A stretch of 64,000 nucleotides of DNA from Acetobacter peroxydans. Its GTDB lineage: Bacteria; Pseudomonadota; Alphaproteobacteria; Acetobacterales; Acetobacteraceae. Position 1 is the stretch's first letter. Each line of letters begins with the position of its first letter. Made by a program: the position numbers and the translations under genes. This document shows positions 1 through 64,000 of the stretch, one piece after another. Where the stretch lies: NCBI RefSeq assembly GCF_006539345.1, contig NZ_BJMV01000006.1, forward strand, positions 62,001-126,000. Direction: 5' to 3'. The notes under the pieces are model-generated. The model was not told the DNA's origin, did no database searches, and saw only the letters and a list, made by a program, of their open reading frames with translations.

Positions 1-478
1 CCATGTCGCCCTCAAGCTCGGCACGAGGCACGAGAGCCGCCACGCTGTCCACCACCAGCACGTCAATCGCCCCCGAACGCACCAGCGTATCGGCAATTTC
101 AAGCGCCTGTTCGCCCGCATCGGGCTGGCTGATCAGCAGGTTGTCGATATCCACGCCCAGCTTGCGGGCATAGCCGGGGTCCAGCGCGTGTTCGGCGTCG
201 ATAAAGGCGCAGGTGCCGCCTTTTTTCTGGGCTTCGGCAATCGCGTGCAGGGCCAGTGTGGTCTTGCCCGAGCTTTCCGGCCCGTAGATTTCCACCACGC
301 GCCCGCGCGGCAGGCCGCCAATACCCAGCGCAATATCCAGCCCCAGAGACCCGGTCGAGATCACATCGGCCTGTTCCTTCGGGCGCTGGCCCAGTCGCAT
401 GATGGACCCCTTGCCGAACGCCCGTTCGATCTGCCCCAGAGCGCCTTCAAGAGCCTTTGCCTTGTCCATACCTGTCAT
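1..478 (-). CDS. recA: Recombinase RecA, N-terminal part (cut by window edge)
   Basis: RecA polymerises on single-stranded DNA, catalyses ATP-dependent strand exchange and triggers LexA self-cleavage. Only the first ~159 residues lie in the window; the 3' end is beyond base 1. The frame shows the typical start [20 protein letters not shown], the Walker A loop GPESSGKTT and the Walker B-like run [19 protein letters not shown]. Two in-frame ATGs are possible: 478 (M-T-G-M) and 469; the latter gives the canonical N-terminus. The gene is preceded by a 205-base gap with a perfect palindrome that could be its SOS operator. Confidence 0.97.
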
Positions 479-550
479 CCTCCGCCGTGATCGCACCGAA
501 CCTTCGGCCGCACGCACTCCCGCACGCGCATCACATTAAGAATTTGATCT

Positions 551-575
551 CCTTTTGTTCTTTTAGAACAAAAGG
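551..575. promoter_or_regulatory. Perfect 11-bp palindrome upstream of recA, candidate LexA/SOS operator
   Basis: CCTTTTGTTCT and AGAACAAAAGG form a perfect inverted repeat around a TTT centre, 73 bases before the first recA ATG. Read on the recA strand it contains GAAC-N7-GATC, one mismatch from the alphaproteobacterial LexA box GAAC-N7-GAAC, and GTTC-N5-GAAC across its centre. The position in the recA promoter gap and the GTTC/GAAC half-sites suggest SOS control. The exact spacing differs from the classical direct-repeat box, so the assignment is inferred. Confidence 0.55.
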
Positions 576-683
576 AAACATTTGCAAGAAAGAAAGCCAA
601 ATCCGCCGCGAAAGCGGCGCACGCCCCCTGATCCGTAAGCCTGAAGCCTGCAAACGGGGGCGACGCATCATCAAACCGTCAGG

Positions 684-2231
684 TTAATGGGCAGGGCGGG
701 ACGGCACCGCAAGGCCTGAACCACGCGGGTCTGTCCAACCGAAGCACCCACCCGCACCCGGCAGACCCGCCGGACAGGACACAAAATTGGCCCGGCCCAC
801 ACCATCCACCACCCGCGGAGCAACCCCCGCCACTGCGGAACGCAGCGCAATCGCCGCCGTATCCGCCGCGACATTCTGCCCTGACGCCGCGGCAACAGCC
901 CGGAACTGGCCGCCCACATGTGCAATGCCAACCGGCAGCAGCGGCAGGGGTCTGCGCGCGGGCGAGGCACCCAGCACGATGCCCGTTGAGCCCGCCACCC
1001 GGCCGGTGCCGAACAGGTTATCCATAGTCAGGGCGCAGCCAACGGACAGACCCTGCCGGTCTGTCACCACAAAGGTGGTGGACGCGGGCAGGGGCGGCAA
1101 AGAGCCACCGGCAGGCAGCGCACCGGAATTGAGCAGCGCCTGCGCATCCGCAACGCTCACGGCAGACCCCCCGCCACCAGCCCGAGCCCGCCACGCTGCT
1201 ACCACCTGATCAGCACGGGAGCCCTGCCCACCAGCCAGATAGGCCGCCGCCATACCCAGCCCGCCATCGGCAGGGGGCGGCAGGGTGCTGATATCCACCC
1301 CATCGACCCGGATCGTCAGCGGCTTGAGCGCCGTGGCAAGCCCCGCACGCAGGTCAGCCGTCGTCAGCCCTGCTCCGGCCGCCTGCGCGCCTTCAATAAA
1401 TGTCTGGCCCAGCGCGCCATTATACAGGTCGCCCACACCGGCACTCCGCAGGCGCTCCAGAGCGCCTGCCAGCCGTGTTTGCACCAGTATGTCATTCATA
1501 CCCAGCACATCGCCCGAGCCGTTGCCGAAAATGGCGCGCGCTTTTTCATCCGCCAGCAGGGCGGAACGTACTATCTTGAGGTCAGACGCCAATACGCCGC
1601 TGACTGCCACCCCCTTCTCCGCCATATCCCGCGCAGGGATGATCAGATCGGCAAAATCTACACTGCCGTACCGCATCTGCATCAGGAAAAGCCCACGCGC
1701 GAGCATAGGCACGGAAGCCGGACGATCCGTCAGGCCCGCCGGCTCACCTGCCATGACCCTGCGGCCTTTGACAAAAACCGGCCGGGGCGCGGCACTCGCC
1801 GCCACACCACCCGCTTTGGGCAGAAACACGAAAGCCTGCCCCTGTGCCTCGCCCGGCTTCCAAGCCAGACATGCACCGCCGCCACCCAGAGCCGCGCGCG
1901 AAGGCAGCGTGACCGCCAGCGCCATACCCAGCGCCGCCGCCGCATCCGCCGCGTTACCGCCCTGTGCCAGCACATCGCGCGCGACCAGCACCGCGCGCGG
2001 ATCATCCGCTGCAACAGAACCGCTGAAGCCGGTCACTTTCGCCTGTGTCAGGTATGGATCAGCGCTGCAGGCCGTCAGGGAGCCTGTCATGGCCAGCGCC
2101 AGCGCCGTCCCGCGCAGACGGCCCGGCAGGCGGGAACGGATCTGGACGAAACGGTTAGTCTTAAATCGGGCAGCCACGCCTTGATATCTCCGTTGATAGG
2201 CCCACCCGGCGGGCGGACGTCTCTTTTCCAT
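684..2231 (-). CDS. Gamma-glutamyltransferase-like lipoprotein
   Basis: This is a 515-residue member of the Ntn-hydrolase gamma-glutamyltransferase family, which cleaves gamma-glutamyl bonds such as that of glutathione after autoprocessing. A hydrophobic N-terminal stretch ends in the lipobox L-T-A-C (Cys55), so a membrane-anchored lipoprotein is likely. The large-subunit signature GGNAADAAAALGMALAVTLP (about 91-110) and the small-subunit region STTFVVTDRQG followed by FGTGRVAGSTGIVLG (about 384-421) are clear. By spacing to the conserved Asp391, the processing nucleophile, normally Thr, falls on Ser384 with Thr385 next to it; this may alter processing. The start at 2231 was chosen because residues upstream look non-coding. 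It lies directly upstream of recA on the same strand. Confidence 0.8.
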   Translation of the reverse strand: MEKRRPPAGWAYQRRYQGVAARFKTNRFVQIRSRLPGRLRGTALALAMTGSLTACSADPYLTQAKVTGFSGSVAADDPRAVLVARDVLAQGGNAADAAAALGMALAVTLPSRAALGGGGACLAWKPGEAQGQAFVFLPKAGGVAASAAPRPVFVKGRRVMAGEPAGLTDRPASVPMLARGLFLMQMRYGSVDFADLIIPARDMAEKGVAVSGVLASDLKIVRSALLADEKARAIFGNGSGDVLGMNDILVQTRLAGALERLRSAGVGDLYNGALGQTFIEGAQAAGAGLTTADLRAGLATALKPLTIRVDGVDISTLPPPADGGLGMAAAYLAGGQGSRADQVVAAWRARAGGGGSAVSVADAQALLNSGALPAGGSLPPLPASTTFVVTDRQGLSVGCALTMDNLFGTGRVAGSTGIVLGASPARRPLPLLPVGIAHVGGQFRAVAAASGQNVAADTAAIALRSAVAGVAPRVVDGVGRANFVSCPAGLPGAGGCFGWTDPRGSGLAVPSRPAH

Positions 2232-2355
2232 CTTCTTTTCGATTAACCTGCTTTCTTGCGGGCAGCAACAGACATGCGCGCGGGCAAGCCACGCTCCCCC
2301 TTGCGAGAGCCCTCGCTCGTGCCATACCATCCCATTTTACGGAGCATCCAACCTC

Positions 2356-3177
2356 ATGCGCGCACTCGCCTCGTTTTTTCGCACGCCCCGCACGGGCATG
2401 GCCTCTTTCCGCGCGGGACTGGCCGTGCTGGTATCCCTGTCCGCCGCCGTGACCCTGCCCTCAGACGCGCAGGCGGCCTCGGCCCCCACCGCAGCAGGCA
2501 GCTTTACCCCGGCCCAGCGGGCGGAAATCGTTTCCATCGTGCGCGAGGCGCTGAAATCCGACCCGAGCATTCTGGCCGATGCCGTAGCCTCCCTACAAGC
2601 TCATGCGGCAGAGCAGAAAGCAACCTCGGCCCTGGATGTCGTGCGCCACAACCCCACCCTGTTCGGCAAAAGCAGCACGGATGTCGTGGTCGGCAACCCG
2701 CACGGCACGCTCGAGATCGTGGAGTTCTATGACCCGCGCTGCCCGTACTGCCGCAAGGTGCTGGAAGACCTGACCACCCTGAGCGCCTCGGAACCTGACC
2801 TGCGGCTGGTGGAAAAGGTTATTCCCATTCTCGGCGCCAACAGCACGCTGGATGCGCAGGCCATCATGGCGGCAGGCAAGCAGAACGCCTATCTGGCTTT
2901 CCAGAAAGCCCTCATGTCTGATAGCGGCGCACCGGGCATGGAGCGTATCCGCCGCATTGCGGCCAGCACCGGTCTGGATACCGCAAAGTTGGAACATGAC
3001 ATGACCAGCAGCGAAACCACCACAGCCCTCGCGCGCAATCTGGCGCTGGCCCGCTCGATCGGACTGGACGGCACGCCCACCTTCATCATTGGCACGCGCG
3101 AGATCATTCCCGGCGCGGTCTCGCTGGATGAACTCAAGGCCGCCGTATCCCGTCTGAAAATGGCCTCCCACCCGTAA
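2356..3177 (+). CDS. Periplasmic DsbA-family thiol:disulfide oxidoreductase
   Basis: A 273-residue thioredoxin-fold protein that exchanges disulfides in exported proteins. It has a signal peptide with probable cleavage at DAQA-AS near residue 40, a helical N-terminal segment (about 50-90), the active site C129-P-Y-C132 and the cis-proline loop G-T240-P241-T-F-I-I-G. The N-terminal helical extension before the redox domain resembles the ScsC/Com1-type branch of the DsbA family, whose members can act as isomerases; whether it oxidises or isomerises cannot be told from sequence. It stands alone, divergent from the gamma-glutamyltransferase-like gene. Confidence 0.9.
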   Translation: MRALASFFRTPRTGMASFRAGLAVLVSLSAAVTLPSDAQAASAPTAAGSFTPAQRAEIVSIVREALKSDPSILADAVASLQAHAAEQKATSALDVVRHNPTLFGKSSTDVVVGNPHGTLEIVEFYDPRCPYCRKVLEDLTTLSASEPDLRLVEKVIPILGANSTLDAQAIMAAGKQNAYLAFQKALMSDSGAPGMERIRRIAASTGLDTAKLEHDMTSSETTTALARNLALARSIGLDGTPTFIIGTREIIPGAVSLDELKAAVSRLKMASHP

Positions 3178-3232
3178 AGCGACCTCACGGGGCGTAAGCA
3201 TCCGGCGGGAACACGCCCCCTCCAAAACGCCA

Positions 3233-3269
3233 CCGCCCTGACTCCCGCTATCGCGGACTATCAGGGCGG
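3233..3269. terminator. Hairpin between convergent dsbA-like gene and hemA
   Basis: CCGCCCTGA (3233-3241) pairs with TCAGGGCGG (3261-3269), and the loop contains a second small stem, CCGC/GCGG. The two neighbouring genes converge here, so a shared terminator is likely. There is no clear T-tract on either side, which weakens the call. Confidence 0.45.
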
Positions 3270-3337
3270 GGTCAGAAGATGAACGGGCCTGATGTTCAGG
3301 AAGTCTCTTCAGACTCCTCCCCAGAGCACCACTGTTC

Positions 3338-4603
3338 TCAGGCGGCCTGTCCGGCGGCCTCCAGAGCGGGAATAACCCCTTCCTCGCGCAGGAGGATACC
3401 CAGCGCGCGCACCATGTCGTCCATCATCTCATCCGTATGGAACGGGCCGGGGGTCAGGCGCAGACGCTCGGTTCCCTCGGGCACGGTCGGATAGTTGATG
3501 GGCGTGGCATAATGGCCGAACTCATTCAGCAACCGGCGGCTGATCCGCTTGCAGCGTTCCGCATCCCCCACCGGAATGGGCACGATGTGGCTGGGTGTCA
3601 TGGTAAACGGCACCCCAGCCGCACGCAGCTTGTGACGGAACGCATTCACGCGTTCGAACAGGGCCTCGCGCCGCCAGTTCTCGGCGCGCACCTTGCGCAC
3701 GCTCGCCAATGCGGCCCCCACCACACAGGGTGGCAGGGAGGTGGTAAAGATAAAGCCAGAGGCTGTGGAGCGCAGGAAATCCACGATGGTAGCGGAGGCG
3801 GTAATATACCCGCCATGGACGCCAAAGCCCTTGGCCAGCGTGCCTTCGATGATATCGACCTCATCCGCCACGCCATCACGCTGGGAAACCCCGCCGCCTT
3901 CCGCGCCGTACAGGCCCACGGCGTGCACTTCATCCAGATAGGTCAGTGCCCCGTAGCGGCGCGCCAGCGCGCAGATTCCGGCAATATCCGCAATATCGCC
4001 GTCCATGGAATACACGCTCTCGAACGCGATCAGCTTGGGGGCATCGGCCGGGGCCGCCGCCAGCTTGGCTTCTAGGTCCGCCAGATCATTATGTGCGAAA
4101 ATGACAGTCTGCGAGCCGCGCGCGCCCTTGATGCCCGCAATCATGGAGGCATGGTTGAGCTGGTCGGAAAAGCAGATCCAGCCGGGCATGGAGGTCAGGA
4201 TCGTCTGCAGACTGGCCTGATTGGACACGTAGCCCGAAATGAACAACAGCCCCGCTTCCTTGCCGTGCAGGGCAGCGAGTTCGGCTTCAAGCTGGTTATG
4301 CAGCGGGCTGGTACCCGCGATGTTGCGCGTGCCCCCCGTTCCGGCGCCATGCATACGCACGGCTTCTATGGCGGCTTCCTGCACTTCAGGCACGACCCCC
4401 ATGCCCAGATAGTCGTTGGTTGACCACACGACTACATCGCGCGTGCCGGAAATATCCTGGCGCTCTTCCTCATAGACGGGGAAATGCTCCGCCTGACGGG
4501 AAAGTGGCGTAAACGTCCGGTACCGGCCTGCGTGCCGGATCCGGTCAAGTGCCTCGTCGCAATGGTTATAAAAGGGGTGCCGGGCGTTCTTGATCGCTCC
4601 CAC
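3338..4603 (-). CDS. hemA: 5-aminolevulinate synthase
   Basis: This PLP enzyme condenses glycine and succinyl-CoA to 5-aminolevulinate, the first step of heme synthesis in Alphaproteobacteria. The 421-residue protein has the fold-type I hallmarks: the glycine-rich [21 protein letters not shown] region (about 86-106), [10 protein letters not shown] (Asp224 and His227 near the cofactor) and the Schiff-base lysine in [14 protein letters not shown] (Lys258). The start is a GTG at 4603 with a strong AAGGAG ribosome site about nine bases upstream. Later heme genes hemE and hemJ lie at 38.7-40.9 kb, so the pathway is split in this window. Confidence 0.96.
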
Positions 4604-4699
4604 GCTAGATCTCTCCTTGCTCCCTGTCAGAAATGGCTGGGGCCGGGTGCTCGCCCCTTTGCCATCTGCCCGTGCTGGCGCCGACCGCTCGGTGTCGGT

Positions 4700-5224
4700 T
4701 TATCGCACATACACCCGCACGGTAGGCTTCGTCACGGTCGAATCCGGCATGGCCGTCATCTCGACCTGTGTCTGCGGCACGCCGGCATCCATCAGGGCCT
4801 GCATGACGGCACGCCCATCACCCGAAGCCAGCGTAATCAATGCGGTCGGTACGGCCCCTTCCGCGCTACGCCCCTCGACATCCGCCGGGGGGACCACGGG
4901 CGAGCCGGGGGGCACCAGACAGCGCACCGTAAAGAGGGCTGTCGGCTTCCGCGCCAGAGCGCGACGCGCCATGTCCTGCACCTGGGGTTTCCAGTCCGCC
5001 TCGGGCGTACCCGCCACCATCGCTATCAGCGGAGGCGGGGGCGGAGGCGCTGGACGAGCCGGCGGCACATACGGCTTAGGCGGCACGCCTGCCTGCGGGT
5101 TGAAGGTTTTCTGATCCACCAGCTTGCAGCCTGTCAGGGCCAGCAACGTGAAAGACAGGGCCAAGGCTGTGGGTGCCCCCTGACGACCAGCCCGAAAAAA
5201 ATCCTGAATGGAAACCGGCGGCAT
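4700..5224 (-). CDS. Hypothetical proline-rich lipoprotein
   Basis: The function is not recognised. The 174-residue product has a hydrophobic signal ending in the lipobox L-T-G-C (Cys33), a proline-rich linker with a run of six prolines (about 50-66) and a C-terminal domain of about 100 residues. That layout suggests an envelope-anchored domain on a spacer, crossing part of the periplasm or peptidoglycan. It lies upstream of hemA on the same strand, 96 bases away, and could share its transcript. Confidence 0.75.
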   Translation of the reverse strand: MPPVSIQDFFRAGRQGAPTALALSFTLLALTGCKLVDQKTFNPQAGVPPKPYVPPARPAPPPPPPLIAMVAGTPEADWKPQVQDMARRALARKPTALFTVRCLVPPGSPVVPPADVEGRSAEGAVPTALITLASGDGRAVMQALMDAGVPQTQVEMTAMPDSTVTKPTVRVYVR

Positions 5225-5461
5225 AGTCGAAGAATGCTCCCTGCTGGTTGCGCGCAGACCCTGCTGCGGCCTGCCTTACCGGGCCTGTCCGGCACGGCGA
5301 CTCGCTTTTGTTCGCCTCTTTCTTTCGCGCCTGCCCGCGTCCCGCGCAAGCCCCCACCGCCTTTTCCGCTCTGGCCAAACACATCCCACCCCGCTTAAAA
5401 TGCGGATCTAAAGCAGGCCGCCGGATACGGTTGTCATGCCCTCGCCCTCGTCTGGAACCCG

Positions 5462-7402
5462 ATGGCCCCGCACACAGCTTCCATCCCCCTTCTCCCGCAG
5501 GCTACCGCACAGGCGGCGCTCTCAGCGCAGGATGCGCTCGTCCTTCGGCTCGCCACGGCGGCCCGCGCTTTGCTGGACGGCCCTGCGGCAGAAGAAGCCA
5601 CCCAAAATGACAGTACAGCTGAACTGCACCAGCTCTGCCTTATTGTAACAGCCCTGTGGTGCCGGGTTCTGCGCTATGATCCCGCCACGCCCAACTGGCC
5701 AGACCGGGATCGGTTCGTCGTGCCCTCGCAGGCCATGCGGCCGCTCCTGCGCGCCATGTTGCACCTGAGCACCCCCGAACCGGATGCGACCACCCCCCTT
5801 GACTTCGGCCTGCACCCGGCGGTGGAAATCGCCCCCGGCCCGGCCGGACAAGGCATGGCTTCAGCGGCGGGCATGGCGCTGGCTGAAGAAATTCTGGCCG
5901 CGCGGCACGGCCGCTCGCTCGTCAACCACCGGACATGGGTGCTGGCGCGCGATAGCGACCTGCTGACTGGCGTGGCTCTTGAAGCCGCCCAGCTTGCCGG
6001 GCGGTTCGGGCTGAACAGGCTGGCGGTGCTGGTCTGCCCCGCCCCCCACACCGACCCGGCTGATTTTTCAGACTCACTGGCGCGTTTCGGCGCATCGGGC
6101 TGGAGCGTGCGGCGTGTCAATGCGCGCAGCCTGCCCGCCATCATGGCAGCACTGGCCGCCACCCTGCGTTCGCGCAAGCCTACCCTGCTCGCGTGTCTCT
6201 CCGATGGCCCGGACCCGTACCCGCCCATGCCCGCCGAGGAAGAACAGACCGGCCCGTGGAGCCCCACCGCCCGGCGCGGCGCATCGGCCCGGCGCTCGTG
6301 GCTACGGCGACTGACCCGCCACAGGGCACGCACCCAGTTCGAACGCGAACAGGCCGGTCTTGCTCCCCCGCTGCTGTCCGAGGACTGGCCGCGCCTGTGG
6401 CGGCACGATCTGCGGGGCAATTCCTCACAAAGTGTGGCGCTGGCAGGTTTACGCGCCTTGCAGACCCTGCGGCCGGAACTGGCGGTGCTGGCAGCCAACT
6501 CCGGCACATCAGGCGCCGTGCACGATATTCCTGACCCGCACTGGTCCTGCGGCCTGCAGGAACACGGCATGGCGGGTATGCTGGGAGGCATGGCGCTGCA
6601 TGGGGGTATGCTGGCCTGCGGCGTCGCGGGCATGATCACCATCGACCGTATGCGCCCCGCCCTGCGCATGACCGCCCTCATGCGGCGCAAAGTGCTGTAT
6701 CTCCTGACCAACGATGGTCTGGCCCTGAGCGACGGTGGAGGCGGCTGGCAGCCCGTGGAGCAACTGGCCAGCCTGCGCGCCATGCCGCATCTGGCGGTAT
6801 TCCGCCCCGCCTGTGCACAGGAAACATTCGCCTGCTGGCAGGCGGCCCTGCTCTGGCCCGAAGGCCCCGCCCTGCTGGTGCTGTGCCCCCACGAAATGCC
6901 TGACCCCGGCCAGAGCACGGCCAGCTCTGAAACCGGGGCCTCGGGCTTCGGCTCCGCCACACATGGCGGCTACGTACTGCGCGGCGCACGAAACAGGCAG
7001 GTGACACTGATTGCCTCCGGCCCGGAAGTGGCCGTGGCTGTAAGCGCCGCGCGGCTGCTGGCCGAGCAGGGGGTGCGCGCCGCGGTCGTCTCTATCTGCT
7101 GCTGGGAGGTGTTTGCCCGCCAGACGGAAGCCTACCGCGCCACCGTGCTGGGCGACACCCAGCCCGACACCCCTTCCGCGCTGCGGGTTGGCATAGAAGC
7201 CGCCAGCAGCTTCGGCTGGGAGAGGTGGCTTGGAGCTAATGGAATTTTCATCGGGATGGATGATTTTGGCATATCCGCCCCGGCCAACGCGGTGTATGAA
7301 CGCTTCGGTATAACAGCCAAAGCAGTCTGCGGCAGGGTTATGGAACGCCTTGGCGTAGTCGCCACGGAGCAAGGGTCAGCCCACGAGGCAGATCTGCCCT
7401 AG
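5462..7402 (+). CDS. Transketolase-like protein with degenerate catalytic motifs
   Basis: The 646-residue protein has the three-domain transketolase layout: PP domain (1-310), Pyr domain (311-490), C-terminal domain (500-640). The middle and last domains are recognisable: GLQEHGMAGMLGGMALHGG keeps the cofactor-activating Glu (Glu367), and ASSFGWERWLGANGIFIGMD matches the C-terminal signature. Key residues are missing. The SGHPG loop is absent; GHGS becomes SQAM; the ThDP-site GDG reads R163-D164-S165; the DDN metal ligand becomes CPA; THDS becomes TNDG (His to Asn417); and the GPTHQP histidine is replaced by Trp. True transketolase activity is therefore doubtful. It lies 37 bases upstream of gap and pgk and probably heads their operon, which suggests a kept but changed role, perhaps regulatory or as a partner subunit. 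Confidence 0.8.
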   Translation: MAPHTASIPLLPQATAQAALSAQDALVLRLATAARALLDGPAAEEATQNDSTAELHQLCLIVTALWCRVLRYDPATPNWPDRDRFVVPSQAMRPLLRAMLHLSTPEPDATTPLDFGLHPAVEIAPGPAGQGMASAAGMALAEEILAARHGRSLVNHRTWVLARDSDLLTGVALEAAQLAGRFGLNRLAVLVCPAPHTDPADFSDSLARFGASGWSVRRVNARSLPAIMAALAATLRSRKPTLLACLSDGPDPYPPMPAEEEQTGPWSPTARRGASARRSWLRRLTRHRARTQFEREQAGLAPPLLSEDWPRLWRHDLRGNSSQSVALAGLRALQTLRPELAVLAANSGTSGAVHDIPDPHWSCGLQEHGMAGMLGGMALHGGMLACGVAGMITIDRMRPALRMTALMRRKVLYLLTNDGLALSDGGGGWQPVEQLASLRAMPHLAVFRPACAQETFACWQAALLWPEGPALLVLCPHEMPDPGQSTASSETGASGFGSATHGGYVLRGARNRQVTLIASGPEVAVAVSAARLLAEQGVRAAVVSICCWEVFARQTEAYRATVLGDTQPDTPSALRVGIEAASSFGWERWLGANGIFIGMDDFGISAPANAVYERFGITAKAVCGRVMERLGVVATEQGSAHEADLP

Positions 7403-7439
7403 AAGAAGATTATAAAAAAAACTACGGAGACACCACCCC

Positions 7440-8462
7440 ATGGCAGTCAAAATCGCAATCAATGGCTTTGGCCGGATCGGCCGTCTTGTCCTGCGCGGCA
7501 TTATCGAAAGCGGGCGGACCGATGTGGTGCCCGTGGCAATCAACGACCTCGGCAGCGTTGAAGACAACGCCCACCTGCTCAGCTACGACAGCGTGCATGG
7601 CCGCCTGCCCGCCGATGTAAAGGTTGTGGACGGCAAGCTCGTCATTTCCGCCAATGGCCGCACATGGGACCCCATTACCGTTTCCGCCGAGCGCGACCCC
7701 TCCAAGGTGCCGTTCGCGGGGATTGACGTTGCCATGGAGTGCACCGGCCTGTTCACCTCACGCGCAAAGGCCGCCCAGCTTCTGGCCGCCGGGGCACGCA
7801 AGGTGATCGTATCCGCCCCGGCAACGGATGTGGATGCAACCATTGTCTACGGCGTGAACGAGTCCGTTCTGACCGCCGACATGGAAGTGATCTCCAACGC
7901 TTCGTGCACCACCAACTGCCTTGCCCCCGTGGCCAAGGTGCTGGAAGACGCCTTCGGGATCGAACGCGGCTACATGGTCACGATCCATTCCTACACCGGC
8001 GACCAGCGCACGGTGGATACGCTGCACGGTGATCTGCGCCGCGCACGCGCCGCCGGGCTGAACATGATCCCGACCTCCACCGGGGCGGCCCGCGCTGTGG
8101 GTCTGGTTCTGCCGCAGCTCAAGGGCAAGCTGGACGGCACCGCCATCCGCGTCCCCACGGCCAATGTCTCCGTCGTTTCGCTCGACTTCGTGCCCAAGAC
8201 CGCACCGGCCAGCGTTGAGGCCGTGAACGCCGCCATCAAGGCGGTGGTGGACTCCGGCAGCATGAAGAACGCGCTGGCCTACTGCGATGCGCCGCTGGTC
8301 AGCTCCGACTTCAACCACGCCATTGCCTCCTCCACCTTCGACGCCACCCAGACCGCACTGGTCGATGGTGGCAAGCTGGTGCGCGTGTGCTCCTGGTATG
8401 ACAATGAATGGGGCTTCTCCAACCGCATGTCCGATACGGCAGCGCTGTTCGGTTCGCTCTGA
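7440..8462 (+). CDS. gap: Glyceraldehyde-3-phosphate dehydrogenase
   Basis: The enzyme oxidises glyceraldehyde 3-phosphate to 1,3-bisphosphoglycerate in glycolysis and the lower pentose phosphate route, using NAD(P). The 340 residues match the usual length. The Rossmann start [13 protein letters not shown] (7-19), catalytic Cys156 in [12 protein letters not shown] and His183 in TIHSYTGDQ are present, as is the C-terminal [12 protein letters not shown] signature. The ATG follows an ACGGAGA ribosome site. The stop codon overlaps the pgk start as TGATG, so gap and pgk are translationally coupled. Confidence 0.98.
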
Positions 8463-9688
8463 TGGCAGGCGCTCTTCCCTTCGCCACGCTGGATACGCTT
8501 GCCCCGAAGGGCAAGCGCATTCTCGTGCGCGTTGACCTGAACGTACCGATGAAGGACGGTCAGGTTAGCGACCAGACCCGCATTGAGCGGATTGTGCCGA
8601 CAATCCGCGAACTGGCGGAAAAGGGCGGGCGGGTGATCCTGCTTAGCCATTTCGACCGGCCCAAGGGCAAGGTCGTGCCCGACATGTCGCTCAAGCCCAT
8701 CGCCACGGCGCTGGCCACGGCGCTTGGCCGCCCTGTCAGCTTCGCACATGACTGCATTGGCGATGAAGCCGAAGCCGCTACGCGCACCCTGCGTGATGGC
8801 GAGGTTCTGCTGCTGGAAAACACCCGTTTCCAGCCCGGCGAGGAAAAGAACGACCCCAACCTGGCCGCGGCCCTCGCCCGGCTCGGCGATGTGTACGTGA
8901 ACGACGCATTCTCCGCCGCGCACCGTGCCCATGCCTCCACCGCTGGCGTGGCAGAGCATCTGCCCTCCTTCGGCGGCCGTCTGATGGAAGCCGAACTGGC
9001 AGCCCTGTATGCCGCCCTTGAAAACCCCGAACGCCCGGTGGGCGCCATTGTGGGCGGGGCCAAGATCTCCACCAAGCTGGAACTGCTGGAAAACATGCTG
9101 GCCAAGGTGAACATGCTCGCCATTGGCGGAGCCATGGCCAACACCTTCCTTGCAGCCCAGGGCGTGAATGTCGGCAAATCCCTCAAGGAAGAGGAAATGC
9201 TCGACACCGCGCGCAAGATCATAGCCGAGGCCAAAGCCCGCGGCTGCGATCTGGTTCTGCCGGTGGATGTGGTCGTGACCGAAGAGTTCATGGCCGGCGC
9301 TCCCACCCGCACCGTTCCGGTTTCGGAAATTCCCGATGGCTGGATGGCGCTGGATGTCGGCCCGCAGAGCGTGCAGATGCTCAACGCCAAGCTGGCAGGG
9401 CTGAAGACACTGGTCTGGAACGGCCCGCTGGGTGTGTTTGAACTGCCCCCCTTCGACGAAGGCACAAACGCCGTCGCGCAGGAAGCCGCTCGGCTGACCA
9501 AGGCAGGCGCGCTCAAAACCGTTGCAGGCGGTGGCGATACCGTGGCGGCCCTGCGCCATGCCGGCGTGCTGCATGACATGACCTATGTCTCCACCGCCGG
9601 TGGCGCTTTCCTTGAATGGCTGGAAGGCAAGATCCTGCCCGGCCTGACTGCCATCAGCACCACGCTGGAAAAGACCCTGCCGGTCTGA
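8462..9688 (+). CDS. pgk: Phosphoglycerate kinase
   Basis: It transfers phosphate from 1,3-bisphosphoglycerate to ADP. The start was set at the ATG overlapping the gap stop by one base, giving 408 residues, close to the usual ~400. Motifs include [19 protein letters not shown] (substrate-binding region), SHFDRPKGK, the [13 protein letters not shown] hinge region and the nucleotide-binding GGGDTVAAL near the C-terminus. It is last in the transketolase-like/gap/pgk operon and is followed by a hairpin. Confidence 0.98.
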
Positions 9689-9708
9689 CGCCAGCCCGCG
9701 CCACTCCC

Positions 9709-9741
9709 CCTGACCATCCGGCCCATGCCGGGTGGTCAGGC
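9709..9741 (+). terminator. Strong hairpin after pgk
   Basis: CTGACCATCCGG and CCGGGTGGTCAG pair around CCCATG with one mismatch or bulge, forming a long GC-rich stem about 20 bases after the pgk stop. No T-tract follows, so it may terminate weakly or protect the 3' end of the mRNA. Confidence 0.5.
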
Positions 9742-9796
9742 GGGAACGCGATAGCCGCGGCAACCGGCACGTCCTCGGGCACCGCATCTCCCAGAA

Positions 9797-9858
9797 TCAA
9801 TGCAGAAAAAACGGGCATTTGAAAAACCGTTTCTTTCCACATGATCTTTCTGCATTGA
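9797..9858. repeat. 12-bp perfect inverted repeat with nested stem
   Basis: TCAATGCAGAAA (9797-9808) and TTTCTGCATTGA (9847-9858) are perfect inverted copies, and AAACGG (9809-9814) pairs with CCGTTT (9827-9832) inside them. The element fills much of the 269-base gap between pgk and the convergent EamA-type gene, and its AT-rich composition differs from its surroundings. It could be a convergent terminator pair, a small structured RNA or the remnant of a miniature mobile element. Confidence 0.5.
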
Positions 9859-9957
9859 GAAAACCGCTGGAAATGGCTCAAACGCCAGAGCGGAACACAA
9901 CCAGCTATTCGCGCCCATACCCAACAGGCTCGATAGACAGAGGCGAGCACGACACCG

Positions 9958-10917
9958 TCACGACCCGTCGATAACGGAAACATCGCTATCTGCTTTATGC
10001 TTTTTACGCTGTGAAGGCATTCGTCCGAACAGTTGCGCCACCAGAACGCCCCCCATGACAACGGCCCCCCCCAGCAATGTGGGCAGGCTTGGCACCTCAC
10101 CCAGCATAAAATACGCCATGACCAGAACCGTAGGGGCGTCCAGATACAGAAACCCAGCCGACCGCGCGACCCCCATGCGCCCCACCACATGGGCCCAGGC
10201 CGCGTACCCGACAACGGATGGAAAAATCGCAAGCACCAGCATAAGAATCCACGGCGTCATGCCATGGCCTTGCGCCTCCCTTATCGCGCCCGGCAGCCAG
10301 GGCAGAAGCGCCACCGCCCCGCACATCAGAATCCACGCGGTTGTGGGCAGCGGGCCGTAACGCCCGATCAGCGGCTTTTGCAGCACGTAATACAGAGCCG
10401 TACACAGGGCGGCAGCCAGAATACAGCTTGCCCCCGAACCAAAGGAGAAACCGCCCGGCTGCCCGCCACCAATAATGGCCACACCCAGAAAGCTCAGCCC
10501 GGACCCCACCCAGCCCGCAAGGGGCAGTTTCTCACGCATGAACACCACAGCTATGATAGCCGTCAGCAAGGGAGAAATATTGAGAAGCAGACTGGCCGCC
10601 CCGGCCGTAACACTCTGCTCGCCCATGTTGAACAGGATCGTATAGAACGCAATGCCCACGCCGCCGCACAACGCGAAACGCGGCAGGTCGGCCAGACGGG
10701 GCAGGGCAGGGCGCGTGCAGGCCGCCCATGTCATGATCAGCGTTGCCGCCAGCGCGTAACGCAGCGCTGAAAGCCCGGCAGGCGAGAAATACAACAGCGC
10801 CATACGGATAACCGGATAACCGCATGACCAGGAAAGCAGCGTTACGCACAGAGCAACCAGCGGCAGAGGCTCATGCCTTGCGGTATGGACAGAAACAGTG
10901 CGGTGATCGTGCCCCAT
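9958..10917 (-). CDS. EamA/DMT-family transporter
   Basis: A 319-residue inner-membrane protein of the drug/metabolite transporter superfamily, with ten predicted hydrophobic segments in two EamA repeats (about 20-150 and 165-300). Members export amino acids, metabolites or drugs; the substrate cannot be inferred here. The start is the ATG at 10917, preceded by AAAGGG; a GTG six bases upstream is also open. The C-terminal tail is charged (SQRKKHKADSD) and cytoplasmic by the usual topology. Confidence 0.85.
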   Translation of the reverse strand: MGHDHRTVSVHTARHEPLPLVALCVTLLSWSCGYPVIRMALLYFSPAGLSALRYALAATLIMTWAACTRPALPRLADLPRFALCGGVGIAFYTILFNMGEQSVTAGAASLLLNISPLLTAIIAVVFMREKLPLAGWVGSGLSFLGVAIIGGGQPGGFSFGSGASCILAAALCTALYYVLQKPLIGRYGPLPTTAWILMCGAVALLPWLPGAIREAQGHGMTPWILMLVLAIFPSVVGYAAWAHVVGRMGVARSAGFLYLDAPTVLVMAYFMLGEVPSLPTLLGGAVVMGGVLVAQLFGRMPSQRKKHKADSDVSVIDGS

Positions 10918-10969
10918 GCCCACGCCCTTTCGGCCCTATGACCAACCCGGTAGCGTAAAAAACTGCCCC

Positions 10970-11632
10970 TTATTCGCGCCCCAGCACCTGATCGTTCAGG
11001 AACGAGGACAGCGCGCTGGCCGTAAAATCCTGCTTCAGCCGCGCTTCATCATATTCCGTTTCCACCCATGTCAGGAATGGCAGACGCCCTTCCGCCTCGG
11101 CCTGATAACGCAGGAAAAACGCATCGAGTATGCCGGTGCGCGAACGCCTGAAATGCCCGTATCGCCAGGAAAGCTGCGCCAGCGCCTGCTGCGCCGTACC
11201 GCCTTCGAACAGCACCACCAGACCAGACGCCAGCCCCGCCCTGTCCGCACCGGACTTGCAGTGCATCAGCATGGGAAATGCCAGAGACTGATAGAGACTG
11301 GCAAAGCGCAGGATACGATCGCGGTGCGGCGCGCCACGGCTTTCAAACGCCATATCCACATGGGCCAGCCCCAGCCGCCGCGCCGCATCGCGCGAGAGCG
11401 CATCCGACCCGCAACGACGATGCCCCCGCAGGTTCACCAGCGTACGCAGCCCTAAAAGCCGGGCCGCCCGACGCAGGCGCGCAGGCGTAGGGTGATTGCA
11501 GCGATAGACTTTACCCGGCACCACCTCGTGAAAATTCGTCCATGCCAGACGGAACACGGCGTGATCGACAAAGAGGCTGTCGCTCCAGGCCCGCGCTCTC
11601 CCAGACCATGACGAAAGAGTACCATCAAACAC
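10970..11632 (-). CDS. Tyrosine/dual-specificity protein phosphatase family protein
   Basis: The 220-residue protein carries the cysteine phosphatase loop H-C125-K-S-G-A-D-R131-A-G near residue 125 and an upstream region (GKVYRCNHPTPARLRRAARLLGLRTLVNLRG) typical of bacterial PTP/DSP-like phosphatases. The Cys is the nucleophile and the Arg binds phosphate. The substrate is unknown; relatives act on phosphotyrosine or on small phosphorylated compounds. The start is probably the GTG at 11632. It lies 52 bases upstream of the EamA transporter on the same strand and may share its transcript. Confidence 0.8.
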   Translation of the reverse strand: MFDGTLSSWSGRARAWSDSLFVDHAVFRLAWTNFHEVVPGKVYRCNHPTPARLRRAARLLGLRTLVNLRGHRRCGSDALSRDAARRLGLAHVDMAFESRGAPHRDRILRFASLYQSLAFPMLMHCKSGADRAGLASGLVVLFEGGTAQQALAQLSWRYGHFRRSRTGILDAFFLRYQAEAEGRLPFLTWVETEYDEARLKQDFTASALSSFLNDQVLGRE

Positions 11633-11883
11633 GAAAAGCCCCGCCCCTGCTTACGGCCCCAAAGCCAGCCCCCAAACCTCAAGATGTTCCATTTCCGGCA
11701 CCGTGCGTCAATCGTTCTCACGGGAACTTTGGGCCTGCGCTCAATCTCACGCCGCCCTACAAACTGGCCGGAAAGGCAGGTAAGCCGATAACTACGCAAG
11801 CGTAATCCCCGGAGTGCCACCCCGGCACTGCGCACGGCGTCTGATACAAAAGGAGAACGGTGAACGTGGCGTAGCTATCAAGC

Positions 11884-12162
11884 GTGGTCGCGTATGACCA
11901 TTGGCGGGCGGTTGTACGACAAGCCTGTTTTGCTATCTGCCATCATAGAAAAGCGGCACAAAGAAAATGGAAAGTACCCACATCCATCACAATCGCCCAA
12001 TGGATAATGGAAAGTGGCTCCGCAAAACGTATGTCCTCCCATTCCAATAGCCCATTTGGAATAAAAGCTGTCCGTGGAAAGCAGTTTGTCATGACGCCGT
12101 TCCGGGTTTTTGCCTCCATGGACGACGCATTCGATCCCGTTGAACCGATAGACGCTTTTTAG
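11884..12162 (+). pseudogene. Fragment of a muramidase/glucosaminidase (GH73, FlgJ-like)
   Basis: The 92-codon frame contains KWKVPTSITIAQWIMESG (candidate catalytic Glu in MESG), then SNSPFGIKA and MTPFRVFASMDDAFD. This is the order seen in GH73 glucosaminidases of phage endolysins and FlgJ, which cleave the peptidoglycan glycan chain. Family domains are about 150 residues or more; here the frame stops soon after the AFD motif and lacks the rest of the fold, so it is read as a truncated remnant. It opens an AT-rich patch continuing to about 12.9 kb, consistent with a decayed phage or mobile segment. Confidence 0.6.
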
Positions 12163-12192
12163 CTGAAAGATGGAATATCGGGAGCTGTCCTC

Positions 12193-12774
12193 TCAGAATA
12201 GCGTTCGCGCACGTTTGAACATATTACCCAAGAAAGACCTTATCGTAACAGTATTCCGTTGTTGGACGCTGAGGGTTTCTTCTCTATCCGTGTAACTAAA
12301 ATTACGAAAAACAAGGGAAGCCAGATTATTGTCCTGATCTAGATTCACGCTCAGATCATCCGCTAAAGAAAAGGTCTGATATGTGTCACGTTTCTCCCCG
12401 ATGTCGATATGGATAACGTGCTTGTCCCTGTCAATTTTGGCGGAAATATTCTCATGAAAATACAAATCTTCTGAGCTTGAATATATATTTTTCATTCCGA
12501 GCAGTGCTGGGGGATAATTATCAGGACCCCCTTCATATTTGAACTCCTCCTGCTTTGTGTGCCCAAAATATAAACTGAAAGAGCGCACTATATTCCCACA
12601 ACCAAGATAAAACCGAAGCGGAAAGATATCTATTACAGGAAAATTTTCCTTAAATCCAAATTGAGAGTCTATGTATTTCTGTATAGGCGTTCTTTTATCA
12701 AAGGAAGAAAGTGGATAAGCCATCTCAACATAAAGTTCGTAACGTGAGCAGGCAACGCTCAAATATGGCAACAC
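12193..12774 (-). CDS. Hypothetical orphan protein in an AT-rich patch
   Basis: No family is recognised in this 193-residue product. It is rich in Asp, Asn, Ser and aromatic residues, has no clear membrane segment, and its codons are far more AT-rich than those of its neighbours, suggesting recent transfer. The GTG at 12774 gives the longest form; an ATG at 12723 is the main alternative. Its start lies close to the GlxA-type regulator gene downstream on the window. A muramidase fragment lies on its other side. Confidence 0.55.
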   Translation of the reverse strand: MLPYLSVACSRYELYVEMAYPLSSFDKRTPIQKYIDSQFGFKENFPVIDIFPLRFYLGCGNIVRSFSLYFGHTKQEEFKYEGGPDNYPPALLGMKNIYSSSEDLYFHENISAKIDRDKHVIHIDIGEKRDTYQTFSLADDLSVNLDQDNNLASLVFRNFSYTDREETLSVQQRNTVTIRSFLGNMFKRARTLF

Positions 12775-12891
12775 GTCACAAGGCAGGATAGAGAATTTGA
12801 CGATATTAAAAGCCTATTTTTGATAAAATATTATAATTTATCAATATTTTCCCGCACGTTCTCTTCAGAAGGATCATGTCATAGGTTATCT

Positions 12892-13848
12892 CTAACAACT
12901 CGTACGAATATTTGCATTTCGTCTGACAGCTTGCGGTGGTTGACCGAACGCACGCAGGAATGCGCGCCGCATCCTTTCCGGGTCGTGAAAGCCAGTCATG
13001 GCGGCAATGGCTTCAATGGGGAGACTTGACTGCTCGACCCGTTCCCGTGCGGCCTCCAGCCGCAATCGCTCAACGGCTTTGGCTGGACTCATACCTACAG
13101 AAGACCGAAACGCCCGCGAGAAGTTTCGGGGGCTCATACCAACCCGCGCCGCAAGAGTTTCGACACTCAGACGTTGGGTCAGGTGAGAGCGGACCCACCC
13201 CAGAAGCGTGCCAAAGCGTTCCTCACCTCCTCCCATTTCCAGAAGGGCGGAGAACTGCGATTGCCCGCCGGGGCGATGGTAGAAAACCACCATCTGCTGC
13301 GCGGTGCGCCGTGCGGTTTGTTCGCCAAGGTCTTGGGTTATCAGCGCCAGACTCATATCAATACCCGCACTGATGCCGGCAGATGTCCAGACAGCGCCAT
13401 CGTGGACATAAATGGCATCTGCTTCGACTTTTACTTTTGGAAACAGCAGTTTTAAAAACTCAGCCTGCTGCCAGTGCGTGGTAACGCGGCAGCCGTCAAG
13501 CAGGCTCGCCGCCGCCAGCAAAAAAGCGCCGGAGCACACACTACAAATCCGCCGTGTATTCCTGCTCTGTTTCAGAATACAGTCGAGCAACTCGGGGGAT
13601 TTCATGGCTCTTTTATGCCCTTCACCCCCAACGACAATAAACGTATCAAAAAAATCATTGCTGGAACAGGCAACAGTATCAAGCGCCATACCAGACGAAG
13701 ATCGCACCAGACCACCATGAAGCGAAAGAGGCGTTACATGATAAGCGCCGCCCTTCAGCGTATCGGCAATCTCGAAGGCCGCTGTCACACCCGCGACATC
13801 GAGCAACTGGAAATCAGGATAAAGTAAAATGCCAACCTGTCTGATCAT
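12892..13848 (-). CDS. GlxA-family AraC-type transcriptional regulator
   Basis: The 318-residue protein joins an N-terminal DJ-1/PfpI-like glutamine amidotransferase-fold domain (about 1-175, GILLYPDFQLLDVAG at the start and CSVCSGAFLLAAA at the nucleophile elbow) to a C-terminal AraC double helix-turn-helix (about 215-315, with LAARVGMSPRNFSRAFR and MTGFHDPERMRRAFLRAFG). Such proteins are usually local transcription regulators that sense a small ligand. It diverges from a DUF1348 gene across 107 bases, its most likely target. Confidence 0.92.
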   Translation of the reverse strand: MIRQVGILLYPDFQLLDVAGVTAAFEIADTLKGGAYHVTPLSLHGGLVRSSSGMALDTVACSSNDFFDTFIVVGGEGHKRAMKSPELLDCILKQSRNTRRICSVCSGAFLLAAASLLDGCRVTTHWQQAEFLKLLFPKVKVEADAIYVHDGAVWTSAGISAGIDMSLALITQDLGEQTARRTAQQMVVFYHRPGGQSQFSALLEMGGGEERFGTLLGWVRSHLTQRLSVETLAARVGMSPRNFSRAFRSSVGMSPAKAVERLRLEAARERVEQSSLPIEAIAAMTGFHDPERMRRAFLRAFGQPPQAVRRNANIRTSC

Positions 13849-13955
13849 GGCTCAAAATGAGGGATCATTGTCCTTTCGTCAAATATCCGCATAGTCATAC
13901 TGGCAGGCATCGGATCACGCCGTGACCCGCTCCCACAACAGAGCCGGAACTTCCC

Positions 13956-14420
13956 ATGTCTCGCCCTCCCTTTCCTCCCTTCACCGCTGAAACGGCTGTG
14001 CAGAAAGTTCGTCTCGCTGAAAACGCATGGAACAGTCAGAGTCCTGAAAAAGTGGCACAGGCCTATACACCCGATAGCAGGTGGCGCAATCGCTCGGAAT
14101 TCGTCAAAGGCCGCGAGGAAATTATTGCCTTCCTCACCCGCAAATGGCAGCGGGAGCGGGAATACCGGCTGATCAAGGAGCTCTGGGCTTTTCGGGACAA
14201 CCGTATTGCTGTGCGTTTTGCCTATGAGTGGCAGGACACCGGCGGCCAATGGTTCCGATCGCATGGAAACGAAAACTGGGAATTCGATGCGGACGGGTTG
14301 ATGCGCTCCCGGATGGCATCAATCAATGACCAGCCTATTTCCGTCACGGAGCGCCTCTTCCACTGGACAACAGAACAACGGCCAGACGATCACCCCGGCC
14401 TGTCCATGCTGGGCTTGTGA
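13956..14420 (+). CDS. DUF1348 (SnoaL/NTF2-like) protein
   Basis: A 154-residue cytoplasmic protein of the nuclear-transport-factor-2 fold, DUF1348 branch. Hallmarks are the N-terminal [15 protein letters not shown], the [15 protein letters not shown] segment, [25 protein letters not shown] in the strand core, and MASINDQPI near the end. The biochemical role of the branch is unknown. The gene is divergent from a GlxA-type regulator, which suggests regulated, probably stress- or substrate-linked, expression. It ends at a strong bidirectional terminator. Confidence 0.88.
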
Positions 14421-14458
14421 TCGTTCAGGAAACAGCCGCAGCCAGGACGCGTGACATA

Positions 14459-14499
14459 AAAAAGGCCCGACGCGAGAACGTTTCGCGTCGGGCCTTTTT
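14459..14499. terminator. Strong bidirectional terminator between DUF1348 gene and sdhB
   Basis: A perfect 17-bp stem (14459-14475 with 14483-14499, core GGCCCGACGCGA/TCGCGTCGGGCC) encloses a 7-base loop and is flanked by A5 and T5. It works in both directions for the convergent DUF1348 gene and the sdh operon. Confidence 0.93.
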
Positions 14500-14538
14500 G
14501 TACCATCCACCGCACGAGGCAGGCAGAGCGGGTCTGGC

Positions 14539-15321
14539 TTACAGCTTGCGTTCGAGCTGCAGTTCCTTGATCCGCCCGATCGCCTTGGCCGGGTTCAGAC
14601 CCTTGGGGCAGGTCTGGGTGCAGTTCATAATCGTGCGGCAGGCATAGAGCTTGAAGGTGTCTTCAAGCGCATCCAGCCGGTTGCCGGTGTGTTCGTCGCG
14701 GCTGTCAGCAATCCAGCGGTAAGCTGCAAGCAGCACGGCCGGGCCGAGATACTTGTCGCCGTTCCACCAGTAGGACGGGCAGGAGGTGGTGCAGCAGAAG
14801 CACAGGATGCACTCCCACATACCATCCAGCTTCGCACGTTCCTCAATGCTCTGGCGGCGCTCGCCATCCGGCGGCGGGGCGCTGTCGGCCTGCATCCAGG
14901 GCTGGACAGAACGAAGCTGCGCATAGGCGCCGTCCAGATTGGACACCAGATCCTTGACGATGGGCATATGCGGCAGCGGGTAAATCCGCACATCGCCCTT
15001 GATGTCCTTGATCGGCTTGAGACAGGCCAGCGTGTTTTCGCCATCGATGTTCATGGCGCACGAGCCGCAGATCCCCTCGCGGCAGGAACGCCGGAAGGTC
15101 AGTGTGGGGTCCACCTCGTTCTTGATATGGATAATGGCGTCGAGCACCATCGGCCCGAATGTATCCAGATCAAGTTCATAGGTGTCGATCACCGGGTTTT
15201 TGCCGTCATCCGGCGACCAGCGATAAATCTTGAATGACTTGACGTTTTTCGCGCCCGCCGGAGCGGGAAAGGTCTTGCCTGTCCCGACAGTGCTGTTGCG
15301 CGGCAGTCTGAGTTCGACCAT
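14539..15321 (-). CDS. sdhB: Succinate dehydrogenase iron-sulfur subunit
   Basis: SdhB passes electrons from the flavin subunit to ubiquinone in complex II. The 260 residues hold the [2Fe-2S] cluster ligands Cys80, 85, 88 and 100 ([10 protein letters not shown]...LAC), the first cysteines of the distal clusters in [13 protein letters not shown] (Cys171, 174, 177, 181) and the C-terminal [21 protein letters not shown] group. An AGGGAGG ribosome site precedes the ATG. It is last in sdhC-D-A-B. Confidence 0.98.
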
Positions 15322-15345
15322 GTTCGCCTCCCTTTGCCCTGCGGA

Positions 15346-17157
15346 TCAGTAAACGCGCTTTTTGGGCGGGAAAACCTCGACCTCATCGGTCAGGGTATTC
15401 ATGTGCACCGGACGGTATGAGAGTTTCACGCCGCCTTTTTCGTCCAGCCAGGACACGGAATGCTTGAGCCATTCCTTGTCGTCACGATCAGGGAAATCGT
15501 CACGGGCATGGGCGCCACGGCTTTCGTGCCGCGCCAGGCCGCTTTCCAGCGTGGCGGTGGCGTTGGCCAGCAGGTTTTCGAATTCCAGCGCTTCCATCAG
15601 ATCCGAGTTCCAGATCAGGGAAGAGTCGGAAACCGACATATCGCCAAGGCCGCCCCAGATTTCGTGAATCTTGTCCACGCCTTCCTGCAGGCTTTCCTGC
15701 GTGCGGAACACGGCGGCATGTGTCTGCATATCACGCTGCAGGCGCTCACGCATGGCCGAAACGCGCGTGCCGCCCTTGGCGTAACGCAGCTTGTCCAGAC
15801 GGTCGAGCGCGAACTCGCCAGCACCGGCAGGCAGCGGACGGGTAAAGTCGCTCGGCTTGACCACTTCGGCGGCCCGGCGGGCAGCCGCACGGCCAAACAC
15901 GATCAGATCGAGCAGCGAGTTGGTGCCAAGGCGGTTCGCGCCATGCACGGACACGCAGGCGGCCTCGCCCACAGCCATCAGGCCCGGCACCACGGCATCG
16001 GGGTTGTCGGCGGTGGGGCGGATAACCTCGCCGTGAATGTTGGTCGGAATACCGCCCATGTTGTAATGCACGGTCGGCAGCACGGGCACGGGTTCCTTGG
16101 TCACGTCCACACCGGCGAAGATGCGCGACGTTTCCAGAATGCCCGGCAGGCGCTCATGCAGCAGGTCGGAGCCGAGATGCTCCAGATGCATCATGATATG
16201 GTCCTTCTTGGGACCACAGCCACGGCCTTCCTTGATTTCGATTGTCATCGCGCGGGACACGACATCGCGCGAGGCCAGATCCTTGGCGGTGGGGGCATAG
16301 CGTTCCATGAAACGCTCACCCTCGGAGTTGGTCAGGTAACCGCCTTCGCCACGGCAACCTTCCGTCAGCAGGCAGCCTGCCGGGTAAATACCGGTGGGGT
16401 GGAACTGCACGAACTCCATGTCCTGCGTGGGCAGGCCCGCGCGCATGACCATGCCGTTGCCATCGCCCGTACAGGTATGGGCCGAGGTGCAGGACTGGTA
16501 GGCACGACCGTAACCGCCCGTGGCCAGCACAACCATTTTCGCGTTGAAGCGATGGATCGTGCCGTCGTCCTGACACCAGGCTATGACGCCACGGCACGCG
16601 CCTTCATCATCCATGATCAGGTCAATGCCGAAATATTCGACAAAGAATTCTACGTTGTGCTTGAGGCACTGCTGATACAGCGTATGCAGGATTGCATGAC
16701 CCGTACGGTCGGCGGCGGCGCAGGCGCGCGGCACCGGAGCCTTGCCGTATTCGCTCATGTGGCCACCGAACGGACGCTGGTAGATGCGGCCATCTTCGGT
16801 GCGTGAGAACGGCACGCCGAAATGTTCGAGTTCCTGCACGGCAGGCACGGCCTCACGGCACATGAACTCAATGGCGTCCTGGTCACCCAGCCAGTCAGAC
16901 CCCTTTACGGTGTCGTACATGTGCCAGCGCCAGTTGTCCTCGGCCATGTTGCCCAAAGAGGCGCCGATACCACCCTGTGCGGCCACGGTATGGCTGCGTG
17001 TGGGGAAAACCTTGGTGACGCAGGCAGTTTTCAGGCCTGCGGCCCCCATGCCCAGTGTCGCGCGCAGGCCGGAACCGCCTGCCCCAACGACCACGACATC
17101 GTAGGCGTGATCAACAATCCGGTAAGCTCCCCTGGAAGGAGAGGAATTGGCATTCAT
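15346..17157 (-). CDS. sdhA: Succinate dehydrogenase flavoprotein subunit
   Basis: SdhA oxidises succinate to fumarate with covalently bound FAD. The 603-residue product begins [20 protein letters not shown]; the longer open frame upstream is rejected because it runs through the sdhD 3' region and is not family-like. FAD motif GAGGSG (25-30), covalent-FAD His56 in [11 protein letters not shown], the substrate region [21 protein letters not shown] and a C-terminal VFPPKKRVY-type tail are visible. It is 109 bases from sdhD and 24 bases from sdhB. Confidence 0.97.
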
Positions 17158-17266
17158 CGTGACGGCGCTCCCATGTGCGTTAGGCCTGTCAGTCCGTTCA
17201 GGTTCATGCCGCACCGGGCCCTGGCGGCCGGGCGGCGTAGGATTCAGTGCAGTGGCAGGGGTACGG

Positions 17267-17680
17267 CTATTTGCCGGAACTGCCGCCAGCCACCAGCTTG
17301 ATGACGGCGAACACGCCCAGCAGCCCCAGCAGGGAGGTGACGATCTTGACCGCAAGACGGGTCGGCAGATGCGCCTTGCCGTGCACGTAGTCATCCACGA
17401 TCACCTGCAGGCCGACCTGCGCGTGATAGAACGTGGTGATGATCACCGCCGCCAGCATGGTGGCGTTGCAGGGCTTTGCGCCCCACCGGGCCACTTCTGC
17501 ATGATCAGCCCCGCCAAGACGGAACATCTGCACCACAAACCACGTTGAAAGCGGCAGGAGCGACGCGGCGGAGGCACGTTCCGCCCACCAGTGCGCCGTG
17601 CCGGACTGACCGGCCCCAAGACCACGCGCGCGGCCAAGCTGCGAGCGCATGACTTCGATATGAGGAGTGGATGTGTTCAT
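17267..17680 (-). CDS. sdhD: Succinate dehydrogenase membrane anchor subunit
   Basis: A 137-residue membrane anchor of complex II. Three hydrophobic segments are seen, with [18 protein letters not shown] between the second and third, matching the quinone- and heme-side DYVH motif of SdhD. The start [10 protein letters not shown] at 17680 is chosen because it begins just after the sdhC stop codon at 17682; upstream in-frame codons lie inside sdhC. Confidence 0.93.
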
Positions 17681-17681
17681 G

Positions 17682-18155
17682 TCAGGACGCCTTCCCGGCT
17701 TTGACGCGCGCCCGCCTGCGGCGACCGGCGACACACAGCAGGGCAATCCCGAGCACTGCGCTCACGCCTGCCGTCACCTTGACGGCAACAGGGCCGTCCT
17801 TGTTCACTTCTTCCTTGTCGAAGCGGTAGCCCGCATCCCAGATCAGGTGGCGGATACCGCCAACCGTATGGTACACGACCGAACCCAGCCAGCCGAGCAG
17901 CACGAGCTGCCCCAGCGGGTTGCCCGTAACCTTGCGCGCCGTGGCGAACGCCTTCGGCCCTTTGGCCGCGGCCCCGAGCCAGAACACGCCCAGAGCGGCC
18001 CCGCCCGTGGCGATCACGCCGGTAATCCGGTTCGATATGGAAAGAACCATGGAAAGCCGGTAACGATAGACTTGCAGATGTGGCGACATCGGTCGCTCGA
18101 TCAGCGTCCCGTCGCTTCGGCTTCCTACATAGAGGGCCTTGCGGATATCCTGCAT
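17682..18155 (-). CDS. sdhC: Succinate dehydrogenase cytochrome b556 subunit
   Basis: The 157-residue subunit anchors complex II and helps bind heme b and ubiquinone. It carries the family signature RPMSPHLQVYRYRLSMVLSI (21-40) and SNRITG, and H96-T-V-G-G-I-R-H103-LIWDAG, where His96 is the expected heme ligand. Three transmembrane helices fit the sequence, with an unusually basic tail (AGRRRRARVKAGK). It is the first gene of the sdhCDAB operon. Confidence 0.95.
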   Translation of the reverse strand: MQDIRKALYVGSRSDGTLIERPMSPHLQVYRYRLSMVLSISNRITGVIATGGAALGVFWLGAAAKGPKAFATARKVTGNPLGQLVLLGWLGSVVYHTVGGIRHLIWDAGYRFDKEEVNKDGPVAVKVTAGVSAVLGIALLCVAGRRRRARVKAGKAS

Positions 18156-18182
18156 TGGTGCCTGTACCCCGTCTCTATCCCG

Positions 18183-18204
18183 CCGCTGGATCTAAGCCCA
18201 GCGG
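18183..18204 (-). promoter_or_regulatory. Hairpin in the sdhC upstream region
   Basis: CCGCTGG and CCAGCGG pair around an 8-base loop 28 bases before the sdhC start. It sits where the sdh leader should be and could affect translation or mRNA stability; it may also be chance structure in GC-rich DNA. The 242-base gap up to asd must contain the sdh promoter, but no convincing -35/-10 pair was identified. Confidence 0.3.
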
Positions 18205-18397
18205 GCTTGCATCGTTTTGTCCTACGCCCCGCATGTTGGAGCGGTCAATTCAACCACTCAACACGAGACCGAGAGGCGCGGGATTCTCACTCAGCCGTGT
18301 GATCCGCGCTGCCTGTCAGCTCGTTATGCACCTGTAAAGCCCATCTGTCGCGCACCCACGCAGCCCACGGCCACGCGTAATCCGCAACACAACGGCT

Positions 18398-19420
18398 TCA
18401 GACATGCACGGGCAGCAGATCGAGAGCGATCATGGTTTCGGCAATCTGCACCGCGTTCAGGGCAGCGCCCTTGCGCAGGTTGTCGGACACGCACCAGAAC
18501 GCCAGACCATTGGGCACGGTGGGGTCAACACGCAGGCGCGAAACATAGCTCGCATCTTCGCCTACACACTCGATCGGGGTGACGTATCCGCCATCCTCGC
18601 GCTGGTCGAGCACCACCACGCCTTCCGCCGCGCGCAGGGCTTCGTACGCACGGGCCAGATCAACCGGCTCGGCAAACTCGGCCACGATGGACTCGGAATG
18701 TCCGATAAACACCGGCACGCGCACGCAGGTGGCGATCACTTCCACATCCGGGTCGAGGATTTTCTTGGTCTCGACGCGCATCTTCCATTCTTCCTTGGTC
18801 GCGCCGTCATCCATAAAACGGTCGATCTGGGGAATGCAATTGAAGGCGATCTGCTTCTGGAACTGTTCCACCTTGGGCGGATCGTTCACGAACGTGCCGC
18901 GCGCCTGGGCAAACAGTTCGTCCATGCCGTCCTTACCCGCGCCGGACACCGCCTGATAGGTGGACACGACAACGCGCTTGAGCGTGAACAGGTCATGCAG
19001 CGGCTTGAGCGCCACCACCATCTGAATGGTGGAGCAGTTGGGATTGGCGATAATGTTGCGCTTGAGGGACTTGAGCGCGTTGGGGTTCACTTCCGGCACC
19101 ACCAGCGGCACATCGGGGTCCATACGGAAGTGCGAGGTGTTGTCGATCACCACGCAGCCAGCCTTGGCGGCAATCGGCGCATACTTGGCCGAAACCGCGC
19201 CGCCGGGCGAAAACAGCCCGATATCCCAGCCTTTGAAGTCGAAGGTTTCGAGGTTCTGCACCTTAAGCGTGCGGTTACCGAACGACACCTCGCGCCCGGC
19301 TGAACGCGGGGAGGCCAGCGCCACAATATCATCGACCGGAAATTCCCGCTCAGCCAGCGTCTTGAGAATTTCCCGCCCCACGGCACCCGTTGCGCCTACA
19401 ACAGCGACCCGATAACCCAT
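18398..19420 (-). CDS. asd: Aspartate-semialdehyde dehydrogenase
   Basis: It reduces aspartyl phosphate to aspartate semialdehyde with NADPH, feeding lysine/diaminopimelate, threonine and methionine synthesis. The 340 residues include the NADP motif VGATGAVGRE (8-17), catalytic Cys129 in NPNCSTIQM, and the active-site region CVRVPVFIGHSES. An AAGGTG ribosome site precedes the ATG. It is on the same strand as serC, 129 bases downstream of it, with no obvious terminator between. Confidence 0.97.
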   Translation of the reverse strand: MGYRVAVVGATGAVGREILKTLAEREFPVDDIVALASPRSAGREVSFGNRTLKVQNLETFDFKGWDIGLFSPGGAVSAKYAPIAAKAGCVVIDNTSHFRMDPDVPLVVPEVNPNALKSLKRNIIANPNCSTIQMVVALKPLHDLFTLKRVVVSTYQAVSGAGKDGMDELFAQARGTFVNDPPKVEQFQKQIAFNCIPQIDRFMDDGATKEEWKMRVETKKILDPDVEVIATCVRVPVFIGHSESIVAEFAEPVDLARAYEALRAAEGVVVLDQREDGGYVTPIECVGEDASYVSRLRVDPTVPNGLAFWCVSDNLRKGAALNAVQIAETMIALDLLPVHV

Positions 19421-19549
19421 GATTCACCTTTTAACGTCTGTAACGACCGACCCCTGCGCCAGCCTCTTGCGGGCACGATTTTAGACCATTCCCCGCAGGA
19501 ATGGAATTGGGGGACTAAAAGGGAGGGCCAGCGGGAAGGCTGGCCGCGT

Positions 19550-20728
19550 TCAGCCCTGCGGCGCGATCTGGGCAAAGGCCCAGTCCAGCCAGGGCAGCAG
19601 AGCGCGCACATCGGCCGCCTCCACTGTAGCGCCGCCCCAGATCCGCAGCCCCATGGGCGCATCACGGTAGCTGGCGAGGTCAAAGCCCACGCCCTCGGTT
19701 TCCAGCAAAGCGAGCATGGCCTTGAGAGCCTTGCCCTGCCCGGCGGCATCAAGGGCTGTGAACCACGGTGCCACAATCCGCAGACAGATGGCGGTGGAGG
19801 AGCGCTCAGCCGGGTTTTTGGCCAGAAACTCAACCCACTCGGTCTTTTCCACCCACTCCGTCACCACCGCGAGGCTGGCCTCGCTACGGACTTTCAGAGC
19901 ACCAAGCCCGCCAATGGACTCCGCCCAGATCAGGCCATCGAGCGCATCTTCCACGCACAGCATGGACGGGGTGTTGATGGTGTCCCCCCGGAAAATACCT
20001 TCGATCAGCGCGCCTTTGGAGGTCATGCGGAAAATCTTGGGCAGGGCGCGCGGGGCCTTGTAGCTTTCAAGCCGCGCCACCGCACGGGGGGAAAGGGCGA
20101 TCATGCCGTGGGCGGCCTCTCCACCCAGCGCTTTCTGCCAGGACCATGTCACCACATCCAGCCGGTCCCATGGCAGGTCCATGGCAAAAGCCGCCGAGGT
20201 GGCATCACAGATCACAAGTCCGTCATGGCTGGCGGGAATGGCCGCGCCATCGGGCAGGCGCACGCCGGAAGTGGTGCCGTTCCATGCCAGCACCACGTCA
20301 TGCGTCCAGTCCACCTGGGCCAGATCGGGCAGGCTACCGTATTCGGCGGTGAGCACGCGCGTATTTTCAAGCGCAAGCTGCGTCGTGATGTCCTGCGCCC
20401 ACAGGGCCGAAAAGCTCTCGAACGCCAGTACGTCCACCGGGCGTTCCCCCAGCAGCGACCACAGCGCCATTTCCATGGCTCCCGTATCGGAAGCGGGAAC
20501 GATACCCACGTGCCAGTCCTGCGGAACACCCAGCACCCTGCGTGAACGCACAATGACATCATTCAGCCGGGCGCGCCCTTCAGGCGAACGGTGCGAACGC
20601 CCCACCAGCGCACCAGACAGCGCGGCCACGCTCCAGCCGGGACGCTTGGCGCATGGGCCGGACGAAAAACACGGATTGAGCGGCCGGACGGATGGACGGG
20701 ACAGCATGGAAGGAGAAAGCGCGTTCAT
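19550..20728 (-). CDS. serC: Phosphoserine aminotransferase
   Basis: A PLP aminotransferase of serine synthesis converting 3-phosphohydroxypyruvate and glutamate to phosphoserine and 2-oxoglutarate. At 392 residues it fits the longer alphaproteobacterial SerC subfamily. Signatures are [15 protein letters not shown] at the N-terminus, [16 protein letters not shown], and the Schiff-base lysine in [16 protein letters not shown] (Lys199). Upstream lies tRNA-Leu on the same strand. Confidence 0.93.
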
Positions 20729-20759
20729 GAGCCTGGCCGAATTTCAAGCAGGAAAAATC

Positions 20760-20843
20760 TGGTACGAGAGAGGGGATTCGAACCCCTATGCCTTTCGGCG
20801 GTCGATTTTGAGTCGACTACGTCTACCGTTCCGTCACTCTCGC
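20760..20843 (-). tRNA. tRNA-Leu (CAA)
   Basis: An 84-base class II tRNA with CCA encoded. The anticodon stem GTCGA/TCGAC holds loop CTCAAAA, giving anticodon CAA (codon UUG). The long variable arm (CGCCGAAAGGCAT region) and T-arm AGGGGTTCGAATCCCCT are intact. The acceptor stem pairs GCGAGAG with CTCTCGT, leaving a terminal G:U pair. Confidence 0.96.
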
Positions 20844-21011
20844 GGGGTAAAGCGGTTCCTGTCCTACCAGCAAAACCGCCTGTGGAAAAGAGCGCACCGG
20901 GCACAAGCCGGATGTTCGCCTTTTTTCCGACATAACAGCACGCAATGCTAGCAATCGTACGAGGGGTTTCGACCCGCCGTGAACGACATATATGACGCGA
21001 AGGCGATATTC

Positions 21012-21599
21012 ATGACCATGTCAAAAATGTTTCTGGCGCTTCCGCTGATGACGGGGCTGGTCGTGGCCGGGGTTCCGGCTCTGGCCCATGCCGAAGACAG
21101 CGCGTCAGCCACCGCCAAACAGGACAGTGCCGCAGCAACCGCCGACATGTCCGGCCCGATGCACGGCCCCATGCACGACATGATGCACGGCCCCCATGAT
21201 GGCCCGCACCACGGCCCTATGTATTGTGGCCCCGGCAGCCCGTTCATGCATCTTGATGGCGTAACACTGAGCGCCGACCAGAAAAAGAAGCTCCACGCCA
21301 TCATGGAGGCAAACCGCCCGGCCGACCCCAAGGCCGCCATGGAGCAGACATACAACCTGCGCAAGCAGATCCATACCCTGCTGACCACACCCGGCCCGGT
21401 TGACAAGGCGCACCTGCAGGAACTGGAGCAGCAGCTTGCCTCGCTGGAAAATCAGCGCGTGCTCAAGCACCTGCAGATTGATGTGCAGATTCACGATCTG
21501 CTGACCCCCGAGCAGCTCAAGGAACTGGCGGCCCGCCCGGACATGCCGCCTCCGCCCCCTCCGCCGCCGCCCGGCAAGGATGCACCCAAGCCCAAATAA
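21012..21599 (+). CDS. Spy/CpxP-like periplasmic LTXXQ protein
   Basis: The 195-residue protein has a signal peptide (cleavage near ALAHA-ED, residue 27) and a His/Met/Gly/Pro-rich segment with repeated MHGPMHD and HGPHHGP blocks that could bind metal. A helical region follows, with two LTXXQ-type motifs (LSADQKKKL and LTPEQLKEL). LTXXQ proteins such as Spy and CpxP are periplasmic stress proteins or chaperones. The tail is a proline run. The ATG at 21012 best fits the signal peptide; an in-frame ATG at 20979 would add 11 residues. The His/Met block suggests copper or another metal as a possible ligand, by inference. Confidence 0.75.
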   Translation: MTMSKMFLALPLMTGLVVAGVPALAHAEDSASATAKQDSAAATADMSGPMHGPMHDMMHGPHDGPHHGPMYCGPGSPFMHLDGVTLSADQKKKLHAIMEANRPADPKAAMEQTYNLRKQIHTLLTTPGPVDKAHLQELEQQLASLENQRVLKHLQIDVQIHDLLTPEQLKELAARPDMPPPPPPPPPGKDAPKPK

Positions 21600-21627
21600 C
21601 CGCTGCCCGACAGCGGCTGTAACGGCA

Positions 21628-21657
21628 GGGCGGCCATGGCATATGGCCGCCCTTTTT
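21628..21657 (+). terminator. Rho-independent terminator of the LTXXQ gene
   Basis: GGGCGGCCAT (21628-21637) pairs perfectly with ATGGCCGCCC (21643-21652) around a 5-base loop and is followed at once by TTTTTC. Confidence 0.95.
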
Positions 21658-21788
21658 CTTTTGCCTGGTGTTGTTACCCGGCCTGCTGACCGGTTTTGTG
21701 GAAGCCGCCTCCCGCACAGAACAGTGGACAAAGCGCACACCCAGGAGAAAGATGTGCCGCTTTCCGCCCCAGACATTGTTGTTCATTC

Positions 21789-23027
21789 ATGCGCGCACAC
21801 GTACCTGCCCTGCCGACCCTGACTTTTCCGCTGATCGTTCTGCTTGGTCTGGTCACGGCCATCGGCCCTCTGGCGACGGACATGTACCTGCCAGCCTTTC
21901 CGCAGCTTGATCATGATCTGGCCCACGGTCCGGGCGCGGCACAGATGACACTGGCGGCGTGGTTTCTGGGGCTGGCCATCGGCCAGTTCTCGCAAGGCCC
22001 GCTTTCAGACAGGTTCGGACGTAAAGGGCCACTGATCGTTGGCTTGGGCATTTTCGCGCTGGCCAGCGCGGGTTGCGCGCTCGCCCATGACTATGGGCTG
22101 TTCTGCTTTTTCCGCTTTCTGGGGGCGCTTGGCGGGTCAGCCTGCGCTGTGATTCCGCGCGCCTCGGTGCGGGATGTGGCCACAGGCCGCAAGGGCGCGC
22201 ATATCATGGCCCAGCTTACGCTGGTGTTTGGCGTCATGCCCATACTGGCGCCGACGCTTGGCAGCCTCGTCATGCAATTCGGCTCATGGCGAAACATCTT
22301 CTGGTTTGCGGCAGTTTATGCAGCACTCGCCATTGTGGCCACACAGATCATGCTGCCCGACACGCTGGCGCCCGAGCGGCGTATCCGGCTTGCTGCGTCG
22401 GATATCCTCAGCCGCTACCGCACCATTCTGGCCGAGCCGGTCTTTCTGTCCAATGCGCTGATCACCAGCTTTTCCAGCTTTGTCATGTTCGCCTATCTAG
22501 GCGGTGCGCCGGTTCTGTTCGAGCAGGTGCTGGGATTTTCCCCCTCCGGGTTTGGCATATTTTTTGGGGTTAACGCCTCGTTCTTCATTCTGGGCACACA
22601 GATCAATGGCAGACTGATCCACCATTTTCCCATGCCCGCCATTCTGGAAGCCGCCATTCTGTGGTCCTGCGTTCTCAGCGTGGTATTTGTGGTGCTGGCG
22701 GTCATGGGCGTGGCGGGGCCGCACCATCCGCTGCTGACCTGTGCGCTGATCACCAGTACTACGGCGGCTCTGGGCTTTATCGGCCCCAACGGCACGGTGC
22801 TGTCCTTTTCGCGGCACGGGCAGCACGCAGGCAGCGCCTCGGCCCTGCTGGGCACCCTGCAATTCGCGCTGGGCGCACTCAGCAGCGTGCTGGTGGGACT
22901 CATGCCCCAGCACGGCGCGCTGCCCACCGCCATCGGGATGGCCACCGGCGCGCTGTGCATGGCGGGCAGCAATATCCTGCGCCGTCAGGCAACGGATGCA
23001 AATGAACACGCCGAGCAGGAAGCCTGA
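21789..23027 (+). CDS. Bcr/CflA-family multidrug efflux transporter (MFS)
   Basis: A 412-residue major facilitator with 12 predicted helices. TDMYLPAFPQLDHDL at the end of helix 1 and the motif A loop GPLSDRFGRKGPLI place it in the Bcr/CflA subfamily, which exports bicyclomycin, sulfonamides, chloramphenicol-like drugs or peptides. The ATG at 21789 (MRAHVPALPTL) is the only sensible start in frame but has no clear ribosome site. An AGGAGA-preceded ATG at 21752 lies in another frame. It may be expressed through that short leader frame. Confidence 0.88.
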   Translation: MRAHVPALPTLTFPLIVLLGLVTAIGPLATDMYLPAFPQLDHDLAHGPGAAQMTLAAWFLGLAIGQFSQGPLSDRFGRKGPLIVGLGIFALASAGCALAHDYGLFCFFRFLGALGGSACAVIPRASVRDVATGRKGAHIMAQLTLVFGVMPILAPTLGSLVMQFGSWRNIFWFAAVYAALAIVATQIMLPDTLAPERRIRLAASDILSRYRTILAEPVFLSNALITSFSSFVMFAYLGGAPVLFEQVLGFSPSGFGIFFGVNASFFILGTQINGRLIHHFPMPAILEAAILWSCVLSVVFVVLAVMGVAGPHHPLLTCALITSTTAALGFIGPNGTVLSFSRHGQHAGSASALLGTLQFALGALSSVLVGLMPQHGALPTAIGMATGALCMAGSNILRRQATDANEHAEQEA

Positions 23028-23042
23028 TCCCGCCCGGCTCCC

Positions 23043-23534
23043 TCAGTCGTCTGAATCAGATGTATCTGATCCTGAAGTCTTCCGCGCCGTGCCCTTGAAA
23101 GACGTGGGGTCGGTCGTGCTCTGCGCATTGGGGGGCTTGCCGTAAATGGCCTGTGTCTGCGGGATGACGGTATGGCCGTCCTTCAGCCGCATCGGCCCGG
23201 CCGTGCCGCCTGAATCCGGATTGACGACCTCGTAGCGCTCCTCGGGCTTAGGCGGCGGCGGTTTGACCCGTGGGTGCCCGGAGGCCGCAGCCAGACGGTC
23301 GCGCTCCTGTTCGAGCTTTTCCTGCCGTTCCACATCGCGCTGGGCGGCACGGGCTTCGGCCTCGGCCGCCTCGGGAAGAAAACGGCCCGGCCGCTCATAG
23401 GGCAGGTCGATGTTATCGCCCTCGATAGGCTTGTGACATCCCGCCAGTAACGGCCCCAGCACCAGCAGGCCGCTCAGGGCCGTGTGCGCGAACCTGCCGC
23501 CACCAACCCTGCGGCACTGTCTGTCCAGAACCAT
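23043..23534 (-). CDS. Hypothetical lipoprotein
   Basis: No known domain is recognised. The 163-residue product has a signal sequence ending in the lipobox L-A-G-C (Cys33), a charged helical stretch rich in Glu, Ala and Arg (about 55-85, possible coiled coil), a proline/lysine-rich spacer, and a low-complexity Ser/Asp/Thr tail (SGSDTSDSDD). It converges with the Bcr/CflA gene, 15 bases from its stop. Confidence 0.7.
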   Translation of the reverse strand: MVLDRQCRRVGGGRFAHTALSGLLVLGPLLAGCHKPIEGDNIDLPYERPGRFLPEAAEAEARAAQRDVERQEKLEQERDRLAAASGHPRVKPPPPKPEERYEVVNPDSGGTAGPMRLKDGHTVIPQTQAIYGKPPNAQSTTDPTSFKGTARKTSGSDTSDSDD

Positions 23535-23576
23535 GCGTGTCGTCCGCGCCGAAAGGGGAAACCAGAAACCGGAAGC

Positions 23577-23774
23577 TCAGCCTTCGATCCGGCGCGCCTC
23601 ATCAGGCAGCATCACGGGAATGCCGTCACGGATGGGAAAGGCCAGCCCCGCCTTCTCGCTGATCAGTTCGCCCGTCGCAGCGTTATAGGTCAGCGGCCCC
23701 TTGGTGACAGGGCACACCAGCACGGACAGCAGGCGCGGATCAATGGGCGCGATTGCGGTTGCGTTATCGGACAT
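23577..23774 (-). CDS. Trm112 family protein
   Basis: A 65-residue zinc-ribbon-like protein of the Trm112/UPF0434 (YcaR) family, with [14 protein letters not shown] near the N-terminus and [18 protein letters not shown] at the end. Eukaryotic Trm112 activates methyltransferases; the bacterial role is less clear. Only one Cys of the usual metal site is visible. The ATG at 23774 has GGGGAAAG upstream. It follows the LON-domain gene by 62 bases. Confidence 0.88.
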
Positions 23775-23836
23775 GGACAGCTTTCCCCACATATTTCTTG
23801 CCAACACGGCCTGTTGATGGTGGTGCGCCGCCGCCT

Positions 23837-24544
23837 TCAGGATGGCGGCCCGTCGTGTTCCGGCCCATCCATGTCCAGCAGTGTCTGCAGCACCCGCACA
23901 CGCTCGGTCAGGCTTGCCGCATCAAGCAATGCCTGTTTTTCCGCCGGAGGGAAAGGACAGATCATGGGGAGCGTGACCAGCAACATGCTGTCATCCATCT
24001 GTTCTATCAACGACCAGCGGGCATCCAGCCCCTTGCGCTGGAAATACCGGCGCATGGACTCAAGCAGGTGGGCACGGTCAAAAGGCTCGGAGGGAATTTC
24101 GTTCAGATCCCCCGCGAAGGTGGAGGCATCAATCCGCCCGACGCGATAGCCCCGGTGCGGCGTGGTCTCCCTCAGGAGCCGAAAGCGCGTCACCCCCGAC
24201 AGGGTAATGGCGTAGGTGCCGTCGGCCCGCTCGGTAAAGGAGGAAATCCGTCCCAGCGTGCCCACGCCATACAGGGGCGGAATAGCGTTGTCCTCGTCAT
24301 CTTCCTCCCGCCAGCGAGGCTGGATCAACCCCAGCAGGCGATTGGCAGCCAGCGCATCTTCCACCAGAGCCACATAGCGCGGCTCGAACACATTCAGCGG
24401 CAGCCGCCCTCGTGGAAAGAGCAGCACCCCCGAAAGCGGAAACAGCCCCACCTCCGGCGGCATATCCGCCAGCGTCATGTCCTGCACGCGCGGGACGCGC
24501 CGGGGAATATCATCTTCCGCGAAAGGAGAGACGCGCGTGCCCAT
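23837..24544 (-). CDS. LON peptidase N-terminal-domain protein
   Basis: A 235-residue stand-alone LON substrate-binding domain (PUA-like N-terminal domain) without the ATPase or protease parts. The family start [30 protein letters not shown] and the [29 protein letters not shown] segment are typical. Such proteins are common in Alphaproteobacteria, often beside a thioredoxin-TPR gene as here; a role in protein quality control is inferred. It starts four bases after the stop of the thioredoxin gene. Confidence 0.9.
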
Positions 24545-24548
24545 GGTC

Positions 24549-25484
24549 TTATGAAAACAGCAGCGACGAAAGACGACGGCGAGCCGTCAGGGTATTGGGG
24601 TCATCATTGCCCCATGCCTCGAAAAACCGCAGGAGCTGCTGGCGGGCGGCGCCATCCTTCCAGCCCCGGTCAGCCCGGATGACATGCAGCAGTTCGCCCG
24701 CGGCTTCCTCCCTCCGGCCTGCGGCGTTCAGGGCCGTCGCCAGTTCACAGCGGGCCTCGAAATCCTCCGGATTGGCGGCAAGCCGCGCCTGAATACCTTC
24801 CATGGCTTCAGCCGCCTGCCGTCCCTCGCGCTTGAGTTCGAGGGCCGCGCGCGCACCCGCTACTTCCGGGGCGTTGGTAATTTTTTCAGGCACGTCGGCC
24901 AGAGCAGCGGCGGCGGATTCCTCATCGTCCAGTGCCAGCATGGCGCGCACCAGCCCACCCCAGGCGCGGGGGTTTTCCTCTTCCTCGCCAATCACCGAGG
25001 AATAAAGCTCCGCCGCCACGTCCGGCCGCCCGGTTTCCAGCGCGGTATCGGCTTCGTGCAGGCGTTCGGTAGCGGGCAGGGTGCCACCGCCACTGGCCTT
25101 GAGCACGGTTTCGATAAATTTCTTTACGCCGCTTTCGGGCAACGCGCCCTGAAACACATCAAGGATCTGGCCTTTCCAGAACGCCGCCACCAGCGGAATG
25201 GACTGGAGCGGCAACCCGACCTGCGCAAGCTGCGCCGCCAGCGCGCGGTTTGCCTCGATATCGACCTTGACCAGCCGCACCTTGCCCTTGGCCGCGCGCA
25301 CGACCTTTTCCAGCACGGGGGCAAGCTGCTTGCACGGCCCACACCAGTCCGCCCAGAAATCCACCAGAACCGGAACCGAACGGCTGGCCTCGATCACGTC
25401 GTTGATAAAGGTTTCCTGCGTGCCGTCCTTAATCAGATCCGCCTGTGCGCCTGCCGCATCCGGCTGGCCGATCAGTTGTTCCAT
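24549..25484 (-). CDS. Thioredoxin-TPR protein (CnoX/YbbN family)
   Basis: The 311-residue protein fuses a thioredoxin domain (20-125) with active site W-C48-G-P-C51 and cis-Pro97 to a C-terminal TPR-like helical domain (about 140-300). The layout is that of CnoX (YbbN), a chaperedoxin that protects proteins from oxidative aggregation and hands clients to GroEL/DnaK. E. coli CnoX lacks the full CxxC; this one keeps it, as other alphaproteobacterial forms do, so thiol reductase activity is expected. It heads a trx-LON-Trm112 set. Confidence 0.9.
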   Translation of the reverse strand: MEQLIGQPDAAGAQADLIKDGTQETFINDVIEASRSVPVLVDFWADWCGPCKQLAPVLEKVVRAAKGKVRLVKVDIEANRALAAQLAQVGLPLQSIPLVAAFWKGQILDVFQGALPESGVKKFIETVLKASGGGTLPATERLHEADTALETGRPDVAAELYSSVIGEEEENPRAWGGLVRAMLALDDEESAAAALADVPEKITNAPEVAGARAALELKREGRQAAEAMEGIQARLAANPEDFEARCELATALNAAGRREEAAGELLHVIRADRGWKDGAARQQLLRFFEAWGNDDPNTLTARRRLSSLLFS

Positions 25485-25659
25485 CGGTTCTGTTCCCTGC
25501 TCTGGCCACGGTGCGCCGTGGCGTGTCTGTGCTTGCTGTCCTAGATGGGCAATCTTGCCCGACAGGGCAAGGGCTCAGAAGGTCGCTTTGGCAAGGATTG
25601 CACGCAACATCATTCTGGCCCCATACTAGGACAAAACAGGAACAGCGGCAGGGCGTTCA

Positions 25660-28686
<3,027 letters not shown>

Positions 28687-28690
28687 CTTC

Positions 28691-29584
28691 ATGCCTGCCG
28701 CCCTCTGTCCGCCCCGCGTGCCCCTGACACGCCCCCTCCGAAACAAACCTCCCCGCACGTTATGGGGGGCCGTGTTCGCGCTCATGGCTGGACTGGCCTC
28801 CTCCGCCCCGGCCCATGCCGCTGGCGCGGACTGTGGTCAGTTGCCCGCCTCTGTGCAGTTCGAACAACGAACCTGGACCGAAATCCGCGACGGGCTGGCC
28901 TGTGGTATCACCACGGTCATCATCCCCGTGGGAGGGACGGAGCAGAGCGGGCCCTATATTGCCGCAGGTAAACATAACGTGCGCGTGCTGGCGCAGGCTG
29001 AGCGCATTGCCCGCGCCGTGGGCCAGACACTGGTTGCCCCGGTCATGGCCTACGTGCCCGAAGGCGGCACAAAGCCCCGCACCAGCCATATGCGGTTTGC
29101 AGGCACGCTCAGCATCCCGCCGGATGTGTTTGAAAAACTCGTGCTTGCCGCCGCTGAAAGCCTGCGCGTGCAGGGCTTTACCCTTGTCGTGCTGCTGGGT
29201 GATCATGGCGGCTACCAGACACAGCTCCAACAGGCGGCCGATACGCTCAACACCGCATGGCGGGGAACAGGGGCCAAAGCGCTGTACGTCCGGGCCTATT
29301 ACGATGTCCTGCCCCACCAGTATGCCGACTGGCTAAAAAAGACAGGCCATGCGGGCGAGGTCGGGCTTCATGCTGAACTGTCAGATACGTCGCTGATGCT
29401 GGCGGTTGACCCCGGCATGGTGCGCCAGAAGGCGCTGCGCGCCGGGCCACCCCCATCGGCCGCACAGGGCATTTACGGCGGCGATCCGCGCGGGGCATCG
29501 GCGGCTCTGGGTCAGCCGGGACTGGACATGCAGGTTCAGGCCGCAACAAAGGTCATAGAGGCCGCGCGCGCAGGCCAGCCGTAA
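28691..29584 (+). CDS. Secreted creatininase-family protein
   Basis: A 297-residue protein with a signal-like N-terminus (cleavage near APAHA-AG, residue 43) and a creatininase-family amidohydrolase fold, whose members hydrolyse cyclic amides at a two-metal site. Motifs vary: PVGGTEQSGPYIAAGKHN keeps Glu84 but has Ser86 where the usual EQHGPH gives a His ligand, and His95 where Asp is typical. The later NGHGGN motif reads LGDHGGYQ (171-176). Metal binding is thus uncertain and the substrate unknown. The ATG lies four bases after the uvrA stop, so the genes are co-transcribed. Confidence 0.8.
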   Translation: MPAALCPPRVPLTRPLRNKPPRTLWGAVFALMAGLASSAPAHAAGADCGQLPASVQFEQRTWTEIRDGLACGITTVIIPVGGTEQSGPYIAAGKHNVRVLAQAERIARAVGQTLVAPVMAYVPEGGTKPRTSHMRFAGTLSIPPDVFEKLVLAAAESLRVQGFTLVVLLGDHGGYQTQLQQAADTLNTAWRGTGAKALYVRAYYDVLPHQYADWLKKTGHAGEVGLHAELSDTSLMLAVDPGMVRQKALRAGPPPSAAQGIYGGDPRGASAALGQPGLDMQVQAATKVIEAARAGQP

Positions 29585-29715
29585 ACCGTACAGGGAATTT
29601 AAAGTCCGCTGAATGGACGCTTACCACGCCGCCATGCTAGACACAGCAACGGTTTTTCGGGGCAAGGGCCCCGTAAGGGACAGCCTCGCAAGGCGCGTAC
29701 AAAAGGCATAACGTC

Positions 29716-31161
29716 ATGGGTGTAAAACGGTATCTGGCATCGGCGGCGGCCCTGACAGGGCTTATCACCGCAAACGTCGCACTGGGCGGGCAGGCGGCCC
29801 ACGCTCAGGAATGGAACTGGCAGAGCGATCTTTCCCGCCCTGTCAGCAACGCGCCCGCCGCACCGCAAGCAGCCCCTGCGGCAACGGCACCTGCTACACA
29901 GGCCACCACCGCTGCAACGCAGCAGACAAGCAACGCGACCACCGCAGTCAAAACGCAGGCAACCGCCGCCACACCCGCAGTCGTACCCGCCACTCCAGCA
30001 GCCCCCTCTGCAGCCCCGGCAGCAAAGGCGGATGATGTCCCGCTCTCGCCCCTGCCGGCACAGGCCATAACCCACAGCGACCCGACGCAGACCATTCCGG
30101 GTATGCCGCCCGTCATCGACCCGCACAACCTGTACAGCGAGACCACCTCCAGCCATATCGCGCCGGAAGTGGCACAGGATCTCGCCCGTGTTTACGTGCC
30201 CAATCTGCGCTCGAACGATGTTTACGTCATCGACCCGGCCACCAATAAAGTGGTGGACCGCTTCAAGGTCGGGCGCGGGCCGCAGCATGTCGTGCCATCA
30301 TGGGACCTGCGTACGCTATGGGTTACCAACAATGCCGAAGGCAGCACCAACGGCAGCCTGACTCCCATCGACCCGCGTACCGGCAAACCCGGCGCGGCGG
30401 TCACAGTGGATGACCCCTACAACATGTATTTCACCCCCGATGGCCGCTCCGCCATCGTTGTGGCCGAAGCCCGCCGCAGGCTCGATTTCCGCGACCCGCA
30501 CAGCATGGTGTTGCAGGGCTCGGTGGAAGCGCCGCACTGCGCGGGGATCAACCACGCGGCCTTTTCAGTTGATGGGCGCTATGCGATCTTCACCTGCGAA
30601 TTTGGCGGCTATGTCACCAAGATCGACACGGTCAACCGCAAGGTGCTGGGCTATCTCAAGCTGACCTCGGGGGGGATGCCGCAGGATATTCTGGTCTCGC
30701 CCGATGGCCACACGTTCTACATCGCCGACATGATGGCGGACGGTGTGTTCCTGGTCGATGGTGATACGTTCCGCCAGATCGGGTTCATCCATACCGGCGT
30801 GGGCACGCACGGGCTGTACCCCTCGCGCGATGGCACGCAGATGTATGTAGCCAACCGTGGTTCGCACCTGATCCATGGCCGCCCGCACAGCAAGGCCGGA
30901 GGCGTGTCCGTCATTGATTTTGCCACCAACAAGGTTGTGGCCAACTGGCCCATTCCCGGCGGCGGCAGCCCGGATATGGGCAATGTCAGCGCGGACGGCA
31001 AAAGCCTGTGGCTGTCTGGCCGGTTTGACGATGTGGTGTACCGCTTCGACACCCAGACCGGCGCCGTCGTCAAGATCCCTGTCGGGGCGGAACCGCATGG
31101 CCTGACCGTGTGGCCACAGCCGGGCCGCTACTGCATTGGCCATACCGGCATCCTGCGCTGA
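29716..31161 (+). CDS. Secreted YVTN/YncE-like beta-propeller protein
   Basis: The 481-residue protein has a signal peptide (cleavage near AAHA-QE, residue 30), a long Ala/Thr/Pro/Gln-rich low-complexity linker (about 40-115), and a C-terminal seven-bladed propeller with repeats such as VYVIDPATNKVVDRFKVG, VSVIDFATNKVVANWP and VYRFDTQTGAVVKIPVG. YncE-like proteins are periplasmic or surface proteins, some DNA- or metal-binding; the partner here is unknown. The linker suggests attachment at a distance from the membrane. It ends at a strong terminator. Confidence 0.85.
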   Translation: MGVKRYLASAAALTGLITANVALGGQAAHAQEWNWQSDLSRPVSNAPAAPQAAPAATAPATQATTAATQQTSNATTAVKTQATAATPAVVPATPAAPSAAPAAKADDVPLSPLPAQAITHSDPTQTIPGMPPVIDPHNLYSETTSSHIAPEVAQDLARVYVPNLRSNDVYVIDPATNKVVDRFKVGRGPQHVVPSWDLRTLWVTNNAEGSTNGSLTPIDPRTGKPGAAVTVDDPYNMYFTPDGRSAIVVAEARRRLDFRDPHSMVLQGSVEAPHCAGINHAAFSVDGRYAIFTCEFGGYVTKIDTVNRKVLGYLKLTSGGMPQDILVSPDGHTFYIADMMADGVFLVDGDTFRQIGFIHTGVGTHGLYPSRDGTQMYVANRGSHLIHGRPHSKAGGVSVIDFATNKVVANWPIPGGGSPDMGNVSADGKSLWLSGRFDDVVYRFDTQTGAVVKIPVGAEPHGLTVWPQPGRYCIGHTGILR

Positions 31162-31168
31162 GCAGAGC

Positions 31169-31203
31169 CCGCCCTTACCCGCCATACCGGCGGGTAAGGG
31201 CGG
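31169..31203 (+). terminator. Terminator after the beta-propeller gene
   Basis: A perfect 15-bp stem (CCGCCCTTACCCGCC with GGCGGGTAAGGGCGG) and a 5-base loop are followed by CATTTTCTTT. Confidence 0.85.
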
Positions 31204-31305
31204 CATTTTCTTTACAGGACTTGTCTTGTCCTCATTCCAGTGCCACCTGAATAGGCCTGTAAGACAACAACACGGCACACGCCCCACTGATCGGAACCGG
31301 CACGT

Positions 31306-31866
31306 ATGTTCATAGAAACCGAAGGCACTCCCAACCCCGCCACACTCAAGTTCCTTCCCGGACGCGCTGTCATGGGAGACGCGGGGACGGTCGATTTCAT
31401 TGATGCCGATGCCGTAGCCGGGCGCTCCCCGCTGGCGGATGCCCTGTTCGCCATCCCGGGCGTGGCGCGTGTCTTCCTGGGCAATGACTTTGTTTCCGTC
31501 ACCAAGGCAGAGAGCACGGAATGGGAAGACCTGCGCGCGCAGGTTCTCTCCACGCTGATGGATCATTTTGTGGCGGGGCTGCCCATCGTAGCCGATGGCG
31601 CGGGCATTACCGAAGACGCCATCGCCCCCGAGGATGTTGAAATTGTCACCCAGATCAAGGAACTGCTGGATACGCGGGTGCGCCCAGCCGTTGCTGGCGA
31701 CGGGGGTGACATCGTTTTCCGTGGCTACCGCAACGGTGTGGTGCGCCTGACCATGCAGGGCGCCTGCTCGGGCTGCCCCTCCTCTCGCGCGACACTCAAG
31801 CACGGTGTGGAAAACATGCTGCGCCACTACGTTCCGGAAGTGGTTTCTGTCGAGCAGGTGGACTGA
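31306..31866 (+). CDS. NifU-family (Nfu-type) iron-sulfur scaffold/carrier
   Basis: A 186-residue Nfu-type protein that carries [4Fe-4S] clusters to target enzymes. It has the N-terminal Nfu domain (MFIETEGTPNPATLKFLPGR, 1-90) and a C-terminal NifU domain with the cluster-binding C154-S-G-C157 motif. The layout is close to mitochondrial Nfu1 and its alphaproteobacterial relatives. It starts an operon with rutE-like, tsaB and rimI genes spaced by 6, 3 and 2 bases. Confidence 0.93.
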   Translation: MFIETEGTPNPATLKFLPGRAVMGDAGTVDFIDADAVAGRSPLADALFAIPGVARVFLGNDFVSVTKAESTEWEDLRAQVLSTLMDHFVAGLPIVADGAGITEDAIAPEDVEIVTQIKELLDTRVRPAVAGDGGDIVFRGYRNGVVRLTMQGACSGCPSSRATLKHGVENMLRHYVPEVVSVEQVD

Positions 31867-31872
31867 GCGACC

Positions 31873-32592
31873 ATGGCGGACGAGCGCGACGTGCAGCAGA
31901 CAGACGGGCAGGGCGCTGCCTCGGCCCATGAGGCCACACCGGACAACACGGAACCGGGCGGCGTCGCGCCGGAACACGCCGCGCCCGGCCTCTCCCTGCC
32001 GGACGGTGCGCTGGACCAGTCCGCCCTCGACCAGCTTTTTACGAGTGCACGCACACCGCGCCGCTGGAGCACCCGCCCGGTGGCGGACGACGTGCTGCGC
32101 CAGCTCTACACCCTTGCGAGCCTTGGTCCGACCTCAGGCAACTGCTCGCCCGCGCGGATGGTTTTCCTGAAAGGAACGGACGCGCGCGAACGCCTGCGCC
32201 CCGCCCTTTCGGCAGGCAATGTGAATCGCGTCATGGGGGCTCCGGTCATTGCGATCGTCGGGCACGACCCGCTGTTTTTCGAGCAGTTGCCTTTTCTGTG
32301 CCCCGGTGAAGACCTGCGCTCGTGGTTTGCGGCGGATGTCGGCCTGTCGGAAGAAACCGCCTTTCGTAACGGCACGTTGCAGGGGGCTTACGTCATCATG
32401 GCGGCAAGGGCGCTGGGGCTGGATGTCCTGCCCATTTCAGGCTTTGACCAGTCCATGGTGGAAGATGCCTTTCTGGCGGAAACAGGCTGGCGTGCCAATT
32501 TCCTGCTCTGCCTCGGCCATGGCGATCTGACCGGCCTGCCCGCCCGCGCGCCGCGTCTGGATTTCGCGCAGGCCTGTCGCGTGGTGGACTGA
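31873..32592 (+). CDS. rutE: Malonic semialdehyde reductase RutE-like (nitroreductase fold)
   Basis: A 239-residue flavin reductase of the HadB/RutE family. After a Gly/Glu/Ala-rich extension of ~45 residues come ARTPRRWSTRPV, LASLGPTSGNCSPARMVFL, RPALSAGNVNRVMGAPVIAIV, SEETAFRNGTLQGAYVIMAARALGL and ISGFDQSMVEDAFL, all typical of RutE. RutE reduces malonic semialdehyde to 3-hydroxypropionate in pyrimidine (Rut) degradation, but no other rut gene is near, so the real substrate may be another toxic aldehyde or quinone. It lies six bases after nfu. Confidence 0.85.
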   Translation: MADERDVQQTDGQGAASAHEATPDNTEPGGVAPEHAAPGLSLPDGALDQSALDQLFTSARTPRRWSTRPVADDVLRQLYTLASLGPTSGNCSPARMVFLKGTDARERLRPALSAGNVNRVMGAPVIAIVGHDPLFFEQLPFLCPGEDLRSWFAADVGLSEETAFRNGTLQGAYVIMAARALGLDVLPISGFDQSMVEDAFLAETGWRANFLLCLGHGDLTGLPARAPRLDFAQACRVVD

Positions 32593-32595
32593 AAT

Positions 32596-33291
32596 ATGGT
32601 CAGCCGTTTCCTCGTACTCGATGCCAGCCCGGCTGGCGACGCCGCCAGAGGTCTGGCCGCCTGCCTTGAGCAGCACGATCGCGCGCTGAACCTTGTCAGC
32701 CAGTGCGAGGAAGCCGGAAAGCAGGCGGCGGAGGGCATCAACCTGCTGGCGGCCCGCGCGCTTGATCAGGCCGGATGGCAGGACTCCGCCGCCACCACCG
32801 CACCGGACTGTGTTGCCGTCGTGATCGGGCCGGGATCGTTTACCGGGCTGCGCGCCTCATGCGCCGTGGCGGCAGGCTACGCCCTGGGTGTCGGAGCCGA
32901 ACTGGTGGGCGTGAGCCGCGCCGAGGCGCTGGCCCCGGCGCTGGACGCCGAACTGGCCCGCCATGAGGGGCTGGCTGGCTGGCTGCTTGTCACCTCCGCC
33001 CGCCGGGGCCGGGTTTTTGTGGAGGATAATCAGGGCGGGTTACGCGCCATCAGCGTCGCAGACTGGCAGCCCCCGCCGGGCCGCTGGCTCGTGGCCGGAG
33101 ACGCCGCCGAAGCCCTGGCCTTCGATGAGCCCGTGCGCAGTACCGCCGGCGCGCCAGACCCTGAGCAGATTGCCCGCGCAGCCCTCCGTCGCCTTGCGGG
33201 CGAATTGCCGCCGCGGCAGGCCCTGCCCCTGTATGTGGACCCACCGGAAGCCAAACTCCCCGCTGACGGATTGCGGGCCGCCCCCGTCTGA
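32596..33291 (+). CDS. tsaB: tRNA threonylcarbamoyladenosine biosynthesis protein TsaB
   Basis: TsaB forms a heterodimer with TsaD in the synthesis of t6A at position 37 of ANN-decoding tRNAs. The 231-residue protein has the N-terminal FLVLDASPAGD start and the family motif VVIGPGSFTGLRASCAVAAGYALG (about 75-98). The extra cysteines of TsaD and its metal site are absent, as expected. It follows the rutE-like gene by three bases and is followed by rimI, a common tsaB-rimI pair. Confidence 0.93.
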   Translation: MVSRFLVLDASPAGDAARGLAACLEQHDRALNLVSQCEEAGKQAAEGINLLAARALDQAGWQDSAATTAPDCVAVVIGPGSFTGLRASCAVAAGYALGVGAELVGVSRAEALAPALDAELARHEGLAGWLLVTSARRGRVFVEDNQGGLRAISVADWQPPPGRWLVAGDAAEALAFDEPVRSTAGAPDPEQIARAALRRLAGELPPRQALPLYVDPPEAKLPADGLRAAPV

Positions 33292-33293
33292 CC

Positions 33294-33755
33294 ATGCAGG
33301 TAACGCTCCAGACCGTGGGTGTGGCCCACGCTGCCGTGCTGGCCTGCCTTCATGCCGCCTGTTTTCCCCCACCGGAGCAGTGGGACGAAGCCGCCATGGC
33401 GAGCCTTCTGGCCTCTCCCGGCGCGACAGCCCTGCTCGCCTGTCAGCAGGCTGAGCCGGTCGGCTTCATTCTTTTTCGCTGTATCGCGGATGAAGCGGAG
33501 GTTCTGACGCTCTGCGTCCTGCCCGCCAGCCGCCGTCATGGTGTCGCACGCTGTCTTGTCGAACAGGCGCAACAGGAAGCCGCGCGGGCAGGGGCCGAAC
33601 GTCTTTTTCTGGAAGTTTCCACGCATAATCAGCCTGCCAGCCGCCTGTATGAACAGGCAGGCTTTACCCGGCAGGGCCTGCGCCGCCGCTACTATGCCGA
33701 TGGCAGCGACGCGCTGGTGCTGGCCAGCACCCTCCCCAATACCCCGCGCGCCTGA
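33294..33755 (+). CDS. rimI: Ribosomal protein S18 alanine N-acetyltransferase-like GNAT
   Basis: A 153-residue GNAT N-acetyltransferase with the acetyl-CoA pocket signature VLPASRRHGVARCLVEQAQQEA and the C-terminal EVSTHNQPASRLYEQAGFTRQGLRRRYYADGSDALVL, a strong match to RimI. RimI acetylates the N-terminal Ala of ribosomal protein S18. It is immediately after tsaB, as in many bacteria, and is the last gene of the nfu-rutE-tsaB-rimI operon. Confidence 0.88.
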   Translation: MQVTLQTVGVAHAAVLACLHAACFPPPEQWDEAAMASLLASPGATALLACQQAEPVGFILFRCIADEAEVLTLCVLPASRRHGVARCLVEQAQQEAARAGAERLFLEVSTHNQPASRLYEQAGFTRQGLRRRYYADGSDALVLASTLPNTPRA

Positions 33756-33812
33756 TCAACGACCACGCAGCCGCCCATTTAATCCAAACGGGCAGGGCCA
33801 ACTGACGCCCCC

Positions 33813-35081
33813 TTACAGGGCGCGCGCGCCGATATCCTTACGCCAGTGCGCGCCATCCCATGAAATGGCGCCTACAGCAGCATAGGCCCGCTCACGCGCC
33901 TGCCGCACCGTATCGGCCAGAGCGGTAACAGCCAGCACGCGCCCGCCTGAAACCACCAGCTCTCCCGCCATGTTGCGCATGGTGCCAGCCTGATAGACCT
34001 GCACGCCTTCCATGGCGGCTGCATTTTCCAGTCCATGGATAACCGCGCCCTTTTCCGGTGCCATCGGATAGCCCCGCGCCGCCATGACCACGCAGACAGA
34101 CGCCTGACTGGAAAACGACACCGACACGCCATCCAGCTTGTCATCCGCCAGAGCTGAAAGGGCAGGCAGCAGATCAGACTGCAAGCGGGGCAGCAGGGCT
34201 TCGGCCTCGGGATCACCAAAGCGGACGTTATACTCGATCAGGCTCGGGCCATGGTCCGTCAGCATCAGCCCGGCGAAAATCACGCCCCTGAAGGGCGTGC
34301 CACGCCGCACCATTTCCCGCAGCATGGGCCGCACGACCAGATCGAGCGCGGCTTCCTGCTCGAGAGGACCAAAGCCTTTGGGAGGAGACACCGCGCCCAT
34401 GCCGCCGGTATTCGGCCCGGTATCACCATCGCCCACGCGCTTGTGGTCCTGCGCCGCCCCGATCAGATAGGCGGTCTCACCCGCGCAGAAGGCGAATAGC
34501 GAGACTTCCTCGCCCACGAGGCAGTCTTCAATCACGACGCGCGACCCGGCGGCCCCCAGCGAACCACCCGTCATCATGTCGGTAATGGCAGCCTCGGCTT
34601 CTTCCACGGTTGTCGCCACAACAACCCCCTTGCCTGCGGCAAGGCCATCGGCTTTCACCACGATCGGCGCACCGCGCTCACGTACATAGGCGATGGCGTT
34701 TTCCGCCCGGTCAAAAGACTCCCACCGCGCGGTCGGAATCCCCGCCGCGTCGCAGATTTCCTTGGTAAATTCCTTGCTGCCCTCAAGCTGGGCGGCGGCC
34801 TGTGTCGGGCCAGCGCAGGGCAGGCCCACATTGGCGCAGGCATCGGCCAGACCTTCGACCAGCGGCGCTTCCGGGCCGGGTACAACCAGATCGACCTGCT
34901 GTTCCAGCGCGAACGAAACCAGAGCGCGAATGTCCTGCGCTCCGATCGCCACGTTGACACCGAGCGCCTCCGTGCCAGGATTGCCCGGCGCGATAAACAG
35001 CGTGGACAGATGCGGTGAACGCGCCAAGGTCTGGGCCAGGGCATGTTCCCGGCCCCCGGAGCCAACCAGTAATACGCGCAT
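33813..35081 (-). CDS. purD: Phosphoribosylamine-glycine ligase
   Basis: PurD joins phosphoribosylamine and glycine with ATP in de novo purine synthesis. The 422-residue ATP-grasp enzyme begins MRVLLVGSGGREHALAQTL and shows VPGPEAPLVEGLAD, the ATP-grasp KADGLAAGKGVVVA loop and IEYNVRFGDPEAEALLPRL. The start is the ATG at 35081, preceded by GGGAGAGAAAG; an upstream in-frame codon at 35132 gives a non-family extension. It diverges from xseA across 62 bases. Confidence 0.97.
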   Translation of the reverse strand: MRVLLVGSGGREHALAQTLARSPHLSTLFIAPGNPGTEALGVNVAIGAQDIRALVSFALEQQVDLVVPGPEAPLVEGLADACANVGLPCAGPTQAAAQLEGSKEFTKEICDAAGIPTARWESFDRAENAIAYVRERGAPIVVKADGLAAGKGVVVATTVEEAEAAITDMMTGGSLGAAGSRVVIEDCLVGEEVSLFAFCAGETAYLIGAAQDHKRVGDGDTGPNTGGMGAVSPPKGFGPLEQEAALDLVVRPMLREMVRRGTPFRGVIFAGLMLTDHGPSLIEYNVRFGDPEAEALLPRLQSDLLPALSALADDKLDGVSVSFSSQASVCVVMAARGYPMAPEKGAVIHGLENAAAMEGVQVYQAGTMRNMAGELVVSGGRVLAVTALADTVRQARERAYAAVGAISWDGAHWRKDIGARAL

Positions 35082-35143
35082 TCTTTCTCTCCCGCTGTGT
35101 CGTTGCTCTTTCAGGGCGTGCGTCTGTAGCATAGGTTAAAGCC

Positions 35144-36640
35144 ATGCACGAAAATTTTGAACCGTCCCGCTCTTTCTCCGGCCAGGCTCCGTCTGACAAC
35201 GGGCCGGGAAACGCCGCCTCGGGCGGTAATGTGCCGGAATACACTGTTTCTGAAATATCGGGCGCTATCCGCCGCACACTGGAAGGCACGTTCGGACGCG
35301 TGCGTGTGCGCGGGGAAATAACCGAGTTCAAACGCTACCCTTCGGGCCATCTGTATTTTTCGCTCAAGGACGAACAGGGCAAGATTTCGGGCGTGGTCTG
35401 GCGTGGCTCCGTCTCCCGGCTGGGGCTGGAGCCCGAAAACGGGCTGGAAATTATCGCGACTGGCAAGATTTCCGCCTATGGCGAACGCTCAAGCTACCAG
35501 CTTGTTGTCGAACGGATGGAATATGCGGGCGAAGGGGCTCTATTGGCCCGGATTGAGCGCCTGCGCCTCAAGCTCGGGCAGGAAGGCCTGTTCGACACCG
35601 CCCGCAAAAAAGCCCTACCCCTGCTGCCCCGCGTGATCGGGGTTGTGACATCGGCACAGGGGGCGGTCCTGCATGATATCCGCACGACTGTGCTGCGGCG
35701 CTTTGCCCGCCCTATTCTGGTCTGGCCCGTGCCGGTGCAGGGGGAAGGGGCTGCGAACAGGATCGCCGCTGCCATACACGGGTTTGACCAGCTTGTGCCC
35801 GACGGAGCCATACCCCGGCCCGACGTACTGATTGTCGCGCGCGGCGGCGGTTCGCTGGAAGACCTGATGGCCTTCAACGACGAAAGCGTCGTGCGGGCGG
35901 CGGCGGCCTGCTCCATTCCGCTGATTTCCGCCGTAGGGCACGAAACCGATACGACACTGATCGACTTTGCCGCAGACCGCCGCGCCCCCACCCCCACGGC
36001 GGCGGCGGAAATGGCAGTACCCGTCCGCACCGAACTGCTGGCGGATCTGGGCCACCGCAACGCCCGCGCGCTAGGCGCGCTGGCCCGTCTGCTCCAGACC
36101 GCACGGCTGAGGCTGGACCGCGCTGGCGGCGCTCTGCCTGATCTGCCTGGCCTGCTCCAGACTGCGCGCCTGCGCCTAGATGAACGCGCGCACCGTCTGG
36201 AAAGCGCCCTGCCAGCCCTGACCCAACGCAGGCGCGCGGAACTGGTGAGGGTTGAACGGCGTATGCCCGCGCTTGAAACACTGCTGGCTGCGCGCACGAC
36301 CCGTCTCATGGCTCAGCAGGCTGCGTTACAGGCCGCTTTTGCCAGCACGCTGCAACGCCGTGTGGCCCGTCTGGCAGGCCAACGCCTGTCCACCGCCCCG
36401 CTTGCCGCCCTGCTGCGCGAAAAACGACTGGCCCTTTCCGGCATGGCAGGACGACTGGACTCAGTCTCTCCCATGGCGGTTCTGGCACGCGGTTATGCGC
36501 TGGTCAGCCGTGATGGCCGCCCGGTAACAGGGGCCGCCGAACTGAAAAGTGGCCAGCATGTCACCCTGACCTTTGCCGATGGTACGCAGGATGCCACCAT
36601 TGGCCGCACGGCCCCGGCACAGGGTGTACTGGATTTTTGA
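35144..36640 (+). CDS. xseA: Exodeoxyribonuclease VII large subunit
   Basis: XseA with XseB degrades single-stranded DNA in both directions. The 498-residue protein has the N-terminal OB domain (about 23-125: YTVSEISGAIRRTLEGTFGRVRVRGEITEF), the catalytic domain with GVVTSAQGAVLHDI and DVLIVARGGGSLEDLMAFNDE, SAVGHETDTTLIDFAADRRAPTPTAAAE, and a long arginine/leucine-rich coiled-coil C-terminal half. xseB is not in the window. It diverges from purD. Confidence 0.96.
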   Translation: MHENFEPSRSFSGQAPSDNGPGNAASGGNVPEYTVSEISGAIRRTLEGTFGRVRVRGEITEFKRYPSGHLYFSLKDEQGKISGVVWRGSVSRLGLEPENGLEIIATGKISAYGERSSYQLVVERMEYAGEGALLARIERLRLKLGQEGLFDTARKKALPLLPRVIGVVTSAQGAVLHDIRTTVLRRFARPILVWPVPVQGEGAANRIAAAIHGFDQLVPDGAIPRPDVLIVARGGGSLEDLMAFNDESVVRAAAACSIPLISAVGHETDTTLIDFAADRRAPTPTAAAEMAVPVRTELLADLGHRNARALGALARLLQTARLRLDRAGGALPDLPGLLQTARLRLDERAHRLESALPALTQRRRAELVRVERRMPALETLLAARTTRLMAQQAALQAAFASTLQRRVARLAGQRLSTAPLAALLREKRLALSGMAGRLDSVSPMAVLARGYALVSRDGRPVTGAAELKSGQHVTLTFADGTQDATIGRTAPAQGVLDF

Positions 36641-36742
36641 GCGAAACAGGCCATCACGCGCAGGCGCGCATTGAACCCGGCCTGTACGCGGGTCTATGCT
36701 GCCAAGGACTGGGCGTTGACACCACGAACCGGAAGCCGAACC

Positions 36743-37147
36743 ATGTCTCTTTTCTCATCAGGCAACTCCACCATGCAGACGCGTATCCGGCACCGGTTAC
36801 TCCCTGGCGTAGTGAGCGGCACGCTGGTACTTGCCCTAAGCGGCTGTACGCAGCAACCGCAGGCCAGTCGTATCGTACCGCAGACATTTGGCCCGCCCGC
36901 TCAGGCGGCCCAGACCATGGCACCTGTCAGTTCGTCCGACACCGGCAAATCGACCAAGCAGAACGACCCAGCCGCCCCGCGTGACACCCCCCTGTGTGGT
37001 ACGGCAGCGCGTGAAGCCATGGCCATGGCCGTGCAGAACTACCCGCAGCCCCTGACATCGGGTAACAGCTGCACCCAGAACACCTGCTATAATACCCAGA
37101 CAGGCACCTATATCGCGGCGGATGGCACACAGCGCGTCTGCCGCTAA
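36743..37147 (+). CDS. Small lipoprotein with cysteine-rich C-terminus
   Basis: Function unknown. The 134-residue product has a lipobox L-S-G-C (Cys35) after a hydrophobic segment, a Pro/Gln/Ser-rich linker, and a C-terminal domain with four cysteines (LCGTAARE, SCTQNTCYN, VCR) that probably form two disulfides in the periplasm. Start 36743 has GGAAG seven bases upstream; an alternative ATG is at 36773. The gene is 102 bases downstream of xseA with no clear terminator between. Confidence 0.7.
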   Translation: MSLFSSGNSTMQTRIRHRLLPGVVSGTLVLALSGCTQQPQASRIVPQTFGPPAQAAQTMAPVSSSDTGKSTKQNDPAAPRDTPLCGTAAREAMAMAVQNYPQPLTSGNSCTQNTCYNTQTGTYIAADGTQRVCR

Positions 37148-37539
37148 AACGCTTTAAAATTCTGCTTTCTCATCCTGTTTGACAGATGAAAGGATTTTTC
37201 CTGTTTTCATGGAGAAATCCTTTCTCTTTCAGAGAAAGAGACTGTCATGGTTTTTCGTGAATATCTTTTTTAAGACATGTGTTTTCACGTAAACGCATTT
37301 CCGTTCGGATCATTCCTGTAGGAAAAAAGAACAGAAAAAACTGTTTTTCCTTTTTGAAAACCAAAGCCTTTCAAAAAAACGCTCTGCCCCTCCGCCCTGA
37401 TAAAAAACTGGCCAGCCCGATAGGCAGGCCAGCACCGCCCGTAGGGCAGAGCGTGCAACCGCCGGGGTAATCGCTGTCTGTTTCATGGGGAAAAAGGGCA
37501 TAAAAAAACCCCTGACCGAACCGGCAGGGGTTTCAATAT
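37148..37539. other. Gene-free AT-rich gap with several hairpins
   Basis: This gap between the lipoprotein gene and tRNA-Ala holds no convincing coding region. GAAAGGATTT (37188-37197) pairs with AAATCCTTTC (37215-37224), while CTTTCTCT (37220-37227) pairs with AGAGAAAG (37231-37238); the two hairpins share bases 37220-37224. Further on, GCTCTGCCC (37381-37389) and GGGCAGAGC (37444-37452) enclose CTGGCC/GGCCAG (37408-37432). The last hairpin reads into TTTTTT on the minus strand, so it looks like a second terminator for minus-strand transcripts. Confidence 0.6.
37507..37532 (-). terminator. Terminator of tRNA-Ala
   Basis: AACCCCTG (37525-37532 on the minus strand) pairs with CAGGGGTT (37507-37514), followed on the minus strand by a run of seven T (37502-37508), eight bases after the encoded CCA. 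Confidence 0.9.
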
Positions 37540-37615
37540 TGGTGGAGCCAATCGGAATCGAACCGACGACCTCCTGAATGCCATTCAGGCGCTCTCCCAA
37601 CTGAGCTATGGCCCC
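37540..37615 (-). tRNA. tRNA-Ala (GGC)
   Basis: A 76-base tRNA with encoded CCA. The anticodon stem CCTGA/TCAGG holds loop ATGGCAT, anticodon GGC. The acceptor stem GGGGCCA/TGGCTCC contains the G3:U70 pair that defines alanine identity. Confidence 0.97.
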
Positions 37616-37713
37616 ACACTCTATGCCGCCCGGCATATTGGTCTCTTTGGGGGAAACCACCGTGCGTGGTGGAGCTATTACCGCCTTCCGAACAGGCTGA
37701 CAAGCCATTATTT

Positions 37714-38349
37714 TTAGGGCAACAGCACTTTCATATCGCGCAGGGCGGCAAACAGCGGCAACAGCGGCAATCCCTGTATGGTAAAGCTGTCTCCGCGCAC
37801 CTGTTCAAACAGGTGCAGACCCGGCCCTTCCAGCCGGTAAGCCCCCACACAGGACAGGCAGGCCGCACCTTCCAGAGCCAGATACTGCGCAAGGAACGAA
37901 TCAGAAAACGCGCGCATACTCAGATACGCCTGCTCGACATGCTGCCAGACAACCTGCCCACCCCGGCTCAGTACGACTGCCGTGTGCAGAGTATGAGTAC
38001 GGCCGCGCAGGGCTTCAAGCTGGCAGGCCGCCTGTTCCAGGGTCGGTGGCTTGTCGTACCAGCGCCCTTCACACGACAGCATCTGATCAGAGCCAATCAC
38101 CAATGTACGGGTATCCGCATTGATCGCCAGCGCCTTGGCCGTGGCCAGTTCCAGCGCCGTATCATCGACGCCGCGGCCCTCCACCTGCGCACGCTCACGG
38201 ATGGCCTGTTCGTCCACCTCCGGTCTGACACTCTCAAAAACCAGACCGGCATTTTCCAGCAGCCTTTTCCGGGCGGCAGAACCACTCGCCAGCAGAAGTG
38301 GTGTGCCCCTGTCCTGTAATGGAGTCGGCTTTAGTACTAAAGCAGTCAT
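37714..38349 (-). CDS. maf: Maf-family nucleotide pyrophosphatase
   Basis: The 211-residue Maf/Ham1-fold protein hydrolyses non-canonical or modified nucleoside triphosphates and was first linked to septum inhibition. The motif PLLLASGSAARKRLLENAGL (17-36), the VRPEVDE acidic site, ELATAKALAI and VIGSDQMLSCEG are all present. It lies directly beside the putative origin and diverges from hemE. Confidence 0.92.
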   Translation of the reverse strand: MTALVLKPTPLQDRGTPLLLASGSAARKRLLENAGLVFESVRPEVDEQAIRERAQVEGRGVDDTALELATAKALAINADTRTLVIGSDQMLSCEGRWYDKPPTLEQAACQLEALRGRTHTLHTAVVLSRGGQVVWQHVEQAYLSMRAFSDSFLAQYLALEGAACLSCVGAYRLEGPGLHLFEQVRGDSFTIQGLPLLPLFAALRDMKVLLP

Positions 38350-38716
38350 GGAATCGAGTCTCTTTCAGGTACTGGCGTGTCGGAGGGCTGTGAGTACTTT
38401 CCTGAGTACCGGGGTACATGTGGACTGTACGGGAAACAGAACAGGGCCGTACCGAGTACCGGGCACAACCCTGCAATATCATGAACGGGTGAGTTGTACA
38501 CAGGCTCGGTTTGGATAATTCGGGATAACCTTCGAAAACCCTTGTTTTGCAAGGCCCTGCAAACTGTACACACTGTGGGAAAAACGGGGTACGTTTTTGG
38601 AATACCGGGTACCCCGTCATCCACAGTACCCTTAAACCATATCAAACTCTTTTCTTTCTTTTTTATAGGGAATGGGGCGTGGACAGGGCGAACAAAGACG
38701 TGCAGGACTTCAGACC
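38350..38716. other. oriC: Putative chromosomal replication origin (oriC)
   Basis: This 367-base gap lies between divergent maf and hemE; hemE flanks oriC in Caulobacter and Rickettsia. On the plus strand TCATCCACA (38617-38625) is one base from the DnaA box TTATCCACA. On the minus strand TTATCCAAA (38510-38518) is one base away and TTATCCCGA (38520-38528) two. TTGTACACA (38494-38502) is weaker. The end near hemE (38632-38667) is AT-rich with a long pyrimidine run and could be the unwinding element. GTAC occurs 12 times between 38369 and 38629. Genes run away on both sides, and parS sites with parAB lie within 12 kb. Confidence 0.75.
38584..38617. repeat. 9-bp inverted repeat inside oriC
   Basis: ACGGGGTAC (38584-38592) and GTACCCCGT (38609-38617) are perfect inverted copies with 16 bases between. 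The right arm abuts the best DnaA-like box. It may be a protein-binding site in the origin. Confidence 0.6.
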
Positions 38717-39796
38717 ATGACAACGCAAGCTTCCATTCCCTCCGCCAAACGTCTGCTGAGAACCCTCAATGGTGAGGCACTCTGGCCGCCGCCGATGTGG
38801 CTGATGCGCCAGGCTGGCCGGTTTCTGCCGGAATTCCGGGCCATGCGGGAAAAAGCCGACTTTCTGACCCGTTGCATGACGCCGGATATCGCAACGGAAC
38901 TGACCCTCCAGCCGATCCGCCGGTTCGGGATGGACGGAGCCATACTGTTTTCCGATATCCTGATTTTGCCCTGGGCTATGGGGCAGTCCCTGCGGTTTGT
39001 TGCGGGAACCGGCCCGGTGCTGGGTGCGATCCGCTCGGAGCAGGATCTGCTTGCCCTTGACCCGGCGCGCATAGCCGAGGCGACGGCCCCGGTGCTCGAA
39101 ACCCTGACACGCCTGCGGGCCATTCTGGACGGGCCGGACGCCGTTGGAGTGGCAAAACCGGGCGGCACGACACTGCTGGGGTTCACCGGCTCGCCCTTTA
39201 CGGTGGCGTGCTACATGGTCGAAGGCAAAGGTTCGCGCGAATTCGCCATCACCCGCGAGATGGCTTTCAGGGAACCCGCCCTGTTTGACAGGCTGATTGC
39301 GCTGTTGACGGAAACCACGGCTGCTTATCTGTGCGCGCAGGTTGAAGCAGGAGCTGAAGCCGTCATGCTGTTTGATTCCTGGTCCGGCCTCCTGCCCCCT
39401 TCCGAGTTCCGGCGTCATGTCATTGCGCCTACACGGCAGATTGTGCAGGCCGTCAAGGCGCGGCACCCACATGTGCGGATTGTCGGCTTTCCGCGTCTGG
39501 CGGGGGTGATGATCGCGGAATACGCGCGGGAGACCGGGGTGGATGTGGTGGCACTTGATACCGGGGCCGACATGCGCACCGTAAGCACGCTTCTGCCGGA
39601 AACGCTGGGCGTGCAGGGCAATCTTGACCCCGTGGCTGTTCTGGCCGGTGGCGAAGCCATGCGGCGTGAGGCGCTGGCTATTCGTGAAGCCGGGCGGGGA
39701 CGAGCGCATGTGTTCAACCTCGGCCATGGCGTGCTGCCGGAAACGCCTGTCGAACATGTGGAAGATCTCGTGCGGACTGTAAGGGAAACGCCATAA
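38717..39796 (+). CDS. hemE: Uroporphyrinogen decarboxylase
   Basis: HemE decarboxylates uroporphyrinogen III to coproporphyrinogen III in heme synthesis. The 359-residue protein shows MWLMRQAGRFLPEF (Arg31 and Arg35 bind substrate carboxylates), AILFSDILILPWAMG, GFTGSPFTVACYMVEGKGSRE and NLGHGVLPETPVEHV. The ATG at 38717 gives the family-like N-terminus; the open frame extends upstream into oriC. Its stop overlaps the next start as TAATG. Confidence 0.97.
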   Translation: MTTQASIPSAKRLLRTLNGEALWPPPMWLMRQAGRFLPEFRAMREKADFLTRCMTPDIATELTLQPIRRFGMDGAILFSDILILPWAMGQSLRFVAGTGPVLGAIRSEQDLLALDPARIAEATAPVLETLTRLRAILDGPDAVGVAKPGGTTLLGFTGSPFTVACYMVEGKGSREFAITREMAFREPALFDRLIALLTETTAAYLCAQVEAGAEAVMLFDSWSGLLPPSEFRRHVIAPTRQIVQAVKARHPHVRIVGFPRLAGVMIAEYARETGVDVVALDTGADMRTVSTLLPETLGVQGNLDPVAVLAGGEAMRREALAIREAGRGRAHVFNLGHGVLPETPVEHVEDLVRTVRETP

Positions 39797-40476
39797 TGGT
39801 GCAGGATGCCGGGACACGCTCCGTCGCGTTGGTCATCTTTGATTGCGACGGCGTTCTGGTGGACAGCGAGGCCGCGACCTGCGGCCTGTGCGCGCAGGCC
39901 GCGCGGGACGCAGGCATGGTCGTGTCTGATGAAGACAGTATCGAGACCTTTTCCGGCATGGCGCTGCCCCTGATCCGCACCATGATCGAGCGGGAAACGG
40001 GCTCTACGCTTGCCCCGGACTGGACAGCCATGATGCAGGCCCGTTTTGTCGCCGCCATGGAAAAAGGTGCCCGCCCTGTACCGGGTGTTTACACCATGCT
40101 GGACACGGTGCGGGCCATGGGGCTGCCCATGCGGGTGGGCACCAATTCCTCCATGGAGGAAATGACGGTCAAGTTCGCGGCCACGAATCTTGGCCCCTAT
40201 TTTGGAGACCGGATTCATTCCGCCGTGGATGTGGGGGCTCCCAAACCCCGGCCGGATATCTACCTGACCGCTGCCCGGCACGAGGGGGTTCCCCCCCATG
40301 CCTGTGTGGTGCTGGAAGACAGTCTGCCCGGCGCACAGGCCGCTCTGGCCGCGGGCATGACCTGCGTGATGCTTGTGGAAGCGGGAAAAACCCCGCCGGA
40401 TCTGTCCGGCGTGCTGCGGATTGAGCATCTGTCGGAGTTTCCCGCCGTTCTTGAACGGCTGAGTGGACAAGGATGA
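39796..40476 (+). CDS. HAD-family phosphatase
   Basis: A 226-residue HAD-IA hydrolase like phosphoglycolate or sugar phosphatases. Motif I is FDCDGVLVDSE with nucleophile Asp16 and general acid Asp18; motif II is the GTNSS region, and motifs III/IV are in KPRPDIYLTAA and VVLEDSLPGAQAALAAGM. The substrate is unknown. It is translationally coupled to hemE and lies ahead of hemJ, so it belongs to a heme-gene operon. Confidence 0.9.
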   Translation: MVQDAGTRSVALVIFDCDGVLVDSEAATCGLCAQAARDAGMVVSDEDSIETFSGMALPLIRTMIERETGSTLAPDWTAMMQARFVAAMEKGARPVPGVYTMLDTVRAMGLPMRVGTNSSMEEMTVKFAATNLGPYFGDRIHSAVDVGAPKPRPDIYLTAARHEGVPPHACVVLEDSLPGAQAALAAGMTCVMLVEAGKTPPDLSGVLRIEHLSEFPAVLERLSGQG

Positions 40477-40483
40477 CGATCTG

Positions 40484-40936
40484 ATGGTGATTGACGCTCT
40501 TCTGCCCTGGATGCGCTGGCTGCTGGCGTTTCATATCATGTCCGTCATGGCCTGGATGGCGGGGCTGTTTTATCTGCCGCGGCTGTTTGTCTATCACTGT
40601 CAGGTCGTGCCGGGCACAGCCGAAAGTGAGCGTTTCAAGCTGATGGAGCGTCGCCTGCTGCGGGCCATTACCACCCCGGCCATGCTGTCGAGCTTCCTGT
40701 TTGGCGGACTTCTGGTGCTGACACCGGGAGCGGTGGACTGGCACGGCGGGTGGTGGCACCTCAAACTGCTCTGTGTGGTGCTGATGGCGGGTTTTCATGG
40801 CCTGTGTGCCCGCTGGCGGCGTGATTTTGCCCATGATGCCAATAGGCGGTCCGAGAAATTCTACCGTTTCGCCAATGAAGTGCCGACCCTGCTCATGATC
40901 GTGATTGTCATCATGGTGGTAGTGCGGCCATTCTGA
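40484..40936 (+). CDS. hemJ: Protoporphyrinogen IX oxidase, HemJ type
   Basis: HemJ oxidises protoporphyrinogen IX to protoporphyrin IX in the inner membrane, replacing HemG/HemY. The 150-residue protein has four hydrophobic helices, the conserved WLLAFHIMSVMAWMAGLFYLPRLFVYH start (His17) and the WWHLKLL helix with Lys94; this His and Lys pair is essential in studied HemJ. AAGGA lies upstream of the ATG at 40484. A GTG at 40463 overlapping the HAD gene is a possible alternative. Confidence 0.93.
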   Translation: MVIDALLPWMRWLLAFHIMSVMAWMAGLFYLPRLFVYHCQVVPGTAESERFKLMERRLLRAITTPAMLSSFLFGGLLVLTPGAVDWHGGWWHLKLLCVVLMAGFHGLCARWRRDFAHDANRRSEKFYRFANEVPTLLMIVIVIMVVVRPF

Positions 40937-40954
40937 CAGGCCGGGTGGTTTTTT
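40925..40954 (+). terminator. Possible terminator at the end of hemJ
   Basis: CGGCC (40925-40929) and GGCCG (40939-40943) can pair, with the hemJ stop in the loop, and GGTGGTTTTTTC follows. The stem is short, so the call is weak. Confidence 0.35.
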
Positions 40955-41018
40955 CTCCGTTTTGTTAAGCGTGGTTTGAGCCATGCCTGATCTGCCTCAT
41001 GAGGGAGAAAGTTCGAGA

Positions 41019-41603
41019 ATGTCCTCTATCGCACGCACGATTGCCGTTTTCTGTGGTTCCCGGCTGGGAAACGATCCGATTTACCAGAATGTAGCCGAGC
41101 AGGCGGGCGCAGTACTCGCCCGTGAAGGGATCAGACTGGTTTATGGCGGTGGCGCCAACGGGTTGATGGGGGTTGTTGCGGATTCCGTCATCCGTGCCGG
41201 TGGCGAGGTGACCGGGGTTATTCCCGAATTCCTGACCGTGCGTGAAAAAATGCATGAATGTGTGTCGGAACTGATCGTTACGGCCTCCATGCACGAACGC
41301 AAGCAGATCATGTTTGCCAGGGCGGAAGCGTTCTGGATTCTGCCAGGCGGTTTCGGCACATTTGACGAGATGATGGAAATCCTGACATGGCGGCAGCTTG
41401 AGCGGCACGATAAGCCCATTATTCTGGTGAATACCGCCAACTGGGGCGAGGCGGTTGTGGCCATGCTGGAAACGGCCGTGCGTCAGGGCTTTGCCTCGGA
41501 ACAGGCGCGCGCGCTTTTGCAGGTTGTACCGGATGTTGAAACCGCACTGGCGTGCTCGGTCTGGCAGGAGCGCAGTGCCCCCGTGCCGGTTGATACGCTG
41601 TAA
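41019..41603 (+). CDS. LOG-family (TIGR00730) Rossmann-fold protein
   Basis: A 194-residue member of the lonely-guy family; characterised members are cytokinin riboside 5'-monophosphate phosphoribohydrolases, others AMP nucleosidases. It has the start IAVFCGSRLGND, GIRLVYGGGANGLMG, and the signature P109-G-G-F-G-T-F-D-E117 with MHERKQ before it. The natural substrate in acetic acid bacteria is not known. The ATG at 41019 is preceded by GGGAG; an earlier ATG at 40983 is less family-like. Confidence 0.9.
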   Translation: MSSIARTIAVFCGSRLGNDPIYQNVAEQAGAVLAREGIRLVYGGGANGLMGVVADSVIRAGGEVTGVIPEFLTVREKMHECVSELIVTASMHERKQIMFARAEAFWILPGGFGTFDEMMEILTWRQLERHDKPIILVNTANWGEAVVAMLETAVRQGFASEQARALLQVVPDVETALACSVWQERSAPVPVDTL

Positions 41604-41661
41604 GGCTGTAAATCTGCTCTTGCCTGACGGGCCTGAGCACTGTATAGCCAGCACACCGCAT

Positions 41662-41738
41662 CGGAGTGTAGCTCAGCCTGGTAGAGCACTGTGTTCGGGA
41701 CGCAGGGGCCGGAGGTTCGAATCCTCTCACTCCGACCA
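41662..41738 (+). tRNA. tRNA-Pro (CGG)
   Basis: A 77-base tRNA with encoded CCA. The acceptor CGGAGTG/CACTCCG and T-arm GGAGGTTCGAATCCTCT are intact. Anticodon loop TTCGGGA gives CGG (codon CCG). The anticodon stem CTGTG/CGCAG has one T:G pair. Confidence 0.96.
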
Positions 41739-41762
41739 GGTATTTTCCCGCCTGTTGGCAGG

Positions 41763-41779
41763 TGGCCCGTAAGGGGCCA
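41763..41779. terminator. Small hairpin between convergent tRNA-Pro and DUF1543 gene
   Basis: TGGCCC and GGGCCA pair around GTAAG about 25 bases after the tRNA. There is no T-run, so this is a weak call. Confidence 0.35.
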
Positions 41780-41789
41780 GCCTTCCTGC

Positions 41790-42293
41790 CTAAATCCATT
41801 CTACTCCTTGCCACAGGGCATAGGGTGGCACCCCTTCGGGGCTTGGTGTCAGGTGGATGTAATAGCCATCCAGTTTTTCAAGCAAAAGACACTGATCAAC
41901 CTCGCGCACAGCATCTACGTGCTGGTGTTCGTGTCGGTTCAGCAGGCTCTGGCGTGCCTTGTTCTTGGCTTCGGCTGATGTTGCGGCAACAAAAAAACCG
42001 AACTCATGCTCTTCGGCCAGTATGCCCGGCCGGTATCCTCCCATATTGACGAAATAGAGACGCAGGTCAGTTTCTGGCCTGTTCGTGCTCAGGCTGACCC
42101 TGTAGCCGTCTGCCCATTCGATCAGGCCATAAGCATCAATATGCAGGGAATCCCGTGCGCCAAACCAGTGCCGTGCCAGTGTCGGGTAGGTCTCTTCGGG
42201 GTTGGTGCCGATGGCGAACTGTATGTCGTGCAGTTCCAGATTGGCACCGGGGGCGCTGCCGCCAAGGTAGAAAGCATAAAGGTTCAAGGTCAT
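41790..42293 (-). CDS. DUF1543 family protein
   Basis: A 167-residue protein with the DUF1543 start LNLYAFYLGGSAPGANLELHD and the strand pattern SLHIDAYGLIEWADGYRV followed by LRLYFVNMGGYRPGILAEEHEFGFFVA. The family function is unknown. The ATG at 42293 follows AGGAAGGG; the longer open frame adds a basic N-terminus unlike the family. Confidence 0.85.
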   Translation of the reverse strand: MTLNLYAFYLGGSAPGANLELHDIQFAIGTNPEETYPTLARHWFGARDSLHIDAYGLIEWADGYRVSLSTNRPETDLRLYFVNMGGYRPGILAEEHEFGFFVAATSAEAKNKARQSLLNRHEHQHVDAVREVDQCLLLEKLDGYYIHLTPSPEGVPPYALWQGVEWI

Positions 42294-42413
42294 GGGCGGC
42301 CCTTCCTGTCTCTGTCGTCGTGGGGCCTGTCGCACAGGCTTTCACACAAGTGTTTGGCGACTGGTGCGGCGCGTCAATCTCTGAGGTGGCTTTGTGGTAA
42401 AAACCCACGAAAA

Positions 42414-42440
42414 AACCCGGCCAGTTTCTCTGGCCGGGTT
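42414..42440 (-). terminator. Terminator of the small membrane protein gene
   Basis: AACCCGGCCAG and CTGGCCGGGTT form a perfect 11-bp stem around TTTCT; on the minus strand the stem is followed by a T-run (42411-42415 and beyond). Confidence 0.9.
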
Positions 42441-42480
42441 TGGTCTGCTGGTGCCCTGTTCTGTCTGGCAGGGGCGAGGG

Positions 42481-42873
42481 TCAGGCCTGTTCGGTGGCGG
42501 TGCTATGCTGGCCAACCAGCATGGCTTCCCAACGGTGCATGTCGGCCTTGCGATCCGTGCAGATACCATGGTTGATATCTTCAAGACGCAGGGCGGCATA
42601 GGAACCAAGCGCTATGCTGGACAGGAACGCTATCAGCGCCGTCATGCCCGGAATGGACAGCACATAATCGCTCCAGACGCCGGATTCAGGCAGGGATTGC
42701 CACAGATACAGCGAAAGCCGCGTGCTGTCGGAAAAATCCTGATGGCGGACGTTCAGACCCGAATGAAAAACGGAGAACTTCAGCCCACACGCGATGAAAA
42801 CGAATGTCGAGCATATGGCAAGGCTTAACGCTACGAGCCATAAGGAGATGAAGGTTGCTTTTTTCAGTACCAT
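42481..42873 (-). CDS. Hypothetical two-helix membrane protein
   Basis: The 130-residue product has two hydrophobic segments (about 8-30 and 73-93) separated by a polar region rich in Ser, Leu and Trp, and a polar C-terminus (EDINHGICTDRKADMHRW). No family is recognised. A good AGGAGG ribosome site lies eight bases before the ATG, and a strong terminator follows, so it is a real transcription unit. Confidence 0.65.
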   Translation of the reverse strand: MVLKKATFISLWLVALSLAICSTFVFIACGLKFSVFHSGLNVRHQDFSDSTRLSLYLWQSLPESGVWSDYVLSIPGMTALIAFLSSIALGSYAALRLEDINHGICTDRKADMHRWEAMLVGQHSTATEQA

Positions 42874-43151
42874 GGGTCCGGCCTCCTAATTATGCGGTGT
42901 TAGGGGGCAAAAGCAGCGTTGTTTTTTTATTGTTTGCCGCTTTTCCGTTTTTATTTGTGTATAGCAGGTATGCTTTATTTGCAAGATAAATCAGCCTGTG
43001 TAAGCCGGAGTCGCCATAGGAAAACCTCGGTTTCATGGAAGTTTCATTCATAAATGCCTATGTGTAATGAGACACAAAGAACAGCGGCTACTCCGGCTCT
43101 GGTGGGTTACGTGTCTGGGCATTACGGGATCAGGAAAAAGGTGGTGCGCTC
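42874..43151. other. AT-rich intergenic region between divergent genes
   Basis: The gap separates the minus-strand membrane protein gene from the plus-strand Gly-rich gene and must hold both promoters. It is AT-rich with several T-runs, but no clear -35/-10 pair or palindrome could be assigned. Confidence 0.5.
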
Positions 43152-43937
43152 ATGAAACGGGCTGAACTGGCTAAACGCGCGATGATTGCCCTGTTGGGCG
43201 TGGGCCTGTGCGCTGCGGTGCCCGGAACAGGGCAGGCACATCCGGGTGGCCCCGGTGGTGGTGGCCCCGGTGGCGGAGGTGGTCCCGGCGGGGGGCCTGG
43301 TGGCGGTCCGGGCGGCGGTTTTGGAGGCCATGGAGGCCCCGGTGGGCCGGGTGGCTGGGGTGGTGGCCCCGGCGGTGGTGGTCCGGGAGGCGGCCCTGGC
43401 GGAGGCTGGGGTGGCGGCGGTGGCTGGCACCATCACTTTAACGGCGGTTGGGGCGGTGGTTACCCTCCCATGGGTTGGTGGGCGCCTGATTACTATGGTG
43501 GCTGGAACTACCCGGCTTATGGCTGGGGATACGGTGGCTGGAACGACCCGTGGATCAGCCCCGGCTGGGCTGGCTGGGGATGGGGCTGGTCTGCTCCGTT
43601 CATGTTCGGGGCTGCTCTGGGCACGTCGGTTGGTAATATTGTCGTGGTCAGAGGCAACGGTCAGTCCACCGGGAGCGGGGCCGTTGGTGGTGCCTACTAT
43701 AATGAAGACGGACAGTATGTCACATCGCAGCCAGTGCAGGCCGGAGGCATGACCTCCTATCCGGTTTATGCCGTGCCGGGCGGCTCGCAGAGCATGACAC
43801 AGGTGAATGGACAGGCACCCTTTCCCTCACCCGTTTACACGGCCACGCCCGGTGCGACACAGGGAGACCCGACAGTCGTGCACTGTGCGAATGGGCGGTT
43901 CTTCAATGTCATGACCCAGAGTTGCGACAGCCCGTAA
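43152..43937 (+). CDS. Secreted Gly/Pro/Trp-rich low-complexity protein
   Basis: The 261-residue product has a signal peptide (cleavage near GTGQA-HP, residue 29), then about 65 residues of GGP/GGG repeats, followed by a Trp/Tyr/Gly-rich part (WWAPDYYGGWNYPAYGWGYGGW). A more ordered C-terminal domain follows (about 150-261), ending with two cysteines (VVHCANGRFFNVMTQSCDSP). The repeats look like structural or adhesive cell-surface proteins; no enzyme domain is recognised. It may be an envelope or pellicle matrix component. Confidence 0.7.
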   Translation: MKRAELAKRAMIALLGVGLCAAVPGTGQAHPGGPGGGGPGGGGGPGGGPGGGPGGGFGGHGGPGGPGGWGGGPGGGGPGGGPGGGWGGGGGWHHHFNGGWGGGYPPMGWWAPDYYGGWNYPAYGWGYGGWNDPWISPGWAGWGWGWSAPFMFGAALGTSVGNIVVVRGNGQSTGSGAVGGAYYNEDGQYVTSQPVQAGGMTSYPVYAVPGGSQSMTQVNGQAPFPSPVYTATPGATQGDPTVVHCANGRFFNVMTQSCDSP

Positions 43938-43945
43938 GGAGTAAT

Positions 43946-43976
43946 CCGGCCCGGCCGCTCGAAAAGGCCGGGCTGG
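43946..43976. terminator. Bidirectional hairpin between Gly-rich gene and ogt
   Basis: CCGGCCCGGCC and GGCCGGGCTGG form an 11-bp stem (one G:U pair) around a 9-base loop GCTCGAAAA. The flanking genes converge; there is no T-run. Confidence 0.55.
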
Positions 43977-43983
43977 ATATGGG

Positions 43984-44448
43984 TCAGTTCTTGCCCGGGA
44001 AATCAGCGCCTTCAAGCGTGAGAAGCCAGGCTTTATCGTCCACCCCGCCATCGCCTGAATAGCCACCCAGCCCCTGAAGGGAAACGACGCGGTGGCAGGG
44101 AATGAGAATGGGGATAGGGTTACGCCCTACCGCCTGTCCGATGGATTGCGGGCTGCCGCCAAGCTGTGCGGCCAGCGCGCCATAAGTTACAGTCTGTCCT
44201 ACGGGGATGGCGCATAACGCTGCCCACACCTTTTTCTGATAGGCGGTACCGAATGGCGCCATGGCGAGGGGGAATGCGCCTTGGGCGGCAGGGTCGTCGA
44301 ACCATGTATCCAGCCAGGAACAGGCCTGACTCAGCAAGGGCGTTTCAGTCTGATCGCGTCCCCAGCCCCAGTCCAGAGAAATAATGGCGCCGTCTTCTTC
44401 CGAGAGGGTCAGTGGGCCGAGGGGGGAGTGCAAGGAAAGCTGGGGCAT
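43984..44448 (-). CDS. ogt: Methylated-DNA-protein-cysteine methyltransferase
   Basis: The suicide enzyme removes O6-alkyl groups from guanine, moving them to its own Cys. The 154-residue protein has the active site IPCHRVV with Cys118, the helix-turn-helix region TVTYGALAAQLGGSPQSIGQAVGRNPIPI and VWAALCAIPVGQ. The start at 44448 gives the typical Ogt length; the open frame upstream adds a non-family 37 residues. Confidence 0.93.
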   Translation of the reverse strand: MPQLSLHSPLGPLTLSEEDGAIISLDWGWGRDQTETPLLSQACSWLDTWFDDPAAQGAFPLAMAPFGTAYQKKVWAALCAIPVGQTVTYGALAAQLGGSPQSIGQAVGRNPIPILIPCHRVVSLQGLGGYSGDGGVDDKAWLLTLEGADFPGKN

Positions 44449-44619
44449 GGTTAGAAAAAACCTTCCGGGGTAAAGCAGGGCAGGGCCGCGCACAGTGTGA
44501 TGAGGCCGCAAAGTACCGCAGGCGGCAGGATCGTGCCACGCCAGCGGGCTTATAAGCATCTTATCATTTTTTTGAATCTACGACTGGAGCAGAAACTGCA
44601 TTAGAAGCGGTGTTGCATA

Positions 44620-45969
44620 ATGACAGACAGCAGCAAAGGGGAGGCCGCGTTGGGCTACCAGGGGGAAGAGACTATTTTTGCTCTGGCCAGCGGTGTGGAG
44701 CGTGCCGCCATTGCCGTGATGCGTGTCAGTGGCAAGGGCAGTGCCGCGTTGCTGGAACAGCTATGCGGGCGCCTGCCGTCCCCGCGCCATGCCAGCCTGA
44801 GGCGGCTCTGGCGTGATGCACAGACCCGCGAAACCGAGTTGGATCATGCGGTGGTGTTGTGGTTCCCCGGCCCGGCCAGTTACACGGGAGAGGACGGGTT
44901 TGAACTGCACCTCCATGCCGGGCCGGCGATTATCCGGGCGGTGTCGGATGTGCTGGTGGAGCAGGGGGCGCGGCCTGCGGAGCCGGGGGAGTTTACCCGT
45001 CGCGCGGTGGTGAACGGTCGGATGGACCTGCTTGAGGCGGAAGGCGTTGCCGATCTGGTTGCGGCGGAAACAGAAGGTCAGCGCAGGCAGGCTCTGGCCC
45101 AGACCGATGGTGCGTTAAGCCGCATGTACAAAGGATGGGCCGACCAGCTCAAGCAAAGCCTTGCCTGGCAGGAAGCCCTGATCGATTTTGCGGATGAGGA
45201 ACTCCCCCCCGAAGTTGAACAGGCTCTGCTGTCGGGCATGGCCTCCCTGCTGGCGGAGATGGAGCAGCATGTAGCCGAAGGCCAGCAGGGCGAGCGGATC
45301 AGGGGCGGGATGATCTTTGCCATTGCTGGCCCGCCCAACGCAGGTAAGTCCAGCCTGCTGAACTGGCTGGCCGGACGTGATGCGGCCATTGTCTCGCCTG
45401 TCGCGGGGAAAACGCGCGATGCGCTTGAAATCGTCACCACCCTTGCGGGGATACGGGTCACGTTTATTGATACGGCGGGCCTGCGTGAGACAGAAGATGC
45501 CATCGAGGCGGAAGGGGTTCGGCGGGCATTGTTTCACGTGAAACAGGCCGACTGTGTTATTCAGATGTTTGCAGCGGATGCGCCGCCGCAGACTGTGTTT
45601 CCCGGCGCTGTTCTGGTAGGAAACAAAACCGATTGCGGGCGTGTGCCGGAATCGGTCGAAGATGTGCCGGTTGTGGCCATAAGCCTCAGAACTGGAGATG
45701 GCCTGCAAGCCCTGCGGGCTGTGCTGGAACGCCGGGCCGAAATGCTCACGGCGTCTTCCTCCGGTATGCCTTTGCTGACACGCGCCCGCCATGCGGCCGG
45801 TGTCAGGGAAGCCTGTGAGCATCTACAGGCCGCCATGCAGCAGGACTGGCCCGAAATGCGCGCCGAGGAACTGCGGCTGGCCATGCGGGCTTTGGGGCGA
45901 CTGACAGGCGAAGTCGGGGTGGAAGATCTGCTGGATGCGATATTCGGGCAGTTCTGCATAGGAAAATAG
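44620..45969 (+). CDS. mnmE: tRNA modification GTPase MnmE
   Basis: MnmE with MnmG builds the cmnm5 group on U34 of tRNAs reading split codon boxes. The 449-residue protein has the N-terminal folate-binding domain (20-120), the G domain with GPPNAGKSS (Lys243), DTAGLRET and NKTD, and the C-terminal CIGK motif whose Cys450-type residue is essential. The parS site at 45530 falls inside the G domain. It starts the mnmE-mnmG-rsmG-parA-parB cluster. Confidence 0.97.
45530..45545. promoter_or_regulatory. parS: parS site 1 (inside mnmE)
   Basis: TGTTTCACGTGAAACA is a perfect 16-bp palindrome and an exact match to the parS consensus TGTTNCACGTGAAACA bound by ParB. It encodes LFHVKQ in the MnmE G domain, and lies about 6.9 kb from the putative oriC. 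Confidence 0.93.
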
Positions 45970-46011
45970 AGGGCTGGGCACACAGCCCGGAAAAGGAAAA
46001 AGGTCAGGATC

Positions 46012-47892
46012 ATGCAGGCGGGTTATGATGTCATTGTGGTGGGCGGCGGCCATGCGGGGTGCGAGGCCGCTGCCGCTGCCGCGCGGTGTGGCGCGCGCAC
46101 CGCATTGCTGACCCATCGCCGGGCCACGCTGGGGGCCATGTCCTGCAACCCGGCCATAGGAGGAATTGGCAAGGGACATCTGGTGCGTGAAATTGACGCG
46201 CTGGATGGGTTGATGGGCAAGGCGGCTGATCGCGCGGGGATCCACTTCAAGCTGCTTAACCGCTCCAAGGGGCCAGCCGTCCAGGGGCCGCGCGCGCAGG
46301 CGGATCGTTTTCTATACCGCACGGCTATTCAGGATATGCTGGCTGAGCAGGCCGGGCTGGAGATTGTGGAAGGGGCTGCGGCGGACCTCCTGTGCGATGC
46401 GCAAGGGCGCGTGTGCGGCGTGGTGACGGAAGATGGCAGGCAGTTGCAGGCCGGCGCGGTGGTGCTGACAACCGGCACCTTTCTTGGTGGCGTTATCCAT
46501 GTTGGCCACGAAAGCCGCCCGGCTGGCCGTATTGGCGAGGCCCCATCCATCCTGCTTGCCCAGCGGCTGAAAAATCTGGGCCTGCGCATGGGGCGGCTGA
46601 AAACCGGCACACCCGCACGGATCAGACGCGAAAGCATCGACTGGGAGAGCCTCGCGCGTGACCCCGGCGATGCCGTGCCCGAACCGTTCAGCCGCATGAC
46701 GCGGGCCATTACCACCCCCCAGCTTGTCTGCGGCATTACGGCCACTACGGAAGAAACACACCGGATTATCCGTGAGCACCTGCATCTGTCCGCTGTGTAT
46801 GGCGGTGGCATTTCCGGCCGGGGGCCGCGCTATTGCCCTTCGATCGAAGATAAGGTGGTGCGGTTCGCGGAGAAAACCAGCCATCAGATTTTTCTCGAAC
46901 CCGAAGCCCTGCCTGAGCATGAAGGGGGAGACCTCGTTTACCCCAACGGCATTTCAACCAGCCTGCCCGCAGATGTGCAGGAAATGATGATCCGTTCTAT
47001 CCCCGGTCTGGAGCGTGCGGTGATCGCCCAGCACGGTTACGCGGTGGAATATGATTACGTCGATCCGCGCGAACTGACCGCCACACTGGAACTGCGTGCG
47101 GTGCCCAACCTGTTCCTTGCCGGGCAGATCAATGGCACCACCGGATATGAGGAGGCGGGGGCACAGGGGCTTGTTGCCGGGGTGAATGCGGCCCGGCGCG
47201 CGGGCGGGCAGGAGCCTGTCAGCCTTGATCGGGGTAAGGCGTATATTGGCGTGATGATTGATGACCTGACCACGCAGGGCGTCAGTGAGCCGTACCGCAT
47301 GTTTACCTCGCGCGCCGAATACAGGCTTACCCTGCGGGCCGACAACGCCGATATGCGGTTGACCGGGCTGGGTGCGGAGTGGGGCTGTGTTGGGGCTGCG
47401 CGGCAGGCGGTGTTTGCCCAGGATGTGGCGACCATAGACAGTGCAACCCGGCAGGCGGAAGAGCAGGGCTGGCAGCCGCAGGAACTGGCCAGAATGGGTA
47501 TGAAAATCGCTCAGGATGGACGGCGGCGCAGCCTGTTGGAAATTCTGGGTTACGGCACGGATGAGGCGCTGATCAGCAGCATCGCCCCGTGGTTTATGGA
47601 TGTGCCGTCGCGCGCGCGGCAGTATATTGTCACGCAGGCCCGTTATAGCGGCTATCTGGTGCGTCAGCAGCGCGAAATCCGTCAGCTCGAGGTGGAAACG
47701 GAAATCCGCTTTCCGGCGGATATGGACTTTGCAGCGGTTGGTGGCCTGAGTGCTGAAATGCGCGAGCGGCTCGAAGCAGCCCGGCCGGACAGTTTTTCAG
47801 CCGCCCAGCGGATCAAGGGTGTAACGCCCTCCGCACTCATGGCGGTTCTGGCCTATCTGCGGAAGGAGAAAATCCATGCCCGCGCGGTATGA
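46012..47892 (+). CDS. mnmG: tRNA uridine 5-carboxymethylaminomethyl synthesis enzyme MnmG
   Basis: The FAD-dependent partner of MnmE. The 626-residue protein starts with the dinucleotide motif [21 protein letters not shown] and shows [39 protein letters not shown], and the C-terminal GYVVRQQREI-like helices. Its last bases overlap rsmG by 17 nucleotides. Confidence 0.98.
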
Positions 47893-48475
47893 GAACCTGC
47901 CTGTTTCACGTGAAACAGGAGAGCGGCTCGCCTGCTATGCGGAGCTTCTGCAAAAATGGAACCCACGGATCAATCTTGTCTCGCCCAGAGATATGGAGAA
48001 CCTGTGGGAGCGGCATATTCTGGATAGTCTGCAACTGCTTCCTTTGTTAAAAGGGCACAAGCGGTTTACCGATATGGGGTCAGGCGGGGGGTTCCCCGGT
48101 GTGGTGCTGGGCATTGCGGCAGATATTCCCGGCGTGCTGATCGAGGCTGACCAGAGAAAGGCGGCGTTTCTCCGTGAGGCCGCCAGGGTTAGCGGTGCCC
48201 GGCTTGAGGTTGTGGCGTCCCGGCTGGAGCAGGCACAGGTGCCTCCTGCCCCCGTGGTGACAGCCCGGGCACTGGCGCCACTCAGTCGGCTGCTTGAATG
48301 GGCCTTTCCTTTGCTGGAGGCCGGAGGACGCTGCCTGTTCCTGAAAGGGCAGCAGGCCGGACAGGAAATCAGGGAGGCGGAACAGGACTGGCGGATGGAT
48401 ATCCGAACCTATCCGAGCCAAACCGCGTCCGATGGCGTGATTCTGGAAGTGAGTAATTTCAATCGTGTCAGATAA
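47876..48475 (+). CDS. rsmG: 16S rRNA (guanine527-N7)-methyltransferase RsmG
   Basis: RsmG methylates G527 of 16S rRNA using S-adenosylmethionine; loss gives low-level streptomycin resistance. The 199-residue protein has [29 protein letters not shown] and the SAM-binding [18 protein letters not shown]. The V-S-R-E-T stretch (10-14) is encoded by a perfect parS site, a coding constraint seen in many relatives. It overlaps mnmG and parA, so the cluster is translationally coupled. Confidence 0.95.
47902..47917. promoter_or_regulatory. parS: parS site 2 (inside rsmG)
   Basis: TGTTTCACGTGAAACA again matches parS exactly, with the palindrome extending to CCTGTTTCACGTGAAACAGG (47900-47919). It lies 2.4 kb from site 1 and just upstream of parAB. 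Confidence 0.93.
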
Positions 48476-49250
48476 AAAAACACAGACCTGTCGTATTCTT
48501 GCCGTTGCCAACCAGAAGGGTGGGGTGGGTAAAACAACCACCTCCATCAATCTGGCGGCGGCTCTGGCCGCAGGAGGCGCACGGGTCGTTCTGGTTGACC
48601 TTGACCCGCAGGGCAATGCCTCGACAGGGGTGAGCGTTGCGTATGATGCCCGCAAGGGCGGTACATACGGGCTGCTCATGCTCGAGAAAACCGCGCACGA
48701 CCTGTTGCAGCCCACCGAGGTCGCAAACCTGTCCGTTATTGCGTCCGATACGGAACTGGTCGGGGCGGAAATCGAACTGGTCGATGCGCCCGACCGCGAA
48801 ACCCGTCTGCGGAACGCCCTTGCGCCGCTTCAGGCCGAGGCGGATTATATCATCATAGACTGCCCGCCCAGCCTGGGGCTGCTGACGCTGAATGCGCTGG
48901 TGGCGGCTGATGGCGTGCTTGCGCCGTTGCAGTGCGAGTTCTTTGCTCTTGAAGGTCTGGGCCATCTGGTGCGCACCATCGGTAGCGTGCGGAAAAAACT
49001 CAATCCGGCTTTGAAAATGGCTGGTATTGTGCTGACCATGTATGACCGGCGCAATAACCTGTCCGAACTGGTTGCGGCCGATGCCCGCAGCTTTTTCAAG
49101 GACGACGTGCTGCAAACCGTCATTCCCAGAAATATCCGTATTTCCGAGGCACAGAGCTATGGCCAGCCTGTGACCGTCTATGACAGCCGGGCCAGCGGTG
49201 CCGCCGCCTATCAGGCACTGGCGGCTGAAATCATTGAGAGGACAGCATGA
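48465..49250 (+). CDS. parA: Chromosome partition ATPase ParA
   Basis: A Walker-type ATPase that moves ParB-parS complexes and segregates the origin. The 261-residue protein has the deviant Walker [20 protein letters not shown] (Lys23), [12 protein letters not shown], and the conserved [18 protein letters not shown]. It starts at a GTG overlapping the rsmG stop by 11 bases. No helix-turn-helix precedes the ATPase domain, so it is the small chromosomal (Soj-like) form. Confidence 0.97.
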
Positions 49251-50203
49251 GCGGAACCGTAAAAAAAACAGCCGCCCGCCCCAGGCTAGGCCGTGGACTT
49301 GCTGCGCTTCTGGGTGATGCAGCCGTGGCACAGTCCGTCGCAACGTCAGCCGTCCAAGCGGCCGGTAAGGCTGCTTCGGAGCCTGGGGCGCAGCCTGTCG
49401 AGACAGCGCGGGTGATGGGGGTTAGCGCTCTTCCGGTGGAAGCGCTGGTGCCGGGGCCTTTCCAGCCGCGTCAGGATATGCACCCCGAAGCGCTGGAAGA
49501 ACTGGCCCAGTCCATTCGTGAACGTGGGATTTTGCAGCCGATTCTCGTCAGGCCGGACCCGGCTCAGCCGGGGCAGTATCAGATTATTGCCGGTGAACGC
49601 CGCTGGCGGGCCGCACAGCTTGCGCAGTGCCACGATGTGCCCGTGCATGTGCGAGACCTTGACGAAGCAGACGCCATGGCGGCGGCGCTTGTGGAAAATC
49701 TGCAACGCGCGGATCTGAACCCGGTTGAAGAAGCCGAGGGGCTGAACCGCCTGCAGGAGGAATACAACCTCACGCAGGAAGACCTGGCCAAGGCCATCGG
49801 TAAATCCCGCCCCCATGTTGCCAACATGCTGCGCCTTCTGCGCCTGCCCGAAGCCGTGCGGACAGAACTGAAAACCGGAGCGCTGTCAGCGGGTCATGCC
49901 AGGGCGCTGCTGTCGCACCCTAACCCTATCGCCGCCGCGGCAGAGGTTATCAGCCGTGGCCTATCGGTCCGGCAGACGGAAGCGCTTGTGCAGAAAGCCT
50001 TGAGCCAGCCCGGCAGCACGGCGGTGGCACCGGTGGACAAAGTGGCTAAAGATTCCGAAATTAAGGCGCTGGAGCGTGATCTGGGGAGTCGGCTTGGATT
50101 GCGGGTGGCCGTGAAATTCAACGGACATCAGAGCGGTTCGCTCGAAATCCACTACAAAAATCTCGACCAGCTCGATGTTGTGCTGGCTTTGTTAAAATCT
50201 TGA
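49247..50203 (+). CDS. parB: Chromosome partition protein ParB
   Basis: ParB binds parS and spreads as a CTP-dependent clamp. The 318-residue protein has [14 protein letters not shown] at the N-terminus, the CTP-binding box [11 protein letters not shown] with QPILVRP before it, the helix-turn-helix [37 protein letters not shown], and a C-terminal dimerisation domain. Its ATG overlaps the parA stop by four bases (ATGA). Confidence 0.97.
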
Positions 50204-50271
50204 TTTTTATGGCTTGTGCAAGGGCGGAAGAGGTGTTAGAAAGCGCCTACTTCAGCCCGAACAGGCTGTAA

Positions 50272-50347
<76 letters not shown>

Positions 50348-50861
50348 ATCTTTTCCTTAGGTTTTGGTGGTTTTAAGGTTTCAGGCTGGCAGGGTGTCCA
50401 GCCTTCCGGAGTCATTTGAAGCTGCGTTTTCTGAGCTGGTATGAGGCAGGGGTCTTTCTCGCCATCAGCCCTCTTCCCCCAAAATCTAATAGCTTTTCTC
50501 CTCCTACTCTCCGTGCATTTTTTTGGTTCAATTTCGCGGATGCAAAAAATGGCTATGGAGCGATCCCGGTGCTCATGTCCGTGAGAGATTGAATCCCCTT
50601 ATCCCTATGGGCATCTCTGCGGTTAAAAAAATGATTGTTTTCAAGCGACAGAAAAAATTACCAAATGCGGTTGAAGTGCTCAAGATCATTCAGATTTTCA
50701 TTTGCTCTCCGGCCTTGTCTCTATCAACTCGGTTTCTTGTTGAACGACATAGTCTCGAATGAACAGCGCTTCGCGCTATGCACATTACAATTGCTCAGAG
50801 ACCATGTAAGCATCCAACCTGCGTTTGCACTATAGTGAGGTGCGGCGGGATATGACGGTCT
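50348..50861. other. Gene-free AT-rich spacer after tRNA-Lys
   Basis: No convincing coding region, RNA or regulatory structure was found. Base composition shifts sharply to lower GC than in parB. The stretch is probably decayed foreign DNA. Confidence 0.5.
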
Positions 50862-51122
50862 GTGTGTTGGGCGGTTTGCTCCCGCGGCCAAGGTTTGTTA
50901 GCACCTGAGTTATGTGGACGGAAGAAGGGCAAGACTGCATCACGAGATCTGCCGCGCATGATAGAAGCGATTTTTGGCATCATGAGAACGGTGCAAAATG
51001 GTGGAGTGATTTTTCTCCATTCCTTTAAAATTCTAACAATATTAGTTAGAAATGGGACAATAAATACTATGTACGAAAATTGTATTATGATTTCTAGAGA
51101 CCCGACTCATATTGTGATGTAA
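50862..51122 (+). pseudogene. Possible remnant of an IS5-type transposase
   Basis: The 86-codon frame contains ELCGRKKGKTASRDLPRMIEAIFGIMRT. Its spacing and residues resemble the N-terminal region of IS5-family (DUF4096-like) transposases, where a GRP...DLREVLNAI.Y.LRTG pattern is usual. The DDE core, inverted repeats and target duplications are missing, so it is at most a fragment. The remainder of the frame looks unrelated. Confidence 0.35.
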
Positions 51123-51197
51123 GATCCAAGGGAAAATAAAAATTGTGAAAAAAATCCTCTATCCGTAAAAACATTACAATTCAAGGCGCATAGATAA

Positions 51198-51932
51198 ATG
51201 GATCAGTTGGTAATTGTGTCAATATGCAATTTTGCAGCGTGTGCTTGTTTATGTTTAATGTCTGAGTATGAGAAAGCAAAAAGAATTTCTTTATTTGTTG
51301 CTTTTTTTACTATTCTGTTATTATCAAACATATTTATTTACGAATTAAATTACATCCCCGACATTTTTTTATTTATAACGGCGCCGGCGCTGTGGGTTTT
51401 CTTTGTTTTTATTAATTTTATTATTGATAATACTATGTTTGGGGTGTTTATTAATTCTCTGTATTTAAAAAAAGATGGCAATCAGATACATTCAATTTTT
51501 TTGGTTTTCTCTATTTTCTTTGTATTGATAATTGAATTTTTGGCTATGTATTATTCCGCCATATACACAACAAATAGGAATAAGTTTCTAGAACAAGCCA
51601 GATGGCTGAGCCATTATTTTATTACAAGTCCATATAAATGCACATTTTTATTTATTTTTATGGCGTTCATAATGTTTTTTATTAGGGAGAATGCGAGAGT
51701 TTTTTACGCCGGCATGGAGTTTATTTTTGGGGTTATTGTATTAAACAATAGTATGTCAGCAATAATTGGATCGAATAATGATAATTTTGAAGAGATGTTT
51801 TTGAAGGTTCTTGTTGGGTTGGCATCTGGTGTATATATTATTATTCGATCCCTAGATAATTTTGGTAAATATATAACAAAAGACTTATCGGAACGAAATA
51901 AGTTTAGATATATTTGGAGTAGAATTATATAG
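51198..51932 (+). CDS. Orphan multi-pass membrane protein, very AT-rich
   Basis: No family is recognised. The 244-residue product has six or seven hydrophobic segments (about 4-21, 31-50, 53-77, 98-121, 144-163, 172-187, 203-221), with few charged residues and a basic C-terminus (ERNKFRYIWSRII). Codons are overwhelmingly A/T-ending, unlike the rest of the chromosome, so the gene was probably acquired recently. AAGG ten bases before the ATG may be its ribosome site. It could be a phage, defence or transport protein; nothing in the sequence decides. Confidence 0.6.
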   Translation: MDQLVIVSICNFAACACLCLMSEYEKAKRISLFVAFFTILLLSNIFIYELNYIPDIFLFITAPALWVFFVFINFIIDNTMFGVFINSLYLKKDGNQIHSIFLVFSIFFVLIIEFLAMYYSAIYTTNRNKFLEQARWLSHYFITSPYKCTFLFIFMAFIMFFIRENARVFYAGMEFIFGVIVLNNSMSAIIGSNNDNFEEMFLKVLVGLASGVYIIIRSLDNFGKYITKDLSERNKFRYIWSRII

Positions 51933-52566
51933 TTATTCGTAATGTTAATAGAGCATGTTGTGTTAAGGCGTCCGACACTACTACCTTGTTCCATCTGGGG
52001 CATGGTGCTGGTAAATGACTACAACGCTCGTAATGGTGACCTCCGTATGGTACAGCACTCTATCGACTACATGAGGGACATTCCTAGCCGGGTCATAGGT
52101 ATTGAGATGCGACCTTTTGCGGTGGATGTTTGAGGCAAGGCCCTGCTGGTGAGGTCGAGTAAATTGTCGCGGAAGTCTGGCACCAGTCTCTCTCCTGCAC
52201 TCGTTGATGCCGTTTTCCGGAGTTAATCCGGTTTCATGTGAAACAATTGTTTCAAGCTGCACTCTGCATGGGGCATGGGTTTTTCCGTCCCGGGTTTTGT
52301 CTCGGTAGAAACCTGACAGCTTTCTCCCTCGCATTATCTCTATGTCGTTTGCGGCAATGTCGCGGCTGCGAAGGCTCGTGCGCGGTGTGATGACGTCGTA
52401 TCCGTAGGCGGCGCGGTTGCTCTGCATAGTCAGATGCAGGCTTGCTAAATGCGCCTGACAGCCCTGCATAAATAGTCATCATATAATAAGTTTTAATAAT
52501 CGAACCTTGAATACAGGTGCGGCGTAAATAAATACTGTTACAGTTCTGTTAAACGAGGGCGGTCTG
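51933..52566. other. Gene-poor end of the AT-rich island
   Basis: No recognisable gene was found. The longest frame, 52469 to 51981 on the minus strand (162 codons), matches no family known to me and has no clear ribosome site. The region includes the parS-like site at 52230 and returns to higher GC toward 52.5 kb. Confidence 0.45.
52230..52245. promoter_or_regulatory. Degenerate parS-like site
   Basis: GGTTTCATGTGAAACA differs from TGTTTCACGTGAAACA at two positions (first base and the central C to T). It overlaps a perfect 16-bp palindrome TGAAACAATTGTTTCA at 52239-52254. It lies in the AT-rich island about 2 kb beyond parB and could be a weak or former ParB site. Confidence 0.4.
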
Positions 52567-52842
52567 ATGAAAAAGACATACTATGCTTGTGCGCTGGTGG
52601 TCGGCCTTGCAGCGACTCATGCAGTTGCTCATGCCGATACATGGGATGCGGGGATTTCCCAGCATGTCAAAGTCGCGCATCCAGCCACACCTGATACGAC
52701 AAAAGGTGGGGTATGGGACGCCGGAATTTCCCGGGAGGCCAAGGTCATGCACCCCGATACACCGGACACGACGCGTGGCGGTGTCTGGGATGCAGGGATT
52801 TCCCAACACGTGAAGGTCAAATACCCTGACATGCCACAGTAA
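52567..52842 (+). CDS. Small secreted protein with three WDAGIS repeats
   Basis: The 91-residue product has a signal peptide (cleavage near AHA-DT, residue 23) and a mature part made almost wholly of a 24-residue repeat: residues 26-49, 50-73 and a shortened copy 74-91. Each begins WDAGIS, continues with xxxKVxxP and, in the first two, PDTTxGGV. The DNA repeats are 72 bp, and many of their differences are synonymous, so the repeat is under protein-level selection. No known family is recognised. It may be a surface or periplasmic peptide. GAGGGCGG lies just before the ATG. Confidence 0.65.
   Translation: MKKTYYACALVVGLAATHAVAHADTWDAGISQHVKVAHPATPDTTKGGVWDAGISREAKVMHPDTPDTTRGGVWDAGISQHVKVKYPDMPQ
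52642..52839 (+). repeat. 72-bp tandem repeat, 2.75 copies
   Basis: Copies lie at 52642-52713, 52714-52785 and 52786-52839, in frame with the WDAGIS protein. They match well at the amino-acid level and less well at third codon positions. Confidence 0.75.
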
Positions 52843-53317
52843 GCGCTGTGGAACTGGTGGTGTCGGGCGGGCAGCGGTCTGCCTTCGCCACCGGTTCAGC
52901 GCAACTGCGCCAATGTCGCAGACTGCATGACGTGGCGTGCGAAGGCCAATTTCAGTCGGAGACGAACGGGGCAGACAAACGGAGGCGCTGCCATGGCACC
53001 GGCTGTTCATACAGTCTGTTGGCTTTGCGGTGCTTGTCCTGCCTGACCATGTGAAACAATGGACAGGGCAGGGGAGAGTGACGGCACTATCACCCTGACG
53101 GTAGGCGGTTTGCCCCGTATAGACGGGGGCCGTAGTCTTTTTTCCAGGTTTGTCATTCCGGCGGGTAATGCGGTTCGCGCATTGCCCGTTGTCCTGCGGC
53201 GTGTTCGGGTTGGTGAAGGAGCATCTGTCTGTGCATCCTTCCACCAGCCGTTTGTATGTGGTGCAGCGCGTGCGTGTGGGCCATGATTGGTTCCGAACCG
53301 TATGGGAGAATGACCAG
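52843..53317. other. Gap between WDAGIS gene and monooxygenase gene
   Basis: No convincing gene or RNA was found in this 475-base stretch. Open frames upstream of the monooxygenase start are in frame with it but are not family-like. A half parS-like sequence, CATGTGAAACA near 53047, lacks the other half-site. Confidence 0.45.
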
Positions 53318-53635
53318 ATGATGTACATCGCCATGAACCGCTTCAGGGTTGCGCCCGACAAACAGGAGGCCTTCAAGGCCCGGTGGCTTGACCGCGAAGT
53401 TCTGCTGCGCACGGTGCCGGGCTTTGTTTCCTTCCAGTTCCTCAAGGGGCCGGAGCGCGAAGACCATGTGCTGTATGCCTCGCATACGATCTGGGCGTCG
53501 GAAGAAGCGTTTATCAACTGGACAAAGTCGGAGCAGTTCCGTCAGGCACATGCCCCCGCCGGGGACGGGGTGAAGCTGACCATCGGCGGGCCGGTGTTTG
53601 AAGGTTTTACGGTGTTGCAGAACGTCGAGGCCTGA
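53318..53635 (+). CDS. HmoA-like antibiotic biosynthesis monooxygenase (possible heme-degrading)
   Basis: A 105-residue ferredoxin-like ABM-fold protein. MMYIAMNRFRVAPDKQEAFKARW starts the fold, and VPGFVSFQFLKGPEREDHVLYASHTIWASEEAFINWTKSEQFRQAH carries the His and Trp expected near the heme site of HmoA/IsdG-type enzymes, which degrade heme to release iron. Whether it binds heme is not shown. ATGATG at 53318/53321 with GGGAG upstream sets the start. Confidence 0.82.
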   Translation: MMYIAMNRFRVAPDKQEAFKARWLDREVLLRTVPGFVSFQFLKGPEREDHVLYASHTIWASEEAFINWTKSEQFRQAHAPAGDGVKLTIGGPVFEGFTVLQNVEA

Positions 53636-53745
53636 ACCCGTAGAAGCGGGATGCGGCGGGCAGGCGCTTACCCACGGTCTGCCCTCTTTACCTTCAGGCG
53701 TGTCTGGCGGACACTCCGTCCAGAATCTGGGGAGTAAAAACAGAC

Positions 53746-54156
53746 ATGCGTCAGGCAATGATTATGCTGGCGGCCCTGTGCAGCGCGGCACCCGCATGGG
53801 CCGAGGATCTGCCCTATACGGCGGATATGGCCCAGAGGCCGAATTTTTCCAAAGCGTATCACACCATGACCGAACTGCCCGAATGGGTCAGCAAGGCGGC
53901 GGCGGTTTCCACGCCCATGGGCAATATCATGTTCAATGGCAAGGCCTATCTGGTCGGGCATCTGTGCAAGCCGCATGATTGCGCCGATAACCAGCTTGAA
54001 GTTATTTTTTCACGTGACGGCGCGCAGGCCTGGGGTCTGCTGTCGCAACGGGTGGAAGGCAGGCTGTACCAGATGCCGCTCGGCACGCCGGACAGCGTTC
54101 TGCTGGCGGCTATGCACGCGGCCTACCGTGCCAACAACCAAGGGATCACGCCCTAG
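53746..54156 (+). CDS. Ivy-family periplasmic lysozyme inhibitor
   Basis: The 136-residue product has a signal peptide (cleavage near PAWA-ED, residue 19) and the Ivy signature C74-K-P-H-D-C79-A-D-N, the loop that plugs the lysozyme active site with its disulfide. Ivy proteins guard the envelope against C-type lysozymes and may restrain the cell's own lytic transglycosylases. GGGGAG lies upstream of the ATG. It lies 110 bases after the monooxygenase gene. Confidence 0.9.
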   Translation: MRQAMIMLAALCSAAPAWAEDLPYTADMAQRPNFSKAYHTMTELPEWVSKAAAVSTPMGNIMFNGKAYLVGHLCKPHDCADNQLEVIFSRDGAQAWGLLSQRVEGRLYQMPLGTPDSVLLAAMHAAYRANNQGITP

Positions 54157-54218
54157 GCACTGGTGCAGGCTGGTTCCGTGGCTGGAAACACCCCCCGGCA
54201 CCTCCCATATGGGCAGGC

Positions 54219-54707
54219 ATGACACGCAAACCCGTACCCGCGCGGCAGGGGGATCTGTTCGCGTCGGTTCCTCCTGCCACTCCGCCCGTAGCCCGGACTG
54301 TATCACCGGCCATACCGGCTGATTTATGGGACAGGCTGGCTCGCTCCGCTTTTCGCAGCCGGTTTCATCTGGGCCCGCAAGAACGCGCCTATCTGGATGA
54401 AAAAGGAGAAAGCGCGGTACTACTGCACGGGCAGGATTTTATTGCAAAACGCCTTGCTCCAGCCTACCCCGCGCGGGACGGGCGGCAGACACCGTGGAAG
54501 GGGCATCCGGTTTTTGTCGCGCAACACGCGACGGCAACATGCTGCCGGAGCTGCCTGCAAAAATGGCATGGCCTGCCCAAAGGTATCGGACTGGACGCGG
54601 CGCAGCAGGCCTACGTGCTGGCGGTGATCGCGGCATGGATCAAACGTGACAGCCAGCACGCGGTTGCTCCCGGCCCGCAGGAGGCCGGGGAGGAGTCAGG
54701 GCGTTGA
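54219..54707 (+). CDS. DUF4186 family protein
   Basis: A 162-residue protein with the DUF4186 core FRSRFHLGPQERAYLDEKG, DFIAKRLAPAYPARDGRQTPWKGHPVFVAQHATATCCRSCLQKWHGLPKG and a C-terminal helix. The conserved H-A-T-A-T-C-C-R-x-C cluster suggests metal binding; function is unknown. Its 3' end overlaps the convergent ubiquinone hydroxylase gene by 12 bases. Confidence 0.88.
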   Translation: MTRKPVPARQGDLFASVPPATPPVARTVSPAIPADLWDRLARSAFRSRFHLGPQERAYLDEKGESAVLLHGQDFIAKRLAPAYPARDGRQTPWKGHPVFVAQHATATCCRSCLQKWHGLPKGIGLDAAQQAYVLAVIAAWIKRDSQHAVAPGPQEAGEESGR

Positions 54708-55910
54708 GGGTTCGCGGTCCATCAGCAGGGCCGTGACAGCCTTTTTAAAGGGCGTGAAACGCTCGGCCAGTCGCAGACCAGCCTCGCGGATCTGGCGGAA
54801 GGGGGGCCCATCGTGCGTGTAGAGCGAGGCGATCCCGTTTGTGCCAGCAAACAGGGGAGCCGTGGCCATGCGATGCTGGCGCTCGAACTGGCGCAGCCCC
54901 TGCGCGCTGCCCGCATCGCCCGTGCGGGCAACTGCCGCGGCTACGGCGTCCACGAGCGTCTTCTGCCCTTTCAGACCCAGGTTGAAGCCGTGGGCGGTAA
55001 TAGGGTGCATCCCCACCGCGGCATCGCCCACAAGAGCCAGCCTGCGGGCCGTGAACCGGTGGGCATAGACGCCTTTCAGCGGATAGACATGCCGTGTGCT
55101 GACAAGCCGCATGGCCCCCAGCCGTCGGCCGACACGCTCGGTCACTTCGGCGTTGAAAGCCTCACGCGGGAGGGTTTGCATCCGCTGGATTTCGGCGGGC
55201 TCCAGTGTCAGCACCAGAGATGAGGCCCGCCCGTTGACTGGCAGCAGCGCGATGGTCTGGCCTTCGTCGAACCATTGCAGGGCAACATTGTGGTGCGCGG
55301 AATCGTGTGCCATGCGGCAGACAAGCATGGAGCGCCCGAAATCGTGGATAACGGCTCCAATCCCCGCCCGCCTGCGGGTGGGAGAGAACCGGCCATCGGC
55401 ACCAACGACAAGGCGGGCGTTAATCCGGCTGTTGCCAAAATGGATCGCCGCGTAGTCCTGCCCCTGCCGGATCGTATCCACTTCGGTATTCGCCAGCAGC
55501 GTCAGCCCCGGCTGGCGGCTGGCTGCGGCAAACAGGGCCCGGCGGATCAGGCTGTTGGAAACCAGCCAGCCCAGTGCCTCGACGCCTTCGCCCTGCGTGT
55601 CAAACCGCAGAGGGTGGCGGAAGCTCCCGGTTTCCACCCTGGCTTCCTTGAGCGGGCAGACAACGGCCGAGGGAATGAAGTCCCAGGCACCGGCCTGCTT
55701 GAGCAGGCGGACGGATTCATGCGTAAGGGCGATTTCACGCCCGTCAAAACCCGGCTCTTCCCACAGGTTTTTGGGGCCGCGTTCCAGAACGGTGGTGCGG
55801 AGCCCGGCCTTGGCCATCATCAGGGCTGTGGCCAGCCCGACAGGGCCGCCGCCGACCACGACAACGTCGGCTGTGCTGGAAGCCGGGGCATTTTTCTGAC
55901 TGTCTGTCAT
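54696..55910 (-). CDS. UbiH/UbiF/COQ6-type FAD monooxygenase
   Basis: A 404-residue aromatic-ring hydroxylase of ubiquinone synthesis. It has the FAD motif VVVGGGPVGLATALMMAKAG (17-36), the middle RxxL-type segment and GDAAVGMHPITAHGFNLGLKGQ near the C-terminus. The HPITAHGFN wording, rather than HPIAGQGFN, resembles the UbiM branch; this is tentative. The ATG at 55910 overlaps the nitroreductase stop (ATGA), so the two genes are co-translated. Confidence 0.88.
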   Translation of the reverse strand: MTDSQKNAPASSTADVVVVGGGPVGLATALMMAKAGLRTTVLERGPKNLWEEPGFDGREIALTHESVRLLKQAGAWDFIPSAVVCPLKEARVETGSFRHPLRFDTQGEGVEALGWLVSNSLIRRALFAAASRQPGLTLLANTEVDTIRQGQDYAAIHFGNSRINARLVVGADGRFSPTRRRAGIGAVIHDFGRSMLVCRMAHDSAHHNVALQWFDEGQTIALLPVNGRASSLVLTLEPAEIQRMQTLPREAFNAEVTERVGRRLGAMRLVSTRHVYPLKGVYAHRFTARRLALVGDAAVGMHPITAHGFNLGLKGQKTLVDAVAAAVARTGDAGSAQGLRQFERQHRMATAPLFAGTNGIASLYTHDGPPFRQIREAGLRLAERFTPFKKAVTALLMDREPSTP

Positions 55911-56509
55911 TGTGCGTTGTTCCTGTCCTGCGCGAACACGGCGGGCGTGCCATCCCACATCGCCATGAACCCGGCAGAGTCCGGGCGCGATGGGGCGGGC
56001 AGCGGCGCATCCGGCGTGCCGACAAAAAGGAAACCCGCCAGCCTGTGGGGGGCTTCAAACCCGAATTCCGCTGCCAGAACCGGGTCCTCCGTTATGGGGC
56101 CGGAAACCCAGATGCCGCCAAAGCCTTCGGCATACAGGGCGTTGAGGATATTCATGGCTCCCGCCCCCACGCTCATTTCCTGCTCCCAGAGCGGGATTTT
56201 ATGCTCCGGTCGCAGGTGCATACCCAGTACGATGGTCATGGGCATGGTGGCCATACGCTGGCGGCGTTTGTCGAGATTGAACTGCGGGGTTTGGGGGGCC
56301 ACCCGCAGGGTGCTGGCCACGACCTTTTCCGCCAGAATGGCGCGGGCCGCCCCCTGTACGATCACATAGCGCCAGGGCTGGAGCCGCCCATGGTCCGGGG
56401 CGCGCAGGGCTGTGGCCAGAATCTGCTCAAGCTGCGCGCCAGCGGGAGCCGGGTCTTTCAGCCGGTCGGTGGAAGCGCGGGAGAGAAGAACATCCATAGG
56501 CGAGGTCAT
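55907..56509 (-). CDS. YdjA-type nitroreductase
   Basis: A 200-residue flavin nitroreductase-fold protein with the YdjA pattern: LLSRASTDRLKDPAPAGAQLEQIL at the start, ALRAPDHGRLQPWRYVIV, and WEQEMSVGAGAMNILNALYAEGFGGIWVSGPITEDP. YdjA-like enzymes bind FMN and reduce nitro or quinone compounds, but their natural substrate is uncertain. It lies 101 bases downstream of the HIT gene, so it may extend the his transcript. Confidence 0.9.
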   Translation of the reverse strand: MTSPMDVLLSRASTDRLKDPAPAGAQLEQILATALRAPDHGRLQPWRYVIVQGAARAILAEKVVASTLRVAPQTPQFNLDKRRQRMATMPMTIVLGMHLRPEHKIPLWEQEMSVGAGAMNILNALYAEGFGGIWVSGPITEDPVLAAEFGFEAPHRLAGFLFVGTPDAPLPAPSRPDSAGFMAMWDGTPAVFAQDRNNAQ

Positions 56510-56610
56510 GGCATGGATTCCTGTTCAGCGTCTGGGCGGGGTCGTTTCAGTAACAGTCAGGCGGTGCCGGAGTCTGTTACGCGCCGCCCGTGCCGAGTGG
56601 CCAGCAGGGT

Positions 56611-56988
56611 TTAGAGCGGGAACGCAGGCAGGGCTTTGCCCCCCAGCAGGTGCAGATGGAAATGGGGCACTTCCTGACCGCTGTCGGTCCCGGCATTGGT
56701 AATCAGGCGGTAGCCGTTTTCTTCCAGCCCCAGCGTGCGGGCAATCTCGCCAGCGGCCTGCATCACCCCTGCGATTTCTTCCGCGGGGGCCGTGCTGAAA
56801 TCCATGAATGAAACATACGGGTTGCGCGGAATGATCAGCACATGCACCGGGGCCTTGGGGGCGATGTCGTAAAACGCCAGCACCCATTCGTTTTCAAAAA
56901 CGGTCTTGCACGGAATTTCGCCCCGCAGGATACGCGCGAAGATATTCTGAGGATCGTAAGGGCCTTTGCCGGTTACAGGCGTGCTCAT
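56611..56988 (-). CDS. HIT-family nucleotide-binding protein
   Basis: A 125-residue HIT protein with the triad H109-F-H111-L-H113 and the start [23 protein letters not shown] typical of HinT-like phosphoramidases, which hydrolyse AMP-amino compounds. Its ATG overlaps the hisE stop (ATGA), so it is coupled to the histidine operon. Confidence 0.92.
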
Positions 56989-57461
56989 GCGTTTTCCTTT
57001 TCTGACTGGGGCGGGCGTGGCCGTGAGGCTTTCTCGGCAATGCCGCTCGTGCCTTCGCGCCGGCGCAGTTCGGCCCACACCTCTTCAGGCGTAATGCCCG
57101 CATCCACCCACAGGACGATCAGATGGTAAAGGACATCGGCGCTTTCGCCAACAAGGTGGTCGTTACGGCCTGCCACGGCTTCGATCAGGCATTCAACCGC
57201 TTCTTCACCGAATTTCTGCGCGATTTTGTAGGTTCCGCGCGAGAGCAGGCGCGCCGAGTGGCTGAGCGAGGGGTCACCGCCCTTGCGGCTTTGTACAACC
57301 GAGTACAGCCGCTCCAGCACGGCGCTGTCCGCCTCGCGGGTCAGGTCGGTTGCAACGGCGCTGCTCTTGCGTTTGGCGGGCTTCGTGGGTTTGGTGGCTT
57401 TGCCACGCTTGCCCTGATTGCCGGCCGGGCTTGCCGCAGAAGTGTCGGTTTTCTTGATCAT
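56985..57461 (-). CDS. hisE: Phosphoribosyl-ATP pyrophosphatase
   Basis: HisE hydrolyses PR-ATP to PR-AMP in step two of histidine synthesis. The catalytic part (about 60-140) has [44 protein letters not shown]. The 158-residue protein carries an unusual N-terminal extension rich in Lys, Thr, Pro and Ala, and a basic C-terminal tail; typical HisE is about 100 residues. The ATG at 57461 directly follows the hisF stop. Confidence 0.92.
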
Positions 57462-57462
57462 G

Positions 57463-58245
57463 TCACGAAAAGTCCTGAAAGGGAGCAGGAGAAGGGCGCA
57501 CGGGCAGCCCGGCCCGCGCCAGTGCCGCCTTGACTTCGGCAATGGTGAACTGCCCGAAATGGAATACGCTGGCGGCCAGCAGTCCGGTAGCGCCTGCGGC
57601 GGCGCCTTCAACAAAATGTTCGAGCGCGCCCACCCCGCCCGAGGCGACAATAGGGAGCCGCACGGCGCGGGTGGCGGCGCGCAGCAGGGCAAGGTCAAAG
57701 CCCGAGCGTGTGCCATCACGGTCCATGGAGGTCAGCAGGATTTCCCCCGCACCCCGCTCGGCCACTTCCTGACACCAGGCAATGGCGTCGCGTCCGGTCG
57801 CGGTGCGTCCGCCATGGGTGAATACCTCCCATCTGTCGGGGGCGGTCTGGCGGGCATCCACGGCCACGACCACGCACTGGCTGCCGAATTTGCGCGCCGC
57901 TTCGTTGATAAGCTCCGGGCGGCTGACGGCGGCCGAGTTCATGGCGCATTTGTCGGCCCCAGCCAGCAACAGGCGGCGCATGTCATCCGTGGTGCGCACC
58001 CCGCCCCCTACGGTCAGGGGCAGGAAAATACGCGAGGCGGTGCGGCTGACCACGTCCAGAATGGTATCGCGGTTTTCATGGCTGGCGGTAATGTCGAGAA
58101 AAGTCAGCTCATCCGCGCCAGCCGCGTCGTATACGGCGGCCTGTTCCACCGGGTCGCCCGCATCGCGCAGCGAGACGAAATTGACCCCCTTGACCACACG
58201 CCCGTCCTTGACGTCCAGACAGGGGATAACGCGCAGCTTCAACAT
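57463..58245 (-). CDS. hisF: Imidazole glycerol phosphate synthase cyclase subunit
   Basis: HisF turns PRFAR and ammonia, channelled from HisH, into imidazole glycerol phosphate and AICAR. The 260-residue TIM barrel has [19 protein letters not shown] with catalytic Asp11, the second acidic site in [14 protein letters not shown], and phosphate loops VGGGVR and [10 protein letters not shown]. It overlaps hisA by seven bases. Confidence 0.97.
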
Positions 58246-59003
58246 GCGCCAAGCACCCGCAGAGCTTCGGCGGGGTCTACCCGCCCGTCGTACAGGGCGC
58301 GGCCGATAATCACGCCTTCAATGCCCGGCGCGTCCCGCGCGGCATCGCGCAGGGCGACTAGATGCTCCAGCGCGCCCACGCCGCCACTGGCGATGACAGG
58401 CACGCTGACAGCCCGCGCCAGATCGGCCGTCTGCTCGATATCCAGCCCTTCAAGCATCCCGTCGCGGCTGATTTCGGTAAAGATGATGGCCGCAACCCCC
58501 GCATCCTGCATCCGCAGGGCAAGGTCGGTGGCCTGCATGTCCGAGACTTCGGCCCAGCCCTCGGTCGCAACCAGCCCCGCGCGTGCGTCAATGCCGGCCA
58601 CCACCTGACCGGGGAATGTCCGGCAGGCTTCGCGCACAAGGGCAGGGTTCTTGACGGCAACAGACCCCAGAATAACCCTTGAAACCCCGGCTTCCAGCCA
58701 GCGGGCAATAGCCGCCATGTCGCGCAGGCCGCCGCCGAGCTGCACCGGCACATCCGTGGCGGCAATGATTGCACGCACCGCTTCGGCATTGACCGAGGCC
58801 CCGGCGAACGCGCCGTTCAGGTCCACCACGTGCAGGCGGGTAAAGCCCGCATCATGCCAGGCGCGGGCCTGTGCGCCGGGGTTGTCGGAATAGACCGTGG
58901 CATCGTCCATTTCGCCCCGGCGCAGGCGGACACACGCGCCGTCCTTGAGGTCGATGGCCGGGTAAAGCGTGAGAGGACGGGGGGAGGAGGCAGGGGGGAG
59001 CAT
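58239..59003 (-). CDS. hisA: ProFAR isomerase
   Basis: HisA isomerises the histidine intermediate ProFAR to PRFAR. The 254-residue barrel starts with a short Pro/Ser-rich extension, then [18 protein letters not shown] (catalytic Asp18), VQLGGGLRD, and [16 protein letters not shown]. It lies between the GNAT gene (3 bases) and hisF (overlap). Confidence 0.96.
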
Positions 59004-59006
59004 GGT

Positions 59007-59588
59007 TCAGTCCTGCATGGAGCTGGAGGCGGAGGAAGAAAGCTGGTCCACCCGGAAAGGCGGCGTGTCGTCCAGCGGCTTGGTGAAAAACAGGCCCCGC
59101 AGGATGTCGTCTCCCACGCGGGCGTAAAACGGGTGGCTGCCCCAGAGTATGAAGCCCGCCTGCTGCAACAGGGCGATGGCGCTGGTGCGGGTTTCGGGCA
59201 CATCGGCGTTCATGACGCGAAAGCCCATGTTGCGCGCAGCACTTTCCACTTCCTGCAACAGGGTGGCGCCCAGCAGGGCGCGGTGGGCATAGGGGGCCAC
59301 GAACAGATGCGCGAGTGTTACGCACATGGCCTGCATTTCATTGTTGCGCGGAGAGCGGACAAGCTGCGCTCCCCCCATGATGACACCATCCTGACGGACA
59401 GCGAACAGCATACGTTCAGGCACCATGAGCAGGCCGCGGAAATAGCGTTCCAGCACCTGACGGCCCTGCGGTTGCAGCCAGTCGAAGCCGTCACCATCCA
59501 GAATGGCGGCATCCACGACTTCGCACAGGGCCTGCAGGTCGTCCTCATCCAGGTTCAGAATACGCTGAACGCGAAGTTTTTCAGCCAT
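59007..59588 (-). CDS. GNAT N-acetyltransferase in the his operon
   Basis: A 193-residue GNAT protein; the acetyl-CoA fold is seen in LFVAPYAHRALLGATLLQEVESAARNMGFRVMNADV and the TSAIALLQQAGFILWG helix. It does not match RimI. Its ATG overlaps the hisH stop (TGATG) and hisA follows closely, so it is fully inside the histidine operon; the substrate is unknown. Confidence 0.8.
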   Translation of the reverse strand: MAEKLRVQRILNLDEDDLQALCEVVDAAILDGDGFDWLQPQGRQVLERYFRGLLMVPERMLFAVRQDGVIMGGAQLVRSPRNNEMQAMCVTLAHLFVAPYAHRALLGATLLQEVESAARNMGFRVMNADVPETRTSAIALLQQAGFILWGSHPFYARVGDDILRGLFFTKPLDDTPPFRVDQLSSSASSSMQD

Positions 59589-60247
59589 CAGAGGCGCTCT
59601 TCTGGTTCCCAGGCCAGAAAGTTGGCCAGGATTTTCAGGCCGACGGTCTGGCTTTTTTCTACATGGAACTGCGTGCCCGCCGCATTGCCCCGGCAGACAA
59701 TGGCCGGTACCGCGCCGCCATATTCCGTTGTGGCCAGCAGGGTATCACTATCCGTGTTCCGCAGGGCATAGGAATGAACAAAATAGCCGTGCGGCGCGGG
59801 GCCAAGGCCGCGCACCAGCGGGTGTTCGGGCTGGGTGAGCGCCAGCTCATTCCACCCCATCTGCGGCAGGCGCAGGTCGGGCACGTCCATGGGGGCGATT
59901 TCCCCACGGATCCAGCCGAACCCTTCGGTCACGCCATGTTCCAGCCCCCGCTCAGCCATGAGCTGCATCCCCACACAGATACCCAGGAACGGCGTGCCCG
60001 CCTCAACAGCGCCGGCAATGGCGTCCTTCAGGCCGGGGGTGGCATCCAGCCCCTGCGCGCAGGCAGCGAAAGCGCCCTGTCCGGGTAGGATGATACGGTC
60101 AGCCCGGCGGACTTCGGAGGGCACGTTGGTTACGACCACGGCTGCCGCCAGCCCCGCGAGTTCCGAGGCGCGAACGGCTGCCCGCGCGGCGGAGGCAAGG
60201 TTACCCCCTTCATAGTCGATAACAGCAATGGAAAGCGGCTGGGTCAT
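59588..60247 (-). CDS. hisH: Imidazole glycerol phosphate synthase glutaminase subunit
   Basis: HisH releases ammonia from glutamine for HisF. The 219-residue class I amidotransferase has IAVIDYEGGNLASA at the start, oxyanion-strand PGQGAF, nucleophile Cys91 in LGICVGMQLM and the C-terminal His/Glu pair in GTQFHVEKSQ. It lies 72 bases after hisB. Confidence 0.96.
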   Translation of the reverse strand: MTQPLSIAVIDYEGGNLASAARAAVRASELAGLAAAVVVTNVPSEVRRADRIILPGQGAFAACAQGLDATPGLKDAIAGAVEAGTPFLGICVGMQLMAERGLEHGVTEGFGWIRGEIAPMDVPDLRLPQMGWNELALTQPEHPLVRGLGPAPHGYFVHSYALRNTDSDTLLATTEYGGAVPAIVCRGNAAGTQFHVEKSQTVGLKILANFLAWEPEERL

Positions 60248-60319
60248 GGAACCCTCCTGCTGGTCTGGTCCTCCCTGGCCGGGATGGGCCGGGTCAGGGT
60301 GGTGCTCTGCCGCACCGGG

Positions 60320-60916
60320 TTACAGAACCCCTTTGGTGGAAGGGATCGCGCCCAGGGCGCGTGGGTCGGGCTCGCAGGCCATGCGCAGGGCGCGGGCGAG
60401 CGCCTTGAATGCGGCCTCGGCAATATGGTGGCAGTTGCGGCCTGCTTTCTGGTTCAGATGCAGGGTCAGCATGGCGGACATGGCGAAGGCGCGGAAAAAC
60501 TCCTCCACCAGTTCCGTGTCCAGCGTGCCAAGGCGGTTGCGGTCGAAGCGCGCGTCAAATGTCAGGAAAGGCCTGCCGGACAGATCCACCACGGCTTCGC
60601 ACAGGGCTTCATCCAGCGGCACCACCGCGTGGCCAAACCGGCGCACGCCGCGTTTTTCGCCCAGCGCCTGCCGCAGGGCCTGCCCCAGTGCAATGCCGGT
60701 ATCTTCCACTGTGTGGTGGCCGTCGATATGCAGGTCGCCCTGCGCACGCACATCCAGATCAAACAGCGCATGTTTGGCCAGGGCCGTCAGCATGTGGTCG
60801 AAAAAGCCGATGCCGGTTTCAATCCGGGCCGTTCCCGAACCATCGAGGTTCAGGGTAATGGCAATATCGGTTTCGCTTGTGACGCGATGGAGCGTGGCTT
60901 GGCGTGATGTGGTCAT
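60320..60916 (-). CDS. hisB: Imidazoleglycerol-phosphate dehydratase
   Basis: HisB makes imidazole acetol phosphate. The 198-residue, monofunctional form shows GIGFFDHMLTALAKH, DGHHTVEDTGIALGQAL with the metal-ligand histidines, and NCHHIAEAAFKALARAL. The ATG at 60916 is preferred over an upstream start. It is the first histidine gene of this minus-strand cluster. Confidence 0.97.
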   Translation of the reverse strand: MTTSRQATLHRVTSETDIAITLNLDGSGTARIETGIGFFDHMLTALAKHALFDLDVRAQGDLHIDGHHTVEDTGIALGQALRQALGEKRGVRRFGHAVVPLDEALCEAVVDLSGRPFLTFDARFDRNRLGTLDTELVEEFFRAFAMSAMLTLHLNQKAGRNCHHIAEAAFKALARALRMACEPDPRALGAIPSTKGVL

Positions 60917-61012
60917 GATGAGCCGCTTATAGCCCAAGAGGCCGGGCAGCGCTATCGGCCTTGCGGGGCTGGTTGCTTCGGGCTGTGCCGCACATGCCGC
61001 AGGGCCGGTGGG

Positions 61013-63061
61013 TCAGGCTTCGGGCACGCCCTGTTCAAGGTCTTCCAGCCAGAGCCGTGCATTGCCATCCGAGGGGGCGCGCCAGTCTCCCCGTGGGGAG
61101 AGGCCACCGCCCGCCATCACTTTTGGGCCATTGGGCATGGCCGAGCGTTTGAACTGGCTGGTGGCGAAAAAACGCCGCAGGAAAACGCCCAGCCAGTGGC
61201 GGATGACAGGCAGCGCGTAGGCCGTGCGGGCATTGGGGTCAAAACCGGGGGGCCATTCGCCGGTTTGTGCGTTGGCCCATGCGTGCTCGGCCAGAAAGGC
61301 GATGCGCGTAGGGGTAAAGCCGTGCCGCAGAACATGATAGAGCGTAAAGTCATGCAGCGCATAAGGGCCGATGATTTCTTCGGTCTTCTGGCTTTCCCCT
61401 TCGGTCGCGGGAACCAGTTCGGGCGAGATTTCCGTGTTCAGCACCGTTTCGAGCACGGTGCGGACAGAGGGCGCGAACTGTCCTGAGGCAATGCACCAGC
61501 GGATCAGATGCTGGATGAGCGTTTTGGGCAGCCCGGCATTGACACCGTAATGCGCCATCTGGTCGCCCACGCCGTAGGTGCACCAGCCCAGCGCCAGTTC
61601 CGACAGGTCGCCCGTGCCGATCACCAGCCCCCCGTGCTGGTTGGCGAGGCGGAACAGGAAATCCGTCCGCAAGCCCGCCTGCACGTTTTCGAAGGTGATG
61701 TCATGTACAGGCTCGCCCTGCGCGAAGGGGTGGCCGATTTCGCCCAGCATGAGCGTGGCCGCCGGGCGGATATCCAGCGTCTGGGCATGGATACCCAGTT
61801 CACGCATCAGCGCCAGGGCGCTGTCCAGCGTTTTGTCGGTCGTGCCAAAACCGGGCATGGTGTAGCCGCGCACGGTCTCACGCGGCCAGCCGAGGGCATC
61901 GGCCGCGCGTACGGCCACCAGCAGGGCGTGCGTCGAGTCCAGCCCGCCCGATATGCCAATGACCATGCTGCGCGCGCCGCTGGTCTTCAGCCGTTGCACA
62001 AGGGCCGAAACCTGAATGGAAAAGGCTTCCGAGCAGTCCTGCTCCAGCCGCGCGGGGTCAGACGGCACAAAGGGAAAGCGTGCCAGTGGCCGCCGCAGGC
62101 CCAGATTGTCCATCGGCGGGGCAAGCGTGAAGCGGATGCGCCGCCAGGGCTTTTCGGACTCCTGCATACGCGCGCAGGCGCTGAACGAGGTCATGCGCTG
62201 GCGTTCCTGCCGTAGCAGCGTGAGGTCCGTATCCGCCAGCACCATGCGTGCGCCGGAGGGAAAGCGCTCACTCTGGGCCAGCAGCGCGCCGTTTTCAAAA
62301 ATGGCGGTCTGGCCATCCCATGCCAGATCGGTGGTGGATTCGCCTTCTCCGGCCGCCGCGTACAGATAGGCCGCGATACAGCGCGCCGATTGTGAGCGGC
62401 ACAGCATGGCGCGGGTTTCGGCCTTGCCCACGGTAATGTCGCTGGCCGAGAGGTTGGCGATGATCGTAGCCCCCGCCAGAGCCTGCGCGGTGGAAGGGGG
62501 GGCGGGCACCCAGAGGTCTTCGCACAGTTCCAGCCCGAGGCAGAACCCCGGCAGGTCGGCGGCTTCGAACAGCAGATCGACCCCAAAGGGGATGGGCCCA
62601 CCGGGCAGGGGCAGGGTTTCCTGAGAGACGCCCGCCCCCGGTGTGAAATGTCGGCTTTCGTAAAACTCGCGGTAATTGGGCAGGAAGCTCTTGGGCACCG
62701 CCCCCAGAATACGCCCGCGGTGGATGACGACACCGCAGTTGTAAAGCGTATGGCGCAGGCGCAGGGGCGCGCCGACCACCACAACCGGCAGCAGGTCGCG
62801 CGTGTTGGCTGCCAGTTCTTCCAGCGTGGTTTCCACGGCGTTCAGCAGGGCTTCCTGCTGGATCAGGTCTTCTATCGAATAGCCCGTCAGCCCCAGTTCG
62901 GGAAAAACGCACAGGCTGGCCCCTTCGCGCGCGCAGTCCTTTGCCACGGCAAGAATCCGCTCGGCATTGGTGGCGGGATCGGCCAGGCTGACAGGCACGG
63001 TGCAGGCTGCGATCCGGGCGAATCCCTGATGATAGAGCGAACGGAATGCGGATGAAGCCAC
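61013..63061 (-). CDS. nadE: Glutamine-dependent NAD+ synthetase
   Basis: NadE amidates deamido-NAD to NAD. At 682 residues this is the long form with a nitrilase glutaminase domain: Glu55 in [10 protein letters not shown], Lys124 in [15 protein letters not shown], Cys180 in GLELCEDLW. It is fused to a synthetase domain with SGGLDS (371-376). The start is a GTG at 63061 with AGGAAGG about eight bases upstream; the open frame beyond it does not resemble the family. It lies 96 bases upstream of hisB on the same strand. Confidence 0.95.
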
Positions 63062-63243
63062 GATCTTACCCTTCCTGCTGCCGGAATGGCTGCTCCTGTT
63101 TAGCAGGGGAAGAAACACCACGCCAACCTGCTGATGGGAACCCTCAGGGGCGGGAAGAAAGGGGAAGACGATAAAAAAGAAAGATTTTTCAATTTTCCCT
63201 CTTGCGCACATCTGCCATCAGCCGTAAAAGGCAGCCATCCAAT

Positions 63244-63318
63244 GCGGGCGTAGCTCAGGGGTAGAGCACAACCTTGCCAAGGTTGGGGTCGTGGGTTCGA
63301 ATCCCATCGCCCGCTCCA
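63244..63318 (+). tRNA. tRNA-Gly (GCC)
   Basis: A 75-base tRNA with encoded CCA. The acceptor GCGGGCG/CGCCCGC is perfect, T73 is the discriminator, and the anticodon loop TTGCCAA gives GCC. It diverges from nadE. Confidence 0.97.
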
Positions 63319-63649
63319 GATTTACTTGTGAAGTCTGGGGCGGTTCAGGATGAAGAAAAAGTTTTTCCATCCTTGTGCATTGCGAATCTTCTCTACAAAA
63401 AAATTCAGTTTGAAATGACAGGCGCTCTTTGCGAACTGTCCTCTTGATTCCTACGCTTTTCAAGCTGTGACACCCGCCCGTTTGTTGGGGGTGTTCCGCG
63501 TTCATGGATAGAACCGCGTTTATCGCAAACGGACATGGTGTGCGATTGCGTCCTGAGCCGTCAGCCGTCAGCCGTCCGGTATCCGGGCGCAGAGTGCTGG
63601 CGGTTGATTCTCAGCCCGATCGATCAGAATCGGAACGCGCGGCCGATTT
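63319..63649. other. Gene-free stretch after tRNA-Gly
   Basis: No gene was found. GGATG (63348-63352) can pair with CATCC (63368-63372) with an A/T-rich upper stem, possibly a weak terminator. Near 63557-63580 the 7-mer GCCGTCA is repeated almost three times. Confidence 0.45.
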
Positions 63650-63871
63650 TTATCCGTGAACGGGTTGGGCAGATTGCGGGCCCAGAGATGCAGGATGATG
63701 AAAATGCCTGATAATGAGACGGCGGATATCATCCTGTTCTGAAAAAACATGGTTGTGCAGGGCATGAACGCTTTCATGCACGGCGTAAAAGCGCTTCTGG
63801 CGTGGTGTGCCTGAAGAAATGACGGTGCCGACAAAAATGCCGTTTATTTCAAGAATGATTGAGTCACGCAT
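63650..63871 (-). CDS. Small conserved-looking hypothetical protein
   Basis: The 73-residue product starts MRDSIILEINGIFVGTVISS and has a His-rich middle (AVHESVHALHNHVF) and C-terminal HFHHPASLGPQSAQPVHG. No family is recognised. The ATG at 63871 follows AGGACAGAAG; an in-frame start further upstream would add 36 residues. The His content hints at metal binding but is not decisive. Confidence 0.5.
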   Translation of the reverse strand: MRDSIILEINGIFVGTVISSGTPRQKRFYAVHESVHALHNHVFSEQDDIRRLIIRHFHHPASLGPQSAQPVHG

Positions 63872-64000
63872 GGTCTTCTGTCCTGGGACGGGAAAAATCA
63901 GCTCCCGGCCAGATGCAGCGTTCAGCCGGGGAAAGGGAAAGCCTGATGGGTCTGTGCGGCGGCACATCGTGGCGTGCATGACATTCGTGTTGTGGTCATG

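Follow-up and report, generated by a model that had tools for sequence, protein, structure and literature searches.

To our knowledge, Dam/SeqA is the main case in which the mechanism that links origin methylation to replication control is understood, and the E. coli origin, oriC, carries 11 GATC words in about 245 bp. The Caulobacter origin is linked to hemE and operates with CtrA, DnaA and CcrM, the CtrA sites being paired TTAA words of the form TTAA-N7-TTAA. Conserved motif clusters of four orphan methyltransferases, all of them at putative origins, are described in the main text of Blow et al. 2016 (PMC4752239), with TTAA as the word in Arthrobacter, CTCGAG in Nocardia and CTAG in Haloarchaea; neither GTAC nor Acetobacter appears in that main text.

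Here we describe a dense array of GTAC words in the window, i.e. the whole stretch of 64,000 nucleotides of Acetobacter peroxydans DNA that was analysed. The array is real and widely kept in the family, and it most likely represents a methylation-controlled origin module.

A GTAC cluster at the replication origin

The 367-bp stretch between maf and hemE (38350-38716) contains GTAC 12 times, each at the exact position listed by the sequence-only reading, which had also taken this number for an excess over chance. That it is: dinucleotide-preserving shuffles of the same stretch contain about two GTACs (mean 2.13, maximum 9), 12 were reached in 0/20,000 of them, and elsewhere in the 64 kb no 261-bp window contains more than 5. 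GTAC is by far the commonest palindromic tetramer in this stretch, followed by TGCA with 4 occurrences; AGCT is absent from the gap. Tight triples of the form GTAC-N0-20-GTAC-N0-20-GTAC number 14 genome-wide, and 6 of these lie inside the gap. The core sites have a fixed spacing in the window (8, 13, 22 and 7 bp), and the 9-bp inverted repeat proposed earlier is indeed present. The features of the gap and of its flanking genes are listed below with their strand where one applies; the DnaA-box-like words and the unwinding element are putative in function, and fractions refer to an alignment of 33 gaps from 19 genera, all preselected for at least six GTACs.

37714-38349, minus strand: maf, open reading frame (Pfam Maf, E 4.4e-41)
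38351-38360: GAATC and GAGTC, two CcrM-type (GANTC) words next to maf
38369-38372: GTAC site 1, conserved mainly at genus level
38394-38397: GTAC site 2, conserved mainly at genus level
38406-38409: GTAC site 3, in 23/33 aligned gaps (column 197)
38414-38417: GTAC site 4, in 32/33 (column 205)
38427-38430: GTAC site 5, in 27/33 (column 218)
38449-38452: GTAC site 6, in 28/33 (column 240)
38456-38459: GTAC site 7, in 32/33 (column 247)
38494-38502, plus strand: DnaA-box-like word TTGTACACA, two mismatches to TTATCCACA, overlapping GTAC site 8
38496-38499: GTAC site 8, in 33/33 (column 300), within the DnaA-box-like TTGTACACA
38510-38518, minus strand: DnaA-box-like word TTATCCAAA
38520-38528, minus strand: DnaA-box-like word TTATCCCGA
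38566-38569: GTAC site 9, in 32/33 (column 372), reading CTGTACACA here and often TTGTACACA in relatives
38574-38582, minus strand: DnaA-box-like word TTTCCCACA
38584-38592 and 38609-38617: arms of the 9-bp inverted repeat
38589-38592: GTAC site 10, in 33/33 (column 395), in the left arm of the inverted repeat
38609-38612: GTAC site 11, in 33/33 (column 415), in the right arm of the inverted repeat, reading GTACCCCgtcATCCACA
38617-38625, plus strand: DnaA-box-like word TCATCCACA, adjoining GTAC sites 11 and 12
38626-38629: GTAC site 12, conserved in the genus alignment
38630-38667: candidate unwinding element, A+T-rich and partly pyrimidine-rich, similar in relatives
38672-39796, plus strand: hemE, open reading frame with a later ATG at 38717 (Pfam URO-D, E 1.5e-109)

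A hemE homologue is present in 199/200 genomes of the order, all of them belonging to one family. The DNA upstream of hemE was examined in 110 genomes and then in 28 more, that is in 138 of the 199 with a hemE match; one of these (G118, locus L013), with hemE at a contig end, was left out, and 137 genomes were counted. A gap with 6-15 GTACs occurs in 82 of the first 110. The excess in related Acetobacteraceae, on which the sequence-only reading had made its proposal depend, does exist, being seen upstream of hemE in 84 of the 99 genomes with the methyltransferase MTase-2 described below. Among the literature matches listed, none reports GTAC at the origins of acetic acid bacteria or methylomes of this group.

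GTACs stand out as conserved blocks in the genus alignment, and eight GTAC columns are kept in at least 80% of the 33 aligned gaps, as against at most three columns kept at 80% for other tetramers. Their flanks vary between sites, yet are often conserved at a given site. Over 931 sites in these 82 gaps (likewise preselected for at least six GTACs, and the source of the 33 aligned ones), flank preferences are weak, no position exceeding 58% for one base, and no motif longer than GTAC emerges. The earlier suggestion that several sites share GAGTACC is therefore only partly borne out: exact copies lie at 38404 and 38454, and there are just these two. Since the gaps were preselected for GTAC, the number of sites is a selected quantity, while their fixed places and the variety of their flanks are not, and the persistence of GTAC columns with differing flanks argues that the common word is GTAC itself. 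Judged by its letters, a 4-bp palindrome with free flanks has the appearance that would be expected of a methyltransferase target. The GTACCCCgtcATCCACA form of site 11 is also present upstream of hemE in basal relatives, and site 11 is probably the oldest site of the cluster.

The sequence-only reading had seen no resemblance to DnaA or CtrA sites. As regards CtrA this is correct: a single TTAA occurs in 38350-38716, which makes a TTAA-N7-TTAA pair impossible, and CtrA sites were rejected on this ground. As regards DnaA it is correct only in part, in that most of the conserved GTACs fall outside DnaA-like words, but GTACs and DnaA-box-like words are interleaved, and site 8 sits in TTGTACACA, which is near a DnaA box. 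The maf edge of the gap has a peculiarity of its own. GANTC is strongly depleted in the window (85 occurrences in 1-64000 versus 187 expected), and despite this depletion two GANTC words stand side by side there (38351 and 38356); a CGAGTC word at the same edge is conserved in the genus alignment.

We take the GTAC cluster to form the core of the chromosome's origin of replication. GC skew turns inside the window near 38 kb, and the cumulative G-C minimum falls at 38290, in support of the origin location claimed earlier. Two genera (g13 and g37) were at first read as having lost the cluster; this reading was rejected, as the cluster was found displaced along with the origin, about 20-32 kb from hemE, in 5/5 genomes of g13 and 3/3 genomes of g37 in our set. 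Skew at displaced clusters was examined over 100 kb in two genomes, one per genus: the cumulative minimum lies at 55550 and the cluster at 55932-56131 in G099, and at 206317 and 206330-206545, respectively, in G167, in neither case at hemE. The cluster hence coincides with a local skew minimum in three genomes including the window, and this coincidence at the displaced clusters implies that the GTACs stayed with the origin when origin and hemE separated. What is found here is thus a dense cluster of one word in non-coding DNA at an origin, GTAC being its presumed methylation word. Stretches of low G+C flank the origin on both sides, at 12001-14000 (0.49) and 50001-52000 (0.40).

MTase-2 and its co-distribution with the cluster

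The genome carries two PF01555 methylases. The first is CcrM-like by size and score, and a match that strong was obtained in 48/48 genomes. The second, which we call MTase-2, is a beta-class enzyme of 282 aa (G000:C1:33506-34354) encoded directly after a Tim44/TimA-type gene. It bears the motif TSPPYN, which is of the cytosine-N4 type; the same motif occurs in a solved cytosine-N4 enzyme of a rotifer, and PvuII has SPPY. The value of TSPPY as an N4C marker was checked because the N6A enzyme M.BceJIV is structurally close, and that enzyme has DPPY instead. A structural model of MTase-2 built with 17 orthologues (mean pLDDT 73.5, with 64/282 residues below 50) gives a predicted fold that matches CcrM, the rotifer enzyme, BceJIV and PvuII.

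A profile search of the order places MTase-2 in 119/200 genomes, each at 1e-113 or below, the remainder having no match at 1e-60; of 385 genomes of the class, 4 matched at 1e-50, all from its own family. Relatives in other families (Caulobacteraceae, Methylosinus and Paracoccus), with identities of up to about 59%, nonetheless turned up when named contigs were scanned. Upstream of the MTase-2 relative, tim44 is found in 43 of 80 genome loci, with mltA between the two in 34, and the scan of these 80 loci found no RsaI-type partner beside the tim44/mltA-linked copies. MTase-2 is thus a clade-wide methyltransferase without an RsaI-type partner endonuclease in the family, RsaI-type open reading frames having been detected in 2/80 loci. 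Its gene lies 7.6-7.8 kb from hemE in G178 and G183.

In G182, with a contig that matches Acetobacter thailandicus LMG 30826, the search for the standard copy of MTase-2 was negative. About 11 kb away from hemE this genome encodes a divergent relative (L214:4419-5327, 53% identical, with TSPPYN), and decay has affected several of the GTAC sites in its gap. G025 has a second MTase-2 relative (L213:6346-7479) near a phage-type integrase; the open reading frame next to it is not RsaI-like and belongs to PHROG 3816, and the whole may be a mobile element with a host-like methylation mark.

Cluster and enzyme largely occur together. MTase-2 is present in 99 of the 137 genomes counted, among which 84 carry at least six GTACs within 450 bp upstream of hemE, 8 show a displaced cluster, and 7 have between one and four sites (one in G153, G155 and G177, two in G175, three in G178 and G183, four in G029); a displaced cluster was sought in these seven and not found. 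The 38 genomes without MTase-2 have no GTAC in 26 cases, one in 10 and two in 2, with three or more in none. When kinship is taken into account, at least three sites (displaced clusters counted) are seen in 94/98 genomes with the enzyme and 0/36 without it, a co-distribution that is not significant after this correction because only two independent pairs sit on well-supported branches.

On the hemE tree, from which G182, G078 and G064 were omitted for a broken hemE translation, the 91 rows of the acetic acid clade include just two genomes without MTase-2, G003 and G146. Both are without the cluster, and both are long branches of unsure place on the tree. MltA was not found in either of them in a search run without a positive control, which raises the possibility that MTase-2 went together with its neighbours. 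Both genomes are reduced; the gap upstream of hemE is filled by repeated TGTGGATAA-type DnaA-box words in G003 (L092), and a few such words stand upstream of hemE in G146 (L191). The terminal site GTACCCC-NNN-ATCCACA is present in the absence of MTase-2 in G019 and G065. The gradient in GTAC number is consistent with a history in which the enzyme was gained first and GTACs then accumulated step by step in a pre-existing origin of the DnaA type.

Target word, proposed mechanism and alternatives

RsaI cuts GTAC. M.RsaI makes m4C at this word, according to PMC6256690, and RsaI-type endonucleases turn up beside some relatives of MTase-2. Eleven phage records match MTase-2 with 43-51% identity, and in 4 of them (Syn19 and ACG-2014j, two each) a gene that the depositors labelled R.RsaI overlaps the relative; phage ACG-2014f has no R.RsaI-type neighbour beside its relative. 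An RsaI-type endonuclease open reading frame abuts the relative upstream in 30/81 viral loci and lies 1.2 kb away in one more; the remaining 50, including the closest match (L241, 64%), are without one. The viral pairs (L242-L274, L312) are compact, endonuclease and methyltransferase overlapping in 29 and being 8 bp apart in one. The enzyme of the viral contig L241 (L241:2158-2904), 64% identical to MTase-2, stands near the Acetobacteraceae ones, and the stretch examined around it contains no RsaI-type open reading frame.

Among the 80 genome loci, an RsaI-type homologue directly follows 59-60% identical enzymes in two, a Caulobacteraceae genome (L323) and an Acetobacteraceae MAG, neither of which is a tim44/mltA copy; the endonuclease frames there are distant homologues, with about 26-30% identity and E-values of 8.6e-9 and 7.3e-7. 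PADLOC matches the Syn19 endonuclease to a type II restriction enzyme and does not recognise the Caulobacteraceae one. Scanned alone over genome contigs and plasmids, the R.RsaI-type endonuclease profile found nothing.

Orphan m4C enzymes for GTAC are described in PMC10609329 for archaea, namely HG10 (8/8 Nitrososphaerales) and HG18 (6/6 of the Methanoregula/Methanospirillum group), as are AGCT m4C enzymes in Methanoculleus and Nitrososphaerales. The archaeal relatives of MTase-2 include two Nitrososphaera loci (45-46% identical) and a match in Methanoculleus (52%), and because AGCT enzymes occur in the same archaea, the archaeal comparison does not fix the word of MTase-2. From its motif and its relatives we infer that MTase-2 methylates GTAC and that the mark is m4C.

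We consider it likely that the GTACs of this origin core are the targets of MTase-2 as an orphan RsaI-type methyltransferase, that the mark is probably m4C, and that it would time re-initiation in a Dam-like manner. MTase-2, a vertically inherited orphan, would probably place N4-methylcytosine on both strands of GTAC, so that just after replication each of the dozen GTACs at the origin would be hemimethylated. Hemimethylation may alter binding by DnaA or another reader, and the altered binding could block or time re-initiation until MTase-2 had restored full methylation. The GATC density of oriC and the origin clusters of Blow et al. suggest, by analogy, that GTAC marking may affect DnaA loading and that the mark may control initiation. 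Among the three readings offered by the sequence-only reading (sites for an initiation factor, sites for a sequestration factor, or a methylation signal), the methylation signal is now the one best supported, if indirectly, because GTAC alone is common to the sites, because an orphan N4-type methyltransferase tracks the cluster, and because part of the relatives of that enzyme are paired with RsaI-type endonucleases.

A more far-reaching version, to which we give slightly less than an even chance, is that an m4C switch at GTAC times replication in acetic acid bacteria independently of Dam/SeqA. A restriction methyltransferase of the RsaI type would have been captured and become an orphan housekeeping enzyme, and an ancestral alphaproteobacterial origin would have been filled stepwise with GTAC, from 1-3 sites in basal lineages through 4-6 in genus g8 to 6-16 in acetic acid bacteria. 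Hemimethylation would then be read by DnaA directly or by another reader, alongside the CcrM-like enzyme.

The GTACs could instead be binding sites of a sequence-specific initiation or silencing protein, for example a TetR- or GntR-like dimer, to which MTase-2 is unrelated. The fixed core spacing suits an array of bound protein, and the SlmA operator, a 12-bp palindrome (GTGAGTACTCAC), likewise has GTAC in its middle; one site of the cluster reads TGTGAGTACT. The flanks of the 931 GTAC sites, however, do not show this consensus, and SlmA-like or GntR-like sites were rejected because flanks are not shared over them. As nothing longer than GTAC and only weak preferences emerge, the protein would have to read 4 bp, which is unusual for a protein and normal for a methyltransferase, and the largely coincident distributions of cluster and MTase-2 also speak against this explanation, which we regard as rather unlikely. 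A DnaA of this lineage that reads words like TTGTACACA would make the GTAC count a by-product of variant DnaA sites; five DnaA-box-like words do lie among the GTACs, and tTGTACACA is the form that two of the best-conserved sites take in most relatives. Nevertheless, most of the conserved GTACs (GAGTACT, GGGTACA, CGTACCGA, GGGTACCCC) lie outside DnaA-like words, for which reason this was rejected as the main explanation, and those relatives without MTase-2 that were inspected keep DnaA-like words with hardly any GTAC; we deem it very unlikely.

A slimmer chance still attaches to the idea that MTase-2 methylates GTAC just for protection from restriction and that the origin cluster is silent or structural. 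The relatives beside RsaI-type endonucleases in phages and at two bacterial loci would agree with it, but the fixed place of the gene after tim44, often with mltA between and with no RsaI-type partner, does not, and it would leave the column-by-column retention of GTAC at the origin unexplained.

Comparison with known origin systems

The Caulobacter origin resembles the present one in being an alphaproteobacterial origin beside hemE, and differs in its paired CtrA sites (TTAA-N7-TTAA), which are absent from the gap here. M.RsaI and the archaeal HG10 and HG18 enzymes share with MTase-2 the m4C mark at GTAC that is predicted for it, and the accessible text of PMC6256690 and PMC10609329 mentions no cluster of their sites at an origin. 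The systems covered by the main text of Blow et al. 2016 (PMC4752239) are alike in that an origin cluster goes together with an orphan methyltransferase; in Haloarchaea the mark is m4C as well. They are unlike in their words, none of which is GTAC, and in their lineages.

A close parallel is Dam/GATC/SeqA at E. coli oriC, where a dense palindromic 4-bp word, there a methylation word, is likewise interleaved with DnaA boxes and the orphan methyltransferase is likewise conserved in the clade. In contrast to that system, the word here is GTAC and not GATC, the predicted mark is m4C and not m6A, the enzyme is of the beta class, and there is, besides, an enzyme resembling CcrM in size and score; SeqA (PF03925) was found in 0/27 genomes, with a positive control in E. 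coli. What is new is the word GTAC at an origin, together with a probable m4C mark. If the proposal is true, this lineage would use a methyl mark at its origin that is separate from that of the CcrM-like enzyme it also has. It would moreover supply a second well-sampled example, evolved independently of Dam/SeqA and based on another word and probably another modified base, and the comparison with Dam/SeqA would show what such clusters need and do.
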